Shown here one piece after another: positions 1-58,575 of a DNA stretch of 58,575 bases (its first letter is position 1; each line of letters opens with the position of its first letter). Made by a program: the position numbers and the translations under genes. This stretch comes from Gemmatimonadota bacterium (GTDB taxonomy: Bacteria; JAAXHH01), in assembly GCA_009835325.1 (NCBI GenBank), contig VXWP01000039.1, positions 1 to 58,575 of the forward strand, in the 5' to 3' direction. The notes beneath the pieces are model-generated. The model made no database searches. It saw only the letters and a list, made by a program, of their open reading frames with translations, and had not been told where the DNA came from.

Positions 1-67
1 CTATATATTTGTTTAGTATATGTCAAGAAATACGAGAGGAAACTTCCAGGTTTTTGCAGAAAAACAT

Positions 68-1060
68 TCAGGGCATTCCGAGCGTCCGACCGATCCTGTC
101 CACCACGTCGTCGATCTTTTCCAGGTACTGCATGGCCGCCTTGTAGGTGGGCATAAGCACCCGCTCTTCATCCACCTCCCCTTCCAGGTACTGGTTGGCC
201 ATCCAAAGGTAGATGGAGAGTTCGTAGATCGACCATTCCGGATCTTTCGGGGCGTTGCCGTATCCTTCATAGAAATCGGCCGGTGTGGGGCCGATCGGCT
301 TCAGCCGGAAGATTTCCAGCCTGGCCAGGTCCCAGGTCGGATCGCCGGACCAGGCATACTCCCAGTCGAGCCAGGCGGAACATCTCCACCGGCCGTCTAC
401 CTCGTGAACCAGCACGTTCCAGGGATGGGGATCGTTGTGCAGCAGGCCCAGGGGTCTTTCGTTCAGCCGGGGTACAGCTTGCTTCAGTACCCGCTTCATC
501 GACGACAGTTCGAAACGAAGTCCCGGGTCTCGCTTCAGCAGGCTCTCCGCATGCCGCACGGCCTGGTGGTAATGAAAGTCACCCCAGGTTCCTCCGTCAA
601 AAGGCTGAATGCGTTCTCCGACGATCAATCCCGCACAATGATCTGGAAGCTGGATGGAATGCACTTTTCGAAACGCGGCGCCGACATCCCGCCAGGCTTG
701 AGCGCGCTGTCCATCGGTCAGGTTATCGACAACATTACCCAGCAACTGCCCCGGCTTGAACTCCATTAGCACGGCACGTCCACCTTCATTATCGCGATGT
801 GCGAGAATGGCCGGCACAGGTACGTCATGCTTCCGAAGCAGGTCGTGTAAATACAGTTCTTTTTCGACCCTTTGCAGGTCGTCTTTCGTATCGTAAGGCC
901 ACTCGTATTCGCGGAGGATGTAGCGTGTGTCGTCCCGGAGTTTTACGAGGGAAGTTCGGTTGGTTACTCCGGAATGGAGTGGCTCGACAGATTGGATGGA
1001 ATTACAGCCGTGCCCGGCTTCGGTGAGTAGTCCTGGAAGGATTGCAGGAAGCTGGGACAT
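68..1060 (-). CDS. Aminoglycoside phosphotransferase-family kinase
   Basis: A 330-residue member of the APH/choline-kinase fold, which phosphorylates a small hydroxylated substrate with ATP. The catalytic loop reads LLHNDPHPWNVLV (about residues 206-218; Asp210 is the expected base and Asn215 a metal ligand). The metal-binding segment LDWEYAWSGDPTWDLA (231-246) takes the place of DFG. The lid between N and C lobes contains VLMEFKPGQ near 97-105. Nothing identifies the substrate. Many environmental members act on metabolites such as homoserine, choline or methylthioribose rather than drugs, so resistance should not be assumed. The start lies 15 bp after the HigA-like gene on the same strand, so the two are probably co-transcribed. 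Confidence 0.85.
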   Translation of the reverse strand: MSQLPAILPGLLTEAGHGCNSIQSVEPLHSGVTNRTSLVKLRDDTRYILREYEWPYDTKDDLQRVEKELYLHDLLRKHDVPVPAILAHRDNEGGRAVLMEFKPGQLLGNVVDNLTDGQRAQAWRDVGAAFRKVHSIQLPDHCAGLIVGERIQPFDGGTWGDFHYHQAVRHAESLLKRDPGLRFELSSMKRVLKQAVPRLNERPLGLLHNDPHPWNVLVHEVDGRWRCSAWLDWEYAWSGDPTWDLARLEIFRLKPIGPTPADFYEGYGNAPKDPEWSIYELSIYLWMANQYLEGEVDEERVLMPTYKAAMQYLEKIDDVVDRIGRTLGMP

Positions 1061-1075
1061 GGGGTCTGCACGCTT

Positions 1076-1381
1076 TCAGTTCGATCGGTTCAGCACGCGT
1101 ACTTCTGTCTCCAATCGTTCTCCCAGCCGATCCTTCTGCAACTCCAGGTCATAGTGGGTCTGCAGATTCAGCCAGAATCGATCCGTAGTTCCGAAATAGC
1201 GAGCCAGCCGTAAAGCCGTGTCGGCCGAAATGGCGCGTTTGCCGTGCACGATCTCGTTTATACGGCGCGGGGAAACGGATATATCCACGGCAACACGATA
1301 CTGACTCAAACCTAGTGGTTCGAGAAACTCTTCCTTAAGGATCTCACCGGGATGAATAGGGGGAATAAAAGCGGCAGGCAT
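1076..1381 (-). CDS. higA: HigA-family antitoxin (XRE helix-turn-helix), toxin partner lost
   Basis: A 101-residue protein with the HigA signature start IPPIHPGEILKEEFLEPLG (residues 6-24), then a Cro/CI-type helix-turn-helix: LSQYRVAVDISVSPRRINEI, HGKRAIS, TALRLARYFG. The C-terminal half FWLNLQTHYDLELQKD is the usual HigA ending. HigA normally binds and silences the HigB mRNA interferase and represses the higBA promoter. A clear ribosome site (AGGAG, 6 bases before ATG) supports the start. Upstream, only about ten codons of a HigB C terminus remain, followed at once by an unrelated plus-strand gene. The antitoxin is therefore an orphan. It may persist as a DNA-binding regulator of itself and the downstream kinase. 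Confidence 0.9.
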   Translation of the reverse strand: MPAAFIPPIHPGEILKEEFLEPLGLSQYRVAVDISVSPRRINEIVHGKRAISADTALRLARYFGTTDRFWLNLQTHYDLELQKDRLGERLETEVRVLNRSN

Positions 1382-1384
1382 GTT

Positions 1385-1426
1385 TTACTCCTGGTGGTAG
1401 TCTACCAGTTCGACCATAAAAACGGT
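1385..1426 (-). pseudogene. C-terminal remnant of a HigB toxin gene
   Basis: On the minus strand the codons just before higA read TVFMVELVDYHQE followed by a TAA stop. Only three bases separate this stop from the higA ATG, the spacing expected in a higBA operon. HigB toxins characteristically end in a strand of the form (A)YxVEIVDYH, which this segment matches. Reading further upstream the similarity stops, and the plus-strand PLP-enzyme gene begins at 1550. There is therefore no room for the missing 80 or so residues. I read this as the 3' stub left after deletion of the toxin. It is short, so chance similarity cannot be excluded by eye. Confidence 0.55.
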
Positions 1427-1549
1427 CTTTGAACGATATGGACATGCCAATACTATAATAACGATTCGTGGAACCTTTTTACACTGTTTCTGCATCGGTC
1501 TTGACGCCAACACAACAACCACTCGATCTGTTTCCGAGGACTCCCCGCC

Positions 1550-2704
1550 ATGCCCAACGACCACGAACTGCGATTCGCCGCCGACGACTACCAGTCGGCC
1601 GACAACCGGGATTTCACCACGGACGCCATCCACGGAGGTTACCACGGCACGTCGTCCGCGGTGCCGATCTACCAGGGGAACACCAATTACCGGGAGGGTT
1701 ACGAAGGGACTAACTCCTACGGCCGCGGGCTGGACAAGGCGGGCGGTCCCACCAGCGGTGCGCTCGAAGAACAAGTGAGGATCCTCGAAGGCGCGGAGTG
1801 GGCGCAGGCGACCTCGTGCGGCATGTCGGCGGTCAGCCAGACGTTGTTCGGCCTGCTTCGAAGTGGCGACCGGGTGGTCTGCCACGAGACCGTGTACGCC
1901 GGTACCCACATGTTGTTCCAGGACGTGCTGCCGGTGAAATGGGGCGTGGACGTCGAGATGGTCAACCTGTGCGACCTGGACGCCCTGAAAAAAGCGCTGG
2001 AAAAGCCCGCCCGGATGGTCTATTTCGAACCGTACGCCCACTCCATGGAGTTCATCGACCTGGCCCGAGCCACGGAAATGGCCCACGAAGCCGGCGCGCT
2101 GGTCGTGGTGGATAACACCTTTCTCTCCCCCTACCTGCTGCGTCCCCTGCAATACGGCGCCGACGTGGTCCTCCATGCCATGACCAAATACATGGCCGGT
2201 CACGGAGACACGCTGTCCGGAATCGTTGTGGGCTGTGACGAAGAGATCCGGAAGCAGATCCACTATATGCGCATCCTGATGGGCGGCGTGCTGGCGCCCA
2301 TGAACGCCTTCCTGGTGCACCGGGGACTCAAGACCCTGGCTTTCAGGATGGAACGGCACTGCGCCAGCGGCCAGAAGGTAGCCGAATACCTTGACCGGCA
2401 CGAGAAGATCGCTCGGGTCGACTACCTGGGACTGCAGTCCCATCCCCAACACGAGGTCGCGACCGGGTATCTTCGAGGCTATGGCGGTATGATGCGGTTC
2501 TTCTTTGGGTCCGGCGTCTCTCTCGACACTTTCATCGGTCGGCTAAAGATGTGCAAGCCGTGGTACAGCCTGGGCGATGTGGAGACGCTGATCCTGCCCT
2601 CGGGCGAGGATGAGAATGGCGGTTTTGGCGCGCGCGTTTCGGTGGGACTGGAAGATCCGGACGACATCATCGCCGATCTGGATCAGGCGCTGGAGAATGC
2701 GTAG
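1550..2704 (+). CDS. Trans-sulfuration-family PLP enzyme (cystathionine synthase/lyase or methionine gamma-lyase type)
   Basis: A 384-residue Cys/Met metabolism PLP-dependent enzyme. Visible landmarks are the phosphate-binding loop SCGMSAVSQT (89-98), the pyridine-nitrogen Asp in VVVDNTFLSPYL (Asp188) and the Schiff-base lysine in HAMTKYMAGHGD (Lys213), all at the usual spacing. Family members perform gamma- or beta-replacement/elimination on homoserine esters, cystathionine or methionine. The exact reaction cannot be read from these motifs. No methionine genes flank it and no SAM riboswitch is evident upstream. A purine-rich CGAGGA lies before the ATG. It is transcribed away from the higA remnant and convergent with nhaA. 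Confidence 0.85.
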   Translation: MPNDHELRFAADDYQSADNRDFTTDAIHGGYHGTSSAVPIYQGNTNYREGYEGTNSYGRGLDKAGGPTSGALEEQVRILEGAEWAQATSCGMSAVSQTLFGLLRSGDRVVCHETVYAGTHMLFQDVLPVKWGVDVEMVNLCDLDALKKALEKPARMVYFEPYAHSMEFIDLARATEMAHEAGALVVVDNTFLSPYLLRPLQYGADVVLHAMTKYMAGHGDTLSGIVVGCDEEIRKQIHYMRILMGGVLAPMNAFLVHRGLKTLAFRMERHCASGQKVAEYLDRHEKIARVDYLGLQSHPQHEVATGYLRGYGGMMRFFFGSGVSLDTFIGRLKMCKPWYSLGDVETLILPSGEDENGGFGARVSVGLEDPDDIIADLDQALENA

Positions 2705-2720
2705 AATTCCGCGCTCAACC

Positions 2721-3947
2721 TCACACCACCCTCTCGACCTCTTCCCCAACAGGCTCGATCTTCTTCTCCGTGGGCGGCAGGCAGTTACGCAGGACGATGT
2801 AGCCCAGCACGCCCGACAGCAGCGAGCCGGCCATGATGCCCAGTCTTTCGTCGAATAACCCGTACGTGTCGATCTCTGCGAAGGCCAGGGAACCGATGAA
2901 GAGGCTCATGGTAAACCCGATGCCACACAAGGCGCTGGCTCCATATATGCTCGTCCAGGTCATGCCCGTGGGCAGGCTGGCCCATTTGAATCTGACAAAC
3001 ATCCAGCAGAGGCCGAAGATACCGATCTGCTTACCCAGGAACAGGCCCAGCGCCACACCGACGGGAACGTTGTGAAGGACCTGGTCGAGCGTCATGCCCT
3101 CGAAACTGATCCCGGCGTTGGCGAAAGCGAACACGGGCAGAATGACGAAGGCCACGACCGTATGCAGATCGTGCTCCAGGATCTTGAGCGGCGAAACGTC
3201 GGGGTCGGTCCTGGACTGCATGGGAATGAATACGGCCAGGATCACGCCCGCCAGCGTCGCGTGGACGCCGGACTTCAACAGGGCGATCCACAATACTACG
3301 CCGACCATCATGTAGGAGCTGTGGGAGACCCAGTTCCTGTTGTTCAGGAAGAACAGCACCAGTACGCAGCCCGCGGCCACCAGCAGGGCCGGTATCGATA
3401 TTTCCGCCGCGTAGAACACCGCGATGATCGCGATGGCCCCGATGTCGTCCAGAATGGCCAGGGAGGTGAGGAAGACCTTGATCGAAATGGGCACGCGGGA
3501 GCCCAGGAGGGCCAGCACGCCGAGGGCGAAGGCGATATCCGTGGCCACCGGGACGGCCCAGCCCCGCAACGCGTCAGGATCGCCGCTGTTGAAGATGAAA
3601 TAGATCAACGCGGGGACGATCATGCCACCGACGGCGCCCACGCCGGGCAGGACGATGTTCCGCCGGTCCGACAACTCGCCCTCGAGGAATTCGCGCTTCA
3701 GTTCCAGGCCGACGAGGAAGAAGAAGATGGCCATCAGGCCGTCGTTGATCCAGAGCTGCAGCGGCTTGTGGATATCCAGCGCGGCGATGTGGATCTGAAT
3801 CGGGATATTCAGCAGGAAGTGGTAAAGCGGCTCAAGGAACGAGTTCGCGAAAATCAAGGCCAGCGCGGTCGCGAGCATCAGGAGGATGCCGCTGGCGGAT
3901 TCCAGGCGTAAAAAGGCGTCGATGAACGGTAGTTTCTGATTCGACAT
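2721..3947 (-). CDS. nhaA: Na+/H+ antiporter NhaA
   Basis: A 408-residue polytopic membrane protein of the NhaA family, which exchanges two H+ for one Na+ across the inner membrane and controls internal pH and sodium. The family core is clear: WINDGLMAIFFFLVGLELKRE near 66-86, the ATDIAFALGVLALLG segment (Asp137), and the paired aspartates of the ion site in AILDDIGAIAII (Asp167-Asp168). The length is normal. The C-terminal 20 residues are hydrophilic and acidic/basic. It ends 17 bp from the end of the convergent PLP-enzyme gene and starts 49 bp upstream of the Gfo/Idh/MocA gene's stop. A marine or saline lifestyle would fit, but NhaA is widespread. Confidence 0.95.
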   Translation of the reverse strand: MSNQKLPFIDAFLRLESASGILLMLATALALIFANSFLEPLYHFLLNIPIQIHIAALDIHKPLQLWINDGLMAIFFFLVGLELKREFLEGELSDRRNIVLPGVGAVGGMIVPALIYFIFNSGDPDALRGWAVPVATDIAFALGVLALLGSRVPISIKVFLTSLAILDDIGAIAIIAVFYAAEISIPALLVAAGCVLVLFFLNNRNWVSHSSYMMVGVVLWIALLKSGVHATLAGVILAVFIPMQSRTDPDVSPLKILEHDLHTVVAFVILPVFAFANAGISFEGMTLDQVLHNVPVGVALGLFLGKQIGIFGLCWMFVRFKWASLPTGMTWTSIYGASALCGIGFTMSLFIGSLAFAEIDTYGLFDERLGIMAGSLLSGVLGYIVLRNCLPPTEKKIEPVGEEVERVV

Positions 3948-3995
3948 AAGCTGTGTTACCCGTACCTCCCTCAGGCTGCGCCTTCCATCGGCACG

Positions 3996-5054
3996 TCAGA
4001 CCGGGTCCGTCACCCGCCCGACCATCTCCTCCACGTCGACGGACCGGCTGCTGCACGAGGCCTCTATGGCGGCGAAGACCATGGCCACGCTGCGGATGTT
4101 GTGTTCCAGGCGCGTATCCGGCGCGGGTCCGCCGTCAATCCACTCCAGGAACTCGTTGATCTGCCACTGGTGCCCGTCGTATTCGGGAACGACCGGGCTG
4201 ACGTCTTCGACATGCATGCCCTTGCCGGGCGTGTGCCGGTACATGCGCGTGACCCCGTCGCTTCCAATGGCGACGGCGCCTTCTTCGCATTCGGCCCGGT
4301 AGTACTCCCGGTGCCAGCTGTTCTGCTCGGCGGCGCCCAGGCACGAACCCTCGTAGGCCGCCTTCACACCGTTGGTCATGTCCATCACGTACATGGCACA
4401 GCAATCCCCCTGGAAGGTGCTCCACGGCCGGTTCCACTCCCAACCGGCGATCGTCTTGCAGTCTCCCCCCGAGAGATTCCGCATCATGTCAAAGTGATGC
4501 ACGGCGCCTTCCACGAGCAGGGTGTGCGGTATTTCATAGCGGAAGGCGCCCCAGGCGCCGTACTTCCGGTAGTCCGCGGCAAAGCGGCCCTGGATGTGGT
4601 TGATTTGTCCGAGTTCTCCGTCCCGCAGCACCTGCCGCATGGTCAGCATGCGGCTGGAATAACGGTAGTTCTGAATCACGTGCATCTTCAGGCCGGTTTC
4701 CGTGACCGCCCTGTATATATCTACGCAAGCGGGCCACGTGTCGGCAATCGGTTTTTCACTCAGGATGTCCAGCTTGTGCTCCACCGCCTGCATTACGGCG
4801 TCCCGGTGGACGGCCGGTGGGATCACGATCGTGCAGTAGTCCGCTTCCACCTCCCCGAAGGCGGATGCCATGTCCGTGTACCGACGGCTCCGTGGAAGCC
4901 CCAGGAAATCCCCGGAATCGTGGAGGATATCCGTATTGATATCCACCAGGGCGACGATTTCGTGCCGGTCGTTGAACCTTGGATAGAATTGGCGTATCCA
5001 TGCGCCGGCCATGCCGCCGCCACCGATCATCAGGCATTTCTTTTTGTTAGACAC
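3996..5054 (-). CDS. Gfo/Idh/MocA-family NAD(P)-dependent oxidoreductase
   Basis: A 352-residue sugar or cyclitol dehydrogenase-type protein. The N-terminal Rossmann fold begins CLMIGGGGMAGAWI (about 7-20), with an acidic ribose-binding residue in ALVDIN. The family motif EKPIAD (about 100-105) contains the conserved Lys. The C-terminal alpha/beta domain contains the HHFDMMRNLSGG stretch typical of the catalytic His region. Members oxidise or epimerise sugars, inositols or glycosides using NAD(P). The substrate is not predictable. It sits in a minus-strand run with a MATE exporter, an SDR, an MR/MLE enzyme and an M42 peptidase, consistent with carbohydrate or uronate catabolism. The start directly follows the MATE gene with a 34-bp gap. 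Confidence 0.85.
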   Translation of the reverse strand: MSNKKKCLMIGGGGMAGAWIRQFYPRFNDRHEIVALVDINTDILHDSGDFLGLPRSRRYTDMASAFGEVEADYCTIVIPPAVHRDAVMQAVEHKLDILSEKPIADTWPACVDIYRAVTETGLKMHVIQNYRYSSRMLTMRQVLRDGELGQINHIQGRFAADYRKYGAWGAFRYEIPHTLLVEGAVHHFDMMRNLSGGDCKTIAGWEWNRPWSTFQGDCCAMYVMDMTNGVKAAYEGSCLGAAEQNSWHREYYRAECEEGAVAIGSDGVTRMYRHTPGKGMHVEDVSPVVPEYDGHQWQINEFLEWIDGGPAPDTRLEHNIRSVAMVFAAIEASCSSRSVDVEEMVGRVTDPV

Positions 5055-5088
5055 TCAGTACTCCATTCTCTTGCTGGAAAACGCCTCG

Positions 5089-6471
5089 CTATATCACCAT
5101 CCTCTTCCAGGCGCCCTGCCGGAACCGGTAGACGCAGGCGATACCGAGCAGGCAGATGTAGATAGTCGCGCTCAGCCATGCGCCCCAGAAGTCCAGTTCC
5201 AGGGTGAAGGCGAGCAGATAGGTCAGGGGGAGGAAGATCACCCAGGCGCCGATGAAAGCGGCCACGGCGGACCACCGGGTGTCGCCGGCGCCGCGCAGGG
5301 CACCGATGAATATGACCGCGAGGGCGTCGAAGGCCTGGAAAAGCGCCGCGTACAGCAGTCCCTGCCTGCCGTAGCGGATGACGGCGGGGTCGTCGTTGAA
5401 CAGGCTGACCAGCGGCTCGGGAAACAACAGGAACGCCAGGCCGACGAAGACCATGATGCCCATCGCCAGTTTCAGGGCGCTGTAGGCGCTGCGTTCGGCC
5501 TGCGCGATACGTTTGGCCCCGATATACTGCCCCACGAGGGTGGCAGCGGCCATGCCGATGCCCAGGCCGATCATGTAGGAGATGGACATCAGCTGGATGG
5601 CGATCTGGTTCGCGGCCAGCTGGGCGTTTCCCAGCCTTCCGATGATGGCGGCGAAGATGACGAAGCTGCCGATGTCGAGAAACCGTTGCAGGCCGATCGG
5701 GGCGCCGACTTTCAAGAGCCGGACCTGGTCCAGCCACCGGGGCCGCGGCACGGTCCGGTTGTCGTAGGGACGGAGCCACCGGGACAGGTACAGGACGATA
5801 TATATACCGCCGCCCAGTATGCCGGCCAGCGCCGATCCCATGGCCGATCCCTGCACCTCGAGGCGGGGCAGGCCGAAGTGGCCGTAGATCAGCCCGTAAT
5901 TCAGGATGACGTTGATGATGTTGATGGTGATGCCGATCTTCATCGGCGTCTTCGTATCGCCGATCCCGCGGAAGAAGCTGGCCGTGGTCATGGCGACCAT
6001 GAAGGCCGGACCGTCGATCAGCCGCCACTGCAGATAGGTGATCCCCAGGCGCCGCACTTCGGCGGAGGGTCCCGCGAGGTCGAACAACAGGGGCACGAAG
6101 GGGATGACGAGCAGGATCAGCAAGCCGCTGGCCACGGCCATGTACAGTCCCTGCCACGTCATGTACCCGCAGTCCTTCCGGTTGCCCGCGCCGTAGCTCT
6201 GGGCGACGAAGGTGTTCAACCCCATCGCCAGCCCCAGGAACGGAAGGTAGAAAAGCCAGGCGAGCATGGATCCGAGACCCACGGCGCCGATCTCGGCCAC
6301 GCCCAGCTGGCCGACCATGTACGTGTCGACCACGCCCAGCAGCGTTTCGGACATGTTGGCCAGGATGATCGGATAGGCCAGCAGCCACACCTGGTTCACG
6401 CTTCCCGAGGTGGGATGAAAGGCGGGTACCGTATCCTGGGCCGATGGTTTCGATGTATCGGAAACGCTCAT
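5089..6471 (-). CDS. MATE-family efflux transporter
   Basis: A 460-residue protein with about twelve hydrophobic segments in two homologous halves, typical of MATE (multidrug and toxic compound extrusion) proteins that export cationic or small organic compounds by Na+ or H+ antiport. Recognisable segments are VNQVWLLAYPIILANMSETL near the start, VVDTYMVGQLG after TM1, LGLAMGLNTFVAQSYGAGN, and the second-half equivalent GLGIGMAAATLVGQYIGAKR. The soluble N terminus (about 25 residues, Ser/Pro rich) is slightly long. The upstream region up to the SDR gene contains a 19-bp tandem repeat array. Substrate unknown. Confidence 0.9.
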   Translation of the reverse strand: MSVSDTSKPSAQDTVPAFHPTSGSVNQVWLLAYPIILANMSETLLGVVDTYMVGQLGVAEIGAVGLGSMLAWLFYLPFLGLAMGLNTFVAQSYGAGNRKDCGYMTWQGLYMAVASGLLILLVIPFVPLLFDLAGPSAEVRRLGITYLQWRLIDGPAFMVAMTTASFFRGIGDTKTPMKIGITINIINVILNYGLIYGHFGLPRLEVQGSAMGSALAGILGGGIYIVLYLSRWLRPYDNRTVPRPRWLDQVRLLKVGAPIGLQRFLDIGSFVIFAAIIGRLGNAQLAANQIAIQLMSISYMIGLGIGMAAATLVGQYIGAKRIAQAERSAYSALKLAMGIMVFVGLAFLLFPEPLVSLFNDDPAVIRYGRQGLLYAALFQAFDALAVIFIGALRGAGDTRWSAVAAFIGAWVIFLPLTYLLAFTLELDFWGAWLSATIYICLLGIACVYRFRQGAWKRMVI

Positions 6472-6540
6472 TTTTTTCGGAAAGTTGCAGCTTGATCACT
6501 GGGATAAACGCCAGGAACGAAGGCACAGCAGATCACATTT

Positions 6541-6616
6541 CGCGGCGCACCGGATCATCCGCGGCGCACCGGATCGTCCGCGGCGACTCGGATCGTCCGC
6601 GGCGCACCGGATCGTC
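6541..6616. repeat. 19-bp tandem repeat, four copies
   Basis: Four head-to-tail 19-bp units, consensus CGCGGCGCACCGGATCGTC, at 6541, 6560, 6579 and 6598. Copies 2 and 4 are identical, copy 1 differs at one base and copy 3 at two or three. The array lies in the 244-bp interval between the MATE start and the SDR stop, so it is upstream of the MATE gene. There are no unique spacers, which rules out a CRISPR array. It is a minisatellite-like tract. Confidence 0.9.
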
Positions 6617-6715
6617 CGTACCGTTCCTGACACCTCGCATCATACGAATCAGTCGGATCGGTTCACGCGATTCTCGCAGGAAAGTGCGCAATGCGACGTG
6701 TCCGTGCCGGAAACG

Positions 6716-7465
6716 CTACGCGTCCCCGACGATGGTCAGTCCGCCGTCGACCACGAGGCTGGCGCCGGTGATGAAGGACGCCTCGTCGGACGCGAGAAAC
6801 ACCACGGCGGACGCGATGTCTTCCGGAAGGCCCAGCCGTTTCATGGGCGGCCGGTCGATGTAGGGCCTGCGTACCGACTCGTCTAGGCCGTCCCAGGCAT
6901 TGGTCAATATGGCGCCGGGCAGCACGGCGTTGCTGCGGATATCGGGTCCGTAATCCACGGCGACAGCCCGCGTGATCCCGACGACCCCGCCCTTGGCCGC
7001 GTCATAGGCGGCGTAGTCCCGGAATCCCACCAGGCTGTGTACCGACGCCGTGTTGACGACGGCGCCTCCTCCGGATTCCCGCATGACCGGGATGGCGTGC
7101 TTGCAGCCCAGGTAGATTGCTTTCAGGCACACTTCGAGCGTCCTATCCCAATCGGCTTCCGCAAGGTCGCACACCGGTCCGGGCGCGTGCCAGTACGCGT
7201 TGTTGTGCAGGATCTGCAGTCCGCCGTAGGTGTCGACCGCGCTCTGGACCATGTGCCCGACCTGTTCGTCCCGGCTCACGTCGGCGACGCAGGCTGTGGC
7301 CGCCCAGCCCTCACGGCGGATCGATTCGACGGTCTGTTCCAGTCCCACTTCGTTGATGTCCACGGCCACGACCCGGGCGCCTTCCCGCGCCATCCTCTCC
7401 GCGGTGCCCCGTCCGATGCCCGAGGCCGCGCCCGTTACGATCGCCGTCTTGTCTGCCAGTCTCAT
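6716..7465 (-). CDS. SDR-family NAD(P)-dependent oxidoreductase
   Basis: A 249-residue classical short-chain dehydrogenase/reductase. It has the cofactor motif TGAASGIGRGTA (about 11-22), the acidic NAD-selecting residue in VVAVDINE (Asp36 region), the NNAYWH segment in place of NNAG, the catalytic Ser in NTASVHSL and the Tyr/Lys pair in YAAYDAAKGG. The C-terminal VFLASDEASFITGASLVVDGG is standard. It probably oxidises a sugar or sugar-acid hydroxyl. It lies 34 bp downstream of the MR/MLE dehydratase gene on the same strand, so both may serve one aldonate or uronate route. NNAG to NNAY is a mild oddity. Confidence 0.9.
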   Translation of the reverse strand: MRLADKTAIVTGAASGIGRGTAERMAREGARVVAVDINEVGLEQTVESIRREGWAATACVADVSRDEQVGHMVQSAVDTYGGLQILHNNAYWHAPGPVCDLAEADWDRTLEVCLKAIYLGCKHAIPVMRESGGGAVVNTASVHSLVGFRDYAAYDAAKGGVVGITRAVAVDYGPDIRSNAVLPGAILTNAWDGLDESVRRPYIDRPPMKRLGLPEDIASAVVFLASDEASFITGASLVVDGGLTIVGDA

Positions 7466-7499
7466 GGTTCTGCTCCGTTGCTATGCCGCCGAACTCAAA

Positions 7500-8765
7500 T
7501 CAACGCTCGGTTACCGGTGACTCCCGGGTGCGGCGCCACAGGTCCTCGAACTCCGCGGTGCCGTCCTCCCGCCAGTATTCGGTTCGGATACCCGGCGTAT
7601 AGGCCTCCAGTTCCCATCCATGGCGGATATTCCCGAAATGGACGCGATGCCCGTCGGGAAACACCGCCGTGCGGATGAAGCGCGGCCTGGGAAAATCGTA
7701 GGGTTCATCCCGGTCGAGAAAGGGCTTCATCACGTCGTCCGGGACGAGGAACCCGTGCATGGCCTCTTCGTCCACTTCGACGCCCAGTCCGGGCCCGTCT
7801 GGGACGCGGTGGAAACCGCCCACGACCTCGATTGGTTGCTTGAGCAGGTGGTGGCGGTACAGGTTGATGCAGGTGATGGCGGGCCAGGTGGCGTGGGTGA
7901 GCACGGCGCCGAGATGGGCGGCCCAGGTGGTGGTGAGTCCGTTGCCGACCATCTGGAGCCAGAAAGGCATGTTGGCCTCCGCGCTGAGGATGCCCTGGTA
8001 CTTCACCCGCGTGGCGCCGCCGCTGACGACGAAACCGTCGCAGACCGCCTCGCGGATCGCCGTGGTGTAGGGTGGAGAACCGAAATGCATGGCGATGGGG
8101 CGGCTGATGACCTGCCGCAGCTGCCGGTTGCCCAGGAGGTCGGTCTGCGGGATGGGCGTCTCGAACATGGCGACGATGTCGAACCCCTCCAGGCCGCGCA
8201 TGACAGGCATGGCCGCGGCGGCGTTGTGCATGGAACCGTTGGCGTCGAGGTCCACCCGGAAGTGGCGCGGCACGTTGGCGTCGATCGCCGACATCTGTTC
8301 GTGGATGTCGTGCCAGGGCCGTTGTTTGAGCTTGATGGTCGTGTACCCGTGGTCCACGGCGTCCCGGACCTGGCGGACCCAGTCGTCCGGCGGCCCCTCG
8401 TTGGACCACCAGGATATGGGCACCCAGTCCCGCGCCTTGCTGCCCAGCAGCTTGTGACAGGGGACCTCGAGCGCCTTGCCGACCACGTCGTAAAGAGCCA
8501 TCTGCAGTCCGGCGCCGATCGTATCGTCCTGCATGAAATCCGCCGGGCTCTTTCCCATGACGCGCTGCACGCTCTGGTCGGTCACCCGCGAGTGGATGTA
8601 GTGGACGATGGTCTCGCCCCAGCCCACGAGACCGGCGTCGGTGGTGACCTTGCACAGTTCGAAGACGGACCAGTTGTATACCGTCCGCTCCGCCATGGGC
8701 CGCTGTCCCTGCGTGAACGGCACGGTGACGGTGAAGCGTTCCACGTTGGTGATTTTCAGGGGCAT
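7500..8765 (-). CDS. Mandelate racemase/muconate lactonizing-type enolase superfamily protein
   Basis: A 421-residue enolase-superfamily enzyme. The N-terminal capping domain covers about residues 1-130. The barrel carries a KxK-like TIKLKQRP strand, a metal-ligand Asp in FRVDLDANGS and a Glu in AMFETPIPQTD. The third canonical acidic ligand is not obvious, because that strand reads CDGFVVSGGATRVK. Superfamily members abstract the alpha-proton of a carboxylate and then dehydrate, racemise or cycloisomerise. A sugar-acid dehydratase is the likeliest role given the neighbouring SDR. The protein has a long C-terminal extension (about 60 residues, aromatic and Arg rich, ending in VTER) beyond the barrel. 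Confidence 0.8.
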   Translation of the reverse strand: MPLKITNVERFTVTVPFTQGQRPMAERTVYNWSVFELCKVTTDAGLVGWGETIVHYIHSRVTDQSVQRVMGKSPADFMQDDTIGAGLQMALYDVVGKALEVPCHKLLGSKARDWVPISWWSNEGPPDDWVRQVRDAVDHGYTTIKLKQRPWHDIHEQMSAIDANVPRHFRVDLDANGSMHNAAAAMPVMRGLEGFDIVAMFETPIPQTDLLGNRQLRQVISRPIAMHFGSPPYTTAIREAVCDGFVVSGGATRVKYQGILSAEANMPFWLQMVGNGLTTTWAAHLGAVLTHATWPAITCINLYRHHLLKQPIEVVGGFHRVPDGPGLGVEVDEEAMHGFLVPDDVMKPFLDRDEPYDFPRPRFIRTAVFPDGHRVHFGNIRHGWELEAYTPGIRTEYWREDGTAEFEDLWRRTRESPVTER

Positions 8766-8787
8766 GAAGTTGCTCCGTTCCTCCCGG

Positions 8788-9855
8788 TTACTCCGGTTTT
8801 TGCAGGTAGGCCGCCAGCAGGGCGGCGCACCGGACCAGGCTGTTGCGGGGGATGATCTCGAATCCGTGGGTGTTCTCCGTGGGGATGCACAGGAGGCCGG
8901 CCTGGGGCGTCTGCCCCACGGACTTGGCCATGGTGGCGTCCGAGGCGTAGCTCTGCCAGTACGCGCACTGGGGCTCCATGTCCAGCGCCCGTCCGCACGC
9001 CAGCAGGCGGTCCGCGACGGCTTTGTCGTAGAGTCCCCGCCCGTCGCCGTAGACCACGATGGGTTCGTCCGTGAGCGCCACGCCGTACTCCTCGCAGGCC
9101 GGGCCGGAATCCACGGCCAGGGATACCTCGCCGGGCAGGGACCGCGCGGCGTACGAAGCGCCGTGGCCGCCGATCTCCTCGCAGGTGGTCATCACGAGGT
9201 AGGCATCGCCCGCGGGCCGGACGCCCTGGTCCTTCATGCGCGCGGCGGCACCCAAGGCGATGGCGATGGCCGCCCGGTTGTCCATGAAATACCCGCCGAT
9301 GCAGTCTTCGATTTCCCAGAAAGCGCGCCGCGATTGGGCGATGACGACCCGCGTTCCGGCGTGCACGCCCGCCTCCTTCAGCTGCGCCGCCGTCCGGCGC
9401 GTGAAGACGTACACGTGATTCCAGTCCATGGCCACGTTGCCGCCCTTGGCCTTGGTCTCCCAGATCCGCGCGGAATCGGCCGTCGTGTGCTGCGGACCGA
9501 CGGAGAGAACGCCAGGAACGATGCCGTCGTCCGCAATGATCTCCACGGGGCCCTGCCCGTAGTTGGCGGGATAGATGCCACCGAGAGGATTGACCCGGAG
9601 CGTGCCGTCCTCGTTGACGCGCTTGACGACCAGGGCCAGTTCGTCCAGGTGGGCCATCACGCGGATCACCGGGGCGTCTGGCGAGGATCCCTTCAGCAGG
9701 CCGACGACGTTGCCGGCGGCGTCGACCCAGGTCTCGTCGCACAGGGACTGCAACTCCCGTTCGCAGACCGCCCGCACCTCGTCCTCCTGGCCTGACGGCC
9801 CTCGGGCGTAAACGAGTTCCTGGAGCAGTGAAACGAGGTGGTCGTCGGCGGACAT
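8788..9855 (-). CDS. M42-family dinuclear metallo-aminopeptidase
   Basis: A 355-residue M42/M28-type peptidase (glutamyl aminopeptidase or deblocking aminopeptidase family), cytosolic and normally a dodecameric shell. The metal ligands are visible: MAHLDEL (His and Asp), DNRAAIAI (bridging Asp), TTCEEIGGHGA (base Glu and ligand Glu), AVDSGPA (Asp) and TENTHGFEII (His). I chose the ATG at 9855, not the upstream one at 9900, because AAGGAG lies eight bases before it. It follows the MR/MLE enzyme's start region closely (22 bp), so it is probably the first gene of the minus-strand run. It would trim short peptides. Confidence 0.85.
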   Translation of the reverse strand: MSADDHLVSLLQELVYARGPSGQEDEVRAVCERELQSLCDETWVDAAGNVVGLLKGSSPDAPVIRVMAHLDELALVVKRVNEDGTLRVNPLGGIYPANYGQGPVEIIADDGIVPGVLSVGPQHTTADSARIWETKAKGGNVAMDWNHVYVFTRRTAAQLKEAGVHAGTRVVIAQSRRAFWEIEDCIGGYFMDNRAAIAIALGAAARMKDQGVRPAGDAYLVMTTCEEIGGHGASYAARSLPGEVSLAVDSGPACEEYGVALTDEPIVVYGDGRGLYDKAVADRLLACGRALDMEPQCAYWQSYASDATMAKSVGQTPQAGLLCIPTENTHGFEIIPRNSLVRCAALLAAYLQKPE

Positions 9856-10062
9856 GAATCGCTCCTTGCGGGTTGAATTGATGGGTCGTGGTCGTGGCAC
9901 GTTTGTCGAAAAGGTATGCGTGAAATAGTACTTTTCGATCGGTTCCAGATCAAGGGTAAAGACTTGACAGAGGGCATGTTATGTATAAACTCCTGCATAT
10001 CGTCGTCCAGGTGTCCGGAGTTGCCGCCGTCCTGGAATCGGGACTGGTCTCAGGAGCAAAAG

Positions 10063-10599
10063 ATGGTTCAAGCCGCTCAATGGACGCTGGCGGCAATCGT
10101 CACGAAAACGACGGTCGTGCACACCGTGACCTATTTCCTCGCCGGTGCGCTGGCCTACGCGTTTTTCGACTACCAGTCGCTCTGGGAAGAACCGGTCTTC
10201 AACGTGTACATGCGGCGCATGGACGATCCGGTCCTGATGGCCGGACCGCTCTTTCAGCCCATACGTGGCGTGTTGTTCGGTGTGGTGTTCTACCTGCTGC
10301 GCCGCGAATACTTCGGCCGGGCATACGGCTGGCTGACCATCTGGGCGGTCCTGGTCGTGCTGGGGATGTTGAGTACGTTCGGTCCGGCACCGGGTTCCAT
10401 AGAGGGCCTGATCTATACGACGATTCCCTTCGGCTCGCAGTTCGGCGGCGGGAGCATCGAGACTTTAGCCCAGGCGCTTTCCTTTTCGTTTATCGTGTTC
10501 TGCTGGGTACGTCAGCCTGAGAAACGGTGGTTGACCTGGGTGTTGACGGCTGCGTTTTTCCTTGTCCTGGCGTTTTCAATCATCGGGATGCTCCAGTGA
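10063..10599 (+). CDS. Conserved membrane protein, function unknown
   Basis: A 178-residue protein with about five hydrophobic helices: TVVHTVTYFLAGALAYAFF, the region around LFQPIRGVLFGVVFYLL, LTIWAVLVVLGMLSTFG, LAQALSFSFIVFCWV and LTWVLTAAFFLVLAFSI. I place the start at the ATG preceded by CAGGAG (10063); an in-frame extension upstream to 9916 lacks a ribosome site. I do not recognise a family with confidence. It heads a plus-strand run with a hydratase-like lipoprotein, another small membrane protein and a PfkB kinase, with gaps of 34 and 39 bp and one short overlap. The 207-bp interval upstream holds a TTGACA at 9964 but no well-spaced -10 element. Confidence 0.7.
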   Translation: MVQAAQWTLAAIVTKTTVVHTVTYFLAGALAYAFFDYQSLWEEPVFNVYMRRMDDPVLMAGPLFQPIRGVLFGVVFYLLRREYFGRAYGWLTIWAVLVVLGMLSTFGPAPGSIEGLIYTTIPFGSQFGGGSIETLAQALSFSFIVFCWVRQPEKRWLTWVLTAAFFLVLAFSIIGMLQ

Positions 10600-10633
10600 T
10601 CCTTCCTGGTTTACCTATTTTACAGGAGTCATT

Positions 10634-11590
10634 ATGTACCGGAATCTGATTGCAATACTTGTAAGCAGCGCATTCGTGACCATGTTGTCGGCCTGCGCGG
10701 CCACGGAAGAGGAAACGGCAACGCCCGCGGCCGAGTCCGAAACCGCGGGCGACGCTGAAAAGGCGGCCGATGCCGACGTCCTCACCACGACCTTGACGCC
10801 CTACTCGGACCGGGCCGCCATCGTCGCCCACCTGCTGGAGGCGGAGCGGAAGAAGATCAACACCGAGGCCATGGCGGTCAACTTCCCCGACTTGGACAGG
10901 CAGACCGCCTACGACATCCAGGCGGACATCCTGGCCGAGAAACTGAAGAATGAAGAGCGCGTCGGCTGGAAGATCGGGTTCTCACGCATGCCCGAGGACC
11001 CGGCCACGCTGGATCCCATTTACGGCCACATCATGGCGTCGAACGTGTTCGAGCCCGGTACGCCCGTGGAAGCCGCGTCCTTCGTGGCGGACACGGCGGT
11101 CGTGGGAGGCGAATTCGCCGTCGTGCTCGGCCAGGATCTCCCCGGTCCCGATTTGACTCGTGAGCAAGTCGGCGATGCCGTCACCGCGGTGGTCGGCGTG
11201 ATCGAGCTGCTTTCCACGTGGACGGCCGGTACCGAGGAGAATCCGTCCACGCGCGACCATGACGTCACGGGCAACGTATTCCACGTGGGCATCATCCTGG
11301 GTGAGACGCGCGTGCCGCTCTCCGAGATGGATTTCACGAAGGAAACCGCGACGGTAGCGATCGACGGCGAGGAAAGGGCCTCCGCGCTGGCCACCATGAA
11401 CATGGGCGTGGACCCCCTGGAGGCGCTGACCTGGCTGGCCAACGAGTTGACCACCTACAGCGACGAATACCTCCGGGCGGGGGACGTGGTGATCACCGGG
11501 ACGGTCTTCCCGCCGCCCCGCATGGGCGCCGGCAGCAAGGCCGTGATGAGCTACACGACCCTCGGCACGATCGAGGTGGAACTGAAATAA
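10634..11590 (+). CDS. Lipoprotein with a 2-keto-4-pentenoate hydratase/FAH-like fold
   Basis: A 318-residue protein. Residues 1-20 are a lipoprotein signal ending in the lipobox LSAC (Cys20 or so), followed by an Ala/Glu/Thr-rich linker to about 55. The rest matches the fumarylacetoacetate hydrolase superfamily, hydratase (MhpD) branch: VGWKIGFS, YGHIMASNVFEPG, GGEFAVVLGQDLPG with the metal-ligand Glu, and VGVIELLSTW with another. The C-terminal GDVVITGTVFPPPRMGAG is the usual final strand. The start is set by ACAGGAG before the ATG at 10634. Hydratases of this fold are normally cytoplasmic, so an exported, membrane-tethered copy is unusual. The substrate is unknown. Confidence 0.8.
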   Translation: MYRNLIAILVSSAFVTMLSACAATEEETATPAAESETAGDAEKAADADVLTTTLTPYSDRAAIVAHLLEAERKKINTEAMAVNFPDLDRQTAYDIQADILAEKLKNEERVGWKIGFSRMPEDPATLDPIYGHIMASNVFEPGTPVEAASFVADTAVVGGEFAVVLGQDLPGPDLTREQVGDAVTAVVGVIELLSTWTAGTEENPSTRDHDVTGNVFHVGIILGETRVPLSEMDFTKETATVAIDGEERASALATMNMGVDPLEALTWLANELTTYSDEYLRAGDVVITGTVFPPPRMGAGSKAVMSYTTLGTIEVELK

Positions 11591-11629
11591 AAGACCCTGG
11601 CTACTCAACCTGGGATTCGAAAAAAAGGC

Positions 11630-12085
11630 ATGATGATTAACGCCAGGAAGCTGATCCTGGGAACCGCCGCCTATACGGTCTGTACCTTCTCTCTCGCCGT
11701 GGGCTGGCATGTTCTCCTTTTCCAGGAGAGATATGAATCGTTCGGCTACTTCGAGGGAGAGCCAGACTTTCTGCTCGGGTTGCTCACCATCGTCCTCCAG
11801 GGCGTGCTGCTCTCCGCCCTGTTTCCGATGCTGAAACCCGTGGGCACCTCATTTCGGCGGGGGATCAAGTTCGCTTTCATTGCAGGCGCATTCTTCTGGA
11901 CTTCTCACGTGCTCGCCTTCGTCGCCAGGCAGAAGGTGCCCGAAGTGTCGGCGTTCATCTGGATGGAAACGGCCTACCTATTGGTCCAATTCGGGCTGTT
12001 CGGTCTGATCCTCGGTGTGATATACCGTGGAGAGACTCAGACTGACGGTCGATCAAATCCCGGCAACGAAGGCGGGGATGCATAA
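11630..12085 (+). CDS. Small membrane protein, four predicted helices
   Basis: A 151-residue protein with hydrophobic stretches at about 8-27 (ILGTAAYTVCTFSLAVGWHV), 50-67 (LGLLTIVLQGVLLSALF), 83-100 (FAFIAGAFFWTSHVLAF) and 115-134 (AYLLVQFGLFGLILGVI). The tail is hydrophilic and Gly/Asn rich. Two consecutive ATG codons (11630, 11633) follow AAAAAAGG; either may start translation. The stop overlaps the following sugar-kinase start by eight bases, which indicates translational coupling. No enzymatic motif is visible, and I do not recognise the family with confidence. Confidence 0.7.
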   Translation: MMINARKLILGTAAYTVCTFSLAVGWHVLLFQERYESFGYFEGEPDFLLGLLTIVLQGVLLSALFPMLKPVGTSFRRGIKFAFIAGAFFWTSHVLAFVARQKVPEVSAFIWMETAYLLVQFGLFGLILGVIYRGETQTDGRSNPGNEGGDA

Positions 12086-13034
12086 AATCAGCCGGACGGT
12101 CAGTCCCTTCCGTAATATTGAATCAACAGGCCGCCGCGTCATCGTCGGCCTGGGCGAGCTACTGTGGGACATGCTGCCCTCGGGTCCCCAGCTCGGCGGT
12201 GCCACGGCGAACTTCGCCTATTTCGCGTCCCTCGTGGGTGAGGAGGGCATCGTAGCGAGCCGGGTCGGTCGGGACGGCCTCGGAGACCGGGCCGTGGACC
12301 GTATAGCCGGTCTCGGCCTTTCCGCCGACGAGATTCAGCGGGACGAAGTCTATCCCACCGGAACGGTCGACGTAGCCATCGGACCGGACGGGCAGCCCGA
12401 TTTCACGATCAACGGCGATGTCGCGTGGGAGCACATGGCGTGGACGCCCGGCTGGGCCGCGCTGGCCAAACGGGCGGACGCAGTATGCTTCGGGACGGTA
12501 TCCCGTCACCAGGCTGGTTCGATCGGTGCGGTCACGGCGTTCCTCGAAGCTTTGAGGCCCTCCGCCTTACGTATCTTCGACGTGAACCTGCGGCAGGACC
12601 GGTATTCAGCGGCCCTGCTTCACGATTCCTTCCAGCGTGTCCACATCGTCAAGTTGAACGACGAGGAACTGTACGCGGTCTGTCCCCTGCTGGACCTCGG
12701 GGGCGAAGATCTCGAGTCCATGGCCAAGCGGCTGCGCGCAGCTTATGACCTGGAAGTCGTCTGCGTCACTCGCGGCGCGGAAGGCAGCCTGCTGGTCACC
12801 GCGTCGGAGACCGTTGCCCACCCGGGCGTGCCGGTCGACGTGGTGGATACCATCGGCGCCGGCGACGCCTTCACCGCGGTCCTGGCCATCGGGTACCTGC
12901 GCGGCGTGCCGCTTGAACGCGTGAGCGAAGCCGCCAACCGGCTCGGCGCCTGGGTCGCGTCCCAGACCGGCGCCATGCCGGCGGCCGACGAGGCCGTGTG
13001 CGCCGCCGTCCGGAATACCCTCCTGGAAGCGTAA
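12078..13034 (+). CDS. PfkB-family carbohydrate kinase (fructokinase-like)
   Basis: A 318-residue ribokinase/PfkB-fold kinase. The N-terminal region has VIVGLGELLWDMLPSG and GGATANFAYFAS, the substrate-binding segment. The C-terminal PfkB signature is complete: DVVDTIGAGDAFTAVLAIG, with the catalytic Asp in GAGD. The LWDMLP motif is common in bacterial fructokinases, so fructose 6-phosphorylation is a reasonable guess. I chose the ATG at 12078 (GGCGGGG upstream) overlapping the previous stop by eight bases; a longer frame begins at 12027. The stop lies 14 bp from the convergent molybdopterin enzyme's stop. Confidence 0.85.
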   Translation: MHKISRTVSPFRNIESTGRRVIVGLGELLWDMLPSGPQLGGATANFAYFASLVGEEGIVASRVGRDGLGDRAVDRIAGLGLSADEIQRDEVYPTGTVDVAIGPDGQPDFTINGDVAWEHMAWTPGWAALAKRADAVCFGTVSRHQAGSIGAVTAFLEALRPSALRIFDVNLRQDRYSAALLHDSFQRVHIVKLNDEELYAVCPLLDLGGEDLESMAKRLRAAYDLEVVCVTRGAEGSLLVTASETVAHPGVPVDVVDTIGAGDAFTAVLAIGYLRGVPLERVSEAANRLGAWVASQTGAMPAADEAVCAAVRNTLLEA

Positions 13035-13048
13035 GGGAAACGCGGGGG

Positions 13049-15910
13049 TTACTCGGGCAGGTAGTAGGTCTCTTCCGCCGGCCGCAGGGGGCGGTTGAGC
13101 CAGAGGGGCCGGCGCAGTCCGCCAGGTCCGGGCGCGGGGCGCGTCTGGTCGAGCCATTCGCGGTACACCTCGAAGGACTTCTCCGTATCCACCATCACGT
13201 CCCCGTAGGCGTCCTCTTCGCGGGCCTTTTCGATCCTGACCTTCTGGTGCCAGCAGTGCATGCCGCTCACCGGATCGGGGTGCACGGGGAAGGTGATGTT
13301 CTGGTGCACGCCGCCATCCCGCCAGAAGATGCGGGAGGAGTCGCGGTCGGCGCTTTCGTAGGGCCGAATCCCGTCCATCACCTTCATGCGCCACTTGCCG
13401 CCGGAAGCTTCCTGGATGTCCACCAGGTTGACCGACCAGCGGTTGCCGTCCGCGTCCTGCTTGCGCCGCCAGCGGCCCAGGTGGTGGGAGCAGGCGACCA
13501 CGCCGGGTTTCATGGCCTCGGTGACCCAGACGCGGTCCACGAAATGGCCGATCTCGGTGGTCACCCGAACCAGGTCGCCCGTGGTGACGCCCATCCGGTC
13601 GGCGTCCTGCCGGTGCATCCACACGGGGTTGCGGTTGGAGATCTCGTTGAGCCACTTGGCGTTGCCCGATCTCGAGTGGATCAGCGTGGGCAGCCGGAAG
13701 GTGGGCACCAGCGGGAACTCGCCCTGCTCGCGGTCGAGCTCGTCGGGGTGCACGTGGCTCTTGATGTAGGTGGGGATGGCGTACTCCGGCCAGCCCCAGT
13801 CCACCATGGTCTGGGAGTAGAATTCCTGCTTGAGTGAGGGCGTGGGGAAGCCCGCGCGCGGGGTCCCGTCCACCATGACCCCCACGGTCTTGCCGCCGGC
13901 GACCAGGGTATTCGTCTCCGGATCGACCTCGGCGCCCGCGGCCGTCTCTTTATCCAGTTGCTTGAGATGCTTCGCGTAGGCCGTCTTCTCCACCTCGAAA
14001 GCGCCGTACTTGCGCATGTAGTCCAGGGTGGACAGCCCTTCTTCCGCGGCGGCCTCGGGCAGCCCGTCCACGTGGTCGAAGATGTACCGGTAGTATTCGT
14101 CGACGGTGATCTTCTCGCCGGGACGGTAGGGTGAAATGAAATGGTCCCTGATCCCCAGGCTGCCGTCGGGATCGATGCGCCAGGATAGCTCGATCCAGAA
14201 CTCGTCCTCTTCCCAGACCTCGCCCGGGTTGGCTTCGTAGGTGAAGGTCACCGGATCGCCCATGCGCCGCCGCGCCTCGCGCAGGACGGGCTGGCGGAAC
14301 CCGATCCAGGTGCCCGAGTGCGTCTCGTAGCTGATGATGTCGTGGCGCTCGCTGGCGTGACCCATGGGCAGCACGTAATCGGCGAAATAGGCCGTCTCGT
14401 TCCACGTGGGGGTCAGGGCCGCGTGAAGCCCCACCTTCTCCTCGTCGCGCAGCGCCTCGACCCAGGTGAACCCGTCGGGGTATGTCCATACGGGGTTGAA
14501 TACGCGCGTGAAGTAGACGGCCAGCTTTCCGCGCCCCTCTTTCAGGAAATGGGGCAGGAGAAAGCTCATCTCGTAATGGGAGAGGGGGTATTCCTTCGGG
14601 AAATGGAGTTCGTTCCAGAACTTCTGATCCGGGGGATGGTCGAAGACGTTGGGCTTGAACTTGTTCCATCCGCTCGGCGAGGTCCCGCCCTCTGTGCCGA
14701 CGCTGCCCGTGAGCACATTCAGGAAATGAAGGCACCGCGCCACGGCCCATCCGCCGGCATTGCCGCTGCCCGCGCTGCGCCAGTTGTGGGTGGCGAACCG
14801 CGACCCCGCTCGGCCGATCTCCCGGGCGATCTCCACGATCTGCGCCGCCGGCACGCCGCTCTCCTGTTCGGCGAACTCGGGGGTGTATTCGCTGTATACG
14901 GCCTTGAGCGCTTCGATGAACCGCTCGAAGGTGCGCGGCCCGTCCGGGTGTTCCTTCTCCAGGTAGGTCTGCCAGTTGACCCACGTTTTCATGAACGCTG
15001 CGTCGTAGAGGCCGTCCTGCAGGATGACGTTGGCCATGGCCAGCAGCACCGCGGCCTCGCTGCCCGGATAGGTGGGCATCCAGTGGTCGGCCATGCTGGC
15101 CGTGTTGGACAGCCGCGGGTCCATGACCGCGAGCTTCGCGCCCTTCATCATGCCTTCGATGATGCGCTGGGCGTGGGGATTGAAGTAGTGTCCCGATTCC
15201 AGGTGGGCGCTGATGAGGAGGATGAACCGTGCGTTGGCGTGGTCCGGCGACGGCCGGTCGAAGAAGTGCCAGAGGGCGTATCCGAAGCGGGCGCCCGACG
15301 AGCAGATGTTGGTATGGCTGTTATGCCCGTCCACGCCCCAGGCCTTGAGCACGCGGTCGATGTAGCCTTCGGCGCCGGGCCGGCCCACGTGGTAGGCGAT
15401 CTCGTTGTTGGCGCCCTGCTGCAGGCGTTCTCGGATCCGCCCGGCGATGTCGTCCAGCGCGTCGTCCCAGGACACCCGTTCCCACTCGCCGCTGCCCCGC
15501 GCGCCCGAGCGGCGCACGGGATAGAGGATGCGGTCTGTGTCGCGGATCTGGTTGATGGTCGCGGGGCCCTTGGCGCAGTTGCGTCCCCGGCTGGCCGGGT
15601 GGTAGGGATTGCCCTCGAACTTGCGGACCTCCATCGTCTCCTTGTCCACGTAGCTCAGCATGCCGCATCCGGCTTCGCAGTTGAAGCATGCCGTGGGCAC
15701 CACCATGTAGCGTTTGGGCTGCTGCCGCGGCCAGTCCTGCGCCTCGTACTCCACCCAGTCGTCCCACTGGTCCGGCGGCGGGTAGTCCGTGAGCGCACCG
15801 CCCTCGGTCAGACTCGGGAGATCCGGTCCGTCCTCTTCGTGCAGGTTGGGGATCAGGCCGATCTTCTCGGCCAGCGATTCGATCAATCCCGGTTTATGGC
15901 GCATGGACAT
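13049..15910 (-). CDS. Molybdopterin oxidoreductase catalytic subunit (DMSO-reductase superfamily, SoeA-like)
   Basis: A 953-residue molybdopterin-guanine-dinucleotide enzyme. The N-terminal [4Fe-4S] site is CFNCEAGCGM with a later NCAKG (about residues 60-115). The likely Mo ligand is the Cys in TNICSSGARFGYA. The cofactor-binding segments MDPRLSNTASMAD and the C-terminal domain with NPVWMHRQDADRMGV and HLGRWRRK are as expected. There is no twin-arginine leader, so the active site should face the cytoplasm, as in sulfite dehydrogenase SoeABC; formate or other oxyanion chemistry is possible. I set the start at 15910; the in-frame extension to 16270 has no coding character. It is the last gene of a three-gene operon after the FeS-NrfD fusion (53-bp gap). 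Confidence 0.85.
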   Translation of the reverse strand: MSMRHKPGLIESLAEKIGLIPNLHEEDGPDLPSLTEGGALTDYPPPDQWDDWVEYEAQDWPRQQPKRYMVVPTACFNCEAGCGMLSYVDKETMEVRKFEGNPYHPASRGRNCAKGPATINQIRDTDRILYPVRRSGARGSGEWERVSWDDALDDIAGRIRERLQQGANNEIAYHVGRPGAEGYIDRVLKAWGVDGHNSHTNICSSGARFGYALWHFFDRPSPDHANARFILLISAHLESGHYFNPHAQRIIEGMMKGAKLAVMDPRLSNTASMADHWMPTYPGSEAAVLLAMANVILQDGLYDAAFMKTWVNWQTYLEKEHPDGPRTFERFIEALKAVYSEYTPEFAEQESGVPAAQIVEIAREIGRAGSRFATHNWRSAGSGNAGGWAVARCLHFLNVLTGSVGTEGGTSPSGWNKFKPNVFDHPPDQKFWNELHFPKEYPLSHYEMSFLLPHFLKEGRGKLAVYFTRVFNPVWTYPDGFTWVEALRDEEKVGLHAALTPTWNETAYFADYVLPMGHASERHDIISYETHSGTWIGFRQPVLREARRRMGDPVTFTYEANPGEVWEEDEFWIELSWRIDPDGSLGIRDHFISPYRPGEKITVDEYYRYIFDHVDGLPEAAAEEGLSTLDYMRKYGAFEVEKTAYAKHLKQLDKETAAGAEVDPETNTLVAGGKTVGVMVDGTPRAGFPTPSLKQEFYSQTMVDWGWPEYAIPTYIKSHVHPDELDREQGEFPLVPTFRLPTLIHSRSGNAKWLNEISNRNPVWMHRQDADRMGVTTGDLVRVTTEIGHFVDRVWVTEAMKPGVVACSHHLGRWRRKQDADGNRWSVNLVDIQEASGGKWRMKVMDGIRPYESADRDSSRIFWRDGGVHQNITFPVHPDPVSGMHCWHQKVRIEKAREEDAYGDVMVDTEKSFEVYREWLDQTRPAPGPGGLRRPLWLNRPLRPAEETYYLPE

Positions 15911-15963
15911 GTGGTCAATTCCAGTCTCGATGGTCAGCGCTGCGCAGAAAGACGCCGTACCTT

Positions 15964-17625
15964 TCAGCTCAGCGGAATGTCCTGCGGCGCCCTGACCCAG
16001 ACGTACTCCGTCGCGTATAGACCGATCAGCACGCCCGCGCCCGCCGCGGCGAGCATCGGACCACCGCCGATCCAGGCCAGTACGATAGGAACAAGATTGC
16101 CGATGGCGATACCGAGCCCCCAGAAATACCCCCGGTACCTGCCCCGGACGATGGCCTGCACGGCTTTCCGGGCGTCTGCCGTGGGATGGGGCGTCAGCAT
16201 CTCGGACGCGATCACCAGCAGGTTCAGGATGACTGCGGCGATCAACGTTGTCCGCAGGAAGTCGGTCCACGCCTCACCGGGCGCGCCGAACAGCAGGACC
16301 AGGGCGAACACCGCCGCGCCGGCCAGCACCGCGTGGAGCAGCATGTGCAGGACCAGCGTCGGGCTCTGCCAGAAATCCCGTCCCTTGGCCTGGGCGAAGA
16401 GAAAGGCCGTGTATACCGCCGTGACGACCGCCAGCGCGGCCGTGATCCAACCGATGATTTCGGCTGCCCCGGTTCTGCCGGTCCACATGGCCGCGGCCCA
16501 GAGCGTGAGCGCCAGCCCGTAGAGGGTCAGGGCGTAGCCGCCGAGTACGAGCCAGGACTTCCACTGGGGACGGAGCAGCACGTAGAGAAAGCGTTTGGGT
16601 TGGGTCAGGTCGCTGACCAGCAGGATCGTCGTGGCCAGTAGAAACGTCAAGGCCACGGTGCAGCCGGCCCAGGCAAGCACGGGATCGACGGCATGCCCGA
16701 GGACCGACGCCGCGAAGGGAAGGAGGAAGGCCCCGGCCGAGATGGCCTTGGTCCACACGTAGGCCGCCACGTCGTTGCCCCACAGGACGCCCTTGTCCGG
16801 CGCGTCGTAGACTCGGCGCGCCGCGGCGTCTTTGCCGGCGCCGTTACTCGCCCGGTCGCCGGCGCCGGTCTGTGCGACGCCGCCAACCTGTCCACCGTCG
16901 CCATTTTGCCCGCCTCCAACCTGTCCGTCCTGTCCCGCCCCGCCGAGTTGCCGGATCATGTCCTCCGGGTCCGCCTTGGCGGTTCTTTCCTCGATATATC
17001 GGGCGAAATGGCCGACGCCGTCTGACTGTGAACTCCACATGTAGTTGTCCGACGTCGCGGTTTCCCCGGGCGTCAAAGAGGCCTTGTCGCCGTCGATGTA
17101 GTACAGGCGGGGCTTCGTGTCCTTCTCGATCTTTCGGACCGTCACCTGTTCCTTCGCGAGCAACTGGGCGATCTCCGTCGATCCATCGTCCATGTCGCCC
17201 GAGATGATGGCGTGTTCCGGGCAGACGTTCACGCAGGCGGGTTCGAGACCGATGTCCACACGGTGGGCGCAGTAGTTGCACTTGGCCGCCGTATGGGTAT
17301 CGGGATCGATGTACAGGGCGTCATAGGGACAGGCCTGCATGCAGCCCTTGCATCCGATGCATCGCCTCGGATCGAAATCGACGATGCCGTCCTTCCGGGT
17401 GTACAGCGCCGTCACCGGGCAGATCTCCACGCAGGGGGCGTCCTCGCAGTGGTTGCACCGCATGACGGAGAAATGCCTCGACGTGTTCGGATACGTCCCT
17501 TTCTCGATGTACTTGACCCAGGTCCGGTTGACGCCGAGGGGCACCTCGTGCTCGGCCTTGCACGCAACGGTGCAGGCGTGGCACCCGATGCACTTCCTGT
17601 TGTCGATGATGAAACCGTATTGCAT
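15964..17625 (-). CDS. Fused four-cluster ferredoxin and NrfD-type membrane subunit
   Basis: A 553-residue fusion. Residues 1-190 are a DmsB/NrfC-like electron-transfer unit with four cysteine groups: CIGCHACTVAC, CNHCEDAPCVEICP, CIGCKGCMQACP and CNYC...CVNVCP. Residues 225-265 are a Gly/Gln/Asp-rich linker built of short repeats. From about 285 to the end there are eight or so membrane helices matching NrfD/PsrC (AISAGAFLLPFAASVLG, LLVSDLTQPKRFLYVLL, RPQWKSWLVLGGYALT). These two units are usually separate subunits. The protein should pass electrons between the cytoplasmic molybdenum subunit and the quinone pool. It has no signal peptide, which fits a ferredoxin half in the cytoplasm. It starts 18 bp after the flavin reductase stop. 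Confidence 0.88.
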   Translation of the reverse strand: MQYGFIIDNRKCIGCHACTVACKAEHEVPLGVNRTWVKYIEKGTYPNTSRHFSVMRCNHCEDAPCVEICPVTALYTRKDGIVDFDPRRCIGCKGCMQACPYDALYIDPDTHTAAKCNYCAHRVDIGLEPACVNVCPEHAIISGDMDDGSTEIAQLLAKEQVTVRKIEKDTKPRLYYIDGDKASLTPGETATSDNYMWSSQSDGVGHFARYIEERTAKADPEDMIRQLGGAGQDGQVGGGQNGDGGQVGGVAQTGAGDRASNGAGKDAAARRVYDAPDKGVLWGNDVAAYVWTKAISAGAFLLPFAASVLGHAVDPVLAWAGCTVALTFLLATTILLVSDLTQPKRFLYVLLRPQWKSWLVLGGYALTLYGLALTLWAAAMWTGRTGAAEIIGWITAALAVVTAVYTAFLFAQAKGRDFWQSPTLVLHMLLHAVLAGAAVFALVLLFGAPGEAWTDFLRTTLIAAVILNLLVIASEMLTPHPTADARKAVQAIVRGRYRGYFWGLGIAIGNLVPIVLAWIGGGPMLAAAGAGVLIGLYATEYVWVRAPQDIPLS

Positions 17626-17643
17626 GGATGCTCCGCAAAAAGT

Positions 17644-18117
17644 TCAGCCGGAGAGCTTTCCGTACCGGCCGCCGTAGAAAACCAGTGGGCGCCCTTCACC
17701 GGCGTCACCCGCTACGATTTCGCCGATGAAGATGTCGTGATCTCCGCCCGGCAGTACATTGGTGACCCGGCAGTCGACGTAGGCGAGCGCTTGTTCGATA
17801 ACGGGCGAGCCCGTAACCTCGGTCCGGTATTCGATGCCTGTGAAGTCCTTCGGACCGTGCTTTGCGAACCGCACGGACAGCGCTTCGTGTTCTTCGGTCA
17901 ATATGTTGACGGCGAAGCAGTCGCTGGCCTTGAGGCAGGCGTTCATCTGGGCCTTGACGTCCACCGATACGAGGATGAGCGGGGGATCCAGGGAGAGGGA
18001 AGCCACCGCGTTGGCGGTCATGCCCTGCGGCCTGTCCTCGTAGCAGGTGGTTACGACGGTCACGCCGGTCGCGAAATGCCCCATGATCCGCCGTTGTTCC
18101 ATTTGATCGAATGCCAT
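17644..18117 (-). CDS. Flavin reductase-like protein (FMN-binding split barrel)
   Basis: A 157-residue protein of the flavin reductase/HpaC-like family. It begins MAFDQMEQRRIMGHFATGVTVV, where the FATGVTVVT stretch is the conserved first strand. MTANAVASLSLDPPLILVSV is the flavin-binding core and DHDIFIGEIV the His-containing strand. Such proteins use NAD(P)H to reduce FMN or FAD, often for a partner oxygenase. I chose the ATG at 18117, where family similarity begins; the in-frame extension to 18222 does not look coding. It lies 18 bp before the FeS-NrfD fusion and is probably first in that operon. This is an unusual partner for a molybdenum enzyme. Confidence 0.85.
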   Translation of the reverse strand: MAFDQMEQRRIMGHFATGVTVVTTCYEDRPQGMTANAVASLSLDPPLILVSVDVKAQMNACLKASDCFAVNILTEEHEALSVRFAKHGPKDFTGIEYRTEVTGSPVIEQALAYVDCRVTNVLPGGDHDIFIGEIVAGDAGEGRPLVFYGGRYGKLSG

Positions 18118-18241
18118 TTTACCACGCTTGTCAGGGTGTTTTCCGCGATCGGGCAACTGTCTCCCACTGTGATGCATCGTCCCGACAAAGTCAATGTATT
18201 TAAAGATCGTCCCGCGTTTCATTCCCGCTGGCGTCTCGGTG

Positions 18242-18880
18242 CTACAGATGCATCACCACGAAGGCGGTTACGGGTATCCACCGGGCGCTTTCATTGAACA
18301 CGTTGCGCGCATGGTTGTACCTCGCCTCCAGGGACAACCTCACGTGGTCGCTGACGGTCAGGTTGACCCCCAGGCCGAACACGAACATGAACGAGTGGTC
18401 GATGGTATCGGAGTCCGCGTCTTCACCCGCGGCTGTGCGATCGGATCGGCCCGTGAAGCGGTCGGGCCAACCTGTGGCCCTGGCCCATCCCACACCCCCA
18501 TGTCCATAGAATCCCACGGGATCCGCGATCCCCTCAATCATCAGGCCCACATTGCCGCCCGTCAGCGTTCTGTCGGCATCCGATGCCAGCCCTTCATTAG
18601 CCGACCCCTCATTCGAATGCGAAAACGCCGCCTCTTTGATACCGAATCGACTGTGAAGGCCCTCAATCAGCAGGAAGTAACCCTCGTCGACGGGTATGGC
18701 CACGCCACCGTGCAGAAAAGGACCTGCCGACGCCGTTCCGTCCGCCAGATCACCAATGGGCATGGCGGGACCGCCGCCCAACCGGACATTCACCTGGCCC
18801 TCGGCAAACAACGGCGAAAACAAACACGCGATCGCCAGACAAATACCACGCACTTGAGGATTCCCTTCATGCCGCATCAT
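18242..18880 (-). CDS. Secreted outer-membrane beta-barrel-type protein
   Basis: Up to 212 residues. An N-terminal signal peptide (ICLAIACLFSPLFAEG) is followed by alternating hydrophobic/hydrophilic strands such as VNVRLGGGPAMPIGDL, GFYGHGGVGWARATG, SFMFVFGLGVNLTV and VRLSLEARYNHARN. The protein ends in alternating residues (IPVTAFVVMHL), the pattern of OmpW/OmpA-like eight-stranded barrels. The exact start is uncertain: ATG codons at 18880 and 18877 give a charged leader, and a GTG preceded by AAGGGA (around 18850) would put the signal peptide right at the N terminus. The function is not predictable, and it stands alone between the flavin reductase and the ECF sigma promoter. Confidence 0.7.
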   Translation of the reverse strand: MMRHEGNPQVRGICLAIACLFSPLFAEGQVNVRLGGGPAMPIGDLADGTASAGPFLHGGVAIPVDEGYFLLIEGLHSRFGIKEAAFSHSNEGSANEGLASDADRTLTGGNVGLMIEGIADPVGFYGHGGVGWARATGWPDRFTGRSDRTAAGEDADSDTIDHSFMFVFGLGVNLTVSDHVRLSLEARYNHARNVFNESARWIPVTAFVVMHL

Positions 18881-18979
18881 GTCGCAACTTCGAATTCACC
18901 GGAAAGAACGGACCGGTTTGTTTTTAGGCTCAATGAGCAGGTTCCGTGTGAAAGAAGTAACTTATTTCTGAATTTTGTG

Positions 18980-19010
18980 GGAATAGAATCGGCGCCGGCG
19001 TGGTCTAATC
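18980..19010 (+). promoter_or_regulatory. Candidate ECF-sigma promoter upstream of the sigma gene
   Basis: GGAATA at 18980 and GTCTAATC at 19003 are separated by 17 bases. This resembles the GGAAC/CGTC-type -35 and -10 elements of many ECF sigma factors. The same pair with identical spacing precedes the Spy-like gene (20738) and the small membrane protein (41077). Its position in the 251-bp gap before the sigma gene suggests autoregulation. Confidence 0.6.
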
Positions 19011-19131
19011 AGTAGGCAGCGGCAACCGTTCGGATCGATCTCCGGCACTTTCGAGATGCGTTAACGGCCCGCGCCGGCCGACAGTCCGCTGGATGCTGAC
19101 CATATTGTTCCGGCCATTCGAGGGAAGCGGG

Positions 19132-19722
19132 ATGAGGAAAGACGCCTTGACGGACGATGCACTGGTCGACGCCGCCCGCGATGGCAGCGAGGACGCCTTC
19201 CGCGCCCTGGTGGAACGATACGAAGGCCGCGTGGCCACCGTCGTCATCCGCATGCTGGGAAACACCCCCGAAGCCGAGGACGCGGGGCAGGAGACTTTCA
19301 TCCGGTTCTATCGCGGCTTGCGAGGATTCCGTGGTCAGGCGTCGGTCGGCACCTACCTGACCCGGATCGCCATCAACCTGGCACTCACCGAACTGAAAAA
19401 ACGCCGGCGCCGTTCGATTTTCGTCCCCTTCAAACCGCCGGGCAGGGAACAGGACGCACCGGAGCTGGACTATGCCGATCCGGCGGCCAGCGCCGACTAC
19501 GACGATACAGCCGACCGAATTCAAAAGGCGCTGAACAGACTGAAGCCCGAATTCCGTTCCGTGATCGTACTCCGGCTGATGGAAGGCTATTCGACGAAAG
19601 AAACCGCCGAGATCCTGGGTTTGCCCATCGGGACGGTACTGTCCCGACTGAGGAGGTCCCAGGAGAAACTGAAACGCATGCTCATTTCCTCTAACAGGGA
19701 GCTTGTCCATGAAACGGTCTGA
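19132..19722 (+). CDS. ECF-type RNA polymerase sigma factor
   Basis: A 196-residue sigma-70 family ECF factor. Region 2 includes DAFRALVERYEGRVATVVIRM, DAGQETFIRFYRGL and FRGQASVGTYLTRIAINLAL, which recognise the -10 element. Region 4 includes LNRLKPEFRSVIVLRLMEGYSTKETAEILGLPIGTVLSRLRR, the -35-binding helix-turn-helix. A basic linker KKRRRR separates the two. I prefer the ATG at 19132 with GGAAG just upstream; an in-frame ATG at 19093 would add 13 residues. The last codons overlap the anti-sigma gene, a standard arrangement. The downstream Spy-like genes suggest that it answers envelope or metal stress. Confidence 0.92.
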   Translation: MRKDALTDDALVDAARDGSEDAFRALVERYEGRVATVVIRMLGNTPEAEDAGQETFIRFYRGLRGFRGQASVGTYLTRIAINLALTELKKRRRRSIFVPFKPPGREQDAPELDYADPAASADYDDTADRIQKALNRLKPEFRSVIVLRLMEGYSTKETAEILGLPIGTVLSRLRRSQEKLKRMLISSNRELVHETV

Positions 19723-20167
19723 ACTGGATCTGCTGTACCGGTCGCTGGATGCGTCCCTGACGCCCGAAGAACAAAGCCGCCTGGACGCGGCGTTGCGGCG
19801 CGATCCCGGACTGCGGGACGAATACGAGCGACTGGTCCGGCTGCGAAGCCAGGTCGAAAACCAGGAATCGCCCTCGTTCCGGGCGGATTTCTCCCAACGC
19901 GTCATGGAACGCCTGGCGGCGGAGTCCGCGGCCGTACCGTCGTCGATCCCTGAAGGCGGAACAACGACCGACTTCGAGGACGTGTTGCCCCTCATGTTCC
20001 GCAAAGTGGCGGTGGCCGCTTCGGTCGCTGCCGTCCTGCTGTTAACCTACAACCTGGCCACGTCCGAAAGTGTCTCTATCAACACGTCGTTCGGACTGAC
20101 CGAGGAACTGTATCCTGAAGACCTGTACGACGCGCGGATCGCGCTGGAAACGGAGGGCGAACTATGA
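19709..20167 (+). CDS. Membrane-anchored anti-sigma factor
   Basis: A 152-residue protein that overlaps the sigma gene by 14 bases; AGGGAG precedes its ATG. Residues 1-80 are hydrophilic and helical (LDASLTPEEQSRLDAALRRDPGLRDEYERL), as in anti-sigma cytoplasmic domains. No zinc-binding HxxxCxxC motif is present, so it belongs with the zinc-free types. One transmembrane helix, VAVAASVAAVLLLTYNLA (about 100-118), leads to a short acidic periplasmic tail (EELYPEDLYDARIALETEGEL). It presumably sequesters the sigma factor until an envelope signal releases it. The stop overlaps the next start as ATGA. Confidence 0.8.
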   Translation: MKRSELDLLYRSLDASLTPEEQSRLDAALRRDPGLRDEYERLVRLRSQVENQESPSFRADFSQRVMERLAAESAAVPSSIPEGGTTTDFEDVLPLMFRKVAVAASVAAVLLLTYNLATSESVSINTSFGLTEELYPEDLYDARIALETEGEL

Positions 20168-20673
20168 ACATCCACCTGAAGACCGCGGCCATTCTGCTGG
20201 CCACGTTGATTATCGGCATGGTCTGTGGCGCGCTCATCCTGGGCGCCTTCGCCCGGGACCGTCTGCAGCCGCCGCCCCAGGTGACCCGGGAACGCTTCGT
20301 GGAACGGTGGGTCAGGATGGTGCAGCCGGATCCTGAGCAGTTGCAGAGGATCCGGGAAGTGGTGGGCGAACATGAACCCGGATTCCGGGAGTACTACATG
20401 CGCCATCGGCAGGAGATACAGGTCCTGGTCGATTCGCTGCACGGGGACCTGGAACCCATCCTTACCGAAACGCAACTCGAGCGGATCAAGCGGATCCGCG
20501 AGGGTCGCGAACGCGTCCGCGAGTTTCGACGGGATGGCGATCGCGAACCACGCCGGGGACGCCTGGGACCGCCCGGGCGCAACAGGTCCAGCGAGCGGTC
20601 GGGCGGGCGGCCTCGAGGGGATCGCCCTGACAGCATTCGTACGGAAGGGCGCGGGAGCGACAGTGACCATTGA
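20164..20673 (+). CDS. Membrane-anchored Spy/CpxP-like (periplasmic heavy-metal-sensor type) protein
   Basis: A 169-residue protein with an N-terminal helix LKTAAILLATLIIGMVCGALILGAF (5-29) acting as an uncleaved anchor. It is followed by a helical domain whose pattern RERFVERWVRMVQPDPEQLQ...LEPILTETQLERIKRIREGRER matches the LTxxQ-containing Spy/CpxP/ZraP superfamily. The last 50 residues are extremely Arg/Gly/Asp/Glu rich and probably disordered. It shares four bases (ATGA) with the anti-sigma stop, so the three genes are translationally coupled. A role as envelope-stress sensor or chaperone feeding back on the anti-sigma factor is an inference from position. Confidence 0.7.
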   Translation: MNIHLKTAAILLATLIIGMVCGALILGAFARDRLQPPPQVTRERFVERWVRMVQPDPEQLQRIREVVGEHEPGFREYYMRHRQEIQVLVDSLHGDLEPILTETQLERIKRIREGRERVREFRRDGDREPRRGRLGPPGRNRSSERSGGRPRGDRPDSIRTEGRGSDSDH

Positions 20674-20737
20674 CTCCTCGTTCCGACAGGTCAGGAGTGG
20701 CCCAGCCGCCGGGCATTGTACGGATGTGAAGAAAGTT

Positions 20738-20768
20738 GGAATACCCCGCACCCGTCCCCCGTCTAATC
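20738..20768 (+). promoter_or_regulatory. Candidate ECF-sigma promoter upstream of the second Spy-like gene
   Basis: GGAATA at 20738 and GTCTAATC at 20761 are separated by 17 bases. Both hexamers and the two flanking bases TC are identical to the sigma-gene site at 18980. It lies in the 173-bp gap between two Spy-like genes, about 80 bases before the ATG at 20847. Confidence 0.6.
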
Positions 20769-20846
20769 AAGTAGAGCAACACGAAGACGATCTCCGGAGA
20801 TCGCGGTCCAAACATCCGCCAGCATCACCATGAAGGGAGCGACAAA

Positions 20847-21452
20847 ATGAAAAAGATCATTTCAGGAACCATCACCGGCGCGCTGAGTATCGTCGTACTG
20901 ACCTGGACTATGGTCGTACTGGTCTGGGCTTCTGATGCGATGGGCCGGATCGGTCATGAGGAAGCTGACGTGCTCGACGGAGTCGCTGCACTCGCGGCAT
21001 CTGGATCGTCCGGCGAGTTCTCCGACATCCTGGCAGACGATATTGCCGATGACGATGCGGATGATGTGCGGACGCGTCTGTCCCGGAGAGGAATGTCCGG
21101 TCTCGAACTCACGGACGAGCAGGAGGAGAAGATCGAGACACTGCGTTCCGCCTACACGCGGGAAATGATACAGCTTCGCGCCGACTCGAGGCTTGCACGG
21201 GTCGAACTTCGCGAACTGATGGATGAGATCAGTCCCGACATCGACCGGGTGAAGGAGCTGGCCGCGGCCGCATCGGCGGCCCAGGGCGCCGTGTTCGAGC
21301 GAATCGCGCTTTTCCGTGCCGAGTTCAAGAATGTCCTGACCGCTGAGCAGCAGGAGAACCTGCGTGAGTCCTTCCGCGACCGGCGCGACGGTCGCCGCGA
21401 TTCCGGGATGCGCTGGCGGCGCGACGGCCGCGAATCGCGCAACCGGCGTTAA
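20847..21452 (+). CDS. Exported Spy/CpxP-like periplasmic protein
   Basis: A 201-residue protein. The first 30 residues form a signal sequence (ISGTITGALSIVVLTWTMVVLVWASDAMG). After an acidic stretch (ADDIADDDADDVRTRL) comes a helical hairpin of Spy/CpxP character: LTDEQEEKIETLRSAYTREM, RADSRLARVELRELMDEISPD, LFRAEFKNVLTAEQQENL. The Arg-rich tail (RDRRDGRRDSGMRWRRD) resembles that of the previous gene. The family binds unfolded periplasmic proteins or metals such as zinc. GGAGCG precedes the start. The dedicated ECF-like promoter upstream suggests strong induction. Confidence 0.75.
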   Translation: MKKIISGTITGALSIVVLTWTMVVLVWASDAMGRIGHEEADVLDGVAALAASGSSGEFSDILADDIADDDADDVRTRLSRRGMSGLELTDEQEEKIETLRSAYTREMIQLRADSRLARVELRELMDEISPDIDRVKELAAAASAAQGAVFERIALFRAEFKNVLTAEQQENLRESFRDRRDGRRDSGMRWRRDGRESRNRR

Positions 21453-21466
21453 GCAGGTGTTGCAAC

Positions 21467-21500
21467 ATGCCGCGGAAGGATCCAGGTCCGGCCGCGGCAT
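21467..21500. repeat. GC-rich inverted repeat between two Spy-like genes
   Basis: ATGCCGCGG at 21467-21475 is perfectly complementary to CCGCGGCAT at 21492-21500, giving a 9-bp stem with a 16-base loop. A second partial copy of the right arm (TCCGGCCGCGGC) follows about 24 bases later. No T-run follows, so this is not a classical terminator. It may pause or attenuate readthrough into the third Spy-like gene. Confidence 0.55.
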
Positions 21501-21588
21501 TAACCATGGAATCCGGCCGCGGCGTTTCACCGCGGAATCTGACCGTGGCCTTCAATTGCCATTTTGTCTGTTAAAAAGGAGTCGAAGC

Positions 21589-22035
21589 ATGAGATACCGT
21601 CTTCACCTCGCCATACTCGGATTGATCATGATCGCCTTTATCGCAAACGACGCGGTCGCGCAGCGCGGTGGTTTCGGCCGCGGTGGCGGCCGGGGCCAGA
21701 ACAATGAAATGATGGAACGCGTGCGGGCGGTAAGCACCTTCCCCGTCGACCGAATCTGGCACGTATTGAGCATCCGGATGGACACCACCGACGAACAAGT
21801 GCTGCAATTGCGCACGGTCGTGAAGGAAGCCTCGACTCAGAAGATCGCGTTGGTGGAACAGGCCACGAAGACCGAGGACTGGAACTGGCTGCGCGAGCAA
21901 CTGGAAGCGAATGAGAAGCAGTTCAAGGAAAACCTGAAGGGCATGCTCTCCGCGGACGAGATCAAGGCGTTTGAGCAACTGGTGGAGGAATCTTCACGCA
22001 TGGTGCCGGACAGGCAACGCAGGTCCAGGCGCTGA
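21589..22035 (+). CDS. Small exported Spy/CpxP-like protein
   Basis: A 148-residue protein starting at the ATG that follows AAAAAGGAG. A signal peptide (LHLAILGLIMIAFIANDAVA, cleavage after AVA-Q) leads into a Gly/Arg-rich linker RGGFGRGGGRG. The helical domain then reads WHVLSIRMDTTDEQVLQLRTVVKEAS, EQLEANEKQFKENLKGMLSADEIKAFEQL, where the MLSADEIKAF segment corresponds to the LTxxQ box of Spy-like proteins. The residues ending the chain are basic. It is the last member of the sigma/anti-sigma/Spy cluster. The longer in-frame opening from 21364 lies within the previous gene and is not used. Confidence 0.7.
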   Translation: MRYRLHLAILGLIMIAFIANDAVAQRGGFGRGGGRGQNNEMMERVRAVSTFPVDRIWHVLSIRMDTTDEQVLQLRTVVKEASTQKIALVEQATKTEDWNWLREQLEANEKQFKENLKGMLSADEIKAFEQLVEESSRMVPDRQRRSRR

Positions 22036-22164
22036 GGCAGCCAGTTACAATCCAATTGAGATAGCGAACGGAAAGCTGTAGTTTCTTAATGAGAACCTTC
22101 GGTTTTAAGGCCTAAGACGTCGAGCGAGATTTGGTTGTTACTGGGAAACAGAGGGCCTGTTCAT

Positions 22165-23448
22165 ATGGTTGTAGTGAATCGATCCTTGGTTATCGTCACC
22201 CTCCTGCTAGGCAGCTGTATATCAGACGTCGGTTATGCTCAGCATACCTTCTATCCCAGAGGTATAACTCAGCTAAGCGATATATTCGATGACGCAAAGA
22301 GGGAACGGACCTATTTACTGAGTGAGGACTATGATCGCTACCCAACCATATCTGATAAAGGTCTGATAGTTGTAGAAAGCAAATGGGAAACTCAAAGTAT
22401 CATACGTTCTATAGACGAGGACGGGGCAACTATCTGGGAGAAGCGATCTCCCGAAGGTTTGGATCGTGTTCATGTCACGGCCTCACCAGGTGGTCGTTTT
22501 GTCGTTCTGTTTTATACTGATAGACAGTTATCTGACGGCACACTTGAACTCCTCACCTCCGAAGGCAAAACACTTTGGACCCGTCACATAGTGGCCAGGC
22601 CGCCTCACTTTCTTAATTCCGGTGGTTATTTACTACTAGATGGCTATTCGGGGGAACCTAATGTAGTAGTCGACATTCTATCGGGAGAGGAACAGTGGAG
22701 GACGGATGTATCGTTTCGGATCCAGAAATGGGGTCCAGGTCTAGTGGGCTGGCTTGAGAAGAACAACGATTCAATCTCATTCTCAGTTGTAGACCCAATA
22801 AACGGTCCATCGCTAAGAAGACAATCCATTGATGAAGGATATCTAAATGGTATCAAAGGAGCGTCGATTTATGGATTAACTTCCGAAGACGGCAAAAGGC
22901 TCGTCCTAAGGGCGTCAAAAAGTGTCCCAGATCGTTATAAAAAGAAGACGCGAATTGGCGTTTTCAATCAGTTTGGAATTTTACTATGGAGTCGAGACTT
23001 TAAAGGTTACATAACCCCTTTAGGGATAACCCCGGATAGCCGGTTTCTTGTGGCAAAGGTATATAGACCCGACCAAACCATATCACTTCAAGCACGCTGG
23101 TTAGAACTAATTGACGCTAACACGGGTACAGTAATCTGGACCTTACAAGACCGAGGGTCGTCGAGCAGCCCGGTATTACTTACGAATAACCGTCTGTTTT
23201 TGAATGCAAATCGTGTAAAGATAAGAGGAGAAGAGATTAATACGGAGCATGGCACACTTATTCTTTCTATAGATTCATCAGGTCAACTTCAGGATCAGGA
23301 ACTCTTGTTGTACAACGACATCATACATGTCGGATTTCGTAACGACTTACAAACATCGCAAAAACAATCGGAACAGAAACTCATGCTTTTGCTTGAAGAA
23401 GAGTGGAACCACAAACGTACTTTATATGTTGAAACAATAAGAAAGTAG
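22165..23448 (+). CDS. AT-rich gene for a secreted propeller-like protein of unknown function
   Basis: A 427-residue protein. The signal peptide is about 26 residues (VVNRSLVIVTLLLGSCISDVGYAQ); the GSC inside it could also be read as a lipobox. The mature part is all beta-like, with repeated blade patterns of the type GxxxWxRxI or TVIWTLQD: DEDGATIWEKRSP, TSEGKTLWTRHI, LSGEEQWRTDV, NQFGILLWSRDF, NANTGTVIWTLQD-like. These resemble PQQ/WD40-type propellers. The gene is visibly AT-rich (about 43-45% GC by eye) against about 63% for its neighbours and uses many A/T-ending codons. This suggests recent horizontal acquisition. A TTG start at 22135 is possible but lacks a better ribosome site. Confidence 0.75.
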   Translation: MVVVNRSLVIVTLLLGSCISDVGYAQHTFYPRGITQLSDIFDDAKRERTYLLSEDYDRYPTISDKGLIVVESKWETQSIIRSIDEDGATIWEKRSPEGLDRVHVTASPGGRFVVLFYTDRQLSDGTLELLTSEGKTLWTRHIVARPPHFLNSGGYLLLDGYSGEPNVVVDILSGEEQWRTDVSFRIQKWGPGLVGWLEKNNDSISFSVVDPINGPSLRRQSIDEGYLNGIKGASIYGLTSEDGKRLVLRASKSVPDRYKKKTRIGVFNQFGILLWSRDFKGYITPLGITPDSRFLVAKVYRPDQTISLQARWLELIDANTGTVIWTLQDRGSSSSPVLLTNNRLFLNANRVKIRGEEINTEHGTLILSIDSSGQLQDQELLLYNDIIHVGFRNDLQTSQKQSEQKLMLLLEEEWNHKRTLYVETIRK

Positions 23449-23540
23449 ATCTTGCCCACCAGTCCCGGACTTCCTTCATCCTGCCGTCTAGGCTCACTTT
23501 AACCTTGCTTCGTCAGTTTCAATAGGACTCTCTTCACTGC

Positions 23541-24779
23541 CTATCCCGACCAACGTTCCATCTTCTCCTCATCCAAATTCATGCCCAGCCCCGGACCTTC
23601 GAAAGGAGCGAGTTCACCGCCCTCGAGGGTGAAGGGGCTGGTGCATACATCGTCCTGAAGCAAGCCGGGTCCCACCAGGTCCGAGGGTACCTCGACGCTC
23701 GCCGATGCAACGGCGAGATGCACCGACGCCGCGGTACCGGGTCCCAGTTCGATGGTGCTGCCCAGTAAGGCGGGTATGCCCGCAGTCTCCGCTGCGTGGA
23801 GCAGGCGTCCCGCGCGGCGTAATCCACCTGCCTGGCAGGGGACGACATTGACGATGTCCACGGCGCGGTGGCGGATCAGGGCCGTCAGAAAGGCGTCCCC
23901 GAGATCGGCGACGTGTTCGATGATGGGTATGGGGGAACGGCCGCGGACGCTTGCCAGCGCTTCGGCAATGCCCTCCGCATCCGCTTCGATACGGGCGGGA
24001 TCCTCCCGCGACATGGGCCGTGAGAGCGCGCGAATCGGCGTCTCACAGGCGTCGGCACCGGCCTCCGCCATGTCGCGCAGCCTCGACAGGGCCTCGTCTT
24101 CCTCCCAGTAACCGCTGGCATCCACCTTGATGTAGGCTTCGGGGCCCGCGATCCTGCGCGCAAGTCGCACCCGCTCGAGGTCCCGTTCGTGGTCCTCGCC
24201 CACCTTGAGCTTGAAGGCCTTCATGCCCGATCCTACCTGGTCGGCGACCTCCCTCTCCAGGGCCTGCAGTTCGTCCTCGAGCGTGGCGTCGCCGCGCAGA
24301 TAGGCCACCCAGGAAACGGTTGCGGCACGCCGGCAACGGCCGCCCAGTAGTTCGTACAGCGGAATGCCGTGTGCCTTCCCGACCAGGTCGAGCAACGCAC
24401 ATTCGACGCCGAAGAGTATCAGTTGCCGGAGTTCGGGGTACCAGTTACCGGGAAGCGCTTCATCGGTCCGGTCATAGAGGCCGCGCCACGTGCGACCGTC
24501 GCCGCCAGCCAGCACGTCACTGCCGGCCAGCACGTCGCCGTCGGCCAGCACGCCGGACAACAGGTCCCGCAGCACCGCGGGCGAAGGGGCGTCCATCCGC
24601 GGCGCGATGTCGGAGATCTCGCCGATACCGGTCAAGCCGTCCGGAGTCTTCAATTCGATGATCTGGTAGGTAGACCGACCGTGGTTAATGGTGGCCTTCA
24701 GTTGCTTGGGGTCCGCACAGTAGGTGTCGTAGATGCGTGGGACGGCAACCTGGCGCACGCGGACGTCGGAGATTCGCAT
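23541..24779 (-). CDS. Enolase-superfamily dehydratase/cycloisomerase (glucarate-dehydratase or MLE-like)
   Basis: A 412-residue MR/MLE-type protein. The capping domain holds the conserved INHGRSTYQIIELKT and GEISDIAPR stretches. Barrel landmarks are the KxK strand MKAFKLKVGE, the metal-ligand Asp in YIKVDASGYW, the Glu in ACETPI and a third acid in IPIIEHVADLGD. The terminal GSTIELGPGTAASVHLA is typical. This enzyme keeps all three metal ligands, unlike the copy at 7500-8765. It contains an in-frame insertion of three near-identical hexapeptides (VLADGD, VLAGSD, VLAGGD) in the cap domain. It stands alone, divergent from the TAXI/PspA-like operon. Confidence 0.82.
   Translation of the reverse strand: MRISDVRVRQVAVPRIYDTYCADPKQLKATINHGRSTYQIIELKTPDGLTGIGEISDIAPRMDAPSPAVLRDLLSGVLADGDVLAGSDVLAGGDGRTWRGLYDRTDEALPGNWYPELRQLILFGVECALLDLVGKAHGIPLYELLGGRCRRAATVSWVAYLRGDATLEDELQALEREVADQVGSGMKAFKLKVGEDHERDLERVRLARRIAGPEAYIKVDASGYWEEDEALSRLRDMAEAGADACETPIRALSRPMSREDPARIEADAEGIAEALASVRGRSPIPIIEHVADLGDAFLTALIRHRAVDIVNVVPCQAGGLRRAGRLLHAAETAGIPALLGSTIELGPGTAASVHLAVASASVEVPSDLVGPGLLQDDVCTSPFTLEGGELAPFEGPGLGMNLDEEKMERWSG
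24498..24551. repeat. 18-bp in-frame tandem repeat inside the dehydratase gene
   Basis: Three head-to-tail 18-bp units at 24498, 24516 and 24534, of the form GTCGCCGCCAGCCAGCAC with two to four differences. On the minus strand they encode VLAGGD, VLAGSD and VLADGD, so the reading frame is kept. Confidence 0.85.
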
Positions 24780-24856
24780 TTCGGTATGTTACTGCCGTCG
24801 GGTTCCGGGGTCAATGGCATCTTCATTCGTCGTTCGCGCGGATTCCCTGCCGGTAA

Positions 24857-24890
24857 GCAACTTGCCTGAAAGGTACATAGTCTATATCTT
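24857..24890 (+). promoter_or_regulatory. Candidate promoter of the TAXI/DUF2491/PspA-like operon
   Basis: Two overlapping readings are possible. GCAACT at 24857 and GTCTAT at 24880 are separated by 17 bases, a two-mismatch copy of the ECF-like site found at 18980, 20738 and 41077. TTGCCT at 24862 and TATCTT at 24885, also separated by 17 bases, is a weak sigma-70 alternative. Either would place transcription start 45-50 bases before the ATG at 24942. Confidence 0.35.
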
Positions 24891-24941
24891 TAAAGAGCCA
24901 GAATCCGTACACACAATCCGACTACACAGGGGAAGTACCTC

Positions 24942-26780
24942 ATGTCTCGACATATGAAACTGGTCATGATGACCGGCTTGATCGCGCTGATGGGTGGGTT
25001 TTTGCAGACCGAACCGGGCGCGGAGCGTTCGGTAGCGACCGACCGCTTGCGCTCGGCCGATGACGCGGCACGGATCACAAACGGCGCGGAAATTGCCGGC
25101 CCGATCTCGAAAAGCACGGAAAACGCGGAACGAACGATCCGGGAGATCACCGGTCTGTTCGGTCCTGAGGAAGCCTACGCCCGCCGCGGTTTCGGTGGTT
25201 TCCGGAGTTCGCGTTCCCTTTGGAATCGCCGCAGTTCCTTTGGCCGGCGCAGCCCCTTCGCCCGGAGAAGCACGCCTGCCGCCACGCGCCAGACGCCGGC
25301 GCGCACTACGGGGCAATCCGCCACGCCGGCACGCAGCACCTCGGCCGGGCAGCCCTCGGCCACCGCGGCGCGGTCGACCCGGGCAGGTGCCGCAACCGCC
25401 GGCCGGGCCACGGCGCGGTCTTCGGTCATGGGCCGGCGGGTCCAGAGCGAGACGGCGCGCCGGTCGCTGGCCACGCACCAGTCCAGGCAGGCCGGTTTCG
25501 CCCGGTCGTCCAATTCGGCGGCCAATACGAGCACCTACCGGGACAACGGCCTCTACAACCGGGGCTCGCAGAACCGCACGTCCTACGACAACTACTACGC
25601 GGGTCGAGATAGTTATTACGGGGGCATGGGCTGGAGGACGCCGGGTTACGCCTTCATGTCATACCCCAGCTTCGGCATGTGGGACGCCCTGTTCATGTGG
25701 TCCATGCTGGACATGATGAGCAGCCGCCGTCACTACGCGGTGGCCCATCACCATGCCAACGACCCGGGATACCAGGAATGGCGCGGCGAGGCCGAGCGCC
25801 TGGCCGAGGACAACGAGGAACTGCGGGCTAAGCTGGACGAGCTCGACCGGCAGGTCGCCACGCTGGAAGGCACGCCGAGGGATCCCGAATACCTGCCGCC
25901 CGGCGTTACCCCGGCGATCGCCCTGGCCGCCGAAGTCGTGGCCACCGCCGATCCGAACCAGCCCCGCATCACGGTGAATACGGGGGTGGAGAACGGCAAT
26001 TACCACCGATTCGGCCAGATCCTGCAGTCCCACCTGCCGGATTTCGACGTGATGCTCGAGACGACGGCGGGTTCTGAGGAGAACCTCAACAACCTGGTAC
26101 GGAACCAGGTCGACGCGATCCTCGTGCAGAGCGACATCCTGAACTCCTACCTGCGCAAGAACCCTGACGCGGAAGACCAGCTGGTCGGATTGCAGTCGAC
26201 CCTGTACACCGAGTACGTGCAGCTGATCGTCAACGAGGACGGCGGCATCGCGAGCGTGTCCGACCTCGAGCCGAACACCCATATCGTGTACGTCGGCCCC
26301 CGGGGTTCCGGGACGCACCGGGCCTGGGAGGGCTTCGTCCTGCAGGATCCGAGGTACGGGGAATTCAACACGCGGTTCGCCAGCTACGAGGAAGCGCTGA
26401 GCCAGGTGTCTGAAAACGCCAACGCGGTCATGCTGTTCGTCGCCGGCCTCAACTCGGAACTGCTCAAAGAGGCGGACCGGCAGTACGGACTGCAGTTGAG
26501 CATGGTCGCCGTGGATGAGCACTATTTCAGCACGGCCGTGGACCAGTTCGGCAACACGATCTACGAAGTGGCGACGATCCCCCACGAGACCTATCCCGAG
26601 CTGCAGGAAGGCTGGCTCTTCGGCTATTTCGACAGCAGCGTGGAGACGCTCACAGTGGACGCCATCCTGATCCTGTCCAAGCAGTGGGTGGATACCTACG
26701 GCAGCAAGCCGATGACCCTCTTCGAGGACGCCCTGTGGCGGTCCATCGACGACATCAAGCCCATCGTGGGCGAGGAGTAG
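24942..26780 (+). CDS. Large exported TAXI-family binding protein with low-complexity and coiled-coil N-terminal region
   Basis: A 612-residue protein. Residues 1-27 look like a signal or anchor (MKLVMMTGLIALMGGFLQ). Residues 80-200 are almost only Arg, Ser, Ala, Thr and Gly. Residues 200-235 are rich in Tyr/Gly/Asn (YDNYYAGRDSYYGGMGW), 237-260 are a Met/Trp/Phe-rich hydrophobic stretch (MWDALFMWSMLDMM), and 275-310 form a coiled coil (RLAEDNEELRAKLDELDRQV). Residues 340-612 match TAXI-type TRAP solute-binding domains (ITVNTGVENGNYHRFGQIL, NQVDAILVQSDIL, IVYVGPRGSGTHRAWEGF). No TRAP permease lies nearby, so uptake is unlikely; ligand sensing is more plausible. It begins an operon with DUF2491 and a PspA-like protein (gap 12 bp). 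GGGGAAG precedes the start. Confidence 0.8.
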   Translation: MSRHMKLVMMTGLIALMGGFLQTEPGAERSVATDRLRSADDAARITNGAEIAGPISKSTENAERTIREITGLFGPEEAYARRGFGGFRSSRSLWNRRSSFGRRSPFARRSTPAATRQTPARTTGQSATPARSTSAGQPSATAARSTRAGAATAGRATARSSVMGRRVQSETARRSLATHQSRQAGFARSSNSAANTSTYRDNGLYNRGSQNRTSYDNYYAGRDSYYGGMGWRTPGYAFMSYPSFGMWDALFMWSMLDMMSSRRHYAVAHHHANDPGYQEWRGEAERLAEDNEELRAKLDELDRQVATLEGTPRDPEYLPPGVTPAIALAAEVVATADPNQPRITVNTGVENGNYHRFGQILQSHLPDFDVMLETTAGSEENLNNLVRNQVDAILVQSDILNSYLRKNPDAEDQLVGLQSTLYTEYVQLIVNEDGGIASVSDLEPNTHIVYVGPRGSGTHRAWEGFVLQDPRYGEFNTRFASYEEALSQVSENANAVMLFVAGLNSELLKEADRQYGLQLSMVAVDEHYFSTAVDQFGNTIYEVATIPHETYPELQEGWLFGYFDSSVETLTVDAILILSKQWVDTYGSKPMTLFEDALWRSIDDIKPIVGEE

Positions 26781-26792
26781 CGCCAGGGCCCG

Positions 26793-27494
26793 ATGAGCTT
26801 TCACATCATTCGTTCCGTAGCGAAGAAGCAGGCGAAAGAGGCGGCTGGTTTCTTTCGGAAGAAACCCGAGCGGGTCGATCAGGACCTGCCCCTGGGCGTC
26901 GCCATCGACCGGCTGGTCGACATCGACGCCGTCGCGTCGTCCACCTTTGTCGGCCTCGTCCACTTCGACTTTCCCTCCTTTCCCCTGGCTATCGAGGCGA
27001 TCGGAAAGATCGATCTCGGCGAAGGGGCCATGGCCTATCGGTGCTATCTCCAGGGGACCTCGGCGTTTCTCCAGGTGGTGTCGGACCACGGAGAGCCCGT
27101 GGAATGCCGCCTGTACGTGCTCGACCGGGATCTGTATCCCCATTCGGAGGAAGTCTGGGAACAGTGGCTGAACGGGGAAAACGGCATCATCGGATCACCG
27201 GAAGTGCTGCACGGCGAAGGGGAGGAAAGAAGCTACCAGCGGGAATGGATGGACGGCGACGGACAGGCGGCGCCGATACAGGTCGACGAGCGGATCATTC
27301 GCGACGCGTACGGAGAGCAGGTCTTCGAGGAAACCCAGCAGGCCATGTCCTACTTCCGGGTGGCAAGTGGAGACCCCCACAACCCGGAAGACCCCGAGCG
27401 CGTGGATGAATTCCTGTTGATCAGCGCGGGCGACGGGGTTATAGAACTGTACCTGGGCGTGGCATTGATGCTCGAGGAAGTCACGGTTATTTAA
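26793..27494 (+). CDS. DUF2491-family protein (YjfK-like)
   Basis: A 233-residue soluble protein that I assign to DUF2491, the family of E. coli YjfK. The recognisable pattern is AIGKIDLGEGAMAYRCYLQGTSAFLQ in the middle, WLNGENGIIGSPEV, then FLLISAGDGVIELYLGVAL at the end. The biochemical function of the family is unknown. In E. coli, yjfK sits beside yjfJ (a PspA paralogue), and here too the next gene is PspA-like. The N terminus FHIIRSVAKKQAKEAAGFF is amphipathic and resembles the start of the next protein (IWKFLSRVGKKQAGNALESF), as if both touch the same membrane surface. The gap to the next gene is 18 bp. Confidence 0.78.
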   Translation: MSFHIIRSVAKKQAKEAAGFFRKKPERVDQDLPLGVAIDRLVDIDAVASSTFVGLVHFDFPSFPLAIEAIGKIDLGEGAMAYRCYLQGTSAFLQVVSDHGEPVECRLYVLDRDLYPHSEEVWEQWLNGENGIIGSPEVLHGEGEERSYQREWMDGDGQAAPIQVDERIIRDAYGEQVFEETQQAMSYFRVASGDPHNPEDPERVDEFLLISAGDGVIELYLGVALMLEEVTVI

Positions 27495-27512
27495 AAACGA
27501 AAGGATGAAAAA

Positions 27513-28283
27513 ATGATCTGGAAGTTTCTCTCCCGCGTCGGCAAGAAACAGGCCGGCAACGCCCTGGAGTCCTTCACCCAGGCCGTGGTGGCCTTCGACC
27601 CGGAAACCGCCTCCGAGGCGCAGATCTCCCTCATGGAAGAGGAACTCGACAAGCTCGGGAAGCGGGTCGGCAAGGCCGAGATGGACGTGAAGAAGGACCA
27701 TGAAGAGACGCAGGCACTGTTGACGCAGTACGACCGGTACCTGGCCGCCGCCGAACGGATCGAAGGCCAGCTCGAAGAGGCGGATGAGGGCCAGCGGCCC
27801 AAGCTGGAGGAGAGTCTTGAAAAGCTGGTCGCGGAACTGGAGCGTCTGAACCCGGAGATCGAACGGGAACGCCAGGAGGACCAGGAAGCGGAGGCCTTCG
27901 CGACCGAGCTGCGCCAGGCCTACGATGTGGCGGCGGAGAAGCTCAAAAAGGCGCAGGTCCAGCTGAAACAGGCCCAGCGACGCATGGAGCAGGCCCGGAT
28001 GAAGAAGGAGCGGGCCCTCGAACGCGCCGAGGGCGTGCGGCAGGCCTCGGGGCTGAGCAGTTCAATGGGCGGACTCGATACGGCCCTCAACGCCATGGAC
28101 ATGGAGACGGAGAAGGCGGAGACCACCTCCCGTGCCGCAGAACTGAAGATCGGCGCCTTCGGCCAGACCGAAATCACCGACGATCCAAACATCGCGGCGG
28201 CCCTGGAAGCGGCCGACAAACCCGCGCTGCCCGCATCCTCGACGCGGGACCGGCTGGCGGCCCTGCGTTCCAGGAAGTCCTGA
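27513..28283 (+). CDS. PspA/IM30 (ESCRT-III-like) family coiled-coil protein, YjfJ-like
   Basis: A 256-residue, almost entirely helical protein. The N-terminal amphipathic helix IWKFLSRVGKKQAGNAL is followed by long charged coiled-coil segments (about 35-170: LMEEELDKLGKRVGKAEMDVKKD, AAEKLKKAQVQLKQAQRRMEQA). A Ser/Met/Gly linker then leads to a short C-terminal helix RDRLAALRSR. This is the architecture of PspA/Vipp1/IM30 proteins, which polymerise on damaged inner membranes, and particularly of the YjfJ branch, given the DUF2491 partner. AAAGGA precedes the ATG. A terminator-like hairpin follows, so this probably ends the three-gene transcript, with partial readthrough to the channel. Confidence 0.75.
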   Translation: MIWKFLSRVGKKQAGNALESFTQAVVAFDPETASEAQISLMEEELDKLGKRVGKAEMDVKKDHEETQALLTQYDRYLAAAERIEGQLEEADEGQRPKLEESLEKLVAELERLNPEIERERQEDQEAEAFATELRQAYDVAAEKLKKAQVQLKQAQRRMEQARMKKERALERAEGVRQASGLSSSMGGLDTALNAMDMETEKAETTSRAAELKIGAFGQTEITDDPNIAAALEAADKPALPASSTRDRLAALRSRKS

Positions 28284-28305
28284 GACCGTCACAGGTCTAG
28301 CATTC

Positions 28306-28350
28306 AAAGGCTCACCCGATGCGAGAAGCGGAAGGTGGGCCTTTCTCTTT
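28306..28350 (+). terminator. Intrinsic terminator between the PspA-like and K+ channel genes
   Basis: AAAGGCTCACC at 28306-28316 pairs with GGTGGGCCTTT at 28334-28344 (11 bp with one G-U), loop of 17 bases, followed by CTCTTT. It should stop or reduce transcription leaving the PspA-like gene. Confidence 0.65.
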
Positions 28351-28396
28351 AGATATGCCTTAGATAAGCCCACCGCATTCACCCAGGAGGCAAACC

Positions 28397-29236
28397 ATGC
28401 CGGGAATCCTGTCCTCCCTCCTTGCGGCCGTACACCGTTTCGGTCCCTACGTACTGGCCGTCAACATGATCCTCTATTTCATCGAGTTGCAGTATACCCA
28501 GACGCGCAGCAGCCTGGACGCCGGCGCCTGGGCAGGGTTCATCTGGATCGAACGGGTCATCGCCGGGTTCTTCACCCTGGAATACGTGCTGCGCATCAGG
28601 CTGGCACCGCACAAGGGGAAGTACCTGCGCAGCGGGCTCGGGTTGATCGATCTGATCAGCATCCTGCCCTTCTGGATCGGATTCTATCCCGGCCTGACCC
28701 AGGAGCAGCTCGGCCTGGTGCGCGGCGCGCGGACGCTCCGGCTGCTCAAGATGTTCCGGTACAGCCCCAAGCTGGCGGAGTTCGCCCGGTCCATGTATAC
28801 CAATCGCGTCCGGGTCATTCCCATCTTCCTCATTACCATCATGTACCTGATGATCAGCTCCACCGTGATCTACGAGGTGGAACGCCGCGCCCAGCCGGAG
28901 GTATTCAATGTCTACGGCGACAGCATCTGGTGGGCCGTGGTGACCTCCACCACGGTGGGGTACGGGGACAAGTACCCGGTCACGCCCCTGGGACAGGGCG
29001 CCACCGTCCTGATGATGATGGTGGGCATCGGTATCGTGGGCATGATCTTCGGGTTTTTCGCGGACAGCTTCCACGACTCCAGGCAGCCGCTGGAACCCAC
29101 GTTAATGGAGGCGTACTGCAGAGGGGTTCAAGAAGAGGGGGCGGAGGGCCGAACGGTGCAGGCCCTGCGGGAGACCCACCGCAGCAACCCGCAATTCCTC
29201 ATCTTCGCCGATACGGTGGACCGGTATATCGGTTAG
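28397..29236 (+). CDS. Voltage-gated-type potassium channel
   Basis: A 279-residue six-helix channel of the VIC superfamily. S1-S4 occupy about residues 15-125; the S4 voltage sensor is RGARTLRLLKMFRY (109-122) with regularly spaced Arg. S5 is IPIFLITIMYLMISSTVIY. The pore helix and filter read SIWWAVVTSTTVGYGDKY, with the K+ signature TVGYGD at 186-191. S6 is ATVLMMMVGIGIVGMIFGFFAD. The short cytosolic C terminus has no RCK domain. A strong ribosome site (AGGAGG) precedes the ATG. K+ channels are recurrent neighbours of PspA/DUF2491-type clusters, so it probably belongs functionally with the upstream operon despite the terminator between them. Confidence 0.9.
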   Translation: MPGILSSLLAAVHRFGPYVLAVNMILYFIELQYTQTRSSLDAGAWAGFIWIERVIAGFFTLEYVLRIRLAPHKGKYLRSGLGLIDLISILPFWIGFYPGLTQEQLGLVRGARTLRLLKMFRYSPKLAEFARSMYTNRVRVIPIFLITIMYLMISSTVIYEVERRAQPEVFNVYGDSIWWAVVTSTTVGYGDKYPVTPLGQGATVLMMMVGIGIVGMIFGFFADSFHDSRQPLEPTLMEAYCRGVQEEGAEGRTVQALRETHRSNPQFLIFADTVDRYIG

Positions 29237-29250
29237 GTGGAAGGAACGAA

Positions 29251-30081
29251 CTAAAGGGATGAAGTCTCTTCGGACTCGGTCTCGGGATCAGTCTCCGGCT
29301 CGTACGTCCCGATGGATTCCTTGAGGGAAACCAGCCTGCGGAGCCGTCTCCGGTCTTTGGGCGTGAAACGATCCGTGTAGGCGTCGTAGATGGGTTGCTC
29401 GGGCGCCCCGTCGATGCGTGTGACGATCACGTAAAAGTAGAGGTTCTCCACGTCCGCTGGAGCCTTCTTCCATACCGGCGACAGCAACGCGAAGTTCCAG
29501 ACGGCCCGCTCGTCCGGTCCCAGGTCCTTGCCTTCCGTGAGCCGGATATTGTAGTTGAAGTCGTCATCCAGGATCCACTTCCGGGGTTCGTTTCTCATGA
29601 GCGATCCGCGGAAATAGACCTTCGAGATCCGGTGTTCGGTCCGGTTGTGTATGGAGAGTTTCACGACGGACTGGCCCCGCTGCACGTAGTACTCGACCCC
29701 GCGCACCCTCACGTCCTTGAGACTTTCCATGGCGGAGTCCGTGTTCTCCTGCTTCTCCTCGAGGGCCTCAATGGCCTTGTTCACCCGCTCGTTCCACTCC
29801 GCGAAGATGTCCGTCGCGTCCATTCCGTCCAGCCGGCCGCGGATCCGGTTCTGAATGGCGTCCGACGCGTTCAGCGAGCTGATCACGTTGTCGCTGTAGA
29901 GGTACTCGAAGGCATCCAGCACGTCGTCGAGTCTTTCCTGGTCGTCCTCGGCCAGGGTGGCCTTGACCTCGGCGATGGTTGCATCGAAGGTGTCGACGTC
30001 CGTACCGTCTATGGTTGGACCGGACTTGCAGGCCATCGCGACCAGCGCGAGCCCCGCGGTAAACAGACTCAGGCGCACCAT
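29251..30081 (-). CDS. Lipoprotein, possibly DUF6694-like N-terminal domain plus beta-sandwich
   Basis: A 276-residue lipoprotein: signal RLSLFTAGLALVAMAC with the lipobox VAMAC at about residue 18. The N-terminal domain TIDGTDVDTFDATIAEVKATL...LDDVLDAFEYL...RLDGMDATDIFAEWNE recalls the small DUF6694 lipoprotein family. The C-terminal half (about 120-240) is beta-rich (VEYYVQRGQSVVKLSIHNRT, ISKVYFRGSL) and could be an Ig-like or FxLYD-like domain. The tail is Glu/Thr rich. I chose the ATG at 30081 because AGGAG lies nine bases before it; the leader carries the 13-base GGCAGGAGACGAA twice, so ATG at 30099 is a rival start. It converges on the K+ channel gene with a 14-bp gap. Confidence 0.6.
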   Translation of the reverse strand: MVRLSLFTAGLALVAMACKSGPTIDGTDVDTFDATIAEVKATLAEDDQERLDDVLDAFEYLYSDNVISSLNASDAIQNRIRGRLDGMDATDIFAEWNERVNKAIEALEEKQENTDSAMESLKDVRVRGVEYYVQRGQSVVKLSIHNRTEHRISKVYFRGSLMRNEPRKWILDDDFNYNIRLTEGKDLGPDERAVWNFALLSPVWKKAPADVENLYFYVIVTRIDGAPEQPIYDAYTDRFTPKDRRRLRRLVSLKESIGTYEPETDPETESEETSSL

Positions 30082-30176
30082 TGTTCGTCTCCTGCCCATT
30101 CGTCTCCTGCCGAACACGCTGACGTAAGCATTTCGCTCATGTAAATACTATCACGGTTTGTGCTGAATGTACAAGA

Positions 30177-31217
30177 TTAAACATCCACGGCGGCACGCGG
30201 TTCCGAAGTCTGCCCGGCGCGTTTGCGCGCCACGAAATCGTGCAGTTCGCGCCGGGAAAGGACAGACGTGGCCGGTTTCTGCACGATGACGGCCGCCGCG
30301 TCGTTGGCGATCACGCCCGCTTCCTCGAGGGGAAGTCCCAGCGCCGCGCCGATGGCGAGTACCGCCCGTACCGTGTCGCCGCAACCGACCTTGTCCACGG
30401 GCTGGACCCTATGCCCTGGCGCGTGGAAGAACTCGCCCGACCCCACGCCGCAGAGTCCGTGCGCGCCGAGGGTGACCACCGTGTTCCGGCAGCCCAGCGC
30501 GTCGTGCAGGCGCCGGCAATCGGTTTCCAGCCGGTCCATGGAAAACCCGCCGATGAGTGCGGCGGCCTCGGCGGCGTTCGGCGCGATGATGTCCACACCG
30601 GAGAAGATCGCCCGGTTGCCCGGCTTGAAATCGACCACGACCGGAATATCGTGGAGGCGGCATTCGCGGATGATCTGGCCGGCGTTCTCCGCGGTAAAGA
30701 CGCCCTTGTCGTAGTCGCTCAGGACCACCACGTCGGTTTCCGGCAGCGCGCGTAGGACATCCTTCACCAGCGCGTTCGAGATCCTGTCGCTCACCCGGTC
30801 GGTGCACTCGGAGTCGCGGCGCAGCAGGTAGTCGTCGTCCAGGTACAGCCGGACCTTGGTCGTGGTGGGCCGGCCGCCGTCCCGGATCAGGCCGTGGCGG
30901 ATGGATAATCCATCTGCCAGCTCCCTTATCTTGAAGTAATGCTCGTCGTCGCCCGTCACGCCCACGAGGGTGGTGCGCACGTCCAGGGAAGCCAGGTTGG
31001 CGGCCACGTTGCCCGCGCCGCCCAGCACCTTGATCGTCTCCTGCGCCTGGTAGGCCCGCTTCCCGGCCTTCTCCGAATCGATGGGCTTGCTGTCCTGCGT
31101 CCGGCAGAACTCGTAGACGTCGAGCATGACGTCCCCGACAACGAGGGCGCGCAATTCAGGGATACGATCGATGACCTCGAGCGCACGGTCGGGTTTGCTG
31201 TCCGGTCCGCGGTTCAT
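30177..31217 (-). CDS. PfkB-family kinase resembling the HldE/RfaE heptose-phosphate kinase domain
   Basis: A 346-residue ribokinase-fold kinase. The N terminus ALVVGDVMLDVYEFCRTQ, VLGGAGNVAANLASL and VVLSDYDKGVFT match the D-glycero-D-manno-heptose-7-phosphate kinase domain of HldE. FKPGNRAIFSGVDIIAPN is the ATP-site region. The PfkB signature reads DKVGCGDTVRAVLAIG, so the usual GAGD is GCGD but the catalytic Asp is kept. No adenylyltransferase domain is fused, unlike HldE. It overlaps the HAD gene by four bases (kinase upstream), suggesting a kinase/phosphatase pair in sugar-nucleotide or heptose metabolism. The sugar is not certain. Confidence 0.82.
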   Translation of the reverse strand: MNRGPDSKPDRALEVIDRIPELRALVVGDVMLDVYEFCRTQDSKPIDSEKAGKRAYQAQETIKVLGGAGNVAANLASLDVRTTLVGVTGDDEHYFKIRELADGLSIRHGLIRDGGRPTTTKVRLYLDDDYLLRRDSECTDRVSDRISNALVKDVLRALPETDVVVLSDYDKGVFTAENAGQIIRECRLHDIPVVVDFKPGNRAIFSGVDIIAPNAAEAAALIGGFSMDRLETDCRRLHDALGCRNTVVTLGAHGLCGVGSGEFFHAPGHRVQPVDKVGCGDTVRAVLAIGAALGLPLEEAGVIANDAAAVIVQKPATSVLSRRELHDFVARKRAGQTSEPRAAVDV

Positions 31218-32044
31218 GTGCTTTCCATTCCGACGCTCTTCATCGACGCAATGCGGGCGATGAGGCCGGCCTGGTCGAGGATGGCGTAACCGGCGCGCCG
31301 GGCCAGTGCGTGGTCGTCCGGTCCGATGTATCCCCAGGAAGCCAGCATCAGTTCGAGCGGTGGCTCACCGGCGTTGCCGGGCGCGTCGGCGTTACCGGGC
31401 TCACCGGCGTTACCGGGCTCACCGGCGTTGAAATGAGCGTCGAGCTCCTCCAGGTTGCCGATGGAATCGTCGACGAACCCGTACCGATCCCGGCCGAACC
31501 GCGCCTGGATCGCCTCCATGTTCTCGATCTTGGTGGTCCCGTGATCGCCCGCGTACACGTTTTCCGGCCGGACGGCCAGGCCGAAGTGGTGGCACAGGGT
31601 CACGGTGGCCTCCCGGTTCTTGTTGGTCAGGATCACGATCCCTTCGGCGTCCACCCCCTTCAATTCGTCCCAGACCGGCTGGTAGACCGTGTTGAGCGAC
31701 GGCCACTGGACGGGATCTTGGGCGACAAAACGCTTCCGGGCCGCGAAGAACCGGACCGTGCGCTCCTTCAGGGGAACGTCCGACGATTCGCGGATCGCCC
31801 GGTATTCCGCCGGATCCAGCCGGTGATTGCCGGGCAGGCCGGCGTTCTCCACGCACCAGGCCATGAGGTTGATCGCGTCGCCGGCCGGCTGGACGTGGTA
31901 CCGGTTGGTCACGAAGAGGTCCGCCGTGTTGCCGGGCAGATCGTCCGGAGAAGTGGCCAGCCCGCCCGTGACCGCATTGTAGGCCGTGATCGACATCTCC
32001 ACGACGGAGTTCAGCAGGACCCCGTCGAAGTCAAAAATGAGCAT
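31214..32044 (-). CDS. HAD-superfamily hydrolase
   Basis: A 276-residue HAD protein with motif I MLIFDFDGVLLNS (nucleophile Asp5 and acid Asp7), motif II LTNKNRE, and motif III/IV lysine and acids in KIENMEA and YGFVDDSIGN. The cap lies between motifs I and II. The final quarter contains four copies of an 18-bp tandem unit encoding AGEPGN-like hexapeptides, inserted before the C-terminal helix PPLELMLASWGYIGP. I set the start at the ATG of MLIFDFDG (32044); the longer frame to 32278 lies over the SMP-30 gene. It overlaps the kinase start by four bases and follows the SMP-30 gene by 29 bp. Confidence 0.82.
   Translation of the reverse strand: MLIFDFDGVLLNSVVEMSITAYNAVTGGLATSPDDLPGNTADLFVTNRYHVQPAGDAINLMAWCVENAGLPGNHRLDPAEYRAIRESSDVPLKERTVRFFAARKRFVAQDPVQWPSLNTVYQPVWDELKGVDAEGIVILTNKNREATVTLCHHFGLAVRPENVYAGDHGTTKIENMEAIQARFGRDRYGFVDDSIGNLEELDAHFNAGEPGNAGEPGNADAPGNAGEPPLELMLASWGYIGPDDHALARRAGYAILDQAGLIARIASMKSVGMEST
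31363..31430. repeat. 18-bp in-frame tandem repeat inside the HAD gene
   Basis: Units at 31363, 31381, 31399 and a 14-base partial at 31417, of the form GCTCACCGGCGTTACCGG. On the minus strand they encode Ala-Gly-Glu-Pro-Gly-Asn repeats, with one variant copy (Ala-Asp-Ala-Pro). Confidence 0.88.
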
Positions 32045-32073
32045 GGATCCGTTGTCAGGGGATTGTAGTCGCG

Positions 32074-33042
32074 TCACGGCCGCTGCACCCCCTGGGTTTC
32101 GACGTAGAGGGCGTACAGCGATTGGCTGGCGGCCATGAACAGCCGGTTCTTCTTCTCGCCGCCGAAGCACAGGTTGGCGCAGGGCTCGGGCAGGTGGATC
32201 ATCCCAAGCCGGTCGCCTTCCGGGGAGAAGCAGATCACGCCGTTCGTGTCCGGTCCGCCCCAGCCGGAAGCGGCCCACAGGTTGCCGTCCACGTCGGTCC
32301 GGACGCCGTCGGAAGAGGCCGGTTTCATGTCGGTGAATACGCGGGAGCCCGTGGCGCGGGTACCCTCAATGTCCAGTACCCGGATGTGGGCGGGTCCATC
32401 GGGATCGTGGGAAGCGCCTGTATCTACAACGTATAGACGTGATTCGTCGGGCGAGAAGCAGAGCCCGTTGGGACGCATGAAGTCGTCGGCGATGACCGTC
32501 GCGCCGCCCGTGACCGGGTCCAGCCGATACACCCGGGTGGGTTGTTCGAATTCGGCCCTGTGCCCTTCGTAGTTCATCAGGATGCCGTACCCCGGGTCGG
32601 TGAACCAGACCGAGCCGTCGGAGTGCACCACCAGGTCGTTCGGCGCGTTGAGCCGCTTGCCGTCGAACCGGTCGATCAGCACGGTGATCGTCCCGTCGTG
32701 TTCCGTGCGCGTCACCCGCCGGGTGTCGTGCTCGCATGAGACCAGCCGCCCCTCGCGGTCCCGCGTGTTGCCGTTGGTGTTGTTGGACGGTTTGCGGAAG
32801 ACGGTCACCGCGCCGGTCTCTTCGTCCCAGCGCAGCAGGCGGTTGTTGGGGATGTCGCTCCATACCAGGCATCGGGCGTCGCCGATCCATACCGGGCCTT
32901 CCGACCACCGCGCCCCGGTGAACAGCCGCTCGATCCCGGCCGTGTGCAGCACGTAGGACTTGAACCGGTCGTCGATCGTTTCGACATTGGGGTCGGGATA
33001 GCTCACGAGACCCCGGTCCCAGTCCCTGCCATAGTCGTTCAT
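32074..33042 (-). CDS. SMP-30/gluconolactonase-family protein
   Basis: A 322-residue six-bladed beta-propeller of the SMP-30/gluconolactonase/LRE family, calcium- or zinc-dependent lactonases. The key pattern is complete: WSEGPVWIGDARCLVWSDIPNNRLLRWD (metal-ligand Glu in SEGP), LNAPNDLVVHSDGSVWFTDPGYG (Asn ligand) and RPNGLCFSPDESRLYVVDTG (Asn/Asp). I use the ATG at 33042 because ACGGAG sits seven bases before it. A lactonase beside a sugar kinase and HAD phosphatase suggests oxidation of an aldose to its aldonate. The 149-bp gap upstream holds a 45-bp duplication. Confidence 0.87.
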   Translation of the reverse strand: MNDYGRDWDRGLVSYPDPNVETIDDRFKSYVLHTAGIERLFTGARWSEGPVWIGDARCLVWSDIPNNRLLRWDEETGAVTVFRKPSNNTNGNTRDREGRLVSCEHDTRRVTRTEHDGTITVLIDRFDGKRLNAPNDLVVHSDGSVWFTDPGYGILMNYEGHRAEFEQPTRVYRLDPVTGGATVIADDFMRPNGLCFSPDESRLYVVDTGASHDPDGPAHIRVLDIEGTRATGSRVFTDMKPASSDGVRTDVDGNLWAASGWGGPDTNGVICFSPEGDRLGMIHLPEPCANLCFGGEKKNRLFMAASQSLYALYVETQGVQRP

Positions 33043-33109
33043 ATCCGCTCCGTGATGAGGCGTGTCGTATCCATTCGATCGGCGTCGACGCAACGGCTCA
33101 AGATATGGT

Positions 33110-33199
33110 GCAGACAGCCCGCGGACAAGCGGGAAATGGGCTGGCGTCTAAGTCGCAGACAGCCCACGGACAAGCGGGAAACAGGCCGGCGTCAGGTTC
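33110..33199. repeat. 45-bp tandem duplication
   Basis: Copies at 33110-33154 and 33155-33199, both beginning GCAGACAGCCC and containing GGACAAGCGGGAAA; they differ at about eight positions. The second copy runs over the stop codon of the minus-strand queE gene, so the duplication probably formed the present 3' end of queE. Confidence 0.8.
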
Positions 33200-33878
33200 C
33201 GCGGGTGTCTCCGTAGAGGTCGATATGTACTCGCGGGCAGTACCGGAAGCCGCGGGATTTGCAGGCTTCGGCGACCCACGCGCCACGGCTGCTCAGCTCT
33301 ACGGCCGTACGCCCCTGGGGCATGAGAAGCACCCGGTTCCGGTCCACGTCGTCCAGGTCCGCAATGAGCGATTCGACTTCGTCCAGGTCTTCCTGGCGGT
33401 CGACCACGAACTTAAACTGGTAGGGATGGGCCGCCATGAAACGGCAGAGGACGGGTAGGTTGATTCGAAGTTTCTCGTGATTCCGGGCAAATTTGCCGTC
33501 CTCTTCAATCCAGGGCGTTGAGTTGGACAACTTGGGGCTGAGGGAGGCCAGGTCGCAGCGCACGTCGGCGTACACAGTGCCGGCCGTCTCGATGGTCACG
33601 TGGTATCCCGCGTCGCCGAGTTTTGCGGTCAGTTCGGGCAGATCCTTCATGAGAAGCGGTTCGCCGCCCGTGATCACCGCGTGACGGGTGGGAAAACCGG
33701 CGATTTCAGCCATGATTACTCCTACAGAGCGCTCCTCGCCTTCGGGCGACCACGACGTGTACGGCGTGTCGCACCAGCGGCACCGCAGGTTGCATCCCGA
33801 GGTACGGATGAAGACCGAGGGTACGCCGGTCAGCAGGCCCTCGCCCTGAATGGAATGAAAGATCTCTGAAATGTACAT
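33192..33878 (-). CDS. queE: 7-carboxy-7-deazaguanine synthase
   Basis: A 228-residue radical SAM enzyme that converts 6-carboxytetrahydropterin to 7-carboxy-7-deazaguanine in the queuosine/preQ0 pathway. The QueE start ISEIFHSIQGEG is followed by the cluster motif CNLRCRWCDTPYT (Cys29, Cys33, Cys36; the CxxxCxxC that binds [4Fe-4S]) and the Gly-rich SAM loop VITGGEPLL. The SPKLSNS segment and the C-terminal region RNRVLLMPQG are conserved. No queC, queD or queF gene is visible in the window. The upstream divergent region to the acetyltransferase holds a four-copy 17-18 bp repeat. Confidence 0.9.
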   Translation of the reverse strand: MYISEIFHSIQGEGLLTGVPSVFIRTSGCNLRCRWCDTPYTSWSPEGEERSVGVIMAEIAGFPTRHAVITGGEPLLMKDLPELTAKLGDAGYHVTIETAGTVYADVRCDLASLSPKLSNSTPWIEEDGKFARNHEKLRINLPVLCRFMAAHPYQFKFVVDRQEDLDEVESLIADLDDVDRNRVLLMPQGRTAVELSSRGAWVAEACKSRGFRYCPRVHIDLYGDTRGT

Positions 33879-33912
33879 GGTCTGTATGCGGCTACTGTAC
33901 GCCGCGTCCTAA

Positions 33913-33981
33913 CGCCGCCCGTGCTTGTACGCCGCCCCGTGCCTGTACACCGCCCGTGCTTGTACGCCGCCCCGTGCTTGA
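33913..33981. repeat. 17-18 bp tandem repeat, four copies, in a divergent promoter region
   Basis: Units at 33913, 33930, 33948 and 33965, alternating between CGCCGCCCGTGCTTGTA (17 bases) and CGCCGCCCCGTGCTTGTA-like (18 bases). It fills most of the 177-bp gap between the divergent queE and acetyltransferase genes, so copy number could change promoter spacing. Confidence 0.88.
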
Positions 33982-34055
33982 CACCCCTTTCTATCGGGAA
34001 TATATAAAGCGTGGACCGGTTTTCAAAGCATCGTAACAACGACAGGAGCCAGCTG

Positions 34056-35219
34056 ATGGAAGGCCCGAGGGGATTGAAGGCGACGGAGTTCGATTCGCTC
34101 TGTACCCTGGTCAACACCGTTTTCCGCGGCGACGGCGTGGGACGCATGGAGGCGCAGTATCCACTGCTCTTTGCGCCGGAGAACTACGATGAACTATTCG
34201 TCATAGTCGACGAGGGCGTTGTGGTTTCCCATGTGGGTGCGTTGACGCGGGACATCTCTGTGCTCGGGTGCCGGATGTCCACGATGAGCATCGGCGCGGT
34301 GGCGACCTATGAATCACACCGGGGACAGGGACTGGCGACGCAGTTGATGGAGGAGGCGGTCCGGAAGGCCGTCGCACAGGACGCCGTGCTCATGCCCATA
34401 TCGGGAGGCAGGGGGCTTTACACACGCCTCGGTGCGAAGCGCATCGGGCAGTACGCCCTTTATACCGTTCCCCGGGACATGCTGCCCGCCGGCGATGACC
34501 CGGGCATGGGTAAAACGGCCGCGGGCGAAACACAGATCCAACGGGCGGGCCCCGAGGACCTGCACGAAATGACCCGGTTGTACGCGGAGGAGCCCAGCCG
34601 ATACGTGCGATCGACGGCCGATCTGCGGATGGCGGTCGACGCCGCATGGATCTGCGACCGCGACGGGGAGACCGTGGCGATCCGCGAGGAAGGGCGTCTG
34701 ATGGCCTACGCGGGCATCCAGAAACGCCGTCCCGACCGGGAAGACGAAGCCCGCAGGGCCAGGCTGGCCGAGATCGCGGGCTCGCGGTCCGCACTGTTGT
34801 GCGCGCTGCCCTGCCTGTACGACCGCTACGATGTGGATTACCTCGAAATCGTGACCACGGCGTCAGACCTCGAACTGGCCTCCCTGCTCCGGCCTCACGG
34901 CGTAACCGCGGCGCCCCAGGGGTTCACGGGTACGGTGCTCGTCCTTCAACCGGAACGGCTGATGCAGATATTGAAGGATTACATCGCGGATGTGCTCGGC
35001 AGGGACGTATTGACGTGGGACGTGTCAGCGGACTCGGTGGTATTTCGATGCGGCGATAAGGACCGTGCCGTCGCCAAAAGCGACCTTGGCGCCCTCGTCT
35101 TCGGCGTGGTTTCGCCCGATGAGGATCCCATCGAGACGATTCCGGCTGGCCTGCTCAGGACCGCGCTGGAAAGCGTATTCCCCGTCCAGCTACCATGGTA
35201 CGGGTTCAATTTCGTCTGA
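34056..35219 (+). CDS. GNAT-family acetyltransferase with C-terminal sterol-carrier-like domain (Eis-like)
   Basis: A 387-residue protein. The N-terminal GNAT domain has the acetyl-CoA-binding motif A ESHRGQGLATQLMEEAV (R/Q-x-x-G-x-G/A) and MPISGGRGLYTRLGAKRIG. The middle has a second GNAT-like region (EDLHEMTRLYAEEPSRYVRS onward). The C-terminal 100 residues (VFRCGDKDRAVAKSDLGALVFG) look like the SCP2-like domain found at the end of Eis/enhanced-intracellular-survival-type acetyltransferases. Substrates of that family include amines and aminoglycosides. ACAGGAG before the ATG at 34056 fixes the start, excluding a GTG at 34011. It converges with the CocE gene at a 6-bp gap. Confidence 0.8.
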   Translation: MEGPRGLKATEFDSLCTLVNTVFRGDGVGRMEAQYPLLFAPENYDELFVIVDEGVVVSHVGALTRDISVLGCRMSTMSIGAVATYESHRGQGLATQLMEEAVRKAVAQDAVLMPISGGRGLYTRLGAKRIGQYALYTVPRDMLPAGDDPGMGKTAAGETQIQRAGPEDLHEMTRLYAEEPSRYVRSTADLRMAVDAAWICDRDGETVAIREEGRLMAYAGIQKRRPDREDEARRARLAEIAGSRSALLCALPCLYDRYDVDYLEIVTTASDLELASLLRPHGVTAAPQGFTGTVLVLQPERLMQILKDYIADVLGRDVLTWDVSADSVVFRCGDKDRAVAKSDLGALVFGVVSPDEDPIETIPAGLLRTALESVFPVQLPWYGFNFV

Positions 35220-35225
35220 CGGCGA

Positions 35226-37109
35226 TCACTCCAGCAACTTCATCTTCAGGTGTGAAGGCGCGCTCCGCGAGAAGTACACCCGGTGCGTGGCCGCCTGGTA
35301 GTCCTCTTCCTTTGCGTCATAGATACTCGGCACCCAGGTCTGGGGATTGCGGTCCACCATGGGGAACCAGCTGCTCTGCACCTGCACCATCATGCGGTGC
35401 CCCGCCTTGAAGGTGTGGGCGACGTCCTGCATATCGAATTCGATTCGCGTGAGGCTGCCCGGCCGCATGGGCTCGGGATGGGTGAAACTGTTCCGGTACC
35501 GGCCCCGCATGACCTCGCCCCGCACCATGAGCTGGAACCCGCCCATCTTGACATTCATGGGGTTCTCGCCCGCGTAGCTCGCCGTATCGGGATACACGTC
35601 GATCAGCTTGACGATGAAATCGGCGTCCTCCCCCGTCGTGGTCACGTACAGGTTGGCGAACAGATCGCCCGCCACGGTGACGTCCTCCCCCAGCACATCG
35701 GACTCGAAGACCAGCACGTCGGTCCGTGTTGCCGCGAACCGCTGGTCCTGGATGAGGTACCGGTCGTCCCGGTTGATGACGACCTGTGAGGTGTGGGGCA
35801 CGGGTTTCGCGGGATCGCTGACGTACTCGGCGTAGTCATCCGCGCCCACCGGCCGGTCGAAGGACAGGCCGCCACCGGGCGCCAGGTACAGGTTCGCATC
35901 GCGTGCTTCCCCGGGCGGCCAGTGGTCGAAGGCGTGCCACCGGTTCGAACCCGTGACGAAGATGCTGGCTTCAGGCAGCTGCGGTTCGGGACCGTCCTTC
36001 AGGTAGTGGTTGAAGAAGGGCAGTTCGATGGCCTCCCGGTAATGCGCCGCCGTGGGCTGTTCGAAATAGATGTCCTGGTAACGCAGGCCGCTGCCCCGCG
36101 CCCACCCGCCGTGCCACCACGGTCCCATGACGAGGTGGTTCACGATGCCCGGGTTGTTGTTCTCCACGGCGGCGTACGTCTTCAGCGGGCCGTACAGATC
36201 CTGGGCGTCGAAGAACCCGCCCACCACGAGCACCGCCGGCTTCACGTCTTTCAGGTGGGGCAGCGGCGTGCGGGCCTGCCAGAATTCGTCGTAGTCCGGA
36301 TGCTCCATCATGGCGTTCCAGATCTTGTTCTCCCCGTGCAGGTATTTCTCGTTGATGTTCGACAGCGGACCGAGATCGAGGTACCACTGGTAGCCGTCCG
36401 GCGTGCCGTAATCGCGGAATCCCGAGGCCCGCCGGGTCGTGGGCGCGGGGCGCGGCGAGCCGTAGAAGGACAGGAAACTGAAGCTGGCCTGCAGCTGGAA
36501 CGCGCCGTTGTGGTGGCGGTCGTCGCCGATCCACCAGTCGGTCACCGGGGCCTGGGGCGAAACGATCTTCACGGCGGGATGGGCGTCGATCAGGGCGTGG
36601 GTGGCGTAGAACCCCGGCGCCGATATGCCCCATACGCCCACGCGGCCGTTGTGATTGGGCACGTTTTCAAGCAGCCAGGAGACCGTATCGTAGGTATCGG
36701 TGCTCTCGTCGATGTCGGCGTCCGACGTCTTGTCCGGGTTATGAGGGCGCACGGCCTCGAATTCCCCTTCCGACATCATGCGGCCGCGCACGTCCTGGTA
36801 GACGATGATGTACCCGTCGCGGGCGAACAGCATGGACGGGCCGATCCGCGTCCTGTACGCCGCCCCGTAGGGCGCCACGCTGTAGGGCGTGCGCTGCAGC
36901 AGGATGGGATAGGTCCGTGCATCGTCCTTCGGCACGTAGATGGAAGTGAACAGCCTCGCCCCGTCGCGCATCGGCACGTAGCGCTCCATCTTGTCATAGT
37001 GCTCCACGATGTACCGCGCGTCGGCGTTGGACTGGCCGAGGACCGTTGCGGGCAGAAGGAGAAGGATCAGCATCCCGAAGAGTAAGACGGGACAGGGTAC
37101 GGTTTTCAT
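35226..37109 (-). CDS. Exported CocE/NonD-family hydrolase (X-Pro dipeptidyl peptidase S15 fold)
   Basis: A 627-residue secreted hydrolase. Signal peptide: VPCPVLLFGMLILLLLPATVLG (about 4-25). The alpha/beta-hydrolase domain opens with YVPMRDGARLFTSIYVPKD, and the nucleophile elbow is GVWGISAPGFYATHA (Gly-x-Ser-x-Pro-Gly). Residues from about 400 form the C-terminal jelly-roll (YLAPGGGLSFDRP, DVLVFESDVLGEDVTVAGDL, HRMMVQVQSSWFPMVDRNPQT) that defines the family. Substrates range from cocaine-type esters and glutaryl cephalosporins to peptides with Pro at position 2. The ATG at 37109 is preceded by CAGGAGTTCTCCTC. Confidence 0.9.
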   Translation of the reverse strand: MKTVPCPVLLFGMLILLLLPATVLGQSNADARYIVEHYDKMERYVPMRDGARLFTSIYVPKDDARTYPILLQRTPYSVAPYGAAYRTRIGPSMLFARDGYIIVYQDVRGRMMSEGEFEAVRPHNPDKTSDADIDESTDTYDTVSWLLENVPNHNGRVGVWGISAPGFYATHALIDAHPAVKIVSPQAPVTDWWIGDDRHHNGAFQLQASFSFLSFYGSPRPAPTTRRASGFRDYGTPDGYQWYLDLGPLSNINEKYLHGENKIWNAMMEHPDYDEFWQARTPLPHLKDVKPAVLVVGGFFDAQDLYGPLKTYAAVENNNPGIVNHLVMGPWWHGGWARGSGLRYQDIYFEQPTAAHYREAIELPFFNHYLKDGPEPQLPEASIFVTGSNRWHAFDHWPPGEARDANLYLAPGGGLSFDRPVGADDYAEYVSDPAKPVPHTSQVVINRDDRYLIQDQRFAATRTDVLVFESDVLGEDVTVAGDLFANLYVTTTGEDADFIVKLIDVYPDTASYAGENPMNVKMGGFQLMVRGEVMRGRYRNSFTHPEPMRPGSLTRIEFDMQDVAHTFKAGHRMMVQVQSSWFPMVDRNPQTWVPSIYDAKEEDYQAATHRVYFSRSAPSHLKMKLLE

Positions 37110-37184
37110 GAGGAGAACTCCTGCAGGAATCATGAAATCAGTTAAACTGGGACACCGGGAATATGGACGGTTTCCGCGGGAAGA

Positions 37185-37631
37185 TCAAGGACGGCCCTTG
37201 TCCGTCAGCCGCTCGTAGGCGTCCACAACCTCGATGAAGGCGTCGTGGTCGCCGCCGTGGTCGGGGTGGTGGACCTGGGCCAGTTCCCGGTACCGCCGCT
37301 TGATGTCCTGGAAAGTCGCGTCGGGCGGCAGGCCGAGGAGGGAGAGCAGGCCCGGATCGTAGGCGTCGGCCATGGACAGGCCGTGTTCCTTGAAATACTG
37401 GAAGTAAACGCGGTAGAAGAAGCCCTCGTAGACCTTCTTGATCTCCTCGTGATCCATATTCGCCAGCCGGTTCAGGGGATAGGCGACCCGGCCATCGTCC
37501 GCGGTCCGCGTGGAGAAGAAGGCATCCCAGACCAGCGCCTGGTGTTCCTCCCGAGGGCGGGTCCTGAACCGGATGCGGCACTCGGTCTGCTTGAGCTGAC
37601 GCAGCTTGCGTTTCAGCTGGGGAATGGTCAT
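37185..37631 (-). CDS. Small protein with a C-terminal J domain
   Basis: A 148-residue protein. The first 90 residues are helical and rich in charged and aromatic residues (FRTRPREEHQALVWDAFFS, YEGFFYRVYFQYFKEHG) and match nothing I recognise. The last 50 are a J domain: LLGLPPDATFQDIKRRYRELAQVHHPDHGGDHDAFIEVVDAYERL, with the HPD tripeptide that stimulates DnaK ATPase. J domains are usually at the N terminus, so this is the less common C-terminal layout. I use the ATG at 37631 (MTIPQLKR), though no strong ribosome site is visible. It would recruit DnaK to an unknown client. Confidence 0.8.
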   Translation of the reverse strand: MTIPQLKRKLRQLKQTECRIRFRTRPREEHQALVWDAFFSTRTADDGRVAYPLNRLANMDHEEIKKVYEGFFYRVYFQYFKEHGLSMADAYDPGLLSLLGLPPDATFQDIKRRYRELAQVHHPDHGGDHDAFIEVVDAYERLTDKGRP

Positions 37632-37715
37632 GGCGTGGTCCGGGAATGAACGCTGCGACAGGCGCGAAGTTGGACGCAATGTTGGACTGGTCGCGGCCGG
37701 TCAGCCCCGCACGGG

Positions 37716-38387
37716 CTAATTCAACATGGACGGCAGGCTTTCGATCGACTCCGCCCGGGGCAGGGGATGATCCCAGGGCCATGCCACTTCCTGCCGCAGA
37801 TACCAGGCCGCCTGGATCGCCATCATACCGGCGGCTGCCGCGCCGCGCAGTTCGTCAAAGCCACCATCTCCGACGAAATACGCATCGGACGGCCGGACAC
37901 CCATGCGCGCGCAGGCGAGATCGTAGATCTTCCGGTCCGGCTTCATCAATCCGACTTCACAGGAAAAAACGACTTCGTCCACGTGATCCCGAAGCGGACA
38001 GGCGTTCCATGCCAGCGCTTCCCAGGGCATGGCGTTGCTGATGATCCCGATACCGAGCCCCTGGGTCCTGACTTCGCCCAGCATCTCCAACACTCCGGGA
38101 TCCACTTCGGATATGACTCGGCTCTTCCACTGTTCGTACTCCCGGGCGATTTCGCCAAGTTTCCGGTCCGAGACCGGCGAGCCGACTTCATCCCGCATGT
38201 GCAGGAACTTGGCGAGGCAGTTCGAAAACTCGCCAGTCATCACACGCTCGCCGAAATCCTCCCACCACTGCACCACCCGGTCCCGCGTGGTGCGCAGTTT
38301 CACGTAGTTCGGGGATCTCGACTGGAAAGCGCTTTTTGTCTTCTCGGTGATCAGCGTTTCGAATAAATCGAAGAAAACGACTTTCAT
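37716..38387 (-). CDS. HAD-superfamily IA hydrolase
   Basis: A 223-residue haloacid-dehalogenase-like hydrolase. Motif I is VVFFDLFETLITE, where the second acidic residue is replaced by Phe-Glu as in the FDLFGT variants of subfamily IA. A helical cap spans about 20-95. Motif II is GIISNAMPW, motif III lysine is in GLMKPDRKIY, and motif IV is YFVGDGGFDELRGA. The substrate is not predictable; small phosphate esters are usual. It starts 24 bp upstream of (that is, after) the IMP-dehydrogenase-like gene's stop on the same strand and is probably co-transcribed with it. Confidence 0.82.
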   Translation of the reverse strand: MKVVFFDLFETLITEKTKSAFQSRSPNYVKLRTTRDRVVQWWEDFGERVMTGEFSNCLAKFLHMRDEVGSPVSDRKLGEIAREYEQWKSRVISEVDPGVLEMLGEVRTQGLGIGIISNAMPWEALAWNACPLRDHVDEVVFSCEVGLMKPDRKIYDLACARMGVRPSDAYFVGDGGFDELRGAAAAGMMAIQAAWYLRQEVAWPWDHPLPRAESIESLPSMLN

Positions 38388-38411
38388 CGCACCTCGTTTT
38401 CAGGTGATCTA

Positions 38412-39899
38412 TCAGGTGATCCCGAACTCCTGTATGGACTGGATGGCGGACATGTCGTGCACGCCGCTGTCGTCGAGGGACACGTTGGACTGCAGTTCCA
38501 GGACGGCGTCCCGGTGCAGCGCCTCGATGGTGGCGCATCCCGCCGTGGCCATGCCCGACTTGAGCATCTGCATGACGATGGGCAGCTTGTCGTAGACCGA
38601 CCCCGCGTGGGGCACCTGGCCCACGATGCCTTCCTCGAAAAAGGTGCTGGCGAGCTGCGCGTAGCGCCGGTTGTTGAAGGCCTTCCGGCTGCCTTCCATC
38701 CAGTATTCCTTGACCAGGTCTCCGGCCGCGTTGCGGACCAGTTCGCCGTGGCTCTCGGTGAACCGCGCCAGTAGATTGCCCATCATGAGCGTGTCGGCGC
38801 CCAGTGACAGCGCGACGAGCATGTCCGCGGGACCCTGGATGCTGCCGTCCGCCACGAGGGGCAGATAGTCGCCCGAGTTCTCTGCCCACGCGTCGCGGGC
38901 CGCGGCGACTTCCTGGATGGAGGTGGCCTGGCCGCGGCCGGTGGCCTTCACCATCTGCGTCGTGCAGCCCGAAGCGATGCCCATGCCGATCTTGACGGCG
39001 TCCGCGCCGCTGGCGGCCAGGTAGTCGAACCCCTCCCGCGTCACCACGTTCCCGGCGATCACCGGGATGTCGTAGTGGGACTTGATCCACTTCAGGGTCT
39101 CGCCCTGGTACTCGGTATGGCCGTCGGAGGCGTCGATGACGATCACGTCGACCTGGTGCTCGACCAGTGCCTCCACCCGTTCCCGGTCCTCGGGATGGGT
39201 CGATACGGCGGCGCCGACCACGAGGCGCTTCTGGGCGTCTTCCGTGGAATGGGGATGGCGGATATGCTTGTCGAGGTCCCGCTTGAACACCACCGACACC
39301 AGCGTCCCTTCGGAAGAAACCATGGGCAGAAACCCGCGGCCGTACTCGATCATCCGCGTGTTCGCCGTCTTCAGGTCGTCCTCCTCGGCGCCGGTCTGCA
39401 CGTCGGTCTTCATGCGGTCGCCCACCCGGAGACCATGATCGTACCGCTCGTCGAAGTCCTTGTCCGTGATCACGCCCACCAGCTTGCCGTGGAAGACGCC
39501 GGTATCCGTCACCGGGAAGGTGTGGTAGCCGGTATCGTTCATGATGCCGATCACCTCACCGATGGACTGTTCCGGCGAAAGCGTGACGATATCGGTCTGG
39601 AACCCGGCCTTGAACCGCTTCACCGCGTCGATCTTTCCGCACTGTTCCTCGATGGTCTGGCTCACGGCGAACACGCCCATGCCGCCCAGCTGGGCCATGG
39701 CGATGGCCATCTCCACGCTGGTGACCGCCTGCATGGCCGCGCTGAGGAAAGGCGTGCGCAGCGCCAGGTAGCCGTCCCCCTGCCGGCAGAGGCGCGTCTC
39801 CAGGGACGCGAGCTGGGCGTTCGCGTCGGCCTGCGTCAGGCGTGGCAGAAGGCGGTATTCCTTGAGACTGTGAGAAACGGTAGAGGCTATGTGCGCCAT
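38412..39899 (-). CDS. IMP dehydrogenase-family enzyme with CBS domains
   Basis: A 495-residue IMPDH/GMPR-fold protein. A TIM barrel is interrupted at about 100-215 by a Bateman (two CBS) module: TLSPEQSIGEVIGIMNDTGYHTFPVTD. The catalytic loop is AVKIGMGIASGCTTQMVK with Cys312 in the right place, and the phosphate-binding strands LVADGSIQGPADMLVALSLGAD and MMGNLLARFTES follow. Canonical IMPDH has GSICTTR and GGIRYSGD here, so this copy is divergent: Arg to Gln after CTT, and no RY-SGD. The later segment KEYWMEGSRKAFNNRRY replaces the YRGMGS flap. It may be an IMPDH subclass, or a CBS-bearing GMP reductase. It is divergent from a LysR regulator. Confidence 0.78.
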   Translation of the reverse strand: MAHIASTVSHSLKEYRLLPRLTQADANAQLASLETRLCRQGDGYLALRTPFLSAAMQAVTSVEMAIAMAQLGGMGVFAVSQTIEEQCGKIDAVKRFKAGFQTDIVTLSPEQSIGEVIGIMNDTGYHTFPVTDTGVFHGKLVGVITDKDFDERYDHGLRVGDRMKTDVQTGAEEDDLKTANTRMIEYGRGFLPMVSSEGTLVSVVFKRDLDKHIRHPHSTEDAQKRLVVGAAVSTHPEDRERVEALVEHQVDVIVIDASDGHTEYQGETLKWIKSHYDIPVIAGNVVTREGFDYLAASGADAVKIGMGIASGCTTQMVKATGRGQATSIQEVAAARDAWAENSGDYLPLVADGSIQGPADMLVALSLGADTLMMGNLLARFTESHGELVRNAAGDLVKEYWMEGSRKAFNNRRYAQLASTFFEEGIVGQVPHAGSVYDKLPIVMQMLKSGMATAGCATIEALHRDAVLELQSNVSLDDSGVHDMSAIQSIQEFGIT

Positions 39900-40119
39900 T
39901 TATGCCCTCCGAGGGAAACCGTTTGAGGATCCATTTCCCCGTTCGGAATCCCGGTACGGTGATCCGAGGTTGTGCCGGTCCGTTTTCGCGTCAATCGACG
40001 GCTCGAGATTCGAGTCTACCAATATACATCATCCCGCCGATTTTGCCTTGACATAATACCGGCTCAGATATATTAGTCAAATTAATAATTTAAATACGCG
40101 CTATTACGTGGACAAATAA
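39900..40119. promoter_or_regulatory. AT-rich divergent control region between the IMPDH-like gene and the LysR gene
   Basis: A 220-bp intergenic stretch whose right half is strongly AT-rich. On the plus strand TTGACA at 40048 and TATATT at 40069 are separated by 15 bases, a weak sigma-70 match. Around 40075-40095 the sequence TTAGTCAAATTAATAATTTAA holds several TNA-type palindromic pieces of the kind LysR proteins bind. I see no gene here. Confidence 0.4.
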
Positions 40120-41061
40120 ATGAACCTGTCGTACGATCAAGCCGTCGCCTTTCATGCCGTGGCACGTCACGGAAGCTTTTCTCTGGCGGCAAAAGCCCTC
40201 TTCCGGTCCCAGTCCGCCGTGAGCATCCAGGTGGCCAAGCTCGAGGGCGAAATCGGCCAGCCGCTCTTCCACCGGACGACCCGGCATCTCGCCCTCACCG
40301 AGGCCGGCAAGGTGCTGCTCAAGTACGTGAGCGAGATGGAAGGGCTGATGAAAGAGGCCGTGCAGGAACTGGAAGACCTGGACCGGCTCGAGGCCGGCCG
40401 TCTCGTGCTCTGCACGTCCGACACCACGGGTTGCTACCGCCTGCCGGCCATCCTCAAATCCTTCCAGGACCGCTATCCCGGCATCGACATTGTCGTGAAG
40501 AACGCCACGTCGCTGCGGACCATCCAGGCCGTGGTGGACGGCGAGGTGGATCTCGGCGTGGTCACGCTGGCCTACCTGCCCCGGGAGATCGAGGCGATCC
40601 CGCTGTTCTCCCGCCACGACGTGCTGATCACGCCGCCGGACCATCCCCTGGCGAAGCGTCGGACGGTGCATCTCAAGGACATGGAGCAGTATCCGCTGAT
40701 CCTGCTCGACCAGCACTGCGCCTCGCGGCGGCTGATCGACGATCTGTGCGAGAAATCGCGGGTACAGCTCGACGTCGCCATGGAGCTCAGTTCCATAGAG
40801 GTCATCAAGCACTTCGTGCGTATCGAGGCGGGCCTGTCCATCGTCCCCTCCATCGCCATCCAGGAGGAACTGGAAAACGGCACGCTCGCACAGGTCACGA
40901 TCGGAGACTTCCGAAACCGTCCCCGCCAGAAAATGGGGGCGATCTACCTCAAGGGGCGGTACCTTTCCAGGGCAGCCCGCAGTTTCCTGGAGGCCCTGCA
41001 GACGTACTTCCGGCCGGGGCGCAGGAAGATCGCGGAGGGCCGGGGCAAGCCGGCGGCCTGA
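40120..41061 (+). CDS. LysR-family transcriptional regulator
   Basis: A 313-residue LTTR. The N-terminal winged helix-turn-helix is AVAFHAVARHGSFSLAAKALFRSQSAVSIQVAKLEGEIGQPLFHRTTRHLALTEAG (about 7-62). The effector domain covers about 90-300 (LVLCTSDTTGCYRLPAILKSFQDRYPGIDIVVKN), as in CysB/CbbR-like members. Such regulators often control a divergent gene. Here that gene is the IMPDH-like enzyme, 220 bp away, so a purine-related co-inducer is a testable guess. Transcription runs on towards the ECF-like promoter at 41077. No ribosome site stronger than a weak purine run is seen before the ATG. Confidence 0.92.
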   Translation: MNLSYDQAVAFHAVARHGSFSLAAKALFRSQSAVSIQVAKLEGEIGQPLFHRTTRHLALTEAGKVLLKYVSEMEGLMKEAVQELEDLDRLEAGRLVLCTSDTTGCYRLPAILKSFQDRYPGIDIVVKNATSLRTIQAVVDGEVDLGVVTLAYLPREIEAIPLFSRHDVLITPPDHPLAKRRTVHLKDMEQYPLILLDQHCASRRLIDDLCEKSRVQLDVAMELSSIEVIKHFVRIEAGLSIVPSIAIQEELENGTLAQVTIGDFRNRPRQKMGAIYLKGRYLSRAARSFLEALQTYFRPGRRKIAEGRGKPAA

Positions 41062-41076
41062 TCGGGGCCGAAGAGG

Positions 41077-41107
41077 GGAACTACCCCCGGCGTTTCGGCG
41101 TCTAACC
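41077..41107 (+). promoter_or_regulatory. Candidate ECF-sigma promoter upstream of the small membrane protein gene
   Basis: GGAACT at 41077 and GTCTAACC at 41100, separated by 17 bases, the same spacing as at 18980 and 20738 and an even closer match to the common ECF -35 GGAACT. It lies just after the LysR stop and about 115 bases before the next start. Confidence 0.55.
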
Positions 41108-41219
41108 GTAGTGAACGCAGTGGTGGTTTTCAGGCACGAAGTCGGCCGTGCGGAATCAACCACGTTTTGGAATCTAGCAAGGACGGCAAGCGGACGCATC
41201 GCGGGAGGGTCGTGCTACT

Positions 41220-41489
41220 TTGATTCCGTTCACGGCGAATGATCTGTTGTCGCTGATTCAGCCACACTTGGCCCCTCTGCTCGCTATTTGCGGAATTCTG
41301 GTCATCTGCTACGGACTCTACCGCCTGGCACGCTCCCCACGCCGTGGCGGCGGCAGTGCGACCATATTTTTCGTGGGTACGACCGACGCACTGAGGAACA
41401 TGGACCAGCGCACGGCGGCTGAGATCATCGTTCGTCAACAGACCGGCGACCGTTTGAAGGAAGAAGAAAGAGGCGGGGCGGGAAAGTAG
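41220..41489 (+). CDS. Small single-pass membrane protein, unknown function
   Basis: An 89-residue protein starting at TTG with GGGAGGG 12 bases upstream, a longer gap than usual. One helix, APLLAICGILVICYGLYRLA (about 18-37), is followed by a basic stop-transfer SPRRGG. A cytoplasmic tail TIFFVGTTDALRNMDQRTAAEIIVRQQTGDRLKEEE then follows. The DxRTAAEIIVRQQTG stretch is mildly reminiscent of regulatory tails, but I do not recognise a family. It lies between an ECF-like promoter and a lipoprotein gene 122 bp downstream. The non-ATG start and short length keep confidence moderate. Confidence 0.5.
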   Translation: MIPFTANDLLSLIQPHLAPLLAICGILVICYGLYRLARSPRRGGGSATIFFVGTTDALRNMDQRTAAEIIVRQQTGDRLKEEERGGAGK

Positions 41490-41611
41490 ATGGAACCGGA
41501 TGGCGGCGGAAGAATGATTCAACCCGAAGCGTCCGTTCCGCCTTGTAGGTGCATAAGGTTGAGCGTATATTCGATATAGGTTTACTGGAAGTCACATTCT
41601 GGAGGTGCGAT

Positions 41612-42190
41612 ATGTCTCATCCCGGCACCCAACGCGTCACCGTCATTGTAATCATGGCGACCTTCGTTCTGCTTACCGCAGTCGGATGCGCCGCCCGCAG
41701 ACCGGCACTCGTGGAATCCAAGGATCTGGTGGCGGTATCGGTCATGCCGGCCGGTCCCAAGAACTGGTTGTACACCGTCGAGACGAAAAACGCCGAGTTC
41801 CTTACGAGCGTGGAGTTCATCTCCCCGGACCTGGAAGGATGCAAGGTGCTCGCACTGCCCGAGGAGATCAAAATCACCCAGCAGGTGACGCCCGATGGCA
41901 TCAAGGTAGACCTGTGGGGAAGCATCTATGGCGAATGGTACACTCAGTTCCGCAGCCTGCAGCTGGTGCTGACCAGTGACAGACCCAGGAGTCGGGGTGA
42001 GATTGATATGCGCGTTACCGACTTTCGTGGCAACACCACGACGATCGAATCCATCGCGGGGCCAGTCGCCGCCAGGATAGGCACGCCGCGATACGCCTGG
42101 CAACGTGCCTGGCGGTCTTACGAGGTTATGCCCCAGCATTTCGGCCGGTTTCCGGATAACCTGGTGGGCATCAGTTTTATAGGGAATTGA
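41612..42190 (+). CDS. Small lipoprotein, unknown function
   Basis: A 192-residue lipoprotein. The signal RVTVIVIMATFVLLTAVGC has its lipobox at LTAVGC (Cys about 26). The mature part is beta-rich: LVAVSVMPAGPKNWLYTVETKNAEFLTSVEFISPD, then VDLWGSIYGEWYTQFRSLQLVLTSD and IDMRVTDFRGNTTTIESIAGPV, suggestive of an immunoglobulin-like sandwich. GGAGG seven bases before the ATG at 41612 fixes the start. It is convergent with pgk and lies downstream of an ECF-like promoter shared with the small membrane protein, hinting at a cell-envelope role. No enzymatic motif is visible. Confidence 0.7.
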   Translation: MSHPGTQRVTVIVIMATFVLLTAVGCAARRPALVESKDLVAVSVMPAGPKNWLYTVETKNAEFLTSVEFISPDLEGCKVLALPEEIKITQQVTPDGIKVDLWGSIYGEWYTQFRSLQLVLTSDRPRSRGEIDMRVTDFRGNTTTIESIAGPVAARIGTPRYAWQRAWRSYEVMPQHFGRFPDNLVGISFIGN

Positions 42191-42214
42191 TGCTTGCCGT
42201 CGGTGACGGGAGTA

Positions 42215-43402
42215 TCATCCCACTTCCAGCACGCTAACCCCCGGAAGCACCTTGCCTTCCAGCAGTTCAAGCGAAGCACCGCCACCGGTTGATACGTGGC
42301 TCATGTGCCCGGCGAGACCGAGTGTGTTGACGGCCGCCGCCGTATCACCGCCGCCGATGATGGACACGGCTCCCCGGGCGGTTGCCTCCGCGATGGATTG
42401 AGCGACCTCCCGTGTGCCACTAGCGAACACCTCGATCTCGAAGACCCCCATGGGGCCGTTCCACAGGATGGTACCCGCTTCGCCAATGACCTCGGCAAAC
42501 TGACGCCGCGTGTCCGGTCCGATATCGAGGGCCATAGATCCATCGGGGATATGGTCTACATGAAATGCTGTCTCACCGGAGTCGATTGAGTCGGCGACAA
42601 CATGGTCGGCGGGCAGCAGGATCGGTTTGCCCAGGTCGGCGGATCGGTCCAGGATCTCGGCCGCGAAACCCAGTCGATCTTCCTCCAGCAGGCTCTTTCC
42701 AATGTCCTCGTTCCGGCTTGCGAGAAAGGTATAGGCCATGCCGCCCCCGATGATCAAGGCGTCGGCGATTTCGATGAACCGGCGTGTCGCTTCGATCTTG
42801 TCCGACACCTTTGCGCCACCGAGTACAACGATCAGCTTCCCTTTCGGGTTTTCGATCGCTACCGAGAGATAGTCCAGTTCCATCTGCATGAGGAATCCGG
42901 CCGCGCGTTCAGGCAGCAGTCGCGCAACGCTCTCGGTGGACGTGTGGGCGCGGTGGGCCGTTCCGAAGGCGTCGTTCACGTAGATCTCTCCCAGCCCAGC
43001 CAGTTCGCGTGCGAAGTCCGGATCGTTCCGGGTCTCCCCGCCATTAAACCGGACGTTCTCCAGCAGGAGGCATTCGCCGTTCTCCAAGTCTGCTGCTGCG
43101 CGCTCAGCCGCCGGTCCAACCGTCTCCCGCACGTAGCCTATCTGCTGACCCAGGAGTTCGGATAAACGTTCCGCCACCGGCCGTACCCGCAGGTGCTCCG
43201 TGACCCCCTTTGGCCGTCCGAGATGGGTCATCAGGATGGCCCGGCCACCTTGGTCCAGGATATGCCGCAGCGTGGGGAGCGACGCCCGGATGCGCGTGTC
43301 GTCGGTGATGTTGCCCGCCTGGTCGAGCGGCACGTTGTAGTCCACGCGTACAAGAACGCGCCGGCCACGCAGTTCAAGGTTGGTGAGGGGTCGGACGTTC
43401 AT
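42215..43402 (-). CDS. pgk: Phosphoglycerate kinase
   Basis: A 395-residue glycolytic enzyme, 1,3-bisphosphoglycerate plus ADP to 3-phosphoglycerate plus ATP. The N-terminal signature RVLVRVDYNVPLD has Tyr where most have Phe (VDxNVP). Substrate basic patch: RIRASLPTLRHIL and LMTHLGRPKG. C-terminal nucleotide domain: LIVVLGGAKVSDKI, GGGMAYTFL, ILWNGPMGVFEIE and the hinge/end IGGGDTAAAV...HVSTGGGASLELLEG. Length is standard. No gap or tpi gene is next to it; it is divergent from gltB across 296 bp. Confidence 0.97.
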   Translation of the reverse strand: MNVRPLTNLELRGRRVLVRVDYNVPLDQAGNITDDTRIRASLPTLRHILDQGGRAILMTHLGRPKGVTEHLRVRPVAERLSELLGQQIGYVRETVGPAAERAAADLENGECLLLENVRFNGGETRNDPDFARELAGLGEIYVNDAFGTAHRAHTSTESVARLLPERAAGFLMQMELDYLSVAIENPKGKLIVVLGGAKVSDKIEATRRFIEIADALIIGGGMAYTFLASRNEDIGKSLLEEDRLGFAAEILDRSADLGKPILLPADHVVADSIDSGETAFHVDHIPDGSMALDIGPDTRRQFAEVIGEAGTILWNGPMGVFEIEVFASGTREVAQSIAEATARGAVSIIGGGDTAAAVNTLGLAGHMSHVSTGGGASLELLEGKVLPGVSVLEVG

Positions 43403-43501
43403 GGACAGAATCCATCAAAGACTTTGCTGGACAGGCGATAACGAGAGGTGGTAGAGTGAATGCTCACGGTCATTTTCTCGGTGAAACAGCGTATTTTCTA
43501 C

Positions 43502-43530
43502 TTTACTTAGTTGATCGCACAGGTTATAAT
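43502..43530 (+). promoter_or_regulatory. Candidate sigma-70 promoter of gltBD
   Basis: TTTACT at 43502 and a perfect TATAAT at 43525, separated by 17 bases, in the AT-rich 296-bp gap between pgk and gltB. It implies a leader of about 160 bases before the gltB start. I see no riboswitch-like fold I can name and no other gene in this gap. Confidence 0.5.
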
Positions 43531-43698
43531 CAGGGTTTCAACCGGATTTTGGTACAAGTGCGAATAACGGACTATCCTCTCTTTTTCCTCCTTCAAGAAA
43601 CCGTGTCTGTTATTGCGAATCAACGGTATTCCAGTACTCCGGTTTGAATTGAGAAACTGGAAATCGCGTTCCCGTATTCGATTTTCGCAACCGAAAGG

Positions 43699-46600
43699 AT
43701 GCGAATGAGGGGCGATCCTTATATGAAAAAACCCCGGGGTCTCTACGATCCGGCCTATGAGCACGACGCGTGCGGCGTAGGTGTCGTGGCGAATCTGAGC
43801 GGCGAGAAGTCGTACGCCATCATACGCAACGCCATCCGGGTGCTGGTCAACCTGGAGCATCGCGGCGCCTGCGGATGCGATCCCCACACCGGTGACGGCG
43901 CGGGCCTGCTGTTCCAGCTTCCCCACGACTTCTTCAAGCGGCAATGCAGGCTATCCGGCATTTCGCTGCCGGAAGCGGGCCAGTACGCCGTCGGCATGGT
44001 TTTCCTTCCCAGGGGCGCCGAACACCGTCGGTGGTGCGAGCGGGCGATCGAGAAGACCGTCTGGGAGGAAGAGCAGGTGTTCCTTGGATGGCGCGACGTG
44101 CCGGTGGATTTCAGTCAGGCCGGGGAACTGGCGACCCAGGTGTCCCCGCTGATCCGGCAGTTCTTCATCGGTAGCGGCGAGCAGGTATCCGACCAGGACC
44201 GCTTCGAGCGCAAGCTTTACGTCATCCGAAAAGTCATCGAAAACGCCGTCGACGCGAAGCTGCCCGAGGACAACCGCGACGACTTCTACATCGCCAGCCT
44301 GTCCAGCAAGACCATCGTCTACAAGGGACTGCTTCGGGCCGACCAGCTGGACTCCTTCTACCGCGACCTGTCCGACGAGTCCATCGTCACGTCCCTGGCG
44401 CTGGTGCATTCCAGGTACAGCACGAACACGCTGGGGTCGTGGCGCCTCGCCCATCCCTACCGGCTGCTCTGCCACAACGGCGAAATCAACACGATCCGGG
44501 GGAACCAGAACTGGATGCGCGCCCGGGAAGCGCTCTTCGCATCCCCGCTGTTCGGCGACGACATGGCCAAGCTGAGCCCGATCATCCGCGAAGGCGCCAG
44601 CGACACGGCCGGGTTCGACAACGCGCTGGAACTGCTGGTCTCCACGGGACGGTCGCTGCCCCACGCCCTCATGATGATGATACCGGAAGCCTGGGAGAAT
44701 CATGAGTCCATGTCGGACGAGAAGAAGGCCTTCTACGAATACCACGCCTGCCTCATGGAACCGTGGGACGGCCCCGCCCTCATCGCGGCGTGCGACGGGG
44801 ACCGCATCTGCACGACCCTGGACCGCAACGGACTGCGGCCCTTCCGGTACGTGGTGACGAAGGATGATTTCGTCGTCGGCGCGTCCGAAGCCGGCGTGCT
44901 GGATATCCCGCCCGAACGGATCCTCACGCGGGGTCGGCTGCAGCCCGGACGCCTGTTCCTGATCGACACGATCCGCGGCCGTATCGTCACCGACAACGAG
45001 ATCAAGCACGAGATCAGTTCGCGCAAGCCCTACCGCGCCTGGCTGGACGAGCACATGGCGAGTCTGAACGACCTGCCGGAGCCGGACGACGTGCCCGGGC
45101 TCGACCTGGCGACGCTGGAAGAACGGCAGCGGGCCTTCGGATACACCAGTGAGGAGCTCAAGATCCTCATCGGCCCCATGGCGGCTCATGGGTACGAGCC
45201 CGTGGGGTCCATGGGAAACGACGCGCCGATCGCCGTCCTGTCCAACAAGCCGCAACTGCTTTTCCACTACTTCAAGCAGCTGTTTGCCCAGGTCACGAAT
45301 CCTCCCCTGGACGCCATCCGCGAAGAGCTGGTCACGTCCGTGGACACCTCGATCGGGCCCGAGCAGGACCTCTTCGCCGAAACGCCCGATCACTGCCGGC
45401 AACTCCGGATCCCCCGCCCCGTGCTGTCCAACGGGGAACTCGCTCGCATCCGGGCGCTCGACCTTCCCGGGCTGAAATCGGAGACGCTTCCTGCGGTGTT
45501 CCGGCGGTCGACAGGCACCCTCGAGGAGGCCGTGGACGAGCTTTGCCGCGAGGCGGGCCGGGCTATCCGGGAACGGGGCGCGACGCTGCTCATCCTGTCG
45601 GACCGGAAAGTCGGGCCGGACTGGATCCAGATCCCGAGCCTGATCGCCACCGCCGCCGTGCACCATTATCTCATACGGGAAGGACTGCGGACCAGCGCGG
45701 CCATCGTCGTGGAATCGGGCGAGCCGCGGGAGGTCATGCACTTCTGCCTGCTCATCGGTTACGGGGCCAATGCCATCAATCCCTACCTGACCCTCGAAAC
45801 GGTCGAATGGATGAGCATCGACGGCCTGATCGAACCGCCGGCCAGCGCGGCCAGCGCGGTCAGCCCGGCAGGTGCGGCCGGCGCGGACAAGGCGCGGGAG
45901 AACCTGATCAATGCCCTGTGCAAGGGCGTCCTGAAGACCATGTCCAAGATGGGCATCTCCACTATCAAGTCCTATCACGGCGCGCAGATCTTCGAGGCCA
46001 TCGGCCTGAAGCAGTCGGTCATCGACAAGTACTTCACGTGGACCGCGTCCCGCATCGAGGGCATCGGGCTGCCCGAGATCGAAGCCGAATACCGCCAGCA
46101 TCACCACCACGGCTATCCCGAACGTCCCGTGGCGAACGGCCATACCCTGGACGTGGGGGGCTACTACCAGTGGCGGAGCGACGGCGAGCACCACCTTTTC
46201 AACCCCCAGACCATCGCGCTACTGCAGACGTCGACGCGCACCGGCGACTATGAACTCTTCCGCCAGTACACGGACCAGATCGACGACCAGACGCGCCTGC
46301 TGGGCACGCTGCGCGGCCTGTTCGACTACAAGCAGGCGCAGCCTCCGGTGCCCATCGAGGAGGTGGAGCCGGCCTCGGAGATCGTCAAGCGCTTCTCCAC
46401 CGGCGCCATGTCCTACGGCTCCATCAGCAAGGAGGCCCACGAGACGCTGGCCATCGCCATGAACCGCATCGGCGGCCGGAGCAATTCGGGCGAGGGGGGC
46501 GAGGACCCCGACCGCTACTATCCCGACGAGAACGGCGACTGGCGGAACAGCGCCATCAAGCAGGTGGCCTCGGGCCGGTTCGGGGTAACGAGCAACTACC

Positions 46601-48345
46601 TGGTCAACGCCACGGACCTGCAAATCAAGATGGCCCAGGGCGCGAAGCCCGGGGAAGGCGGCCAGCTGCCGGGCCACAAGGTCTTCGAAGAGATCGCGCG
46701 CGTGCGCAAGTCGACCCCCGGTGTGGGGCTCATCTCGCCGCCGCCCCATCACGACATCTACTCCATCGAGGACCTGGCCCAGCTGATCCACGACCTGAAG
46801 AGCGCCAACGACCGGGCCCGCATCCACGTCAAGCTCGTGGCCGAGGTGGGCGTGGGCACCGTGGCGGCCGGCGTGTCCAAGGGCAAGGCCGACGTGGTCC
46901 TCATCAGCGGGTACGACGGCGGCACCGGCGCCTCGCCGGAATCGTCCATGAAGCACGCGGGCGTGCCCTGGGAACTGGGCGTGGCCGAGACCCAGCAGGT
47001 CCTGGTCCAGAACGACCTGCGCGGCCGCATCGTGGTGCAGACCGACGGCCAGCTCAAGACGGGCCGCGACGTGGTCATCGCCTGCATGCTGGGCGCCGAG
47101 GAGTTCGGCTTCGCCACGGCCGCCCTGGTGGTGAGCGGCTGCATCATGCTTCGCAAGTGCCACCTGAACACCTGCTCCGTGGGTGTGGCCACCCAGGACG
47201 AGGAACTGCGCAAGCGCTTCACGGGCAAGCCCGAGCACGTCATCAACTTCATGATGTTCATCGCCGAGCAGATGCGCGAGCAGATGGCCCAGTTGGGCTT
47301 CCGGACGGTGAACGAGATGGTTGGACGCACCGACTGCCTCGACACGCGCGAGGCCATCGACCACTGGAAGGCGAAGGGCCTGGACTTCACCCGGATGCTC
47401 GCGCCCGTCGAAGCGCCCGACCGCGTGGCCCGCTACTGCTGCCAGAGCCAGGACCACGGCCTGGAGAAGAAGCTCGACCAGCGGCTTATCGAAATGTCGA
47501 CCGAGGCCTTGGAGGACCGCCAGCCGGTCGTGCTGCGGCACGCGATACACAACATCGACCGGACGGCCGGCGCCATGCTCAGCGCGGAGGTGTCGCGGCG
47601 GCACGGCGAGAAGGGCCTTCCTGAAAACACGATCCGGGCCAGGCTGCACGGGTCGGCCGGCCAGAGTTTCGGCGCCTTCCTGGCACCAGGCATCACCTTC
47701 CTCCTGGAAGGCGAATCCAACGACTACACGGGCAAGGGACTGTCCGGCGGCACCATGGCCGTTTTCCCGCCCGAAAACGCGAGTTTCGTGCCCACCGAGA
47801 ACGTGATCATCGGCAACGTGGCCCTCTACGGCGCAACCGGGGGGCAGGCCTACTTCCGCGGCCGGGCCGGGGAACGGTTCGGCGTGCGGAACAGCGGTGC
47901 CGAAACCGTGGTCGAAGGTGTCGGGGATCACGGCTGCGAGTACATGACCGGCGGCCGCGTGGTCGTCATCGGTCCGGTGGGCCGCAACTTCGCCGCGGGC
48001 ATGAGCGGCGGCGTGGCCTACGTCCTCGACGAGAAAGGCGTCTTCCCCGGATTGTGCAACCAGGAGATGGTGGACCTGGAACCGCTGATCGAGGAAGCGG
48101 ACGTCGCCGAGGTGCGGCGGCTGATCGAAGCGCACGTGCGGTATACCGGAAGCGACCGGGGCGAGGACGTGCTGGCCCGGTGGTCCGAACTCCGGGACGC
48201 CTTCGTCAAGGTCATGCCCGTCGACTATCGCCGCGCACTCAAGGAAATGGCGGAACGGGCGGCGGAAGAGGCCAAGACCAACGGACATCCCGCCGAGACG
48301 GTGCCCGAAGTGGTTCCCGTGGGCGTCAACGGTGGCAAGGGATAG
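43699..48345 (+). CDS. gltB: Glutamate synthase large subunit
   Basis: A 1548-residue subunit of NADPH-GOGAT, which makes two glutamates from glutamine and 2-oxoglutarate. An N-terminal propeptide (about 24 residues) precedes the nucleophile Cys of the class II amidotransferase domain, [14 protein letters not shown]. The central domain is followed by the FMN-binding barrel: [47 protein letters not shown]. The 3Fe-4S cysteines are in [16 protein letters not shown]. The C-terminal beta-helix ([22 protein letters not shown]) is complete. An Ala/Ser/Gly-rich insert (around 45836-45890) is unusual. Several ATGs compete (43699, 43705, 43723). Followed 14 bp later by gltD. Confidence 0.97.
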
Positions 48346-48359
48346 CCTTTAATAGACTT

Positions 48360-49856
48360 ATGGGTAAAACAACCGGCTTCATGGAGTACGAACGGGGGAC
48401 GGCAGGATATCGTGACCCCGTCGAACGCGTCGGCGACTGGGAAGAGTTCGTCCTGCCCATGGCGGAAGATTCGCTGCAAGAGCAGGGCGCTCGCTGCATG
48501 GACTGCGGCATCCCTTTCTGCCACACCGGGGTTCCGATGGGCAAGGGACCCGGCGCGTCGGGCTGCCCCCTGAACAACCTCATTCCCGACTGGAACGACC
48601 TGGTCTACCGGAACCACTGGAAGGAAGCCCTCCAGCAGCTGCACAAGACCAACAATTTCCCCGAGTTCACCGGGCGGGTCTGCCCCGCGCCCTGCGAGGG
48701 TTCCTGCGTCTTAGGCATCAACGCCGATCCGGTCACCATCAAGAGCATCGAGTGCGCCATCGTCGACCGAGGTTTTGAGGAAGGCTGGATCCAGCCCGAG
48801 CCGCCGCCGAAGCGGACCGGCAGGAAAGTGGCCGTCATCGGATCCGGGCCCGCCGGCCTGGCCTGCGCCGCCCAGCTCAACCGCGCCGGCCACAGCGTGA
48901 CGGTCTACGAACGGGCCGACCGGCCGGGCGGACTGCTCATGTACGGCATCCCGAATATGAAGCTCGACAAACAGAAGGTCGTCCAGCGTCGCCTTGACCA
49001 GATGACGGCCGAGGGCGTCGAGTTCGTGACCGGCGTCGAGATCGGCAGGGACGTGCCCGCGGCGGACCTGCACAGTGAAAACGACGCCGTGGTGATCTGC
49101 ACCGGCGCCACCAAACCCAACGACTTCGTGCGCAACGCGCCGGGCCGCGGCCTGGACGGCGTCCATTTCGCCATGGACTTCCTGCACGCGAACACGAAGA
49201 GTCTGCTCGACTCCCGTCACGATGACGGGAACTACATCTCGGCGAAGGACATGCACGTGATCGTGCTGGGCGGCGGCGATACGGGGACGGACTGCGTGGG
49301 AACGGCTATCCGCCACGGCTGCAGGACGATGAACCAGTTCGACGTGATCCCCAAACCGCCTCCCGAACGCGCGCCGAGCAACCCCTGGCCCCAGTGGCCG
49401 GTGGTCTACAAGCTCGACTACGGCCAGGAAGAAGGCAAGGCCCTCTTCGGCGACGACCCCCGTCGCTACGACACCAGCACCGTCGAGTTCATCGACGACG
49501 GCCAGGGCCGGGTCAAGGCCCTCCGCACCATCGACCTCGACTGGTCGGTCCCGAGCAATGGGGCGCCCTTCAGTCCGAAGAAGGGCACGGAGCAGGAGTG
49601 GCCCGCCGACCTCGTCCTCCTGGCGATGGGCTTCTCCGGTCCCGAAGATCCGGTGATCGAGCAGCTCGAAGTGGAACGGGACGGCCGGTCAAACGCCCAG
49701 GCCGAATACGGGAAGTACGCCACGAGTGTGGATAATGTCTTCGCGGCCGGCGACGCCCGTCGCGGCCAGAGCCTTGTAGTCTGGGCCATCCACGAAGGCC
49801 GGGGCGCCGCCCGGGAAGTGGACCGCTACCTCATGGGGAGCACGGACCTGCCGTAG
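48360..49856 (+). CDS. gltD: Glutamate synthase small subunit
   Basis: A 498-residue FAD/NAD(P)H oxidoreductase that supplies electrons to GltB. The N-terminal double-cluster region has [27 protein letters not shown] and [16 protein letters not shown]. The FAD motif is [18 protein letters not shown] and the NADPH motif [18 protein letters not shown]. The C terminus [19 protein letters not shown] is the second FAD contact. Length and order are canonical. I set the start at the ATG 14 bp after the gltB stop; the in-frame extension into gltB to 48054 is not coding. Ammonia assimilation is the role. Confidence 0.97.
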
Positions 49857-49895
49857 GCCGTGCTGCAGTAAGCGGCCCTGTCGTAGGTCCTTCAG

Positions 49896-50741
49896 TCACG
49901 CCGACTTCCTCGACCTCTCCTGCAGATCGTACAGCGACGCGACCTCGTCTTCATAGCGCGGAATGGGGAAATCCGTCATGGTGAAGCGGGCCTGTGAAGC
50001 CCGTTCGCCGCGGACCAGCCGGCTGTGCGCCTCGACCTTGTCCGACATGACTCCGCAGTGGATGGGGAAGGCGTCGGCCGCGCGGTAGCTCAAGATGAGC
50101 GTCTTACGCGGCCGGTCCGACGAGTTGATGGCCGAAGCGTGGGGCGTCATGGCGCTCATGAAGATCGCCGTGCCCCCGGTGCCTTCCAGTAGCACGGCCT
50201 CGGAATCGTCTACGTCCTCCGTGACCTTGCCCCGGAAGAACCCCTCGGTGCTGTGGCTCATCAGTGCTTCCGTGTGGCGCCGGGGAATGACCTTCAGACA
50301 GCCGTTCTCCTCGGAGGTGTCGTCGAGGTAGAATAGGATGGACACCGAATCCCGGTTGGTCAGGGGGTAGTAGGACAGGTCCTGGTGCCACTCCACGATG
50401 GACCCGATGTTCTGCGGCTTCATGTTGATCTTGCTGTAGTGGAAGAGCAGGTTCGGACCGAAGAGTTGCTCGACGCAGTCCAGCAGAGCGGTCGACTCCG
50501 AGAAATCGCGGAAGGGCTGATAGAAAGTGCACGGTTCGTAGATGCGCCGCACCAGCGTGCCGTCCGGTTCCTGGTCCGGTTCCATTTCCATGCGCGCGGC
50601 GTCGTGATCCGCCTTCGTGTTTCCATCCGATACACGGTCTATTTCTGACTTCAGGGCCGCGAGATTGTCCCCGGAAATGAAATCCGGGTAGACGACGTAT
50701 CCCTCGCGGTTGTAATGATCGATTTGATCCGGGGTGAACAT
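49896..50741 (-). CDS. Phytanoyl-CoA dioxygenase-family Fe(II)/2-oxoglutarate oxygenase
   Basis: A 281-residue PhyH-type oxygenase. The start FTPDQIDHYNREGYVVYPDFIS is characteristic. The iron triad is in VEWHQDLSYYPLT (His-x-Asp) and MTPHASAINSSDRPRKTL (second His), followed by the 2-oxoglutarate-binding Arg in DRPRKTLILSYRA. ENGCLKVIPRRHTE is the conserved strand before it. Such enzymes hydroxylate small molecules including osmolytes (ectoine), mitomycin-like compounds or phosphonates. It converges with gltD and follows the Tat-exported amine-oxidase gene by 94 bp on the same strand. Substrate unknown. Confidence 0.88.
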   Translation of the reverse strand: MFTPDQIDHYNREGYVVYPDFISGDNLAALKSEIDRVSDGNTKADHDAARMEMEPDQEPDGTLVRRIYEPCTFYQPFRDFSESTALLDCVEQLFGPNLLFHYSKINMKPQNIGSIVEWHQDLSYYPLTNRDSVSILFYLDDTSEENGCLKVIPRRHTEALMSHSTEGFFRGKVTEDVDDSEAVLLEGTGGTAIFMSAMTPHASAINSSDRPRKTLILSYRAADAFPIHCGVMSDKVEAHSRLVRGERASQARFTMTDFPIPRYEDEVASLYDLQERSRKSA

Positions 50742-50835
50742 GCGTGCCTCCGGGGACGATTACGTGGGGTTTTGGCTATTCGATTATGGGGAGGAAGGTA
50801 GGCGGATAGGGGAGGAGCGTCAAGGTCCAAACGGC

Positions 50836-52194
50836 TCAGGGCACCAGCCACCCCGGCATGTTCGGGATGCCCGCAATTCGGCGCACCATCTGCCGCCGCG
50901 AGATGACCACGGTCGCGCGGGAGCGCTCCTCGGTGACCGACGTATCAATCTCCCTGGCGGCCCGCAGGCCCGACTCGAGGGCGCCCTGCATCCACCCCCG
51001 ATGTCCCGAGGCGTGCTCGCCGGCGAAGTGAATGGGGCCTTCGGGCGATGCCAGTTCCGGATGCTCCGAGAACGGAGGATTGTAACTGGCGAAGGCCGCC
51101 CCGATCCAGGGCTGATGCTCCCATGCGAAGTAGGTTCCGTGTTCCGCGACTTCGCGCGTGCCGGGGAACAGGTTATTGAACCGACCGATGAAACCGGGCA
51201 CGATGGCGCCGGGAGAGGTCGCCGCGATCCTGCGTGCCAGTTCTCCGAACATGTAGGACATCAGAATACCCCGAGGCCCCTCCTGGTTCCAGGTGGGATG
51301 CCAGAACTCCGAGTACCCCTCCGCGAACGTCAACCCCCAGCCGTTCAAGCCGTCGTCCTCCCAGACACGCTGCGAATACTGGACGTAAACCCGCGTGACG
51401 TCCTGGTAGGATGTGGCTTCGAAGGCCGACTGCTTCGATGCCGAGAGGACGGGATCGAACTCGATCTTGTCGATGACGGGGAGGGGGACCGTGCAGATGA
51501 GTTTGCGGCCCCGCAGTTCCTTTGCGGCGGGGCCGTAGGTAGCCGCCACCCCGTTCTCATCCCGGACCACTTTGGTCACCGGCGTACCGGTCCGAACGCG
51601 GTCTCCGAGCGCTTCGGCGAAGGCCATCGGCAAGGCATCGATCCCCGCCGGAATCTTGAGCCACGCGTCCCGCCCCCCACTGAGGAACGCTGCCGGTGTC
51701 TGCCGCTGGCGGGCCCCCTGATCGTTAACGACGAGGTACTCGCCCTGCTGCGTATAGAAGGGCGAGGTCTCGATGCCGAAGTGGTCGATGTAGCCGAGCG
51801 TCAGATCATGCGAGGGCGGGATGCGGGCCGGGCCGGTTTCGGCGATGAGCCCGTCGTCGAAGGGTTCGCGAAGCGTCTGTGCCCGGCCCCCGATTACGTT
51901 TGATGCTTCCAGGACCTGGACACCGTGCCCCGCCCGGACCAGCTCATATGCGGCGACCAGTCCGGAAAGGCCGGCGCCCACCACGATCACGTCGACCCGG
52001 TCTTCAGGTGGTGGCGTCGGCTCAGGCGCCGGCGGCTCGGTCGGTTCACTTTCGTCCGGACCCGTGACGTTGCTCGAGCAGCCGGTGCCCAGAATTAGTG
52101 GGACCAGGACGCCGCTTCCCCGGACGAGAAAGTTCCGGCGGCTGAGCGTTTCCTTTTTCTTGTTGGAAGTCATTTTGTCGAAGGTCATCGACAT
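50836..52194 (-). CDS. Tat-exported flavin amine oxidase-family lipoprotein
   Basis: A 452-residue FAD-dependent oxidoreductase. The leader [28 protein letters not shown] has a twin-arginine motif (SRRNFL) and a lipobox (ILGTGC), so it should be exported folded with FAD and anchored as a lipoprotein. A Glu/Pro-rich linker [14 protein letters not shown] follows. The dinucleotide-binding domain is [23 protein letters not shown], with [13 protein letters not shown] as its second half. The C-terminal FAD contact is [22 protein letters not shown]. It resembles monoamine oxidase or L-amino-acid oxidases. A Tat-exported lipoprotein amine oxidase would release H2O2 outside the cytoplasm. Confidence 0.85.
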
Positions 52195-52450
52195 TCGGTC
52201 TCGAGCCGGCGAAAGTTAATGAACGGCTACCGGCCGGCGTCGGACGGATGGAAGGTGTTCCGTCTGCGCGGCACGGAATGGCCCGGTCGTTCGTGAGATC
52301 TTTACCTGTTGAATATGGAGTTTAAACGACTACTTCTCTTACTTCAACATTTAAACTAACATATCCACAAAAAGTCGTCGTCACGGATGAGTCTTGCCGC
52401 CGACGGATCATTCAGTTTCAATATAGGGCAAGGGGGTCTCGACAAAACCG

Positions 52451-53263
52451 ATGCCATTCGTATCCAATGCCCGCATGTACGCCGTGAGCCCCGAGGCCGA
52501 GACTGCGTGGATGGGACTCATCGCCCACGTCGCCGAGGATGCCGGCACGGCGTTCGATTACGTCGCCTACCCGGCACCGCAGCCGCTCGAGAACCTCTGG
52601 CGCCGCGACGACCTCGGGTGCGTGCAGATGTGCGGATACCCGATCGCGCTCGACCTTGCCGACGTCGTGCCCCTTGCATCACCCATCCCCGCCGCGACCT
52701 GGGCCGGTGGCAAAGCGCTTTCCCGGACCGACCTGATCGTGCGCGACGATGCGCCTTTTCGCACGCTGTCCGACACCTTTGGCGGGACCGTGGGTTGGAC
52801 GGTCGCCCACTCGCAGTCGGGCTTCAATGCGCTGCGCAATCATCTGCTGCCTTATCGCAGCGAGGACCGCCCTCGCCTTTACCGCCGCTCCGTCGGCCAT
52901 CTCGTCACGGCACGGCGGGTCCTCGACAGCGTGGCGGACGGGCGTATCGACGTCGGACCTCTGGACGCCTACTGGCACATGTTGGTCAGGAAGTACCTGC
53001 CTGGGCTTACAGAGAAAGTCCGCATACTCGAATCGACCGAGACCGTGCCGATGCCGGCATTCGTCGCCGTCCCGGCGATGCCCTCGCACACGGTCGATCG
53101 TCTTCGAGAGGCCTTTGCGACAGCCCACACACGGCCCTGGTTTGCCCCGTTCCGAGCATCGCTCCTGATCGAGGGATTTGAGTTAGTGACGCGTGGGGCG
53201 TTTCATCGTACTTTGGAATGGGCGCAGGCCGCCGAGGCCGCGGGTTACCTGGAACCCGGGTAA
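52451..53263 (+). CDS. PhnD/SsuA-like periplasmic-binding-fold protein without signal peptide
   Basis: A 270-residue type 2 periplasmic-binding fold, close to phosphonate/phosphite PhnD-like proteins: FVSNARMYAVSPEAETAWMGLIAHVAEDAG, DLGCVQMCGYPIALDLADVVPLASPI, GGTVGWTVAHSQSGFNALRNHLLPYRSED, SVADGRIDVGPLDAYWHMLV and the C-terminal PAMPSHTVDRLREAFATAH. No hydrophobic leader is present and no ABC permease or ATPase gene is adjacent. It is therefore either cytosolic, missing its export signal, or part of a sensor. A frame starting at 52387 in another register is a shadow. The ribosome site is weak, so the start is uncertain. Confidence 0.75.
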   Translation: MPFVSNARMYAVSPEAETAWMGLIAHVAEDAGTAFDYVAYPAPQPLENLWRRDDLGCVQMCGYPIALDLADVVPLASPIPAATWAGGKALSRTDLIVRDDAPFRTLSDTFGGTVGWTVAHSQSGFNALRNHLLPYRSEDRPRLYRRSVGHLVTARRVLDSVADGRIDVGPLDAYWHMLVRKYLPGLTEKVRILESTETVPMPAFVAVPAMPSHTVDRLREAFATAHTRPWFAPFRASLLIEGFELVTRGAFHRTLEWAQAAEAAGYLEPG

Positions 53264-53288
53264 AGCCGGCGACCGAATGCCACGTAAA

Positions 53289-53355
53289 CCGTCCGCCAAT
53301 CAACCGGCGGCTGCGATCAACCGGCGGCAGCATAAGTTCCGTCCGCCAATCAACC
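53289..53355. repeat. 17-bp direct repeat and 13-bp shorter repeats upstream of the TPR gene
   Basis: CCGTCCGCCAATCAACC occurs at 53289-53305 and again at 53339-53355, exactly 50 bp apart. Between them ATCAACCGGCGGC appears twice about 17 bp apart. The tract occupies the 106-bp gap between the PhnD-like gene and the TPR gene. Confidence 0.8.
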
Positions 53356-53369
53356 TTGAGCAACCCACC

Positions 53370-55019
53370 ATGAACTACCCTTTCGATCTCGGAACATGGT
53401 CCCGAAAAGTCACTACGGAATCGGATGACGCCCAGCGCTGGTTCGACCGCGGGTTGAACTGGACCTACGGCTTCAATCACGAAGAAGCGGTGGACTGCTT
53501 CAGGCGTGCGGCCGACGCGGATCCCACCTGCGCGATGGCCTGGTGGGGGATCGCCTATGCGAACGGACCCCACTACAACCGGGCCTGGATCCGATTCACT
53601 GAAGCCGAGATCGCCCGGGTCCTGCCGGTTTGCCACGACGCGGTGACGACCGCGGTCTCGCTCGCATGCGATGGGACACCGGCCGAGCAGGCTTTAATCA
53701 ACGCGCTGGCGAAGCGGTACCGGAATGGCGATGAGCGCGATACCGGGGTGCTGGACGCCTGGCACCGGGATTTCGCCGACGCGATGCGCGACGCCCGCCT
53801 GACGCATGAGGATGATCCGGACATCGCCGCCTTCTATTTCGATGCGGCGCTGAACTGCACGCCCCGGCAGCTCTGGGATCTACGCACCGGGCAACCCAAC
53901 CCGCGTGGCCACACGGCCGAGGTATTGCCGGTGATGGAATCCTGGATGGAGCGGATCGCGCGTGACGGGCCCATCCATCCGGGCATCTGCCACCTGTACA
54001 TCCATATGCTGGAAATGTCGCCCATGCCGGAGCAAGGACTCAACGCGGCCGACCTGCTGCGCGGGCTGCTGCCCGACGCCGGCCACCTGGAGCACATGTC
54101 GGCGCACATCTACGTCCTTTGCGGTGACTGGGCGCAGTCGGTGGTCCAGAGCGAGCGGGCGGTCGCCGCCGACGACAAGTACCTCGCCTATGCCGGTGAT
54201 CAGAATTTCTACACCACCATGCGGTGTCACGATCTCCATCTCTACATGTACGTGGCCATGTTTCTGGGGCAGTACGGCAAGGCCACCCATGCCGCCGGCC
54301 GGATCCGCGCGATGGCCACGCCCGAATTGATCGCCCGAAGCGCGCCCTTCATGGCCTCCATCCTCGATGGTTATTCCGCCATGACCACGCATGTCCTGGT
54401 TCGCTTCGGCCGCTGGCACGACCTGATCGCATCACCGGAACCTGATGAGCGCACGCTGCGACCGATCGAAACCGCCATGCACGCCTACGGACAAGGCGTG
54501 GCGCACGCGGCCCTCGGTCAGATCGAAGAAGCCGAAGCTGCCCGTGAAACGTTCGACGGGGCCGCGGCTGCGATCCCCGAGGACGCGATCTTCTTGAGCA
54601 ACACGGTACGCGACATGCTCCGCATCGGGGAGGCCATGCTCGACGGCGAGCTCGAATACCGCAAGGGGAACTACGACCGGGCGTTCGACAGCCTGCGTCT
54701 CGCCGTCTCGCGGGACGACGCGCTCAACTACACCGAACCCTGGGCCTGGATGCATCCCCCGCGCCACGCCCTCGGCGCGCTGCTCGCCGAACAGGGCGCG
54801 TTCGATGAAGCTGAAGCCGTTTATCGCGCCGATCTCGGCTACGAAGGAAGCCTGCCCCGCTGCTGCCAGCATCCCGACAACGTGTGGGCGCTCCAGGGGC
54901 TGTTGGAATGCGTCGAACACGCGGGAGACGCCAACGAGCTACAACTCCTGCGACAGCGGCTGGCGTTCGCCAAGGCCCGCGCCGATATCCCCATTGAAAC
55001 GTCCTGCTTCTGCCGGTAG
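53370..55019 (+). CDS. Large tetratricopeptide-like protein with conserved His clusters
   Basis: A 549-residue all-helical protein with TPR-type repeats (RWFDRGLNWTYGFNHEEAVDCFRRAADADPTCAMAWWGIAYANG at the N terminus; AGDQNFYTTMRCHDLHLYMYVAMFLGQYGKATHAAGRIRA in the middle; YRKGNYDRAFDSLRLAVSRDDALN near the end). Two sections are studded with His: HPGICHLYIHMLEMSP and GHLEHMSAHIYVLCGDW (about 200-245). That pattern recurs in TPR proteins of environmental Gram-negatives and could bind metal. There is no signal peptide. I chose the ATG at 53370; the frame to 53193 overlaps the previous gene. The C terminus ends in Cys-Phe-Cys. Confidence 0.7.
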   Translation: MNYPFDLGTWSRKVTTESDDAQRWFDRGLNWTYGFNHEEAVDCFRRAADADPTCAMAWWGIAYANGPHYNRAWIRFTEAEIARVLPVCHDAVTTAVSLACDGTPAEQALINALAKRYRNGDERDTGVLDAWHRDFADAMRDARLTHEDDPDIAAFYFDAALNCTPRQLWDLRTGQPNPRGHTAEVLPVMESWMERIARDGPIHPGICHLYIHMLEMSPMPEQGLNAADLLRGLLPDAGHLEHMSAHIYVLCGDWAQSVVQSERAVAADDKYLAYAGDQNFYTTMRCHDLHLYMYVAMFLGQYGKATHAAGRIRAMATPELIARSAPFMASILDGYSAMTTHVLVRFGRWHDLIASPEPDERTLRPIETAMHAYGQGVAHAALGQIEEAEAARETFDGAAAAIPEDAIFLSNTVRDMLRIGEAMLDGELEYRKGNYDRAFDSLRLAVSRDDALNYTEPWAWMHPPRHALGALLAEQGAFDEAEAVYRADLGYEGSLPRCCQHPDNVWALQGLLECVEHAGDANELQLLRQRLAFAKARADIPIETSCFCR

Positions 55020-55047
55020 GGGGCGGCAATGTGAGAGGGAGGCGACT

Positions 55048-55284
55048 ATGAAGAACATTACATTCAGTGCGGATGAGCACCTGATTGAAGCCGCGCGTCG
55101 TAGGGCGTCTTTGGAGAATACGACTTTGAACGAGCAGTTCCGGTTATGGCTGGAGAGTTATGCTGAACGGGTAGAACAGTCTACCGAAGCCATGGAAACC
55201 ATCCGTGAGGCACAGCGTCGTATTCGCACAGGTGGGCGAAAATTCACTAGAGAAGAGATGAATGAGCGGTTATTACGCTATTGA
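55048..55284 (+). CDS. VapB-type ribbon-helix-helix antitoxin, toxin partner truncated
   Basis: A 78-residue ribbon-helix-helix protein: KNITFSADEHLIEAARRRASLENTTLNEQFRLWLESYAE is the DNA-binding half, and REAQRRIRTGGRKFTREEMNERLLRY is the usual tail that inserts into a PIN-domain toxin. GGGAGG before the ATG at 55048 is a strong ribosome site. VapB antitoxins are followed directly by vapC. Here a GTG at 55285, immediately after the stop, opens a short stretch that looks like the beginning of VapC, then the sequence switches to an unrelated convergent gene. The antitoxin therefore stands alone functionally. Confidence 0.8.
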   Translation: MKNITFSADEHLIEAARRRASLENTTLNEQFRLWLESYAERVEQSTEAMETIREAQRRIRTGGRKFTREEMNERLLRY

Positions 55285-55371
55285 GTGATTTTACTCAATA
55301 CAGTAAACGAGAGTGTATTGACCCGAGGCTGTAACCCGAAATCCCGGGTGCTGGCAGTTACCGCCTTCGGT
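55285..55371 (+). pseudogene. N-terminal stub of a VapC (PIN-domain) toxin
   Basis: Beginning with GTG at the base after the vapB stop, the frame reads (M)ILLNTVNESVLTRG and then CNPKSRVLAV. VapC/FitB-type toxins typically begin MILLDTNVxSELxR, with PDPRVLAW-like residues shortly after, so spacing of ILL, T, S, L, R, P and RVLA agrees apart from one extra residue. The first catalytic Asp would be Asn. After about 29 codons the similarity ends at the 3' end of the convergent MazE-like gene. I read this as a deletion-truncated toxin gene. Confidence 0.5.
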
Positions 55372-55373
55372 TG

Positions 55374-55601
55374 TTACGAGCCAGAACCCTCGCAAAATCC
55401 CTCTTCTGCCAGTTCCTGTTCCTCGATAGGATCCAGTTTCGCACATTCTCGTGCCAGCCGGACCCGCTTCAGTCTATCCAGCTTATCCGACACGGCCTCC
55501 TCAATCACCTGGCTTCTGTTTTCAAATGATTGCTGCATGATTAGTTCATCGAGTTGCTTGACGATTTCCTCGTCCAGTGTAATCGTAATTTTGGATTTCA
55601 T
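55374..55601 (-). CDS. MazE-like ribbon-helix-helix antitoxin with truncated tail
   Basis: A 75-residue protein: MKSKITITLDEEIVKQLDELIMQQSFENRSQVIEEAVSDKL is a MetJ/CopG-type ribbon-helix-helix, followed by RLARECAKLDPIEEQELAEEG, the tail type found in MazE antitoxins of MazEF pairs. MazE usually continues with an acidic, aromatic end; here it stops with FCEGSGS, at the junction with the VapC stub. No MazF gene follows. I use the ATG at 55601 (MKSKITIT); an upstream ATG at 55637 would add 12 residues. It may be a regulator or a decaying relic. Confidence 0.7.
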   Translation of the reverse strand: MKSKITITLDEEIVKQLDELIMQQSFENRSQVIEEAVSDKLDRLKRVRLARECAKLDPIEEQELAEEGFCEGSGS

Positions 55602-55820
55602 AACATAATCCACCTGGTATGAAAATAGGTCATACATTCAGATTGTCACGCGCGATGCCTGGTTGGTTCACTGGATGACGGTATTTTCTCCAGAAGTTCC
55701 AATTGTGTCGACATCCGTAGATCAGATGACGAAGTATGATTACGGAATGCTTGCCCAGGGTACCGAAATCGGTGTAGGTTTCAGAAGAAAGTCGAGCCGT
55801 TGTATCCGGAGCCTGAAGTA

Positions 55821-56162
55821 ATGCGCATCTGGGACCTTCCACCCGAAATCCTGTGCAGACAGCACCTCCTCGGTGAGCACCGGGAGTTGCACGGGCTATG
55901 GAATGTTCTCACATTGGGGAAAACAGGATACCGGGAGCATCCGGAGACGAAACGCTGGGTCGGCCGACTCGCGGCGTTGTACGGCCGGCACGAAGCATTG
56001 GTTGCGGAGATGCACCGGCGGGGCTACCGGCACAACACGCCACTGGATGATTCGCTTGCTACGGGTCTGAGCGAGCAGGATGTATTGATCGACAGCCTGG
56101 ATGAACAGATCCGGATGTTAACTGAGAAGCCTTGTCTGTGCCCGATGGCGCCCTGGCCATAG
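55821..56162 (+). CDS. Pyrimidine-dimer DNA glycosylase, T4 endonuclease V-like
   Basis: A 113-residue protein matching phage T4 DenV, a glycosylase/AP lyase for UV-induced cyclobutane dimers. MRIWDLPPEILCRQHLLGEHRELHGLW aligns with the T4 N terminus around its His16, Arg22 and catalytic Glu23 (here His15, Arg21, Glu22). LAALYGRHEALVAEMHRRGYRHNTPLDD matches the T4 helix ending HMT...KRGFNI. T4 uses the alpha-amino group of Thr2. In the alignment that position is taken by Met1, since Arg-Ile are residues 2-3 here and 3-4 in T4. GGAG lies ten bases before the ATG at 55821. Length is slightly shorter than T4 (138). Confidence 0.75.
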   Translation: MRIWDLPPEILCRQHLLGEHRELHGLWNVLTLGKTGYREHPETKRWVGRLAALYGRHEALVAEMHRRGYRHNTPLDDSLATGLSEQDVLIDSLDEQIRMLTEKPCLCPMAPWP

Positions 56163-56237
56163 GATCCACCGTCGCTTCATTCCGCCTCTTCATTTGTTCT
56201 CCGTTTCGTTTTGCGTCCTCGAAGATAGTTTGGGTGT

Positions 56238-57185
56238 CTACACGAATTCTCGACCCTCGTTATCCAACGCCCTTCGTACCGCATCGGCCATACCTCTGGG
56301 CCGAATAGGAAAGGCATCCAGGGCGGACTCATCGCCTACGATTGTCTCGTTCCGGAGGCTTTCGACGAGTTTCCGTCCGATCTGCGCGTAGACGGGTGTG
56401 AACAGGCCGAGCCACAGGCTGGAGAGGCGGGGTGAGAGGACGGGCACGGAGATCAGCAAGCGCTTCAAGCCGCGCTGCCGGGCGTATTCCGTCATGAGAT
56501 CCCGGTAGGAGGCGCGGTCCGGTCCACCGATTTCGAAAACCTGGCAGCGGTTGAAAACCGTGCCGGAAACGTGGAGTGCGGCAACCAGGTAGTCGAGCAC
56601 GTCATCGATGGCAATGGGCTGACACTGGGTATGAACCCATTTCGGTGTCAGCATCACCGGGAGTTTCTCTACAAGGGCGCGGATCAATTCAAATGAAAGA
56701 CTGCCGGAACCGATGATGATGGATGCCCTGAATTCGATCGTCGGCACGCCGGAGTTTCGAAGGATTTCCCCGACTTCCCGCCTGCTTTCCAGGTGGCCGG
56801 ACAGTGGCTGTCCTTTACCCAGGCCGCCAAGGTAAATGATACGCCCTACCCCGGCCGCAAGTGCCGCCGCCGCAAAGTTCGTCGCAGCCTTTCGATCTTC
56901 CAGTGCGAAGTCACCGCCGGACGCCATGGAATGGACCAGGTAGTAGGCCGTCGATACGCCTCGCAGGGCATCCGGCAGTGTTGCCGGTCGCAGCAGGTCG
57001 CCGCCTGCTACATCGACATTGTTCGCTGCCAACGAGGACAACGCATCCGGGCGCCGAACGAGACAACGCACCCGGTGTGATCCGTTTACCAGACGCCGAA
57101 GCAGCCGGCTCCCGATGTACCCCGTGGCTCCGGTAATGAGGACGGTTTCCGGCTGCGATGAATGCGTTGGCTGGGATCCGGTCAT
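56238..57185 (-). CDS. NAD(P)-binding atypical SDR (NmrA/NDUFA9-like)
   Basis: A 315-residue extended/atypical short-chain dehydrogenase-like protein. The nucleotide motif ETVLITGATGYIGSRLLRRLV (about 15-35) is followed by CLVRRPDALSSL, where the Arg pair suggests NADPH. VSTAYYLVHSMASGGDF and GRIIYLGGLGKGQPLSGHLESRREVGEIL are typical of the TMEM/NDUFA9-like YbjT group, which lacks the classical YxxxK in place. The C-terminal half is helical with hydrophobic VPVLSPRLSSLWLGLFTPVYAQI. The start at 57185 has GGAGGG ten bases upstream. Function is unknown; these often sense redox or bind quinones/lipids. Confidence 0.8.
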   Translation of the reverse strand: MTGSQPTHSSQPETVLITGATGYIGSRLLRRLVNGSHRVRCLVRRPDALSSLAANNVDVAGGDLLRPATLPDALRGVSTAYYLVHSMASGGDFALEDRKAATNFAAAALAAGVGRIIYLGGLGKGQPLSGHLESRREVGEILRNSGVPTIEFRASIIIGSGSLSFELIRALVEKLPVMLTPKWVHTQCQPIAIDDVLDYLVAALHVSGTVFNRCQVFEIGGPDRASYRDLMTEYARQRGLKRLLISVPVLSPRLSSLWLGLFTPVYAQIGRKLVESLRNETIVGDESALDAFPIRPRGMADAVRRALDNEGREFV

Positions 57186-57219
57186 GAACCCTCCGTCCGG
57201 ATACGCGATCAGCAGGCCT

Positions 57220-57708
57220 TCAGAACCCGCGCCAACCGGGTATGGCGGCCGACTGTCGAATCCAATCCGCCATCCGCTCCTCGTCAAACTCGCCCTCGTA
57301 TAGGTCGATCCAGCGCGAGTCCTTGTCCTTGCCGGAGCCGGGCGGAACGGGTCTCAATGCCGCGCCTTGTAAGAACGTCACCTTCACGTAGCGCGTGAAT
57401 ACGTGGTAACTCAGGAACCAGCCTTGATCCTCTATACCGTAGAACGGCGAGTTCCACCTCACGGCCTTGCGCACGCCGGGCACGTTGCAGACGATGAGCT
57501 CGTCGAGGCGGCGTCCCACGTCGCTCTTCCAGCCCGGCATGGCCGCGATGTAGGCCTGCACGGGGGCGTCTCCGTCGGCCTTCGCGATTTGGGGGTTGCC
57601 GCCCGAGAGGAGGACCGGTTTCGGACCAGCCTCTGTTGCGCCGGCATTGACTACCCCTTTCGGGCCAGCACCTCTCTCACCAGCTTTCGTTGATTTCCTG
57701 GAAGACAT
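57220..57708 (-). CDS. DUF1801-domain protein
   Basis: A 162-residue protein. The first 45 residues are Gly/Ala/Lys rich and probably disordered. The rest is DUF1801/YdhG-like: VQAYIAAMPGWKSDVGRRLDELIVCNVPGVRKAVRWNSPFYGIEDQGWFLSYHVFTRYVKVTFLQGAAL. The KAVRWNSPFYG block is the family hallmark. The function of this family is unknown. I prefer the ATG at 57708; the longer frame uses a GTG at 57726. It ends 34 bp after (downstream of) the NAD-binding gene's start on the same strand. Confidence 0.8.
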   Translation of the reverse strand: MSSRKSTKAGERGAGPKGVVNAGATEAGPKPVLLSGGNPQIAKADGDAPVQAYIAAMPGWKSDVGRRLDELIVCNVPGVRKAVRWNSPFYGIEDQGWFLSYHVFTRYVKVTFLQGAALRPVPPGSGKDKDSRWIDLYEGEFDEERMADWIRQSAAIPGWRGF

Positions 57709-57904
57709 GCCTGCCACTATGTTCACTCCAGTCCGCGCCTTTTGGCCGTGTGCGGTACCAGGGTCGGCACTTGGTGCTTTAACGTGGTGGCGCCACCTGC
57801 TCCTGGCGTCGATGGCGGATCCTGTTCCGAAAAGAAACAGGAGACGGAAGCGGCGTCAAGCGGACTTCCCGGCCGGGTGTAAAAACCAACAATCATGCAA
57901 TGAT

Positions 57905-58090
57905 CACGCGACAGGCCTGGGCGCATCACCGGTCGCGTTATTGCATTGACACAGGAAAGATCGCCCGCCAGGCCTGAGCGTCCGCACTTCCGTGGTTTTG
58001 CGTTGACACCGGTAGAACGCGGTGGGTAATTGGATGGATGCGCGTGGACGAGTGTGGACGAGCGTGGATGAGCGCGGGCGAGCGTGGAAG
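57905..58090. repeat. 57-bp imperfect tandem duplication and 10-bp tandem array
   Basis: CAGGCCTG at 57912 and 57969, and TTGCATTGACAC at 57941 versus TTGCGTTGACAC at 57998, are each 57 bp apart, marking an imperfect 57-bp tandem duplication. Then at 58044-58090 a 10-bp unit GTGGACGAGC is repeated about 4.7 times (58044, 58054, 58064, 58074, 58084). These fill most of the 438-bp gap (57709-58146) upstream of the antiporter gene, in which I see no gene. GAGCGTGG-type units could alter promoter spacing. Confidence 0.8.
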
Positions 58091-58146
58091 GACAAGGACG
58101 GCCTGCGGGCAGCCTGGGACTAAGGTAAATAGACACGAAGGGTGGC

Positions 58147-58575
58147 ATGATGGATTTCGAATGGATCACCATTGCGCTGGGTGACATCACATGGCTCGCC
58201 GTGGCGTTCGCGCTGGGTCTGCTTTCCCGGGCCGTAGGTCTGCCTCCCCTGGTTGGATTCCTCGCTGCGGGATTCGTGCTCAACCTGTTCGGCATCGCCA
58301 GCGGGGATGTGCTCCGGAAGCTGGCCGATCTCGGAATAACGCTGCTGTTGTTCGTCGTCGGCCTGAAGCTCAACTTGCGGACCCTGGCGCGACCCCAGGT
58401 ATGGGCCGTCACCGGCCTGCACATGGCACTGGCCGTGCTGATCCTGGGAACGATCGTCCTTTTGCTCGCCATGCTTAATGCGCCTTCCTTTTCCGATATC
58501 GGGATCTACCCGTCGTTGCTGATCGCCTTCGCACTGAGTTTTTCCAGTACGGTCTTCGTCGTGAAGGTCCTGGAG
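58147..58575 (+). CDS. CPA2-family cation:proton antiporter, partial (cut by window end)
   Basis: The first 143 codons of a monovalent cation:proton antiporter-2 (KefB/KefC-like) protein, running off the right edge. It opens with DITWLAVAFALGLLSRAVGLPPLVGFLAAGFVLN, then VLRKLADLGITLLLFVVGLKLNLRTL, which is the family's first four helices with the LPPLVGFLAAG and LGITLLLFVVGLKL signatures. A further helix region is LHMALAVLILGTIVLLLAML, and SLLIAFALSFSSTVFVVKVLE is the conserved SSTV ion-site segment. Two consecutive ATGs (58147, 58150) follow GAAGGG. Whether a TrkA-N domain follows cannot be seen. It would pair functionally with K+ homeostasis. Confidence 0.9.
   Translation, partial: MMDFEWITIALGDITWLAVAFALGLLSRAVGLPPLVGFLAAGFVLNLFGIASGDVLRKLADLGITLLLFVVGLKLNLRTLARPQVWAVTGLHMALAVLILGTIVLLLAMLNAPSFSDIGIYPSLLIAFALSFSSTVFVVKVLE

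Follow-up and report, generated by a model that had tools for sequence, protein, structure and literature searches.

A TAXI-domain protein in a conserved gene cassette with DUF2491, a coiled-coil protein and a potassium channel

The four-gene locus

We report the analysis of four open reading frames, all on the + strand between positions 24942 and 29236 of the window (the whole 58,575-nucleotide stretch of DNA studied here, part of a Latescibacterota genome), whose coordinates and strand, as given in an earlier note on this DNA, were reproduced. The features are as follows.

24942-26780, + strand: cassette TAXI protein, 612 aa (PF16868, alignments, composition, hydropathy)
25590-25930, + strand: MWD module of the TAXI protein (tblastn, profile search, alignment)
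26793-27494, + strand: DUF2491 protein, 233 aa (PF10679, alignments)
27513-28283, + strand: coiled-coil protein, 256 aa (predicted structure, Foldseek)
28306-28344, + strand: conserved hairpin in the intergenic region ahead of the channel gene (folding in the window and eight relatives)
28397-29236, + strand: Kv-type K+ channel gene, 279 aa (PF00520)

The first protein had been described as an exported, TAXI-type giant with an odd N-terminal half; at 612 residues "giant" is overstated, whereas export and family assignment are borne out by a signal peptide (residues ~1-27) and by PF16868. The signal peptide is followed by a basic low-complexity region (~70-215), an MWD/coiled-coil module (~220-325) and the TAXI domain (~327-612), and the module, a periplasmic unit of about 100 residues, makes up part of the odd N-terminal half. 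The TAXI half scores 47.3 bits against PF16868 (cut-off 27, residues 360-553) and 70.7 bits against NCBI TIGR02122 (residues 327-581), the latter lying under its cut-off of 84.35. The protein contains no cysteine and therefore no lipobox, and no transmembrane helix is visible beyond the signal peptide in the Latescibacterota TAXI protein. Modelling of the TAXI half without an alignment gave an unusable model (pLDDT 36.9).

The glutamate site of VcGluP includes Y45, S75, Q93 and E125 (PMC11574862). Equivalents of all four are kept in each of the nine cassette TAXI domains examined; of 25 further Pseudomonadota TAXI proteins that we tabulated, 10 have them. The cassette protein thus shares with the TAXI TRAP solute-binding proteins VcGluP and TtGluBP both the family (PF16868) and the Tyr, Ser, Gln and Glu of the site, but differs from them in its extra 320-residue N-terminal half, its sub-cut-off TIGR02122 score and the lack of an adjoining permease gene. 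A precedent is TAXI-GltS of Bordetella pertussis (BP0403), which has added N-terminal domains and no adjacent TRAP permease (PMC12344293); its partner is a GltS symporter, whereas here the TAXI protein accompanies DUF2491, a coiled coil and a K+ channel.

The DUF2491 gene starts 12 nt past the TAXI stop codon, and its assignment is secure, with a PF10679 score of 68.6 bits against a cut-off of 25. The protein has neither a signal peptide nor a clear transmembrane helix, and our searches found no solved relative and no tie to another Pfam family.

The third protein had been called PspA-type. By sequence this is not borne out: neither Pfam and NCBIfam nor profile searching of the PDB nor a BLAST comparison with YjfJ identified the protein as PspA. 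PF04012 leaves the window protein unmatched, matches only 1 of 13 family members (E 0.048) and has no match across the window's whole genome; NCBIfam gives just weak SMC coiled-coil matches; and in a profile comparison with YjfJ the N-terminal helix alone aligns (66%). The predicted structure, on the other hand, favours the description. An AlphaFold model (pLDDT 75.8, pTM 0.50) places helices at residues 2-27, 35-89, 95-178, 187-216, 225-235 and 244-255, a predicted PspA/Vipp1-like layout, and the first eleven Foldseek matches are all Vipp1/PspA, mostly covering nearly the whole protein, with a marginal best E of 0.005; below them rank several coiled coils that are unrelated. The protein resembles PspA/Vipp1 (bacterial ESCRT-III) in predicted helix layout, best fold matches and its occupation of the genomic place of YjfJ, but not in any sequence profile, and we suggest that it represents a new family, outside the PspA profiles, whose closest predicted structure is Vipp1/PspA.

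The final gene encodes, as the earlier note proposed, a six-helix K+ channel; it is of the voltage-gated type, with the filter TVGYGD, an arginine-rich S4 (RGARTLRLLKMFR), a PF00520 score of 103.6 bits and Kv channels as its nearest solved chains in the PDB (E 5e-21); no RCK domain was found in it. The terminator proposed ahead of this gene corresponds to a real hairpin, with the stem AAAGGCTCACC...GGTGGGCCTTT and a T-rich stretch 3' of it, which folds in the window and in eight relatives at -21 to -26 kcal/mol; the most distant of these (G014/L020) has another stem sequence and the same fold. A terminator scan did not call the hairpin at 28306-28344, whose loop probably exceeds the length that the scan permits, and we regard it as a probable terminator or attenuator.

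Conservation and the MWD module

The TAXI and DUF2491 genes co-occur in 14 of 16 Latescibacterota genomes, G013 and G015 being the two relatives without the cassette, and the four-gene order is kept in every Latescibacterota neighbourhood fetched. The block is intact across genera, a second taxonomic order included, while the flanking genes change. An upstream enolase-family gene was considered as a further member and dropped, as it is not adjacent to the block outside the genus. Among 399 Pseudomonadota genomes, four carry TAXI, DUF2491 and the coiled coil together and in this order (G016, a gammaproteobacterium, and G053, G157 and G185). In G016 the cassette is followed by a glutamate-receptor-type K+ channel, whose nearest solved relative is the bacterial ionotropic glutamate receptor 2pyy; no K+ channel lies beside the other three cassettes or the alphaproteobacterial loci described below. 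The neighbourhood search that the earlier note had proposed thus finds the cassette genes repeatedly adjacent in two phyla, and in view of this conservation a plain chance neighbourhood is rejected. No TAXI relatives were found on the viral contigs searched, and no TAXI-DUF2491 locus on the plasmids searched.

The MWD module, with the motif YGG-W...PSFGMWDxLFxWxMLD...DPGYxEWRxEAxRLAxDNxELRxKLxxLD...PRDPxYLPPGV, also forms part of the periplasmic portion of DUF2491 proteins that are anchored in the membrane in Azospirillum, Bosea and G048. This is shown by alignment, by a profile search (E 4e-32) and by tblastn, in which the Azospirillum matches reach 48-57% identity and E values as low as 1e-26. 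In these proteins the module, a transmembrane helix and DUF2491 follow one another in a single chain, and genes for DUF350 and for the same coiled-coil family come next. The Azospirillum and Bosea loci therefore share the module and the coiled-coil family with the window cassette, but differ from it in the membrane-spanning link between module and DUF2491, in lacking the TAXI domain and the channel gene, and in having DUF350.

The lead offered by E. coli, where yjfJ (a PspA paralogue) lies next to yjfK (DUF2491), proved right. The earlier note knew of no description of a TAXI receptor coupled to DUF2491 and PspA. The linkage of DUF2491 with PspA and a K+ channel was already reported, as the third group of PSP operons, by Ravi et al. 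2024 (PMC11237479), who do not mention a TAXI protein. The window cassette has the DUF2491 and K+ channel of this group, its channel being of Kv type and not RCK-linked. Of the Pseudomonadota DUF2491 neighbourhoods fetched, 19 of 20 contain YjfJ; none of these 19 has the new coiled coil and 13 have an adjoining K+ channel, while loci with the new coiled coil have no YjfJ. Three channel architectures, Kv, RCK-linked and glutamate-receptor type, are found next to DUF2491 loci. The cassette and the YjfIJKLMC-type operons are thus alike in setting DUF2491 by a PspA-type protein, in the K+ channel of many loci and in the proposed context of membrane stress; they differ in the channel type, in the coiled coil outside PF04012 and in the TAXI protein. 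They differ also in that a search of the window and of the remaining TAXI cassettes at E 1e-3, using single-sequence profiles that may miss distant forms, found no DUF2170, YjfJ PspA, DUF350, DUF1190 or ATP-grasp (peptide-spermidine) ligase. What is new relative to Ravi et al. is the TAXI protein, the periplasmic module of about 100 residues and the coiled-coil family.

Alternative explanations

A serious rival to a role in this module, though we think it unlikely, is that the TAXI protein has kept a role in transport as the receptor feeding an unlinked permease, its place before DUF2491 reflecting co-regulation only. The earlier note saw no TRAP permease, which holds for the locus, where a scan of the neighbouring genes found no permease match, but not for the genome (G000), which has one DctQ-DctM pair on another contig, with no DctP found; one of that note's own tests, the absence of TRAP partners elsewhere in the genome, is therefore not cleanly passed. 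The orphan pair and the apparently intact TAXI binding site favour transport, as does the lack of DctM in G013 and G015, the two cassette-free genomes among the 15 searched; with only two absences this co-occurrence is weak evidence, and G012 has the cassette and no DctM found in an assembly that is 90% complete. Against transport stand the location of the pair on a different contig, the conservation of the TAXI neighbours across phyla and the extra module, which is otherwise fused to DUF2491. Furthermore, this genome encodes DctQ and DctM as two proteins, whereas in the characterised TAXI permeases they form a single fused chain. A C-terminal extension of those permeases is described in PMC11574862.

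A doubt of similar size attaches to the third gene, which might encode a helical protein unrelated to PspA/ESCRT-III within a cassette that serves as an envelope-assembly scaffold. The PF04012 and NCBIfam results and the unrelated coiled coils further down the Foldseek list point this way; we nevertheless consider it improbable, given the eleven leading Vipp1/PspA matches, mostly near full length, the agreement in helix layout, the alignment of the N-terminal helix with YjfJ and the replacement of YjfJ by this protein beside DUF2491. Least likely of all, in our judgement, is that the genes are neighbours without joint function and that the Pseudomonadota adjacency stems from transfer of one cluster. 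The cassette is indeed rare in Pseudomonadota, and all but one of its nine TAXI proteins group in a single clade (98/95), but the G016 and Latescibacterota proteins are only ~27-38% identical and yet order, strand and module are held; a cluster intact over such long divergence suggests joint function, for which the module-DUF2491 fusion is independent evidence.

Proposed function

Repeated adjacency in two phyla, the absence of a nearby TRAP permease and the Azospirillum fusion of module and DUF2491 place the TAXI protein in a DUF2491/PspA-like/K+-channel module. The recruitment proposed by the earlier note is upheld to this extent, and qualified by a third protein that is not PspA by sequence and by the DctQM pair. 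We hold with moderate confidence, at about an even chance, that the cassette is a ligand-sensing variant of the YjfJ/YjfK/K+-channel envelope-stress module, with periplasmic TAXI as its sensing part. The TAXI domain, in which four of the known-site residues are kept, would bind L-glutamate or a similar amino acid, for example a solute leaking during membrane damage or osmotic downshift. Once ligand-bound, it may signal by way of the N-terminal module to DUF2491 and the inner membrane. DUF2491 would then control how a PspA-like filament assembles at that membrane; the channel may adjust membrane potential or K+ content.

Several observations count against this reading: the marginal Foldseek value (0.005) for a protein without a sequence match to PspA/Vipp1; the lack, in the Latescibacterota TAXI protein, of a visible transmembrane helix after the signal peptide that could relay a signal to DUF2491; a channel gene that lies behind the hairpin and is missing beside G053, G157, G185 and the alphaproteobacterial loci; and a DctQM pair without DctP elsewhere in the genome. 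A further reading, which we consider unlikely, is that the cassette senses membrane damage: a periplasmic receptor would detect leaked glutamate and trigger, via DUF2491, bacterial ESCRT-III filaments of a branch unrecognised by sequence, together with dedicated K+ channels.

YjfK (DUF2491) is still unexplained and is hardly named in the literature searched. The cassette suggests a chemical input to DUF2491 systems, namely a ligand whose predicted binding site is of glutamate type, and, through the Azospirillum proteins, a topology in which a periplasmic module is joined to cytoplasmic DUF2491. It also offers a predicted new PspA-like family and, after TAXI-GltS, a second type of TAXI protein that has seemingly departed from TRAP transport.

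The conserved block and its reach

The genome that carries the window comprises 119 contigs and 3.68 Mb and belongs to the Latescibacterota, an assignment that follows the names of near relatives, of which some bear the older label Gemmatimonadetes. The block under study (24942-29236) consists of four successive genes, and the TAXI, DUF2491, coiled-coil and TVGYGD channel genes that an earlier note had read on one strand are all present.

Genes of the block, in order
Gene 1, + strand: TAXI protein, 612 aa, exported, TAXI domain C-terminal
Gene 2, + strand: DUF2491 protein, 233 aa, starting 12 nt past the TAXI gene
Gene 3, + strand: coiled-coil protein, 256 aa, 18 nt past the DUF2491 gene
Gene 4, + strand: K+ channel, 279 aa, six-helix, 113 nt past the coiled-coil gene with a hairpin between

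The channel has an arginine-rich S4 together with its TVGYGD motif, and Kv channels are its closest solved relatives. The hairpin preceding its gene folds in the window and in eight relatives, and in G014, from another order, the stem sequence is largely different with the fold retained, implying that the hairpin is maintained for its shape. In our reading it is a terminator or attenuator, and the channel gene would then to some extent form its own transcription unit.

A TAXI protein was found in 14 of the 16 Latescibacterota genomes searched, and DUF2491 in those same 14; neither was found in the remaining two, G013 and G015. With ORFs called in the relatives by a custom script, four-gene order and strand are identical in all nine neighbourhoods compared in detail, another genus (G001) and the order of G014 included, and three further named neighbourhoods agree; the repeated adjacency on which the earlier note had made its proposal depend thus extends across genera and to one further order. 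In the window's genus the block has an enolase-family and a PfkB gene at its flanks, neither of which turned up close to it in G001 or G014. The former encodes an enolase-superfamily protein (MR_MLE; window 23541-24779, minus strand) divergent from the TAXI gene. Another neighbour of the block, in the window's genus as well as in G001 and G014, is a lipoprotein-like protein of no known family (window 29251-30117, minus strand; L019:6279-7094; L020:1956-2741), which in the latter two lies beside a putative L,D-transpeptidase, judged by eye.

The phyla sampled were Latescibacterota and Pseudomonadota, with Alphaproteobacteria contributed by a plasmid collection. Scanning named genomes turned up a single relative beyond the Latescibacterota, the gammaproteobacterium Candidatus Azophilus lithoversatilis (G016, locus L053), whose cassette has the same gene order at ~35% (TAXI), ~29% (DUF2491) and ~27% (coiled coil) identity. 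Some 460 nt past its coiled coil, a channel gene (L053:10915-11898) joins an amino-acid-binding SBP_bac_3 domain to a TVGYGD pore, its closest solved relative being the bacterial ionotropic glutamate receptor 2pyy. Profile searching across 399 Pseudomonadota genomes returned five TAXI proteins at 134 bits or above, the next scoring 63.5. DUF2491 and the coiled coil follow four of these (G016, G053, G157, G185), and both are absent from the 12 kb around the fifth (G065); around the G053, G157 and G185 cassettes, the stretches examined yielded no K+ channel. In a tree, eight of nine cassette TAXI proteins group together (98/95), the placement of G016 and G065 not being settled, so that one or two recruitments of TAXI to the cassette are possible. 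Beside the G053 cassette (L092:3043-5938) are an arrestin-like gene (weak match) immediately after the coiled coil and, on the opposite strand, a Na+/H+ exchanger with a TrkA_N domain. Genome G310 carries DUF2491 and coiled-coil genes (L144:6519-8147), with TAXI, DUF350 and YjfJ not found nearby, possibly a third layout.

Relation to the known DUF2491 operons

Ravi et al. 2024 described, as a third operon group, DUF2491 beside PspA, a K+ channel, DUF350, DUF1190 and a spermidine-related ligase (PMC11237479); E. coli yjfIJKLMC corresponds to this group, and its locus is without a channel. In our literature search that paper alone named DUF2491, TAXI being unmentioned there, and we found no description of the TAXI-DUF2491-coiled-coil cassette, of the shared module discussed below or of the coiled-coil family. 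A channel lies beside DUF2491 in 13 of 19 sampled Pseudomonadota YjfJ-type loci, and those channels whose sequences were inspected whole appear, by eye, to be RCK-linked.

The third gene had been called PspA-type. By sequence this does not stand: PF04012 has no match in the window protein and one among 13 relatives (E 0.048), and profile comparison with YjfJ aligns only the N-terminal helix. The predicted fold comes closer to it: the modelled structure is a helix series of PspA/Vipp1 type, and the best eleven PDB matches are all Vipp1 or PspA (top E 0.005). YjfJ occurs in 19 of 20 sampled Pseudomonadota DUF2491 neighbourhoods, the new coiled coil in none of those 19, and YjfJ was not found at the coiled-coil loci; the YjfI, YjfJ, YjfL, YjfM and YjfC search profiles were single sequences, which may miss distant forms. 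Predicted structure and genomic place agree that the protein is probably a divergent PspA/ESCRT-III relative outside PF04012.

The shared module and the predicted ligand site

No other single observation points as strongly to joint action of the TAXI protein and DUF2491 as a periplasmic module at residues ~220-325 of the window TAXI protein (GMWD..F.W..LD, DPGY.EWR.EA..LA..N.ELR.KL, YLPPGV), which shares 48-57% identity with the periplasmic portion of proteins from Azospirillum that carry a DUF2491-family annotation. These comprise a signal peptide, a low-complexity stretch, the module, a transmembrane helix followed by arginines, and DUF2491; their genes are followed by DUF350 and a coiled-coil gene of the cassette's own family, an arrangement repeated in Bosea and in genome G048. 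Joint working is indicated because the module sits on TAXI in one group and is joined across the membrane to DUF2491 in another. The module can be made out plainly in Latescibacterota and in G016; in G053 it is degenerate, and G157 and G185 show no recognisable copy.

The characterised TAXI protein VcGluP contacts glutamate through Y45, S75, Q93 and E125, of which Y45 and Q93 are the most important (PMC11574862). Every one of the nine cassette TAXI proteins examined has the equivalent residues (Y354, S378, Q396 and E424 in the window protein). Of the 25 further Pseudomonadota TAXI proteins aligned with them, which are those most like the cassette, with L074 (a DUF2491 fusion) and L094 (a repeat of L065) left out, 10 have all four. 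Given this comparison set and a sequence-based alignment, the predicted glutamate site that cassette TAXI domains keep is a lead on binding.

Receptor or transport protein

The main threat to a sensor reading is that the TAXI protein could serve an unlinked DctQM permease. The earlier note had reported no TRAP permease, and a search of the whole genome qualifies this: one DctQ-DctM pair lies on another contig (G000:C113, L025:9220-11120), and no DctP-family protein was found in the genome. Among 15 genomes searched, DctM was not found in G013 and G015, both without the cassette. This co-absence is little evidence, however, amounting to two genomes, and DctM was also not found in G012, which has the cassette in a 90% complete assembly. 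Moreover, DctQ and DctM are separate proteins, the pair is unlinked to the TAXI gene, and the TAXI protein carries the module common to DUF2491 fusions. The C113 pair is itself conserved in G001, G005, G007 and G014 at 61-98% identity. TAXI-GltS (PMC12344293) is an earlier case of a TAXI protein that has extra N-terminal domains and no TRAP permease.

We regard as the most likely reading, with middling confidence, that the TAXI protein is a periplasmic ligand receptor and that it feeds a membrane module of DUF2491 and the PspA-like protein, to which a K+ channel is attached. In many bacteria the chief osmotic salt pair is K+ glutamate; from this background, the binding-site residues and the glutamate-receptor channel of G016 comes the guess, rather an unlikely one, that leaked glutamate would act as the signal of damage or osmotic change.

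Follow-up and report, generated by a model that had tools for sequence, protein, structure and literature searches.

The window, a stretch of 58,575 nucleotides from a Gemmatimonadota bacterium, encodes a protein in which about 310 residues precede a TAXI-type solute-binding domain. Its gene heads a conserved cassette with genes for a DUF2491 (YjfK family) protein, a coiled-coil protein whose predicted fold is suggestive of PspA/Vipp1, and a K+ channel. We read the protein as an orphan, membrane-tethered, probably dimeric receptor of the glutamate class that may serve a compact YjfK/PspA/K+-channel envelope module. For this sensory reading we see roughly an even chance; our confidence in the anatomy of receptor and cassette is much higher.

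Architecture and integrity of the receptor

The open reading frame at 24942–26780 on the forward strand codes for a single intact protein of 612 amino acids. Frame, coordinates and segment order are as described in the original prediction. The segments are listed below with their dN/dS values, each the median of six codon comparisons with relatives.

24942–25007, + strand: residues 1–22, signal or signal-anchor segment, assigned by hydropathy (dN/dS 0.38)
25008–25151, + strand: residues 23–70, variable spacer with indels among relatives (dN/dS 0.43)
25152–25256, + strand: residues 71–105, conserved, near-invariant Arg/Ser-rich motif FGPEEAYARRGFG..RSSRSLWNRRSSF (dN/dS 0.034)
25257–25421, + strand: residues 106–160, Arg/Ser/Thr/Ala low-complexity tract, assigned by composition (dN/dS 0.168)
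25422–25631, + strand: residues 161–230, conserved basic, Tyr/Gly-rich segment with many invariant columns (dN/dS 0.078)
25632–25727, + strand: residues 231–262, Met/Trp motif GMWDALFMWSMLD (dN/dS 0; best 19-residue Kyte-Doolittle mean 0.76)
25728–25919, + strand: residues 263–326, coiled coil DPGYxEWRxEAxRLAxDNxEL, then a YLPPGV motif, assigned by tblastn and by blastp identity to other stalks (dN/dS 0.064 for 263–325)
25920–26777, + strand: residues 327–612, TAXI-type solute-binding domain, assigned by TIGR02122, NMT1_3 and solved structures (dN/dS 0.059)
26001–26213, + strand: ligand-site residues Y354, S378, Q396 and E424, from the phmmer alignment to 8s4j (VcGluP Y45, S75, Q93 and E125)

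Only the signal segment and the spacer are relaxed. The low values across the N-terminal segments thus reveal conserved sequence behind a low-complexity appearance. A basic low-complexity tract had been predicted for residues 80–200, and the composition agrees with this (Arg 24, Ala 23, Ser 21, Thr 15; net charge +23). It is not a single tract, but consists of three pieces, of which 71–105 and 161–230 are nearly invariant and only residues 106–160 or so are loosely conserved. Also present are a Tyr/Gly tract, a Met/Trp stretch and an acidic coiled coil. Residues 1–326 gave no Pfam match at a meaningful score, and the basic region showed no significant similarity to the compared stalk proteins outside the host phylum.

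The receptor occurs in 14 of the 16 genomes of the host phylum that were examined. Besides its own genome (G000), all 11 genomes of the same genus carry it, with one copy split across two contigs. A member of the same family (G013) has it at 68–70% identity, and one of the same order (G015) retains its C-terminal part at a contig end; it is absent from G012 and G014. A profile of the stalk alone matches 13 of the 16 genomes, and there the long N-terminal half is kept in frame. The homologues of the 11 same-genus genomes and of G013 as well as the partial copy of G015 keep the reading frame and contain no internal stops. Purifying selection on parts of the N-terminal half is even stronger than on the TAXI domain. 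A frameshift or other artefact as the origin of this half, a concern of the original prediction, is therefore ruled out. A full-length AlphaFold model of the receptor was set aside because of its pLDDT of 32.9 and its shallow alignment of only 12 closely related rows.

The stalk outside the receptor

Residues 226–325, approximately, form a domain without a Pfam model. As to whether the stalk occurs elsewhere, a check that had been suggested, it was found apart from TAXI, either fused to DUF2491 or on its own. The plasmid, genome and phage searches run revealed no sensor domain other than TAXI on it. The stalked TAXI receptor was found in the host phylum only, elsewhere the stalk occurs without any ligand domain. 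A tblastn search with the whole receptor against 72,556 plasmid records matched 20, seven in the TAXI domain only and 13 in residues 226–324 only. The latter comprise 12 Azospirillum plasmids (48–57% identity) and one Bosea plasmid (36%), and a Bosea query brought one further Bosea plasmid. Pairwise BLAST with residues 226–325 gave E 1.6e-35 for Azospirillum (L031) and 2.8e-17 for Bosea.

In four of these loci (L031 to L034) stalk, transmembrane helix and DUF2491 follow each other in one protein, with DUF2491 recognized by Pfam in L031 and L032 and by resemblance in L033 and L034. All six contexts opened (L031–L034, L036, L076) contain a DUF350 gene and one more gene downstream, which was assigned to the coiled-coil family of the window by tblastn or by reading; the unannotated L033 was read from its open reading frames. 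The Azospirillum and Bosea proteins thus share the stalk (36–57% identity) and the downstream coiled-coil family with the receptor, whereas a transmembrane helix and a cytosolic DUF2491 replace TAXI, and DUF350 replaces the channel. They are annotated merely as DUF2491 family. The annotated starts of the Bosea DUF2491 genes L032:6007-7125 and L076:3582-4505 apparently lie too far downstream, so that the annotated proteins lack their signal peptide and some of the stalk, and several Azospirillum stalk records carry no annotation.

Over a broad sample of 384 genomes, which seems to contain no close relatives of the proteobacterial stalk carriers, the stalk profile gave 13 matches, every one in the host phylum. 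A PF07750 search pointed to one candidate genome (G072), whose class and phylum are represented by one genome each in this sample.

The same stalk was found in large phages. A stalk-profile scan of IMG/VR returned two loci. In L115 a stalk-transmembrane protein is followed by DUF2491 (Pfam E 1.2e-17) and a coiled-coil protein, and this trio is flanked by a GIY-YIG endonuclease and a DNA methylase. The L116 contig breaks off within its stalk gene, which comes shortly after a T4-type RNA ligase. Scanning with the L115 coiled-coil protein revealed a second complete trio of the same order on a 221-kb contig (L160), in which the DUF2491-like gene was assigned by position and resemblance. Pairwise BLAST with residues 226–325 of the window gave E 2.5e-27 for L115 and 1.8e-17 for L160. 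Residues 263–326 are 47% and 46% identical to them by blastp, and the Met/Trp motif GMWDALFMWSMLD is common to the Azospirillum, Bosea and phage stalks. The L115 stalk protein had no match in the named phage collection. The trios, at L115:1319-3756 and L160:4157-6735, may represent a phage-encoded envelope-maintenance module; the combination of stalk, DUF2491 and PspA-like gene suggests large phages that bring such a module of their own.

Membrane topology

The most hydrophobic part of the receptor is its N-terminus, where the best 19-residue mean reaches 1.37 in the window and 2.21 in the L026 homologue. Residues 1–22 have neither a lipobox cysteine nor a clear AxA site. Residues 237–260 had been taken for a membrane-like stretch, a proposal that hydropathy does not support: the best 19-residue Kyte-Doolittle mean of 0.76 is below the usual transmembrane threshold of 1.6, and the Met/Trp stretch has too polar a composition to span the membrane as a helix. 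Its helical hydrophobic moment is also low in most windows, which gives little backing to an amphipathic surface helix. A second hydropathy window at residues 318–336 reaches 1.34 but contains two prolines and is unlike a membrane helix.

Orientation of the stalk can be deduced from its relatives. In the Azospirillum, Bosea and phage proteins it is flanked by a hydrophobic segment on its N-terminal side and by a transmembrane helix on its C-terminal side, after which basic sequence follows. By the positive-inside rule, this arrangement puts the stalk outside the cytoplasm, on the outer side of the inner membrane. The earlier proposal of a ligand domain presented on an extracytoplasmic stalk thereby gains support, and in the host organism the receptor would be tethered to the inner membrane with a periplasmic stalk. 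Within residues 280–309 a heptad register can be recognized by eye, in which L287, L294, L301 and L308 occupy one core position and N291, L298 and V305 the other. These positions are conserved in most homologues, and the stalk is probably dimeric by means of this short coiled coil.

The TAXI domain and its putative ligand

TIGR02122 matches approximately residues 327–581 with E 9.7e-20 and 70.7 bits, below its cut-off of 84.35, while Pfam NMT1_3 matches residues 360–553 with E 2.8e-12 and 47.3 bits at a cut-off of 27. The nearest solved structures are TAXI binding proteins, including 8u79, 1us4, 9ibo and 8s4j. In the alignment to 8s4j, for which the offset of the VcGluP residue numbering was counted by hand, the Tyr, Ser, Gln and Glu of the glutamate site are conserved. 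Y200 and M201 of VcGluP correspond to F499 and V500 in the window, and D157 to T458. Y354, Q396 and E424 are invariant in all eight rows of an alignment of three phylum and five phage sequences. Among the VcGluP mutants described in PMC11574862, Y45A (213-fold) and Q93A (990-fold) have the strongest effects, and the same account gives the Tyr in 78% and the Gln in 54% of TAXI sequences. As both residues are so widespread, their conservation supports a glutamate ligand but does not prove it. On sequence grounds, glutamate or a similar amino acid is the predicted ligand of the domain.

The invariant ligand-pocket residues also bear on a different view of the protein, that of a structural or assembly factor. 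Here, the basic region would sit on peptidoglycan, LPS or another envelope polymer, and TAXI would be a non-transport binding or chaperone domain of a DUF2491/PspA-like complex. The net charge of +23 over residues 80–200 fits such a role, as do the chaperone-like functions that PMC11237479 proposes for PspA partners. The invariant pocket, on the other hand, argues that small-molecule binding is retained, and in the Pfam scan the basic region resembled no polymer-binding domain. We regard this explanation as unlikely.

Compared to VcGluP (8s4j) and TTHA1157 (1us4, 1us5), which belong to the same domain family, the receptor differs by its approximately 310 additional N-terminal residues, by its TIGR02122 score below the cut-off and by the lack of a fused QM permease nearby. 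Fused QM permeases are typical of TAXI systems. No second TAXI match and no TAXI-type permease were detected in genome G000, and the neighbours of the receptor are not permeases. The single DctM match of this genome lies on another contig (C113) in a frame of 459 amino acids, unlike the length of a fused TAXI-type permease. With no cognate membrane component of the TAXI-TRAP type found in G000, the protein has the TAXI domain but, as far as these searches reach, is not part of a TAXI-TRAP transporter.

TAXI proteins that work without TRAP permeases are known. BP0403 of Bordetella pertussis is described as an elongated, dimeric, membrane-tethered TAXI protein that serves the non-TRAP transporter GltS (PMC12344293). 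On this description, the two proteins have in common an elongated shape, a membrane tether, a helical part ahead of the binding domain and the lack of a TRAP permease. For BP0403 a lipoprotein is predicted whose N-terminal domain is globular, and its partner is GltS; the receptor has neither lipobox nor GltS and is instead accompanied by DUF2491 and K+ channel genes.

This precedent gives some weight to high-affinity uptake, in which the protein would pass its ligand to a secondary transporter encoded elsewhere and the stalk would be a flexible dimeric tether as in BP0403. The DctM-type TRAP permease gene of G000 could also be cited in its favour, though the length of its frame does not fit the fused type. 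GltS (PF03616) is absent from G000 and every other receptor-bearing genome; it is missing in 15 of the 16 phylum genomes, and the one that has it, G012, lacks the receptor. Moreover, the conserved neighbours of the receptor are not organic-solute transporters, and the other partners of its stalk are DUF2491 and the coiled-coil gene. An uptake function therefore appears rather improbable to us. As a separate observation, a 694-residue frame in genome G043 (L113:2417-4498) shows an unusual TAXI architecture of hydrophobic segment, TAXI-like domain, further hydrophobic segments and helical tail.

The conserved gene cassette

Three genes follow the receptor on the same strand:

26793–27494, + strand: DUF2491 (YjfK family) protein, Pfam PF10679 E 5.4e-19, 12 bases past the receptor gene
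27513–28283, + strand: 256-residue coiled-coil protein with PspA/Vipp1-like predicted fold, from homologues, AlphaFold and Foldseek
28397–29236, + strand: K+ channel of the voltage-gated type, Pfam Ion_trans E 1.3e-29 and Ion_trans_2 E 2.9e-15

The intergenic gaps amount to 12, 18 and 113 bases. Co-transcription of the four genes is presumed, and given the gap of 113 bases the channel may have its own promoter. The DUF2491 protein shares 21% identity with E. coli YjfK (two-sequence E 2e-7). In the channel a TVGYGD filter is located at residue 186, and Pfam matched no ligand-sensing domain such as TrkA-N.

Ten of the 11 relative loci keep the order receptor, DUF2491, coiled coil, K+ channel. 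The remaining one, L027, breaks off within the receptor gene, and the contig end of L024 falls within the channel gene. Because L027 and L029 come from a single genome, on separate contigs, the ten conserved loci correspond to ten genomes. In L030 the search for flanking genes found none inside the locus, and L026 lacks the mandelate-racemase neighbour and has the lipoprotein-like gene at a greater distance. These differing flanks indicate that the four cassette genes travel as a unit. Across 240 genomes, DUF2491 was found in 14, exactly the 14 receptor carriers. The lipoprotein-like gene of the window (29251-30117, − strand) is of unassigned family, is convergent to the cassette and adjoins it in 7 of the 11 relative loci.

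Gene order thus ties the receptor to a DUF2491/PspA-like/K+-channel cassette and leads away from a plain binding protein. These genes resemble a membrane-stress system, which would fit a ligand-sensing role better than nutrient import.

Relation of the coiled-coil protein to PspA

Homologues of the coiled-coil protein are present in Azospirillum, Bosea and Indioceanicola at about 33–41% identity, with the Azospirillum copies at 38–41% over 98–99% of the length. The Pfam scan gave no PspA_IM30 (PF04012) match, and comparison with YjfJ gave no significant sequence match (hhalign P 0.037, probability 1.4%). In a Foldseek search with the AlphaFold model (pLDDT 72) the top eight matches were Vipp1/PspA chains, with a best E of 0.025, a weak value as is common for helical hairpins. 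VIA-align gave Z 10.3 for E. coli PspA (rmsd 2.7 over 131) and Z 9.1 for Vipp1 7o3x (rmsd 1.4 over 130), with similar Z for unrelated helical bundles. As the sequence tests are negative and the structure suggestive only, 'PspA-like' is used here for a resemblance in the modelled fold and not for membership in PspA.

The genetic context of the family is similar to that of yjf-type operons. On an Indioceanicola plasmid (L075:5524-9871) genes for DUF350, the coiled coil, DUF1190, GSP_synth and a K+ channel (Ion_trans_2) stand in a row. There, between DUF350 and DUF1190, the coiled-coil gene occupies PspA's position of the yjf-type operon, much like YjfJ in the E. coli order yjfIJKLMC and PspA in a 'third group' of these operons. 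This group includes PspA and a K+ channel with an intracellular ligand-sensing domain, as outlined in PMC11237479. Like it, the window cassette brings DUF2491, a K+ channel and a helical protein of PspA-like fold together in one place, and it differs by the addition of the TAXI receptor; the terms TAXI and substrate-binding do not occur in the main text of PMC11237479. Genes for DUF350, DUF1190, GSP_synth ATP-grasp and CesT/Tir were absent among the neighbouring open reading frames scanned with Pfam.

Proposed mode of action

In the sensory reading that we prefer as the simplest account, the N-terminal segment would export or anchor the receptor, and the Arg/Ser-rich and Met/Trp-rich regions together with the short coiled coil would form a periplasmic stalk. 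The TAXI domain at its end would bind glutamate or a related amino acid. Partners in the module would be the cytosolic DUF2491 (YjfK), the PspA/Vipp1-like helical protein and the K+ channel. Ligand on the TAXI domain could alter the stalk and thereby the state of the membrane partners. In this way an extracytoplasmic ligand would act on both K+ flux and the DUF2491/PspA-like arm. The signal might cross the membrane either through the N-terminal anchor or by direct contact with the channel; this signalling step, with receptor contact to the channel or to DUF2491, is what we infer from the arrangement.

The stalk itself would be the periplasmic end of the DUF2491/PspA-like module. In Alphaproteobacteria it is joined to DUF2491 through the membrane, and in the host phylum a ligand-binding domain replaces this link and a K+ channel is added to the cassette. 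In the literature on DUF2491, YjfK/DUF350/PspA and TAXI proteins no description of the stalk or of a stalked TAXI receptor was found. Tentatively, we propose as undescribed in the literature searched that a K+ channel and a membrane-remodelling protein of the PspA/Vipp1-like kind are under the control, in trans, of a periplasmic receptor of the glutamate class whose stalk is elsewhere attached to DUF2491, and that the stalk-DUF2491-PspA-like core is a mobile module of two bacterial phyla and large phages; we consider this possible, with the balance somewhat against it. For YjfK/PspA/K+-channel operons the literature examined names no input, and a receptor on their stalk offers a concrete ligand class and a test of what they sense. 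The stalk links DUF2491 to the periplasm in three architectures and thereby opens the topology of DUF2491 and its partners to testing.

Phage TAXI proteins

Outside the phylum, the sequences that come closest in pairwise comparison are small phage TAXI proteins with a signal-peptide-like start. Against the TAXI domain 17 of 18 phage rows score 84.7–122 bits and the best cellular row 75.1, and PHROG 6856 matches the domain at 6e-33. Together with the stalk-DUF2491-coiled-coil cassette in large phages, this could point towards phages, in which small TAXI proteins are common, as the source of the TAXI domain, and towards a cassette acting in phage-host conflict or in envelope protection during infection. 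In a tree of TAXI domains, whose root and several forks are weak, the domain is not nested within the phage group. A motif search found the stalk near none of 36 IMG/VR phage TAXI loci, and among 50,697 phage records 296 matched, none over 80% of the query, so the full receptor was present in no phage record searched. We judge this origin to be very unlikely. The tree took in two wrong-frame cellular rows with long branches (L078 and L079), and as it is partly spoiled in this way and lacks resolution, no direction of transfer is claimed.

PHROG 6856 TAXI proteins are encoded in phages of rhizobia, Vibrio and others (L117–L122, L123–L158), with no stalk nearby in the loci checked. A gene for a short hydrophobic protein follows the phage TAXI gene in three of six annotated contexts (L119, L120, L121). 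The aligned phage TAXI proteins retain the ligand Tyr, Gln and Glu.
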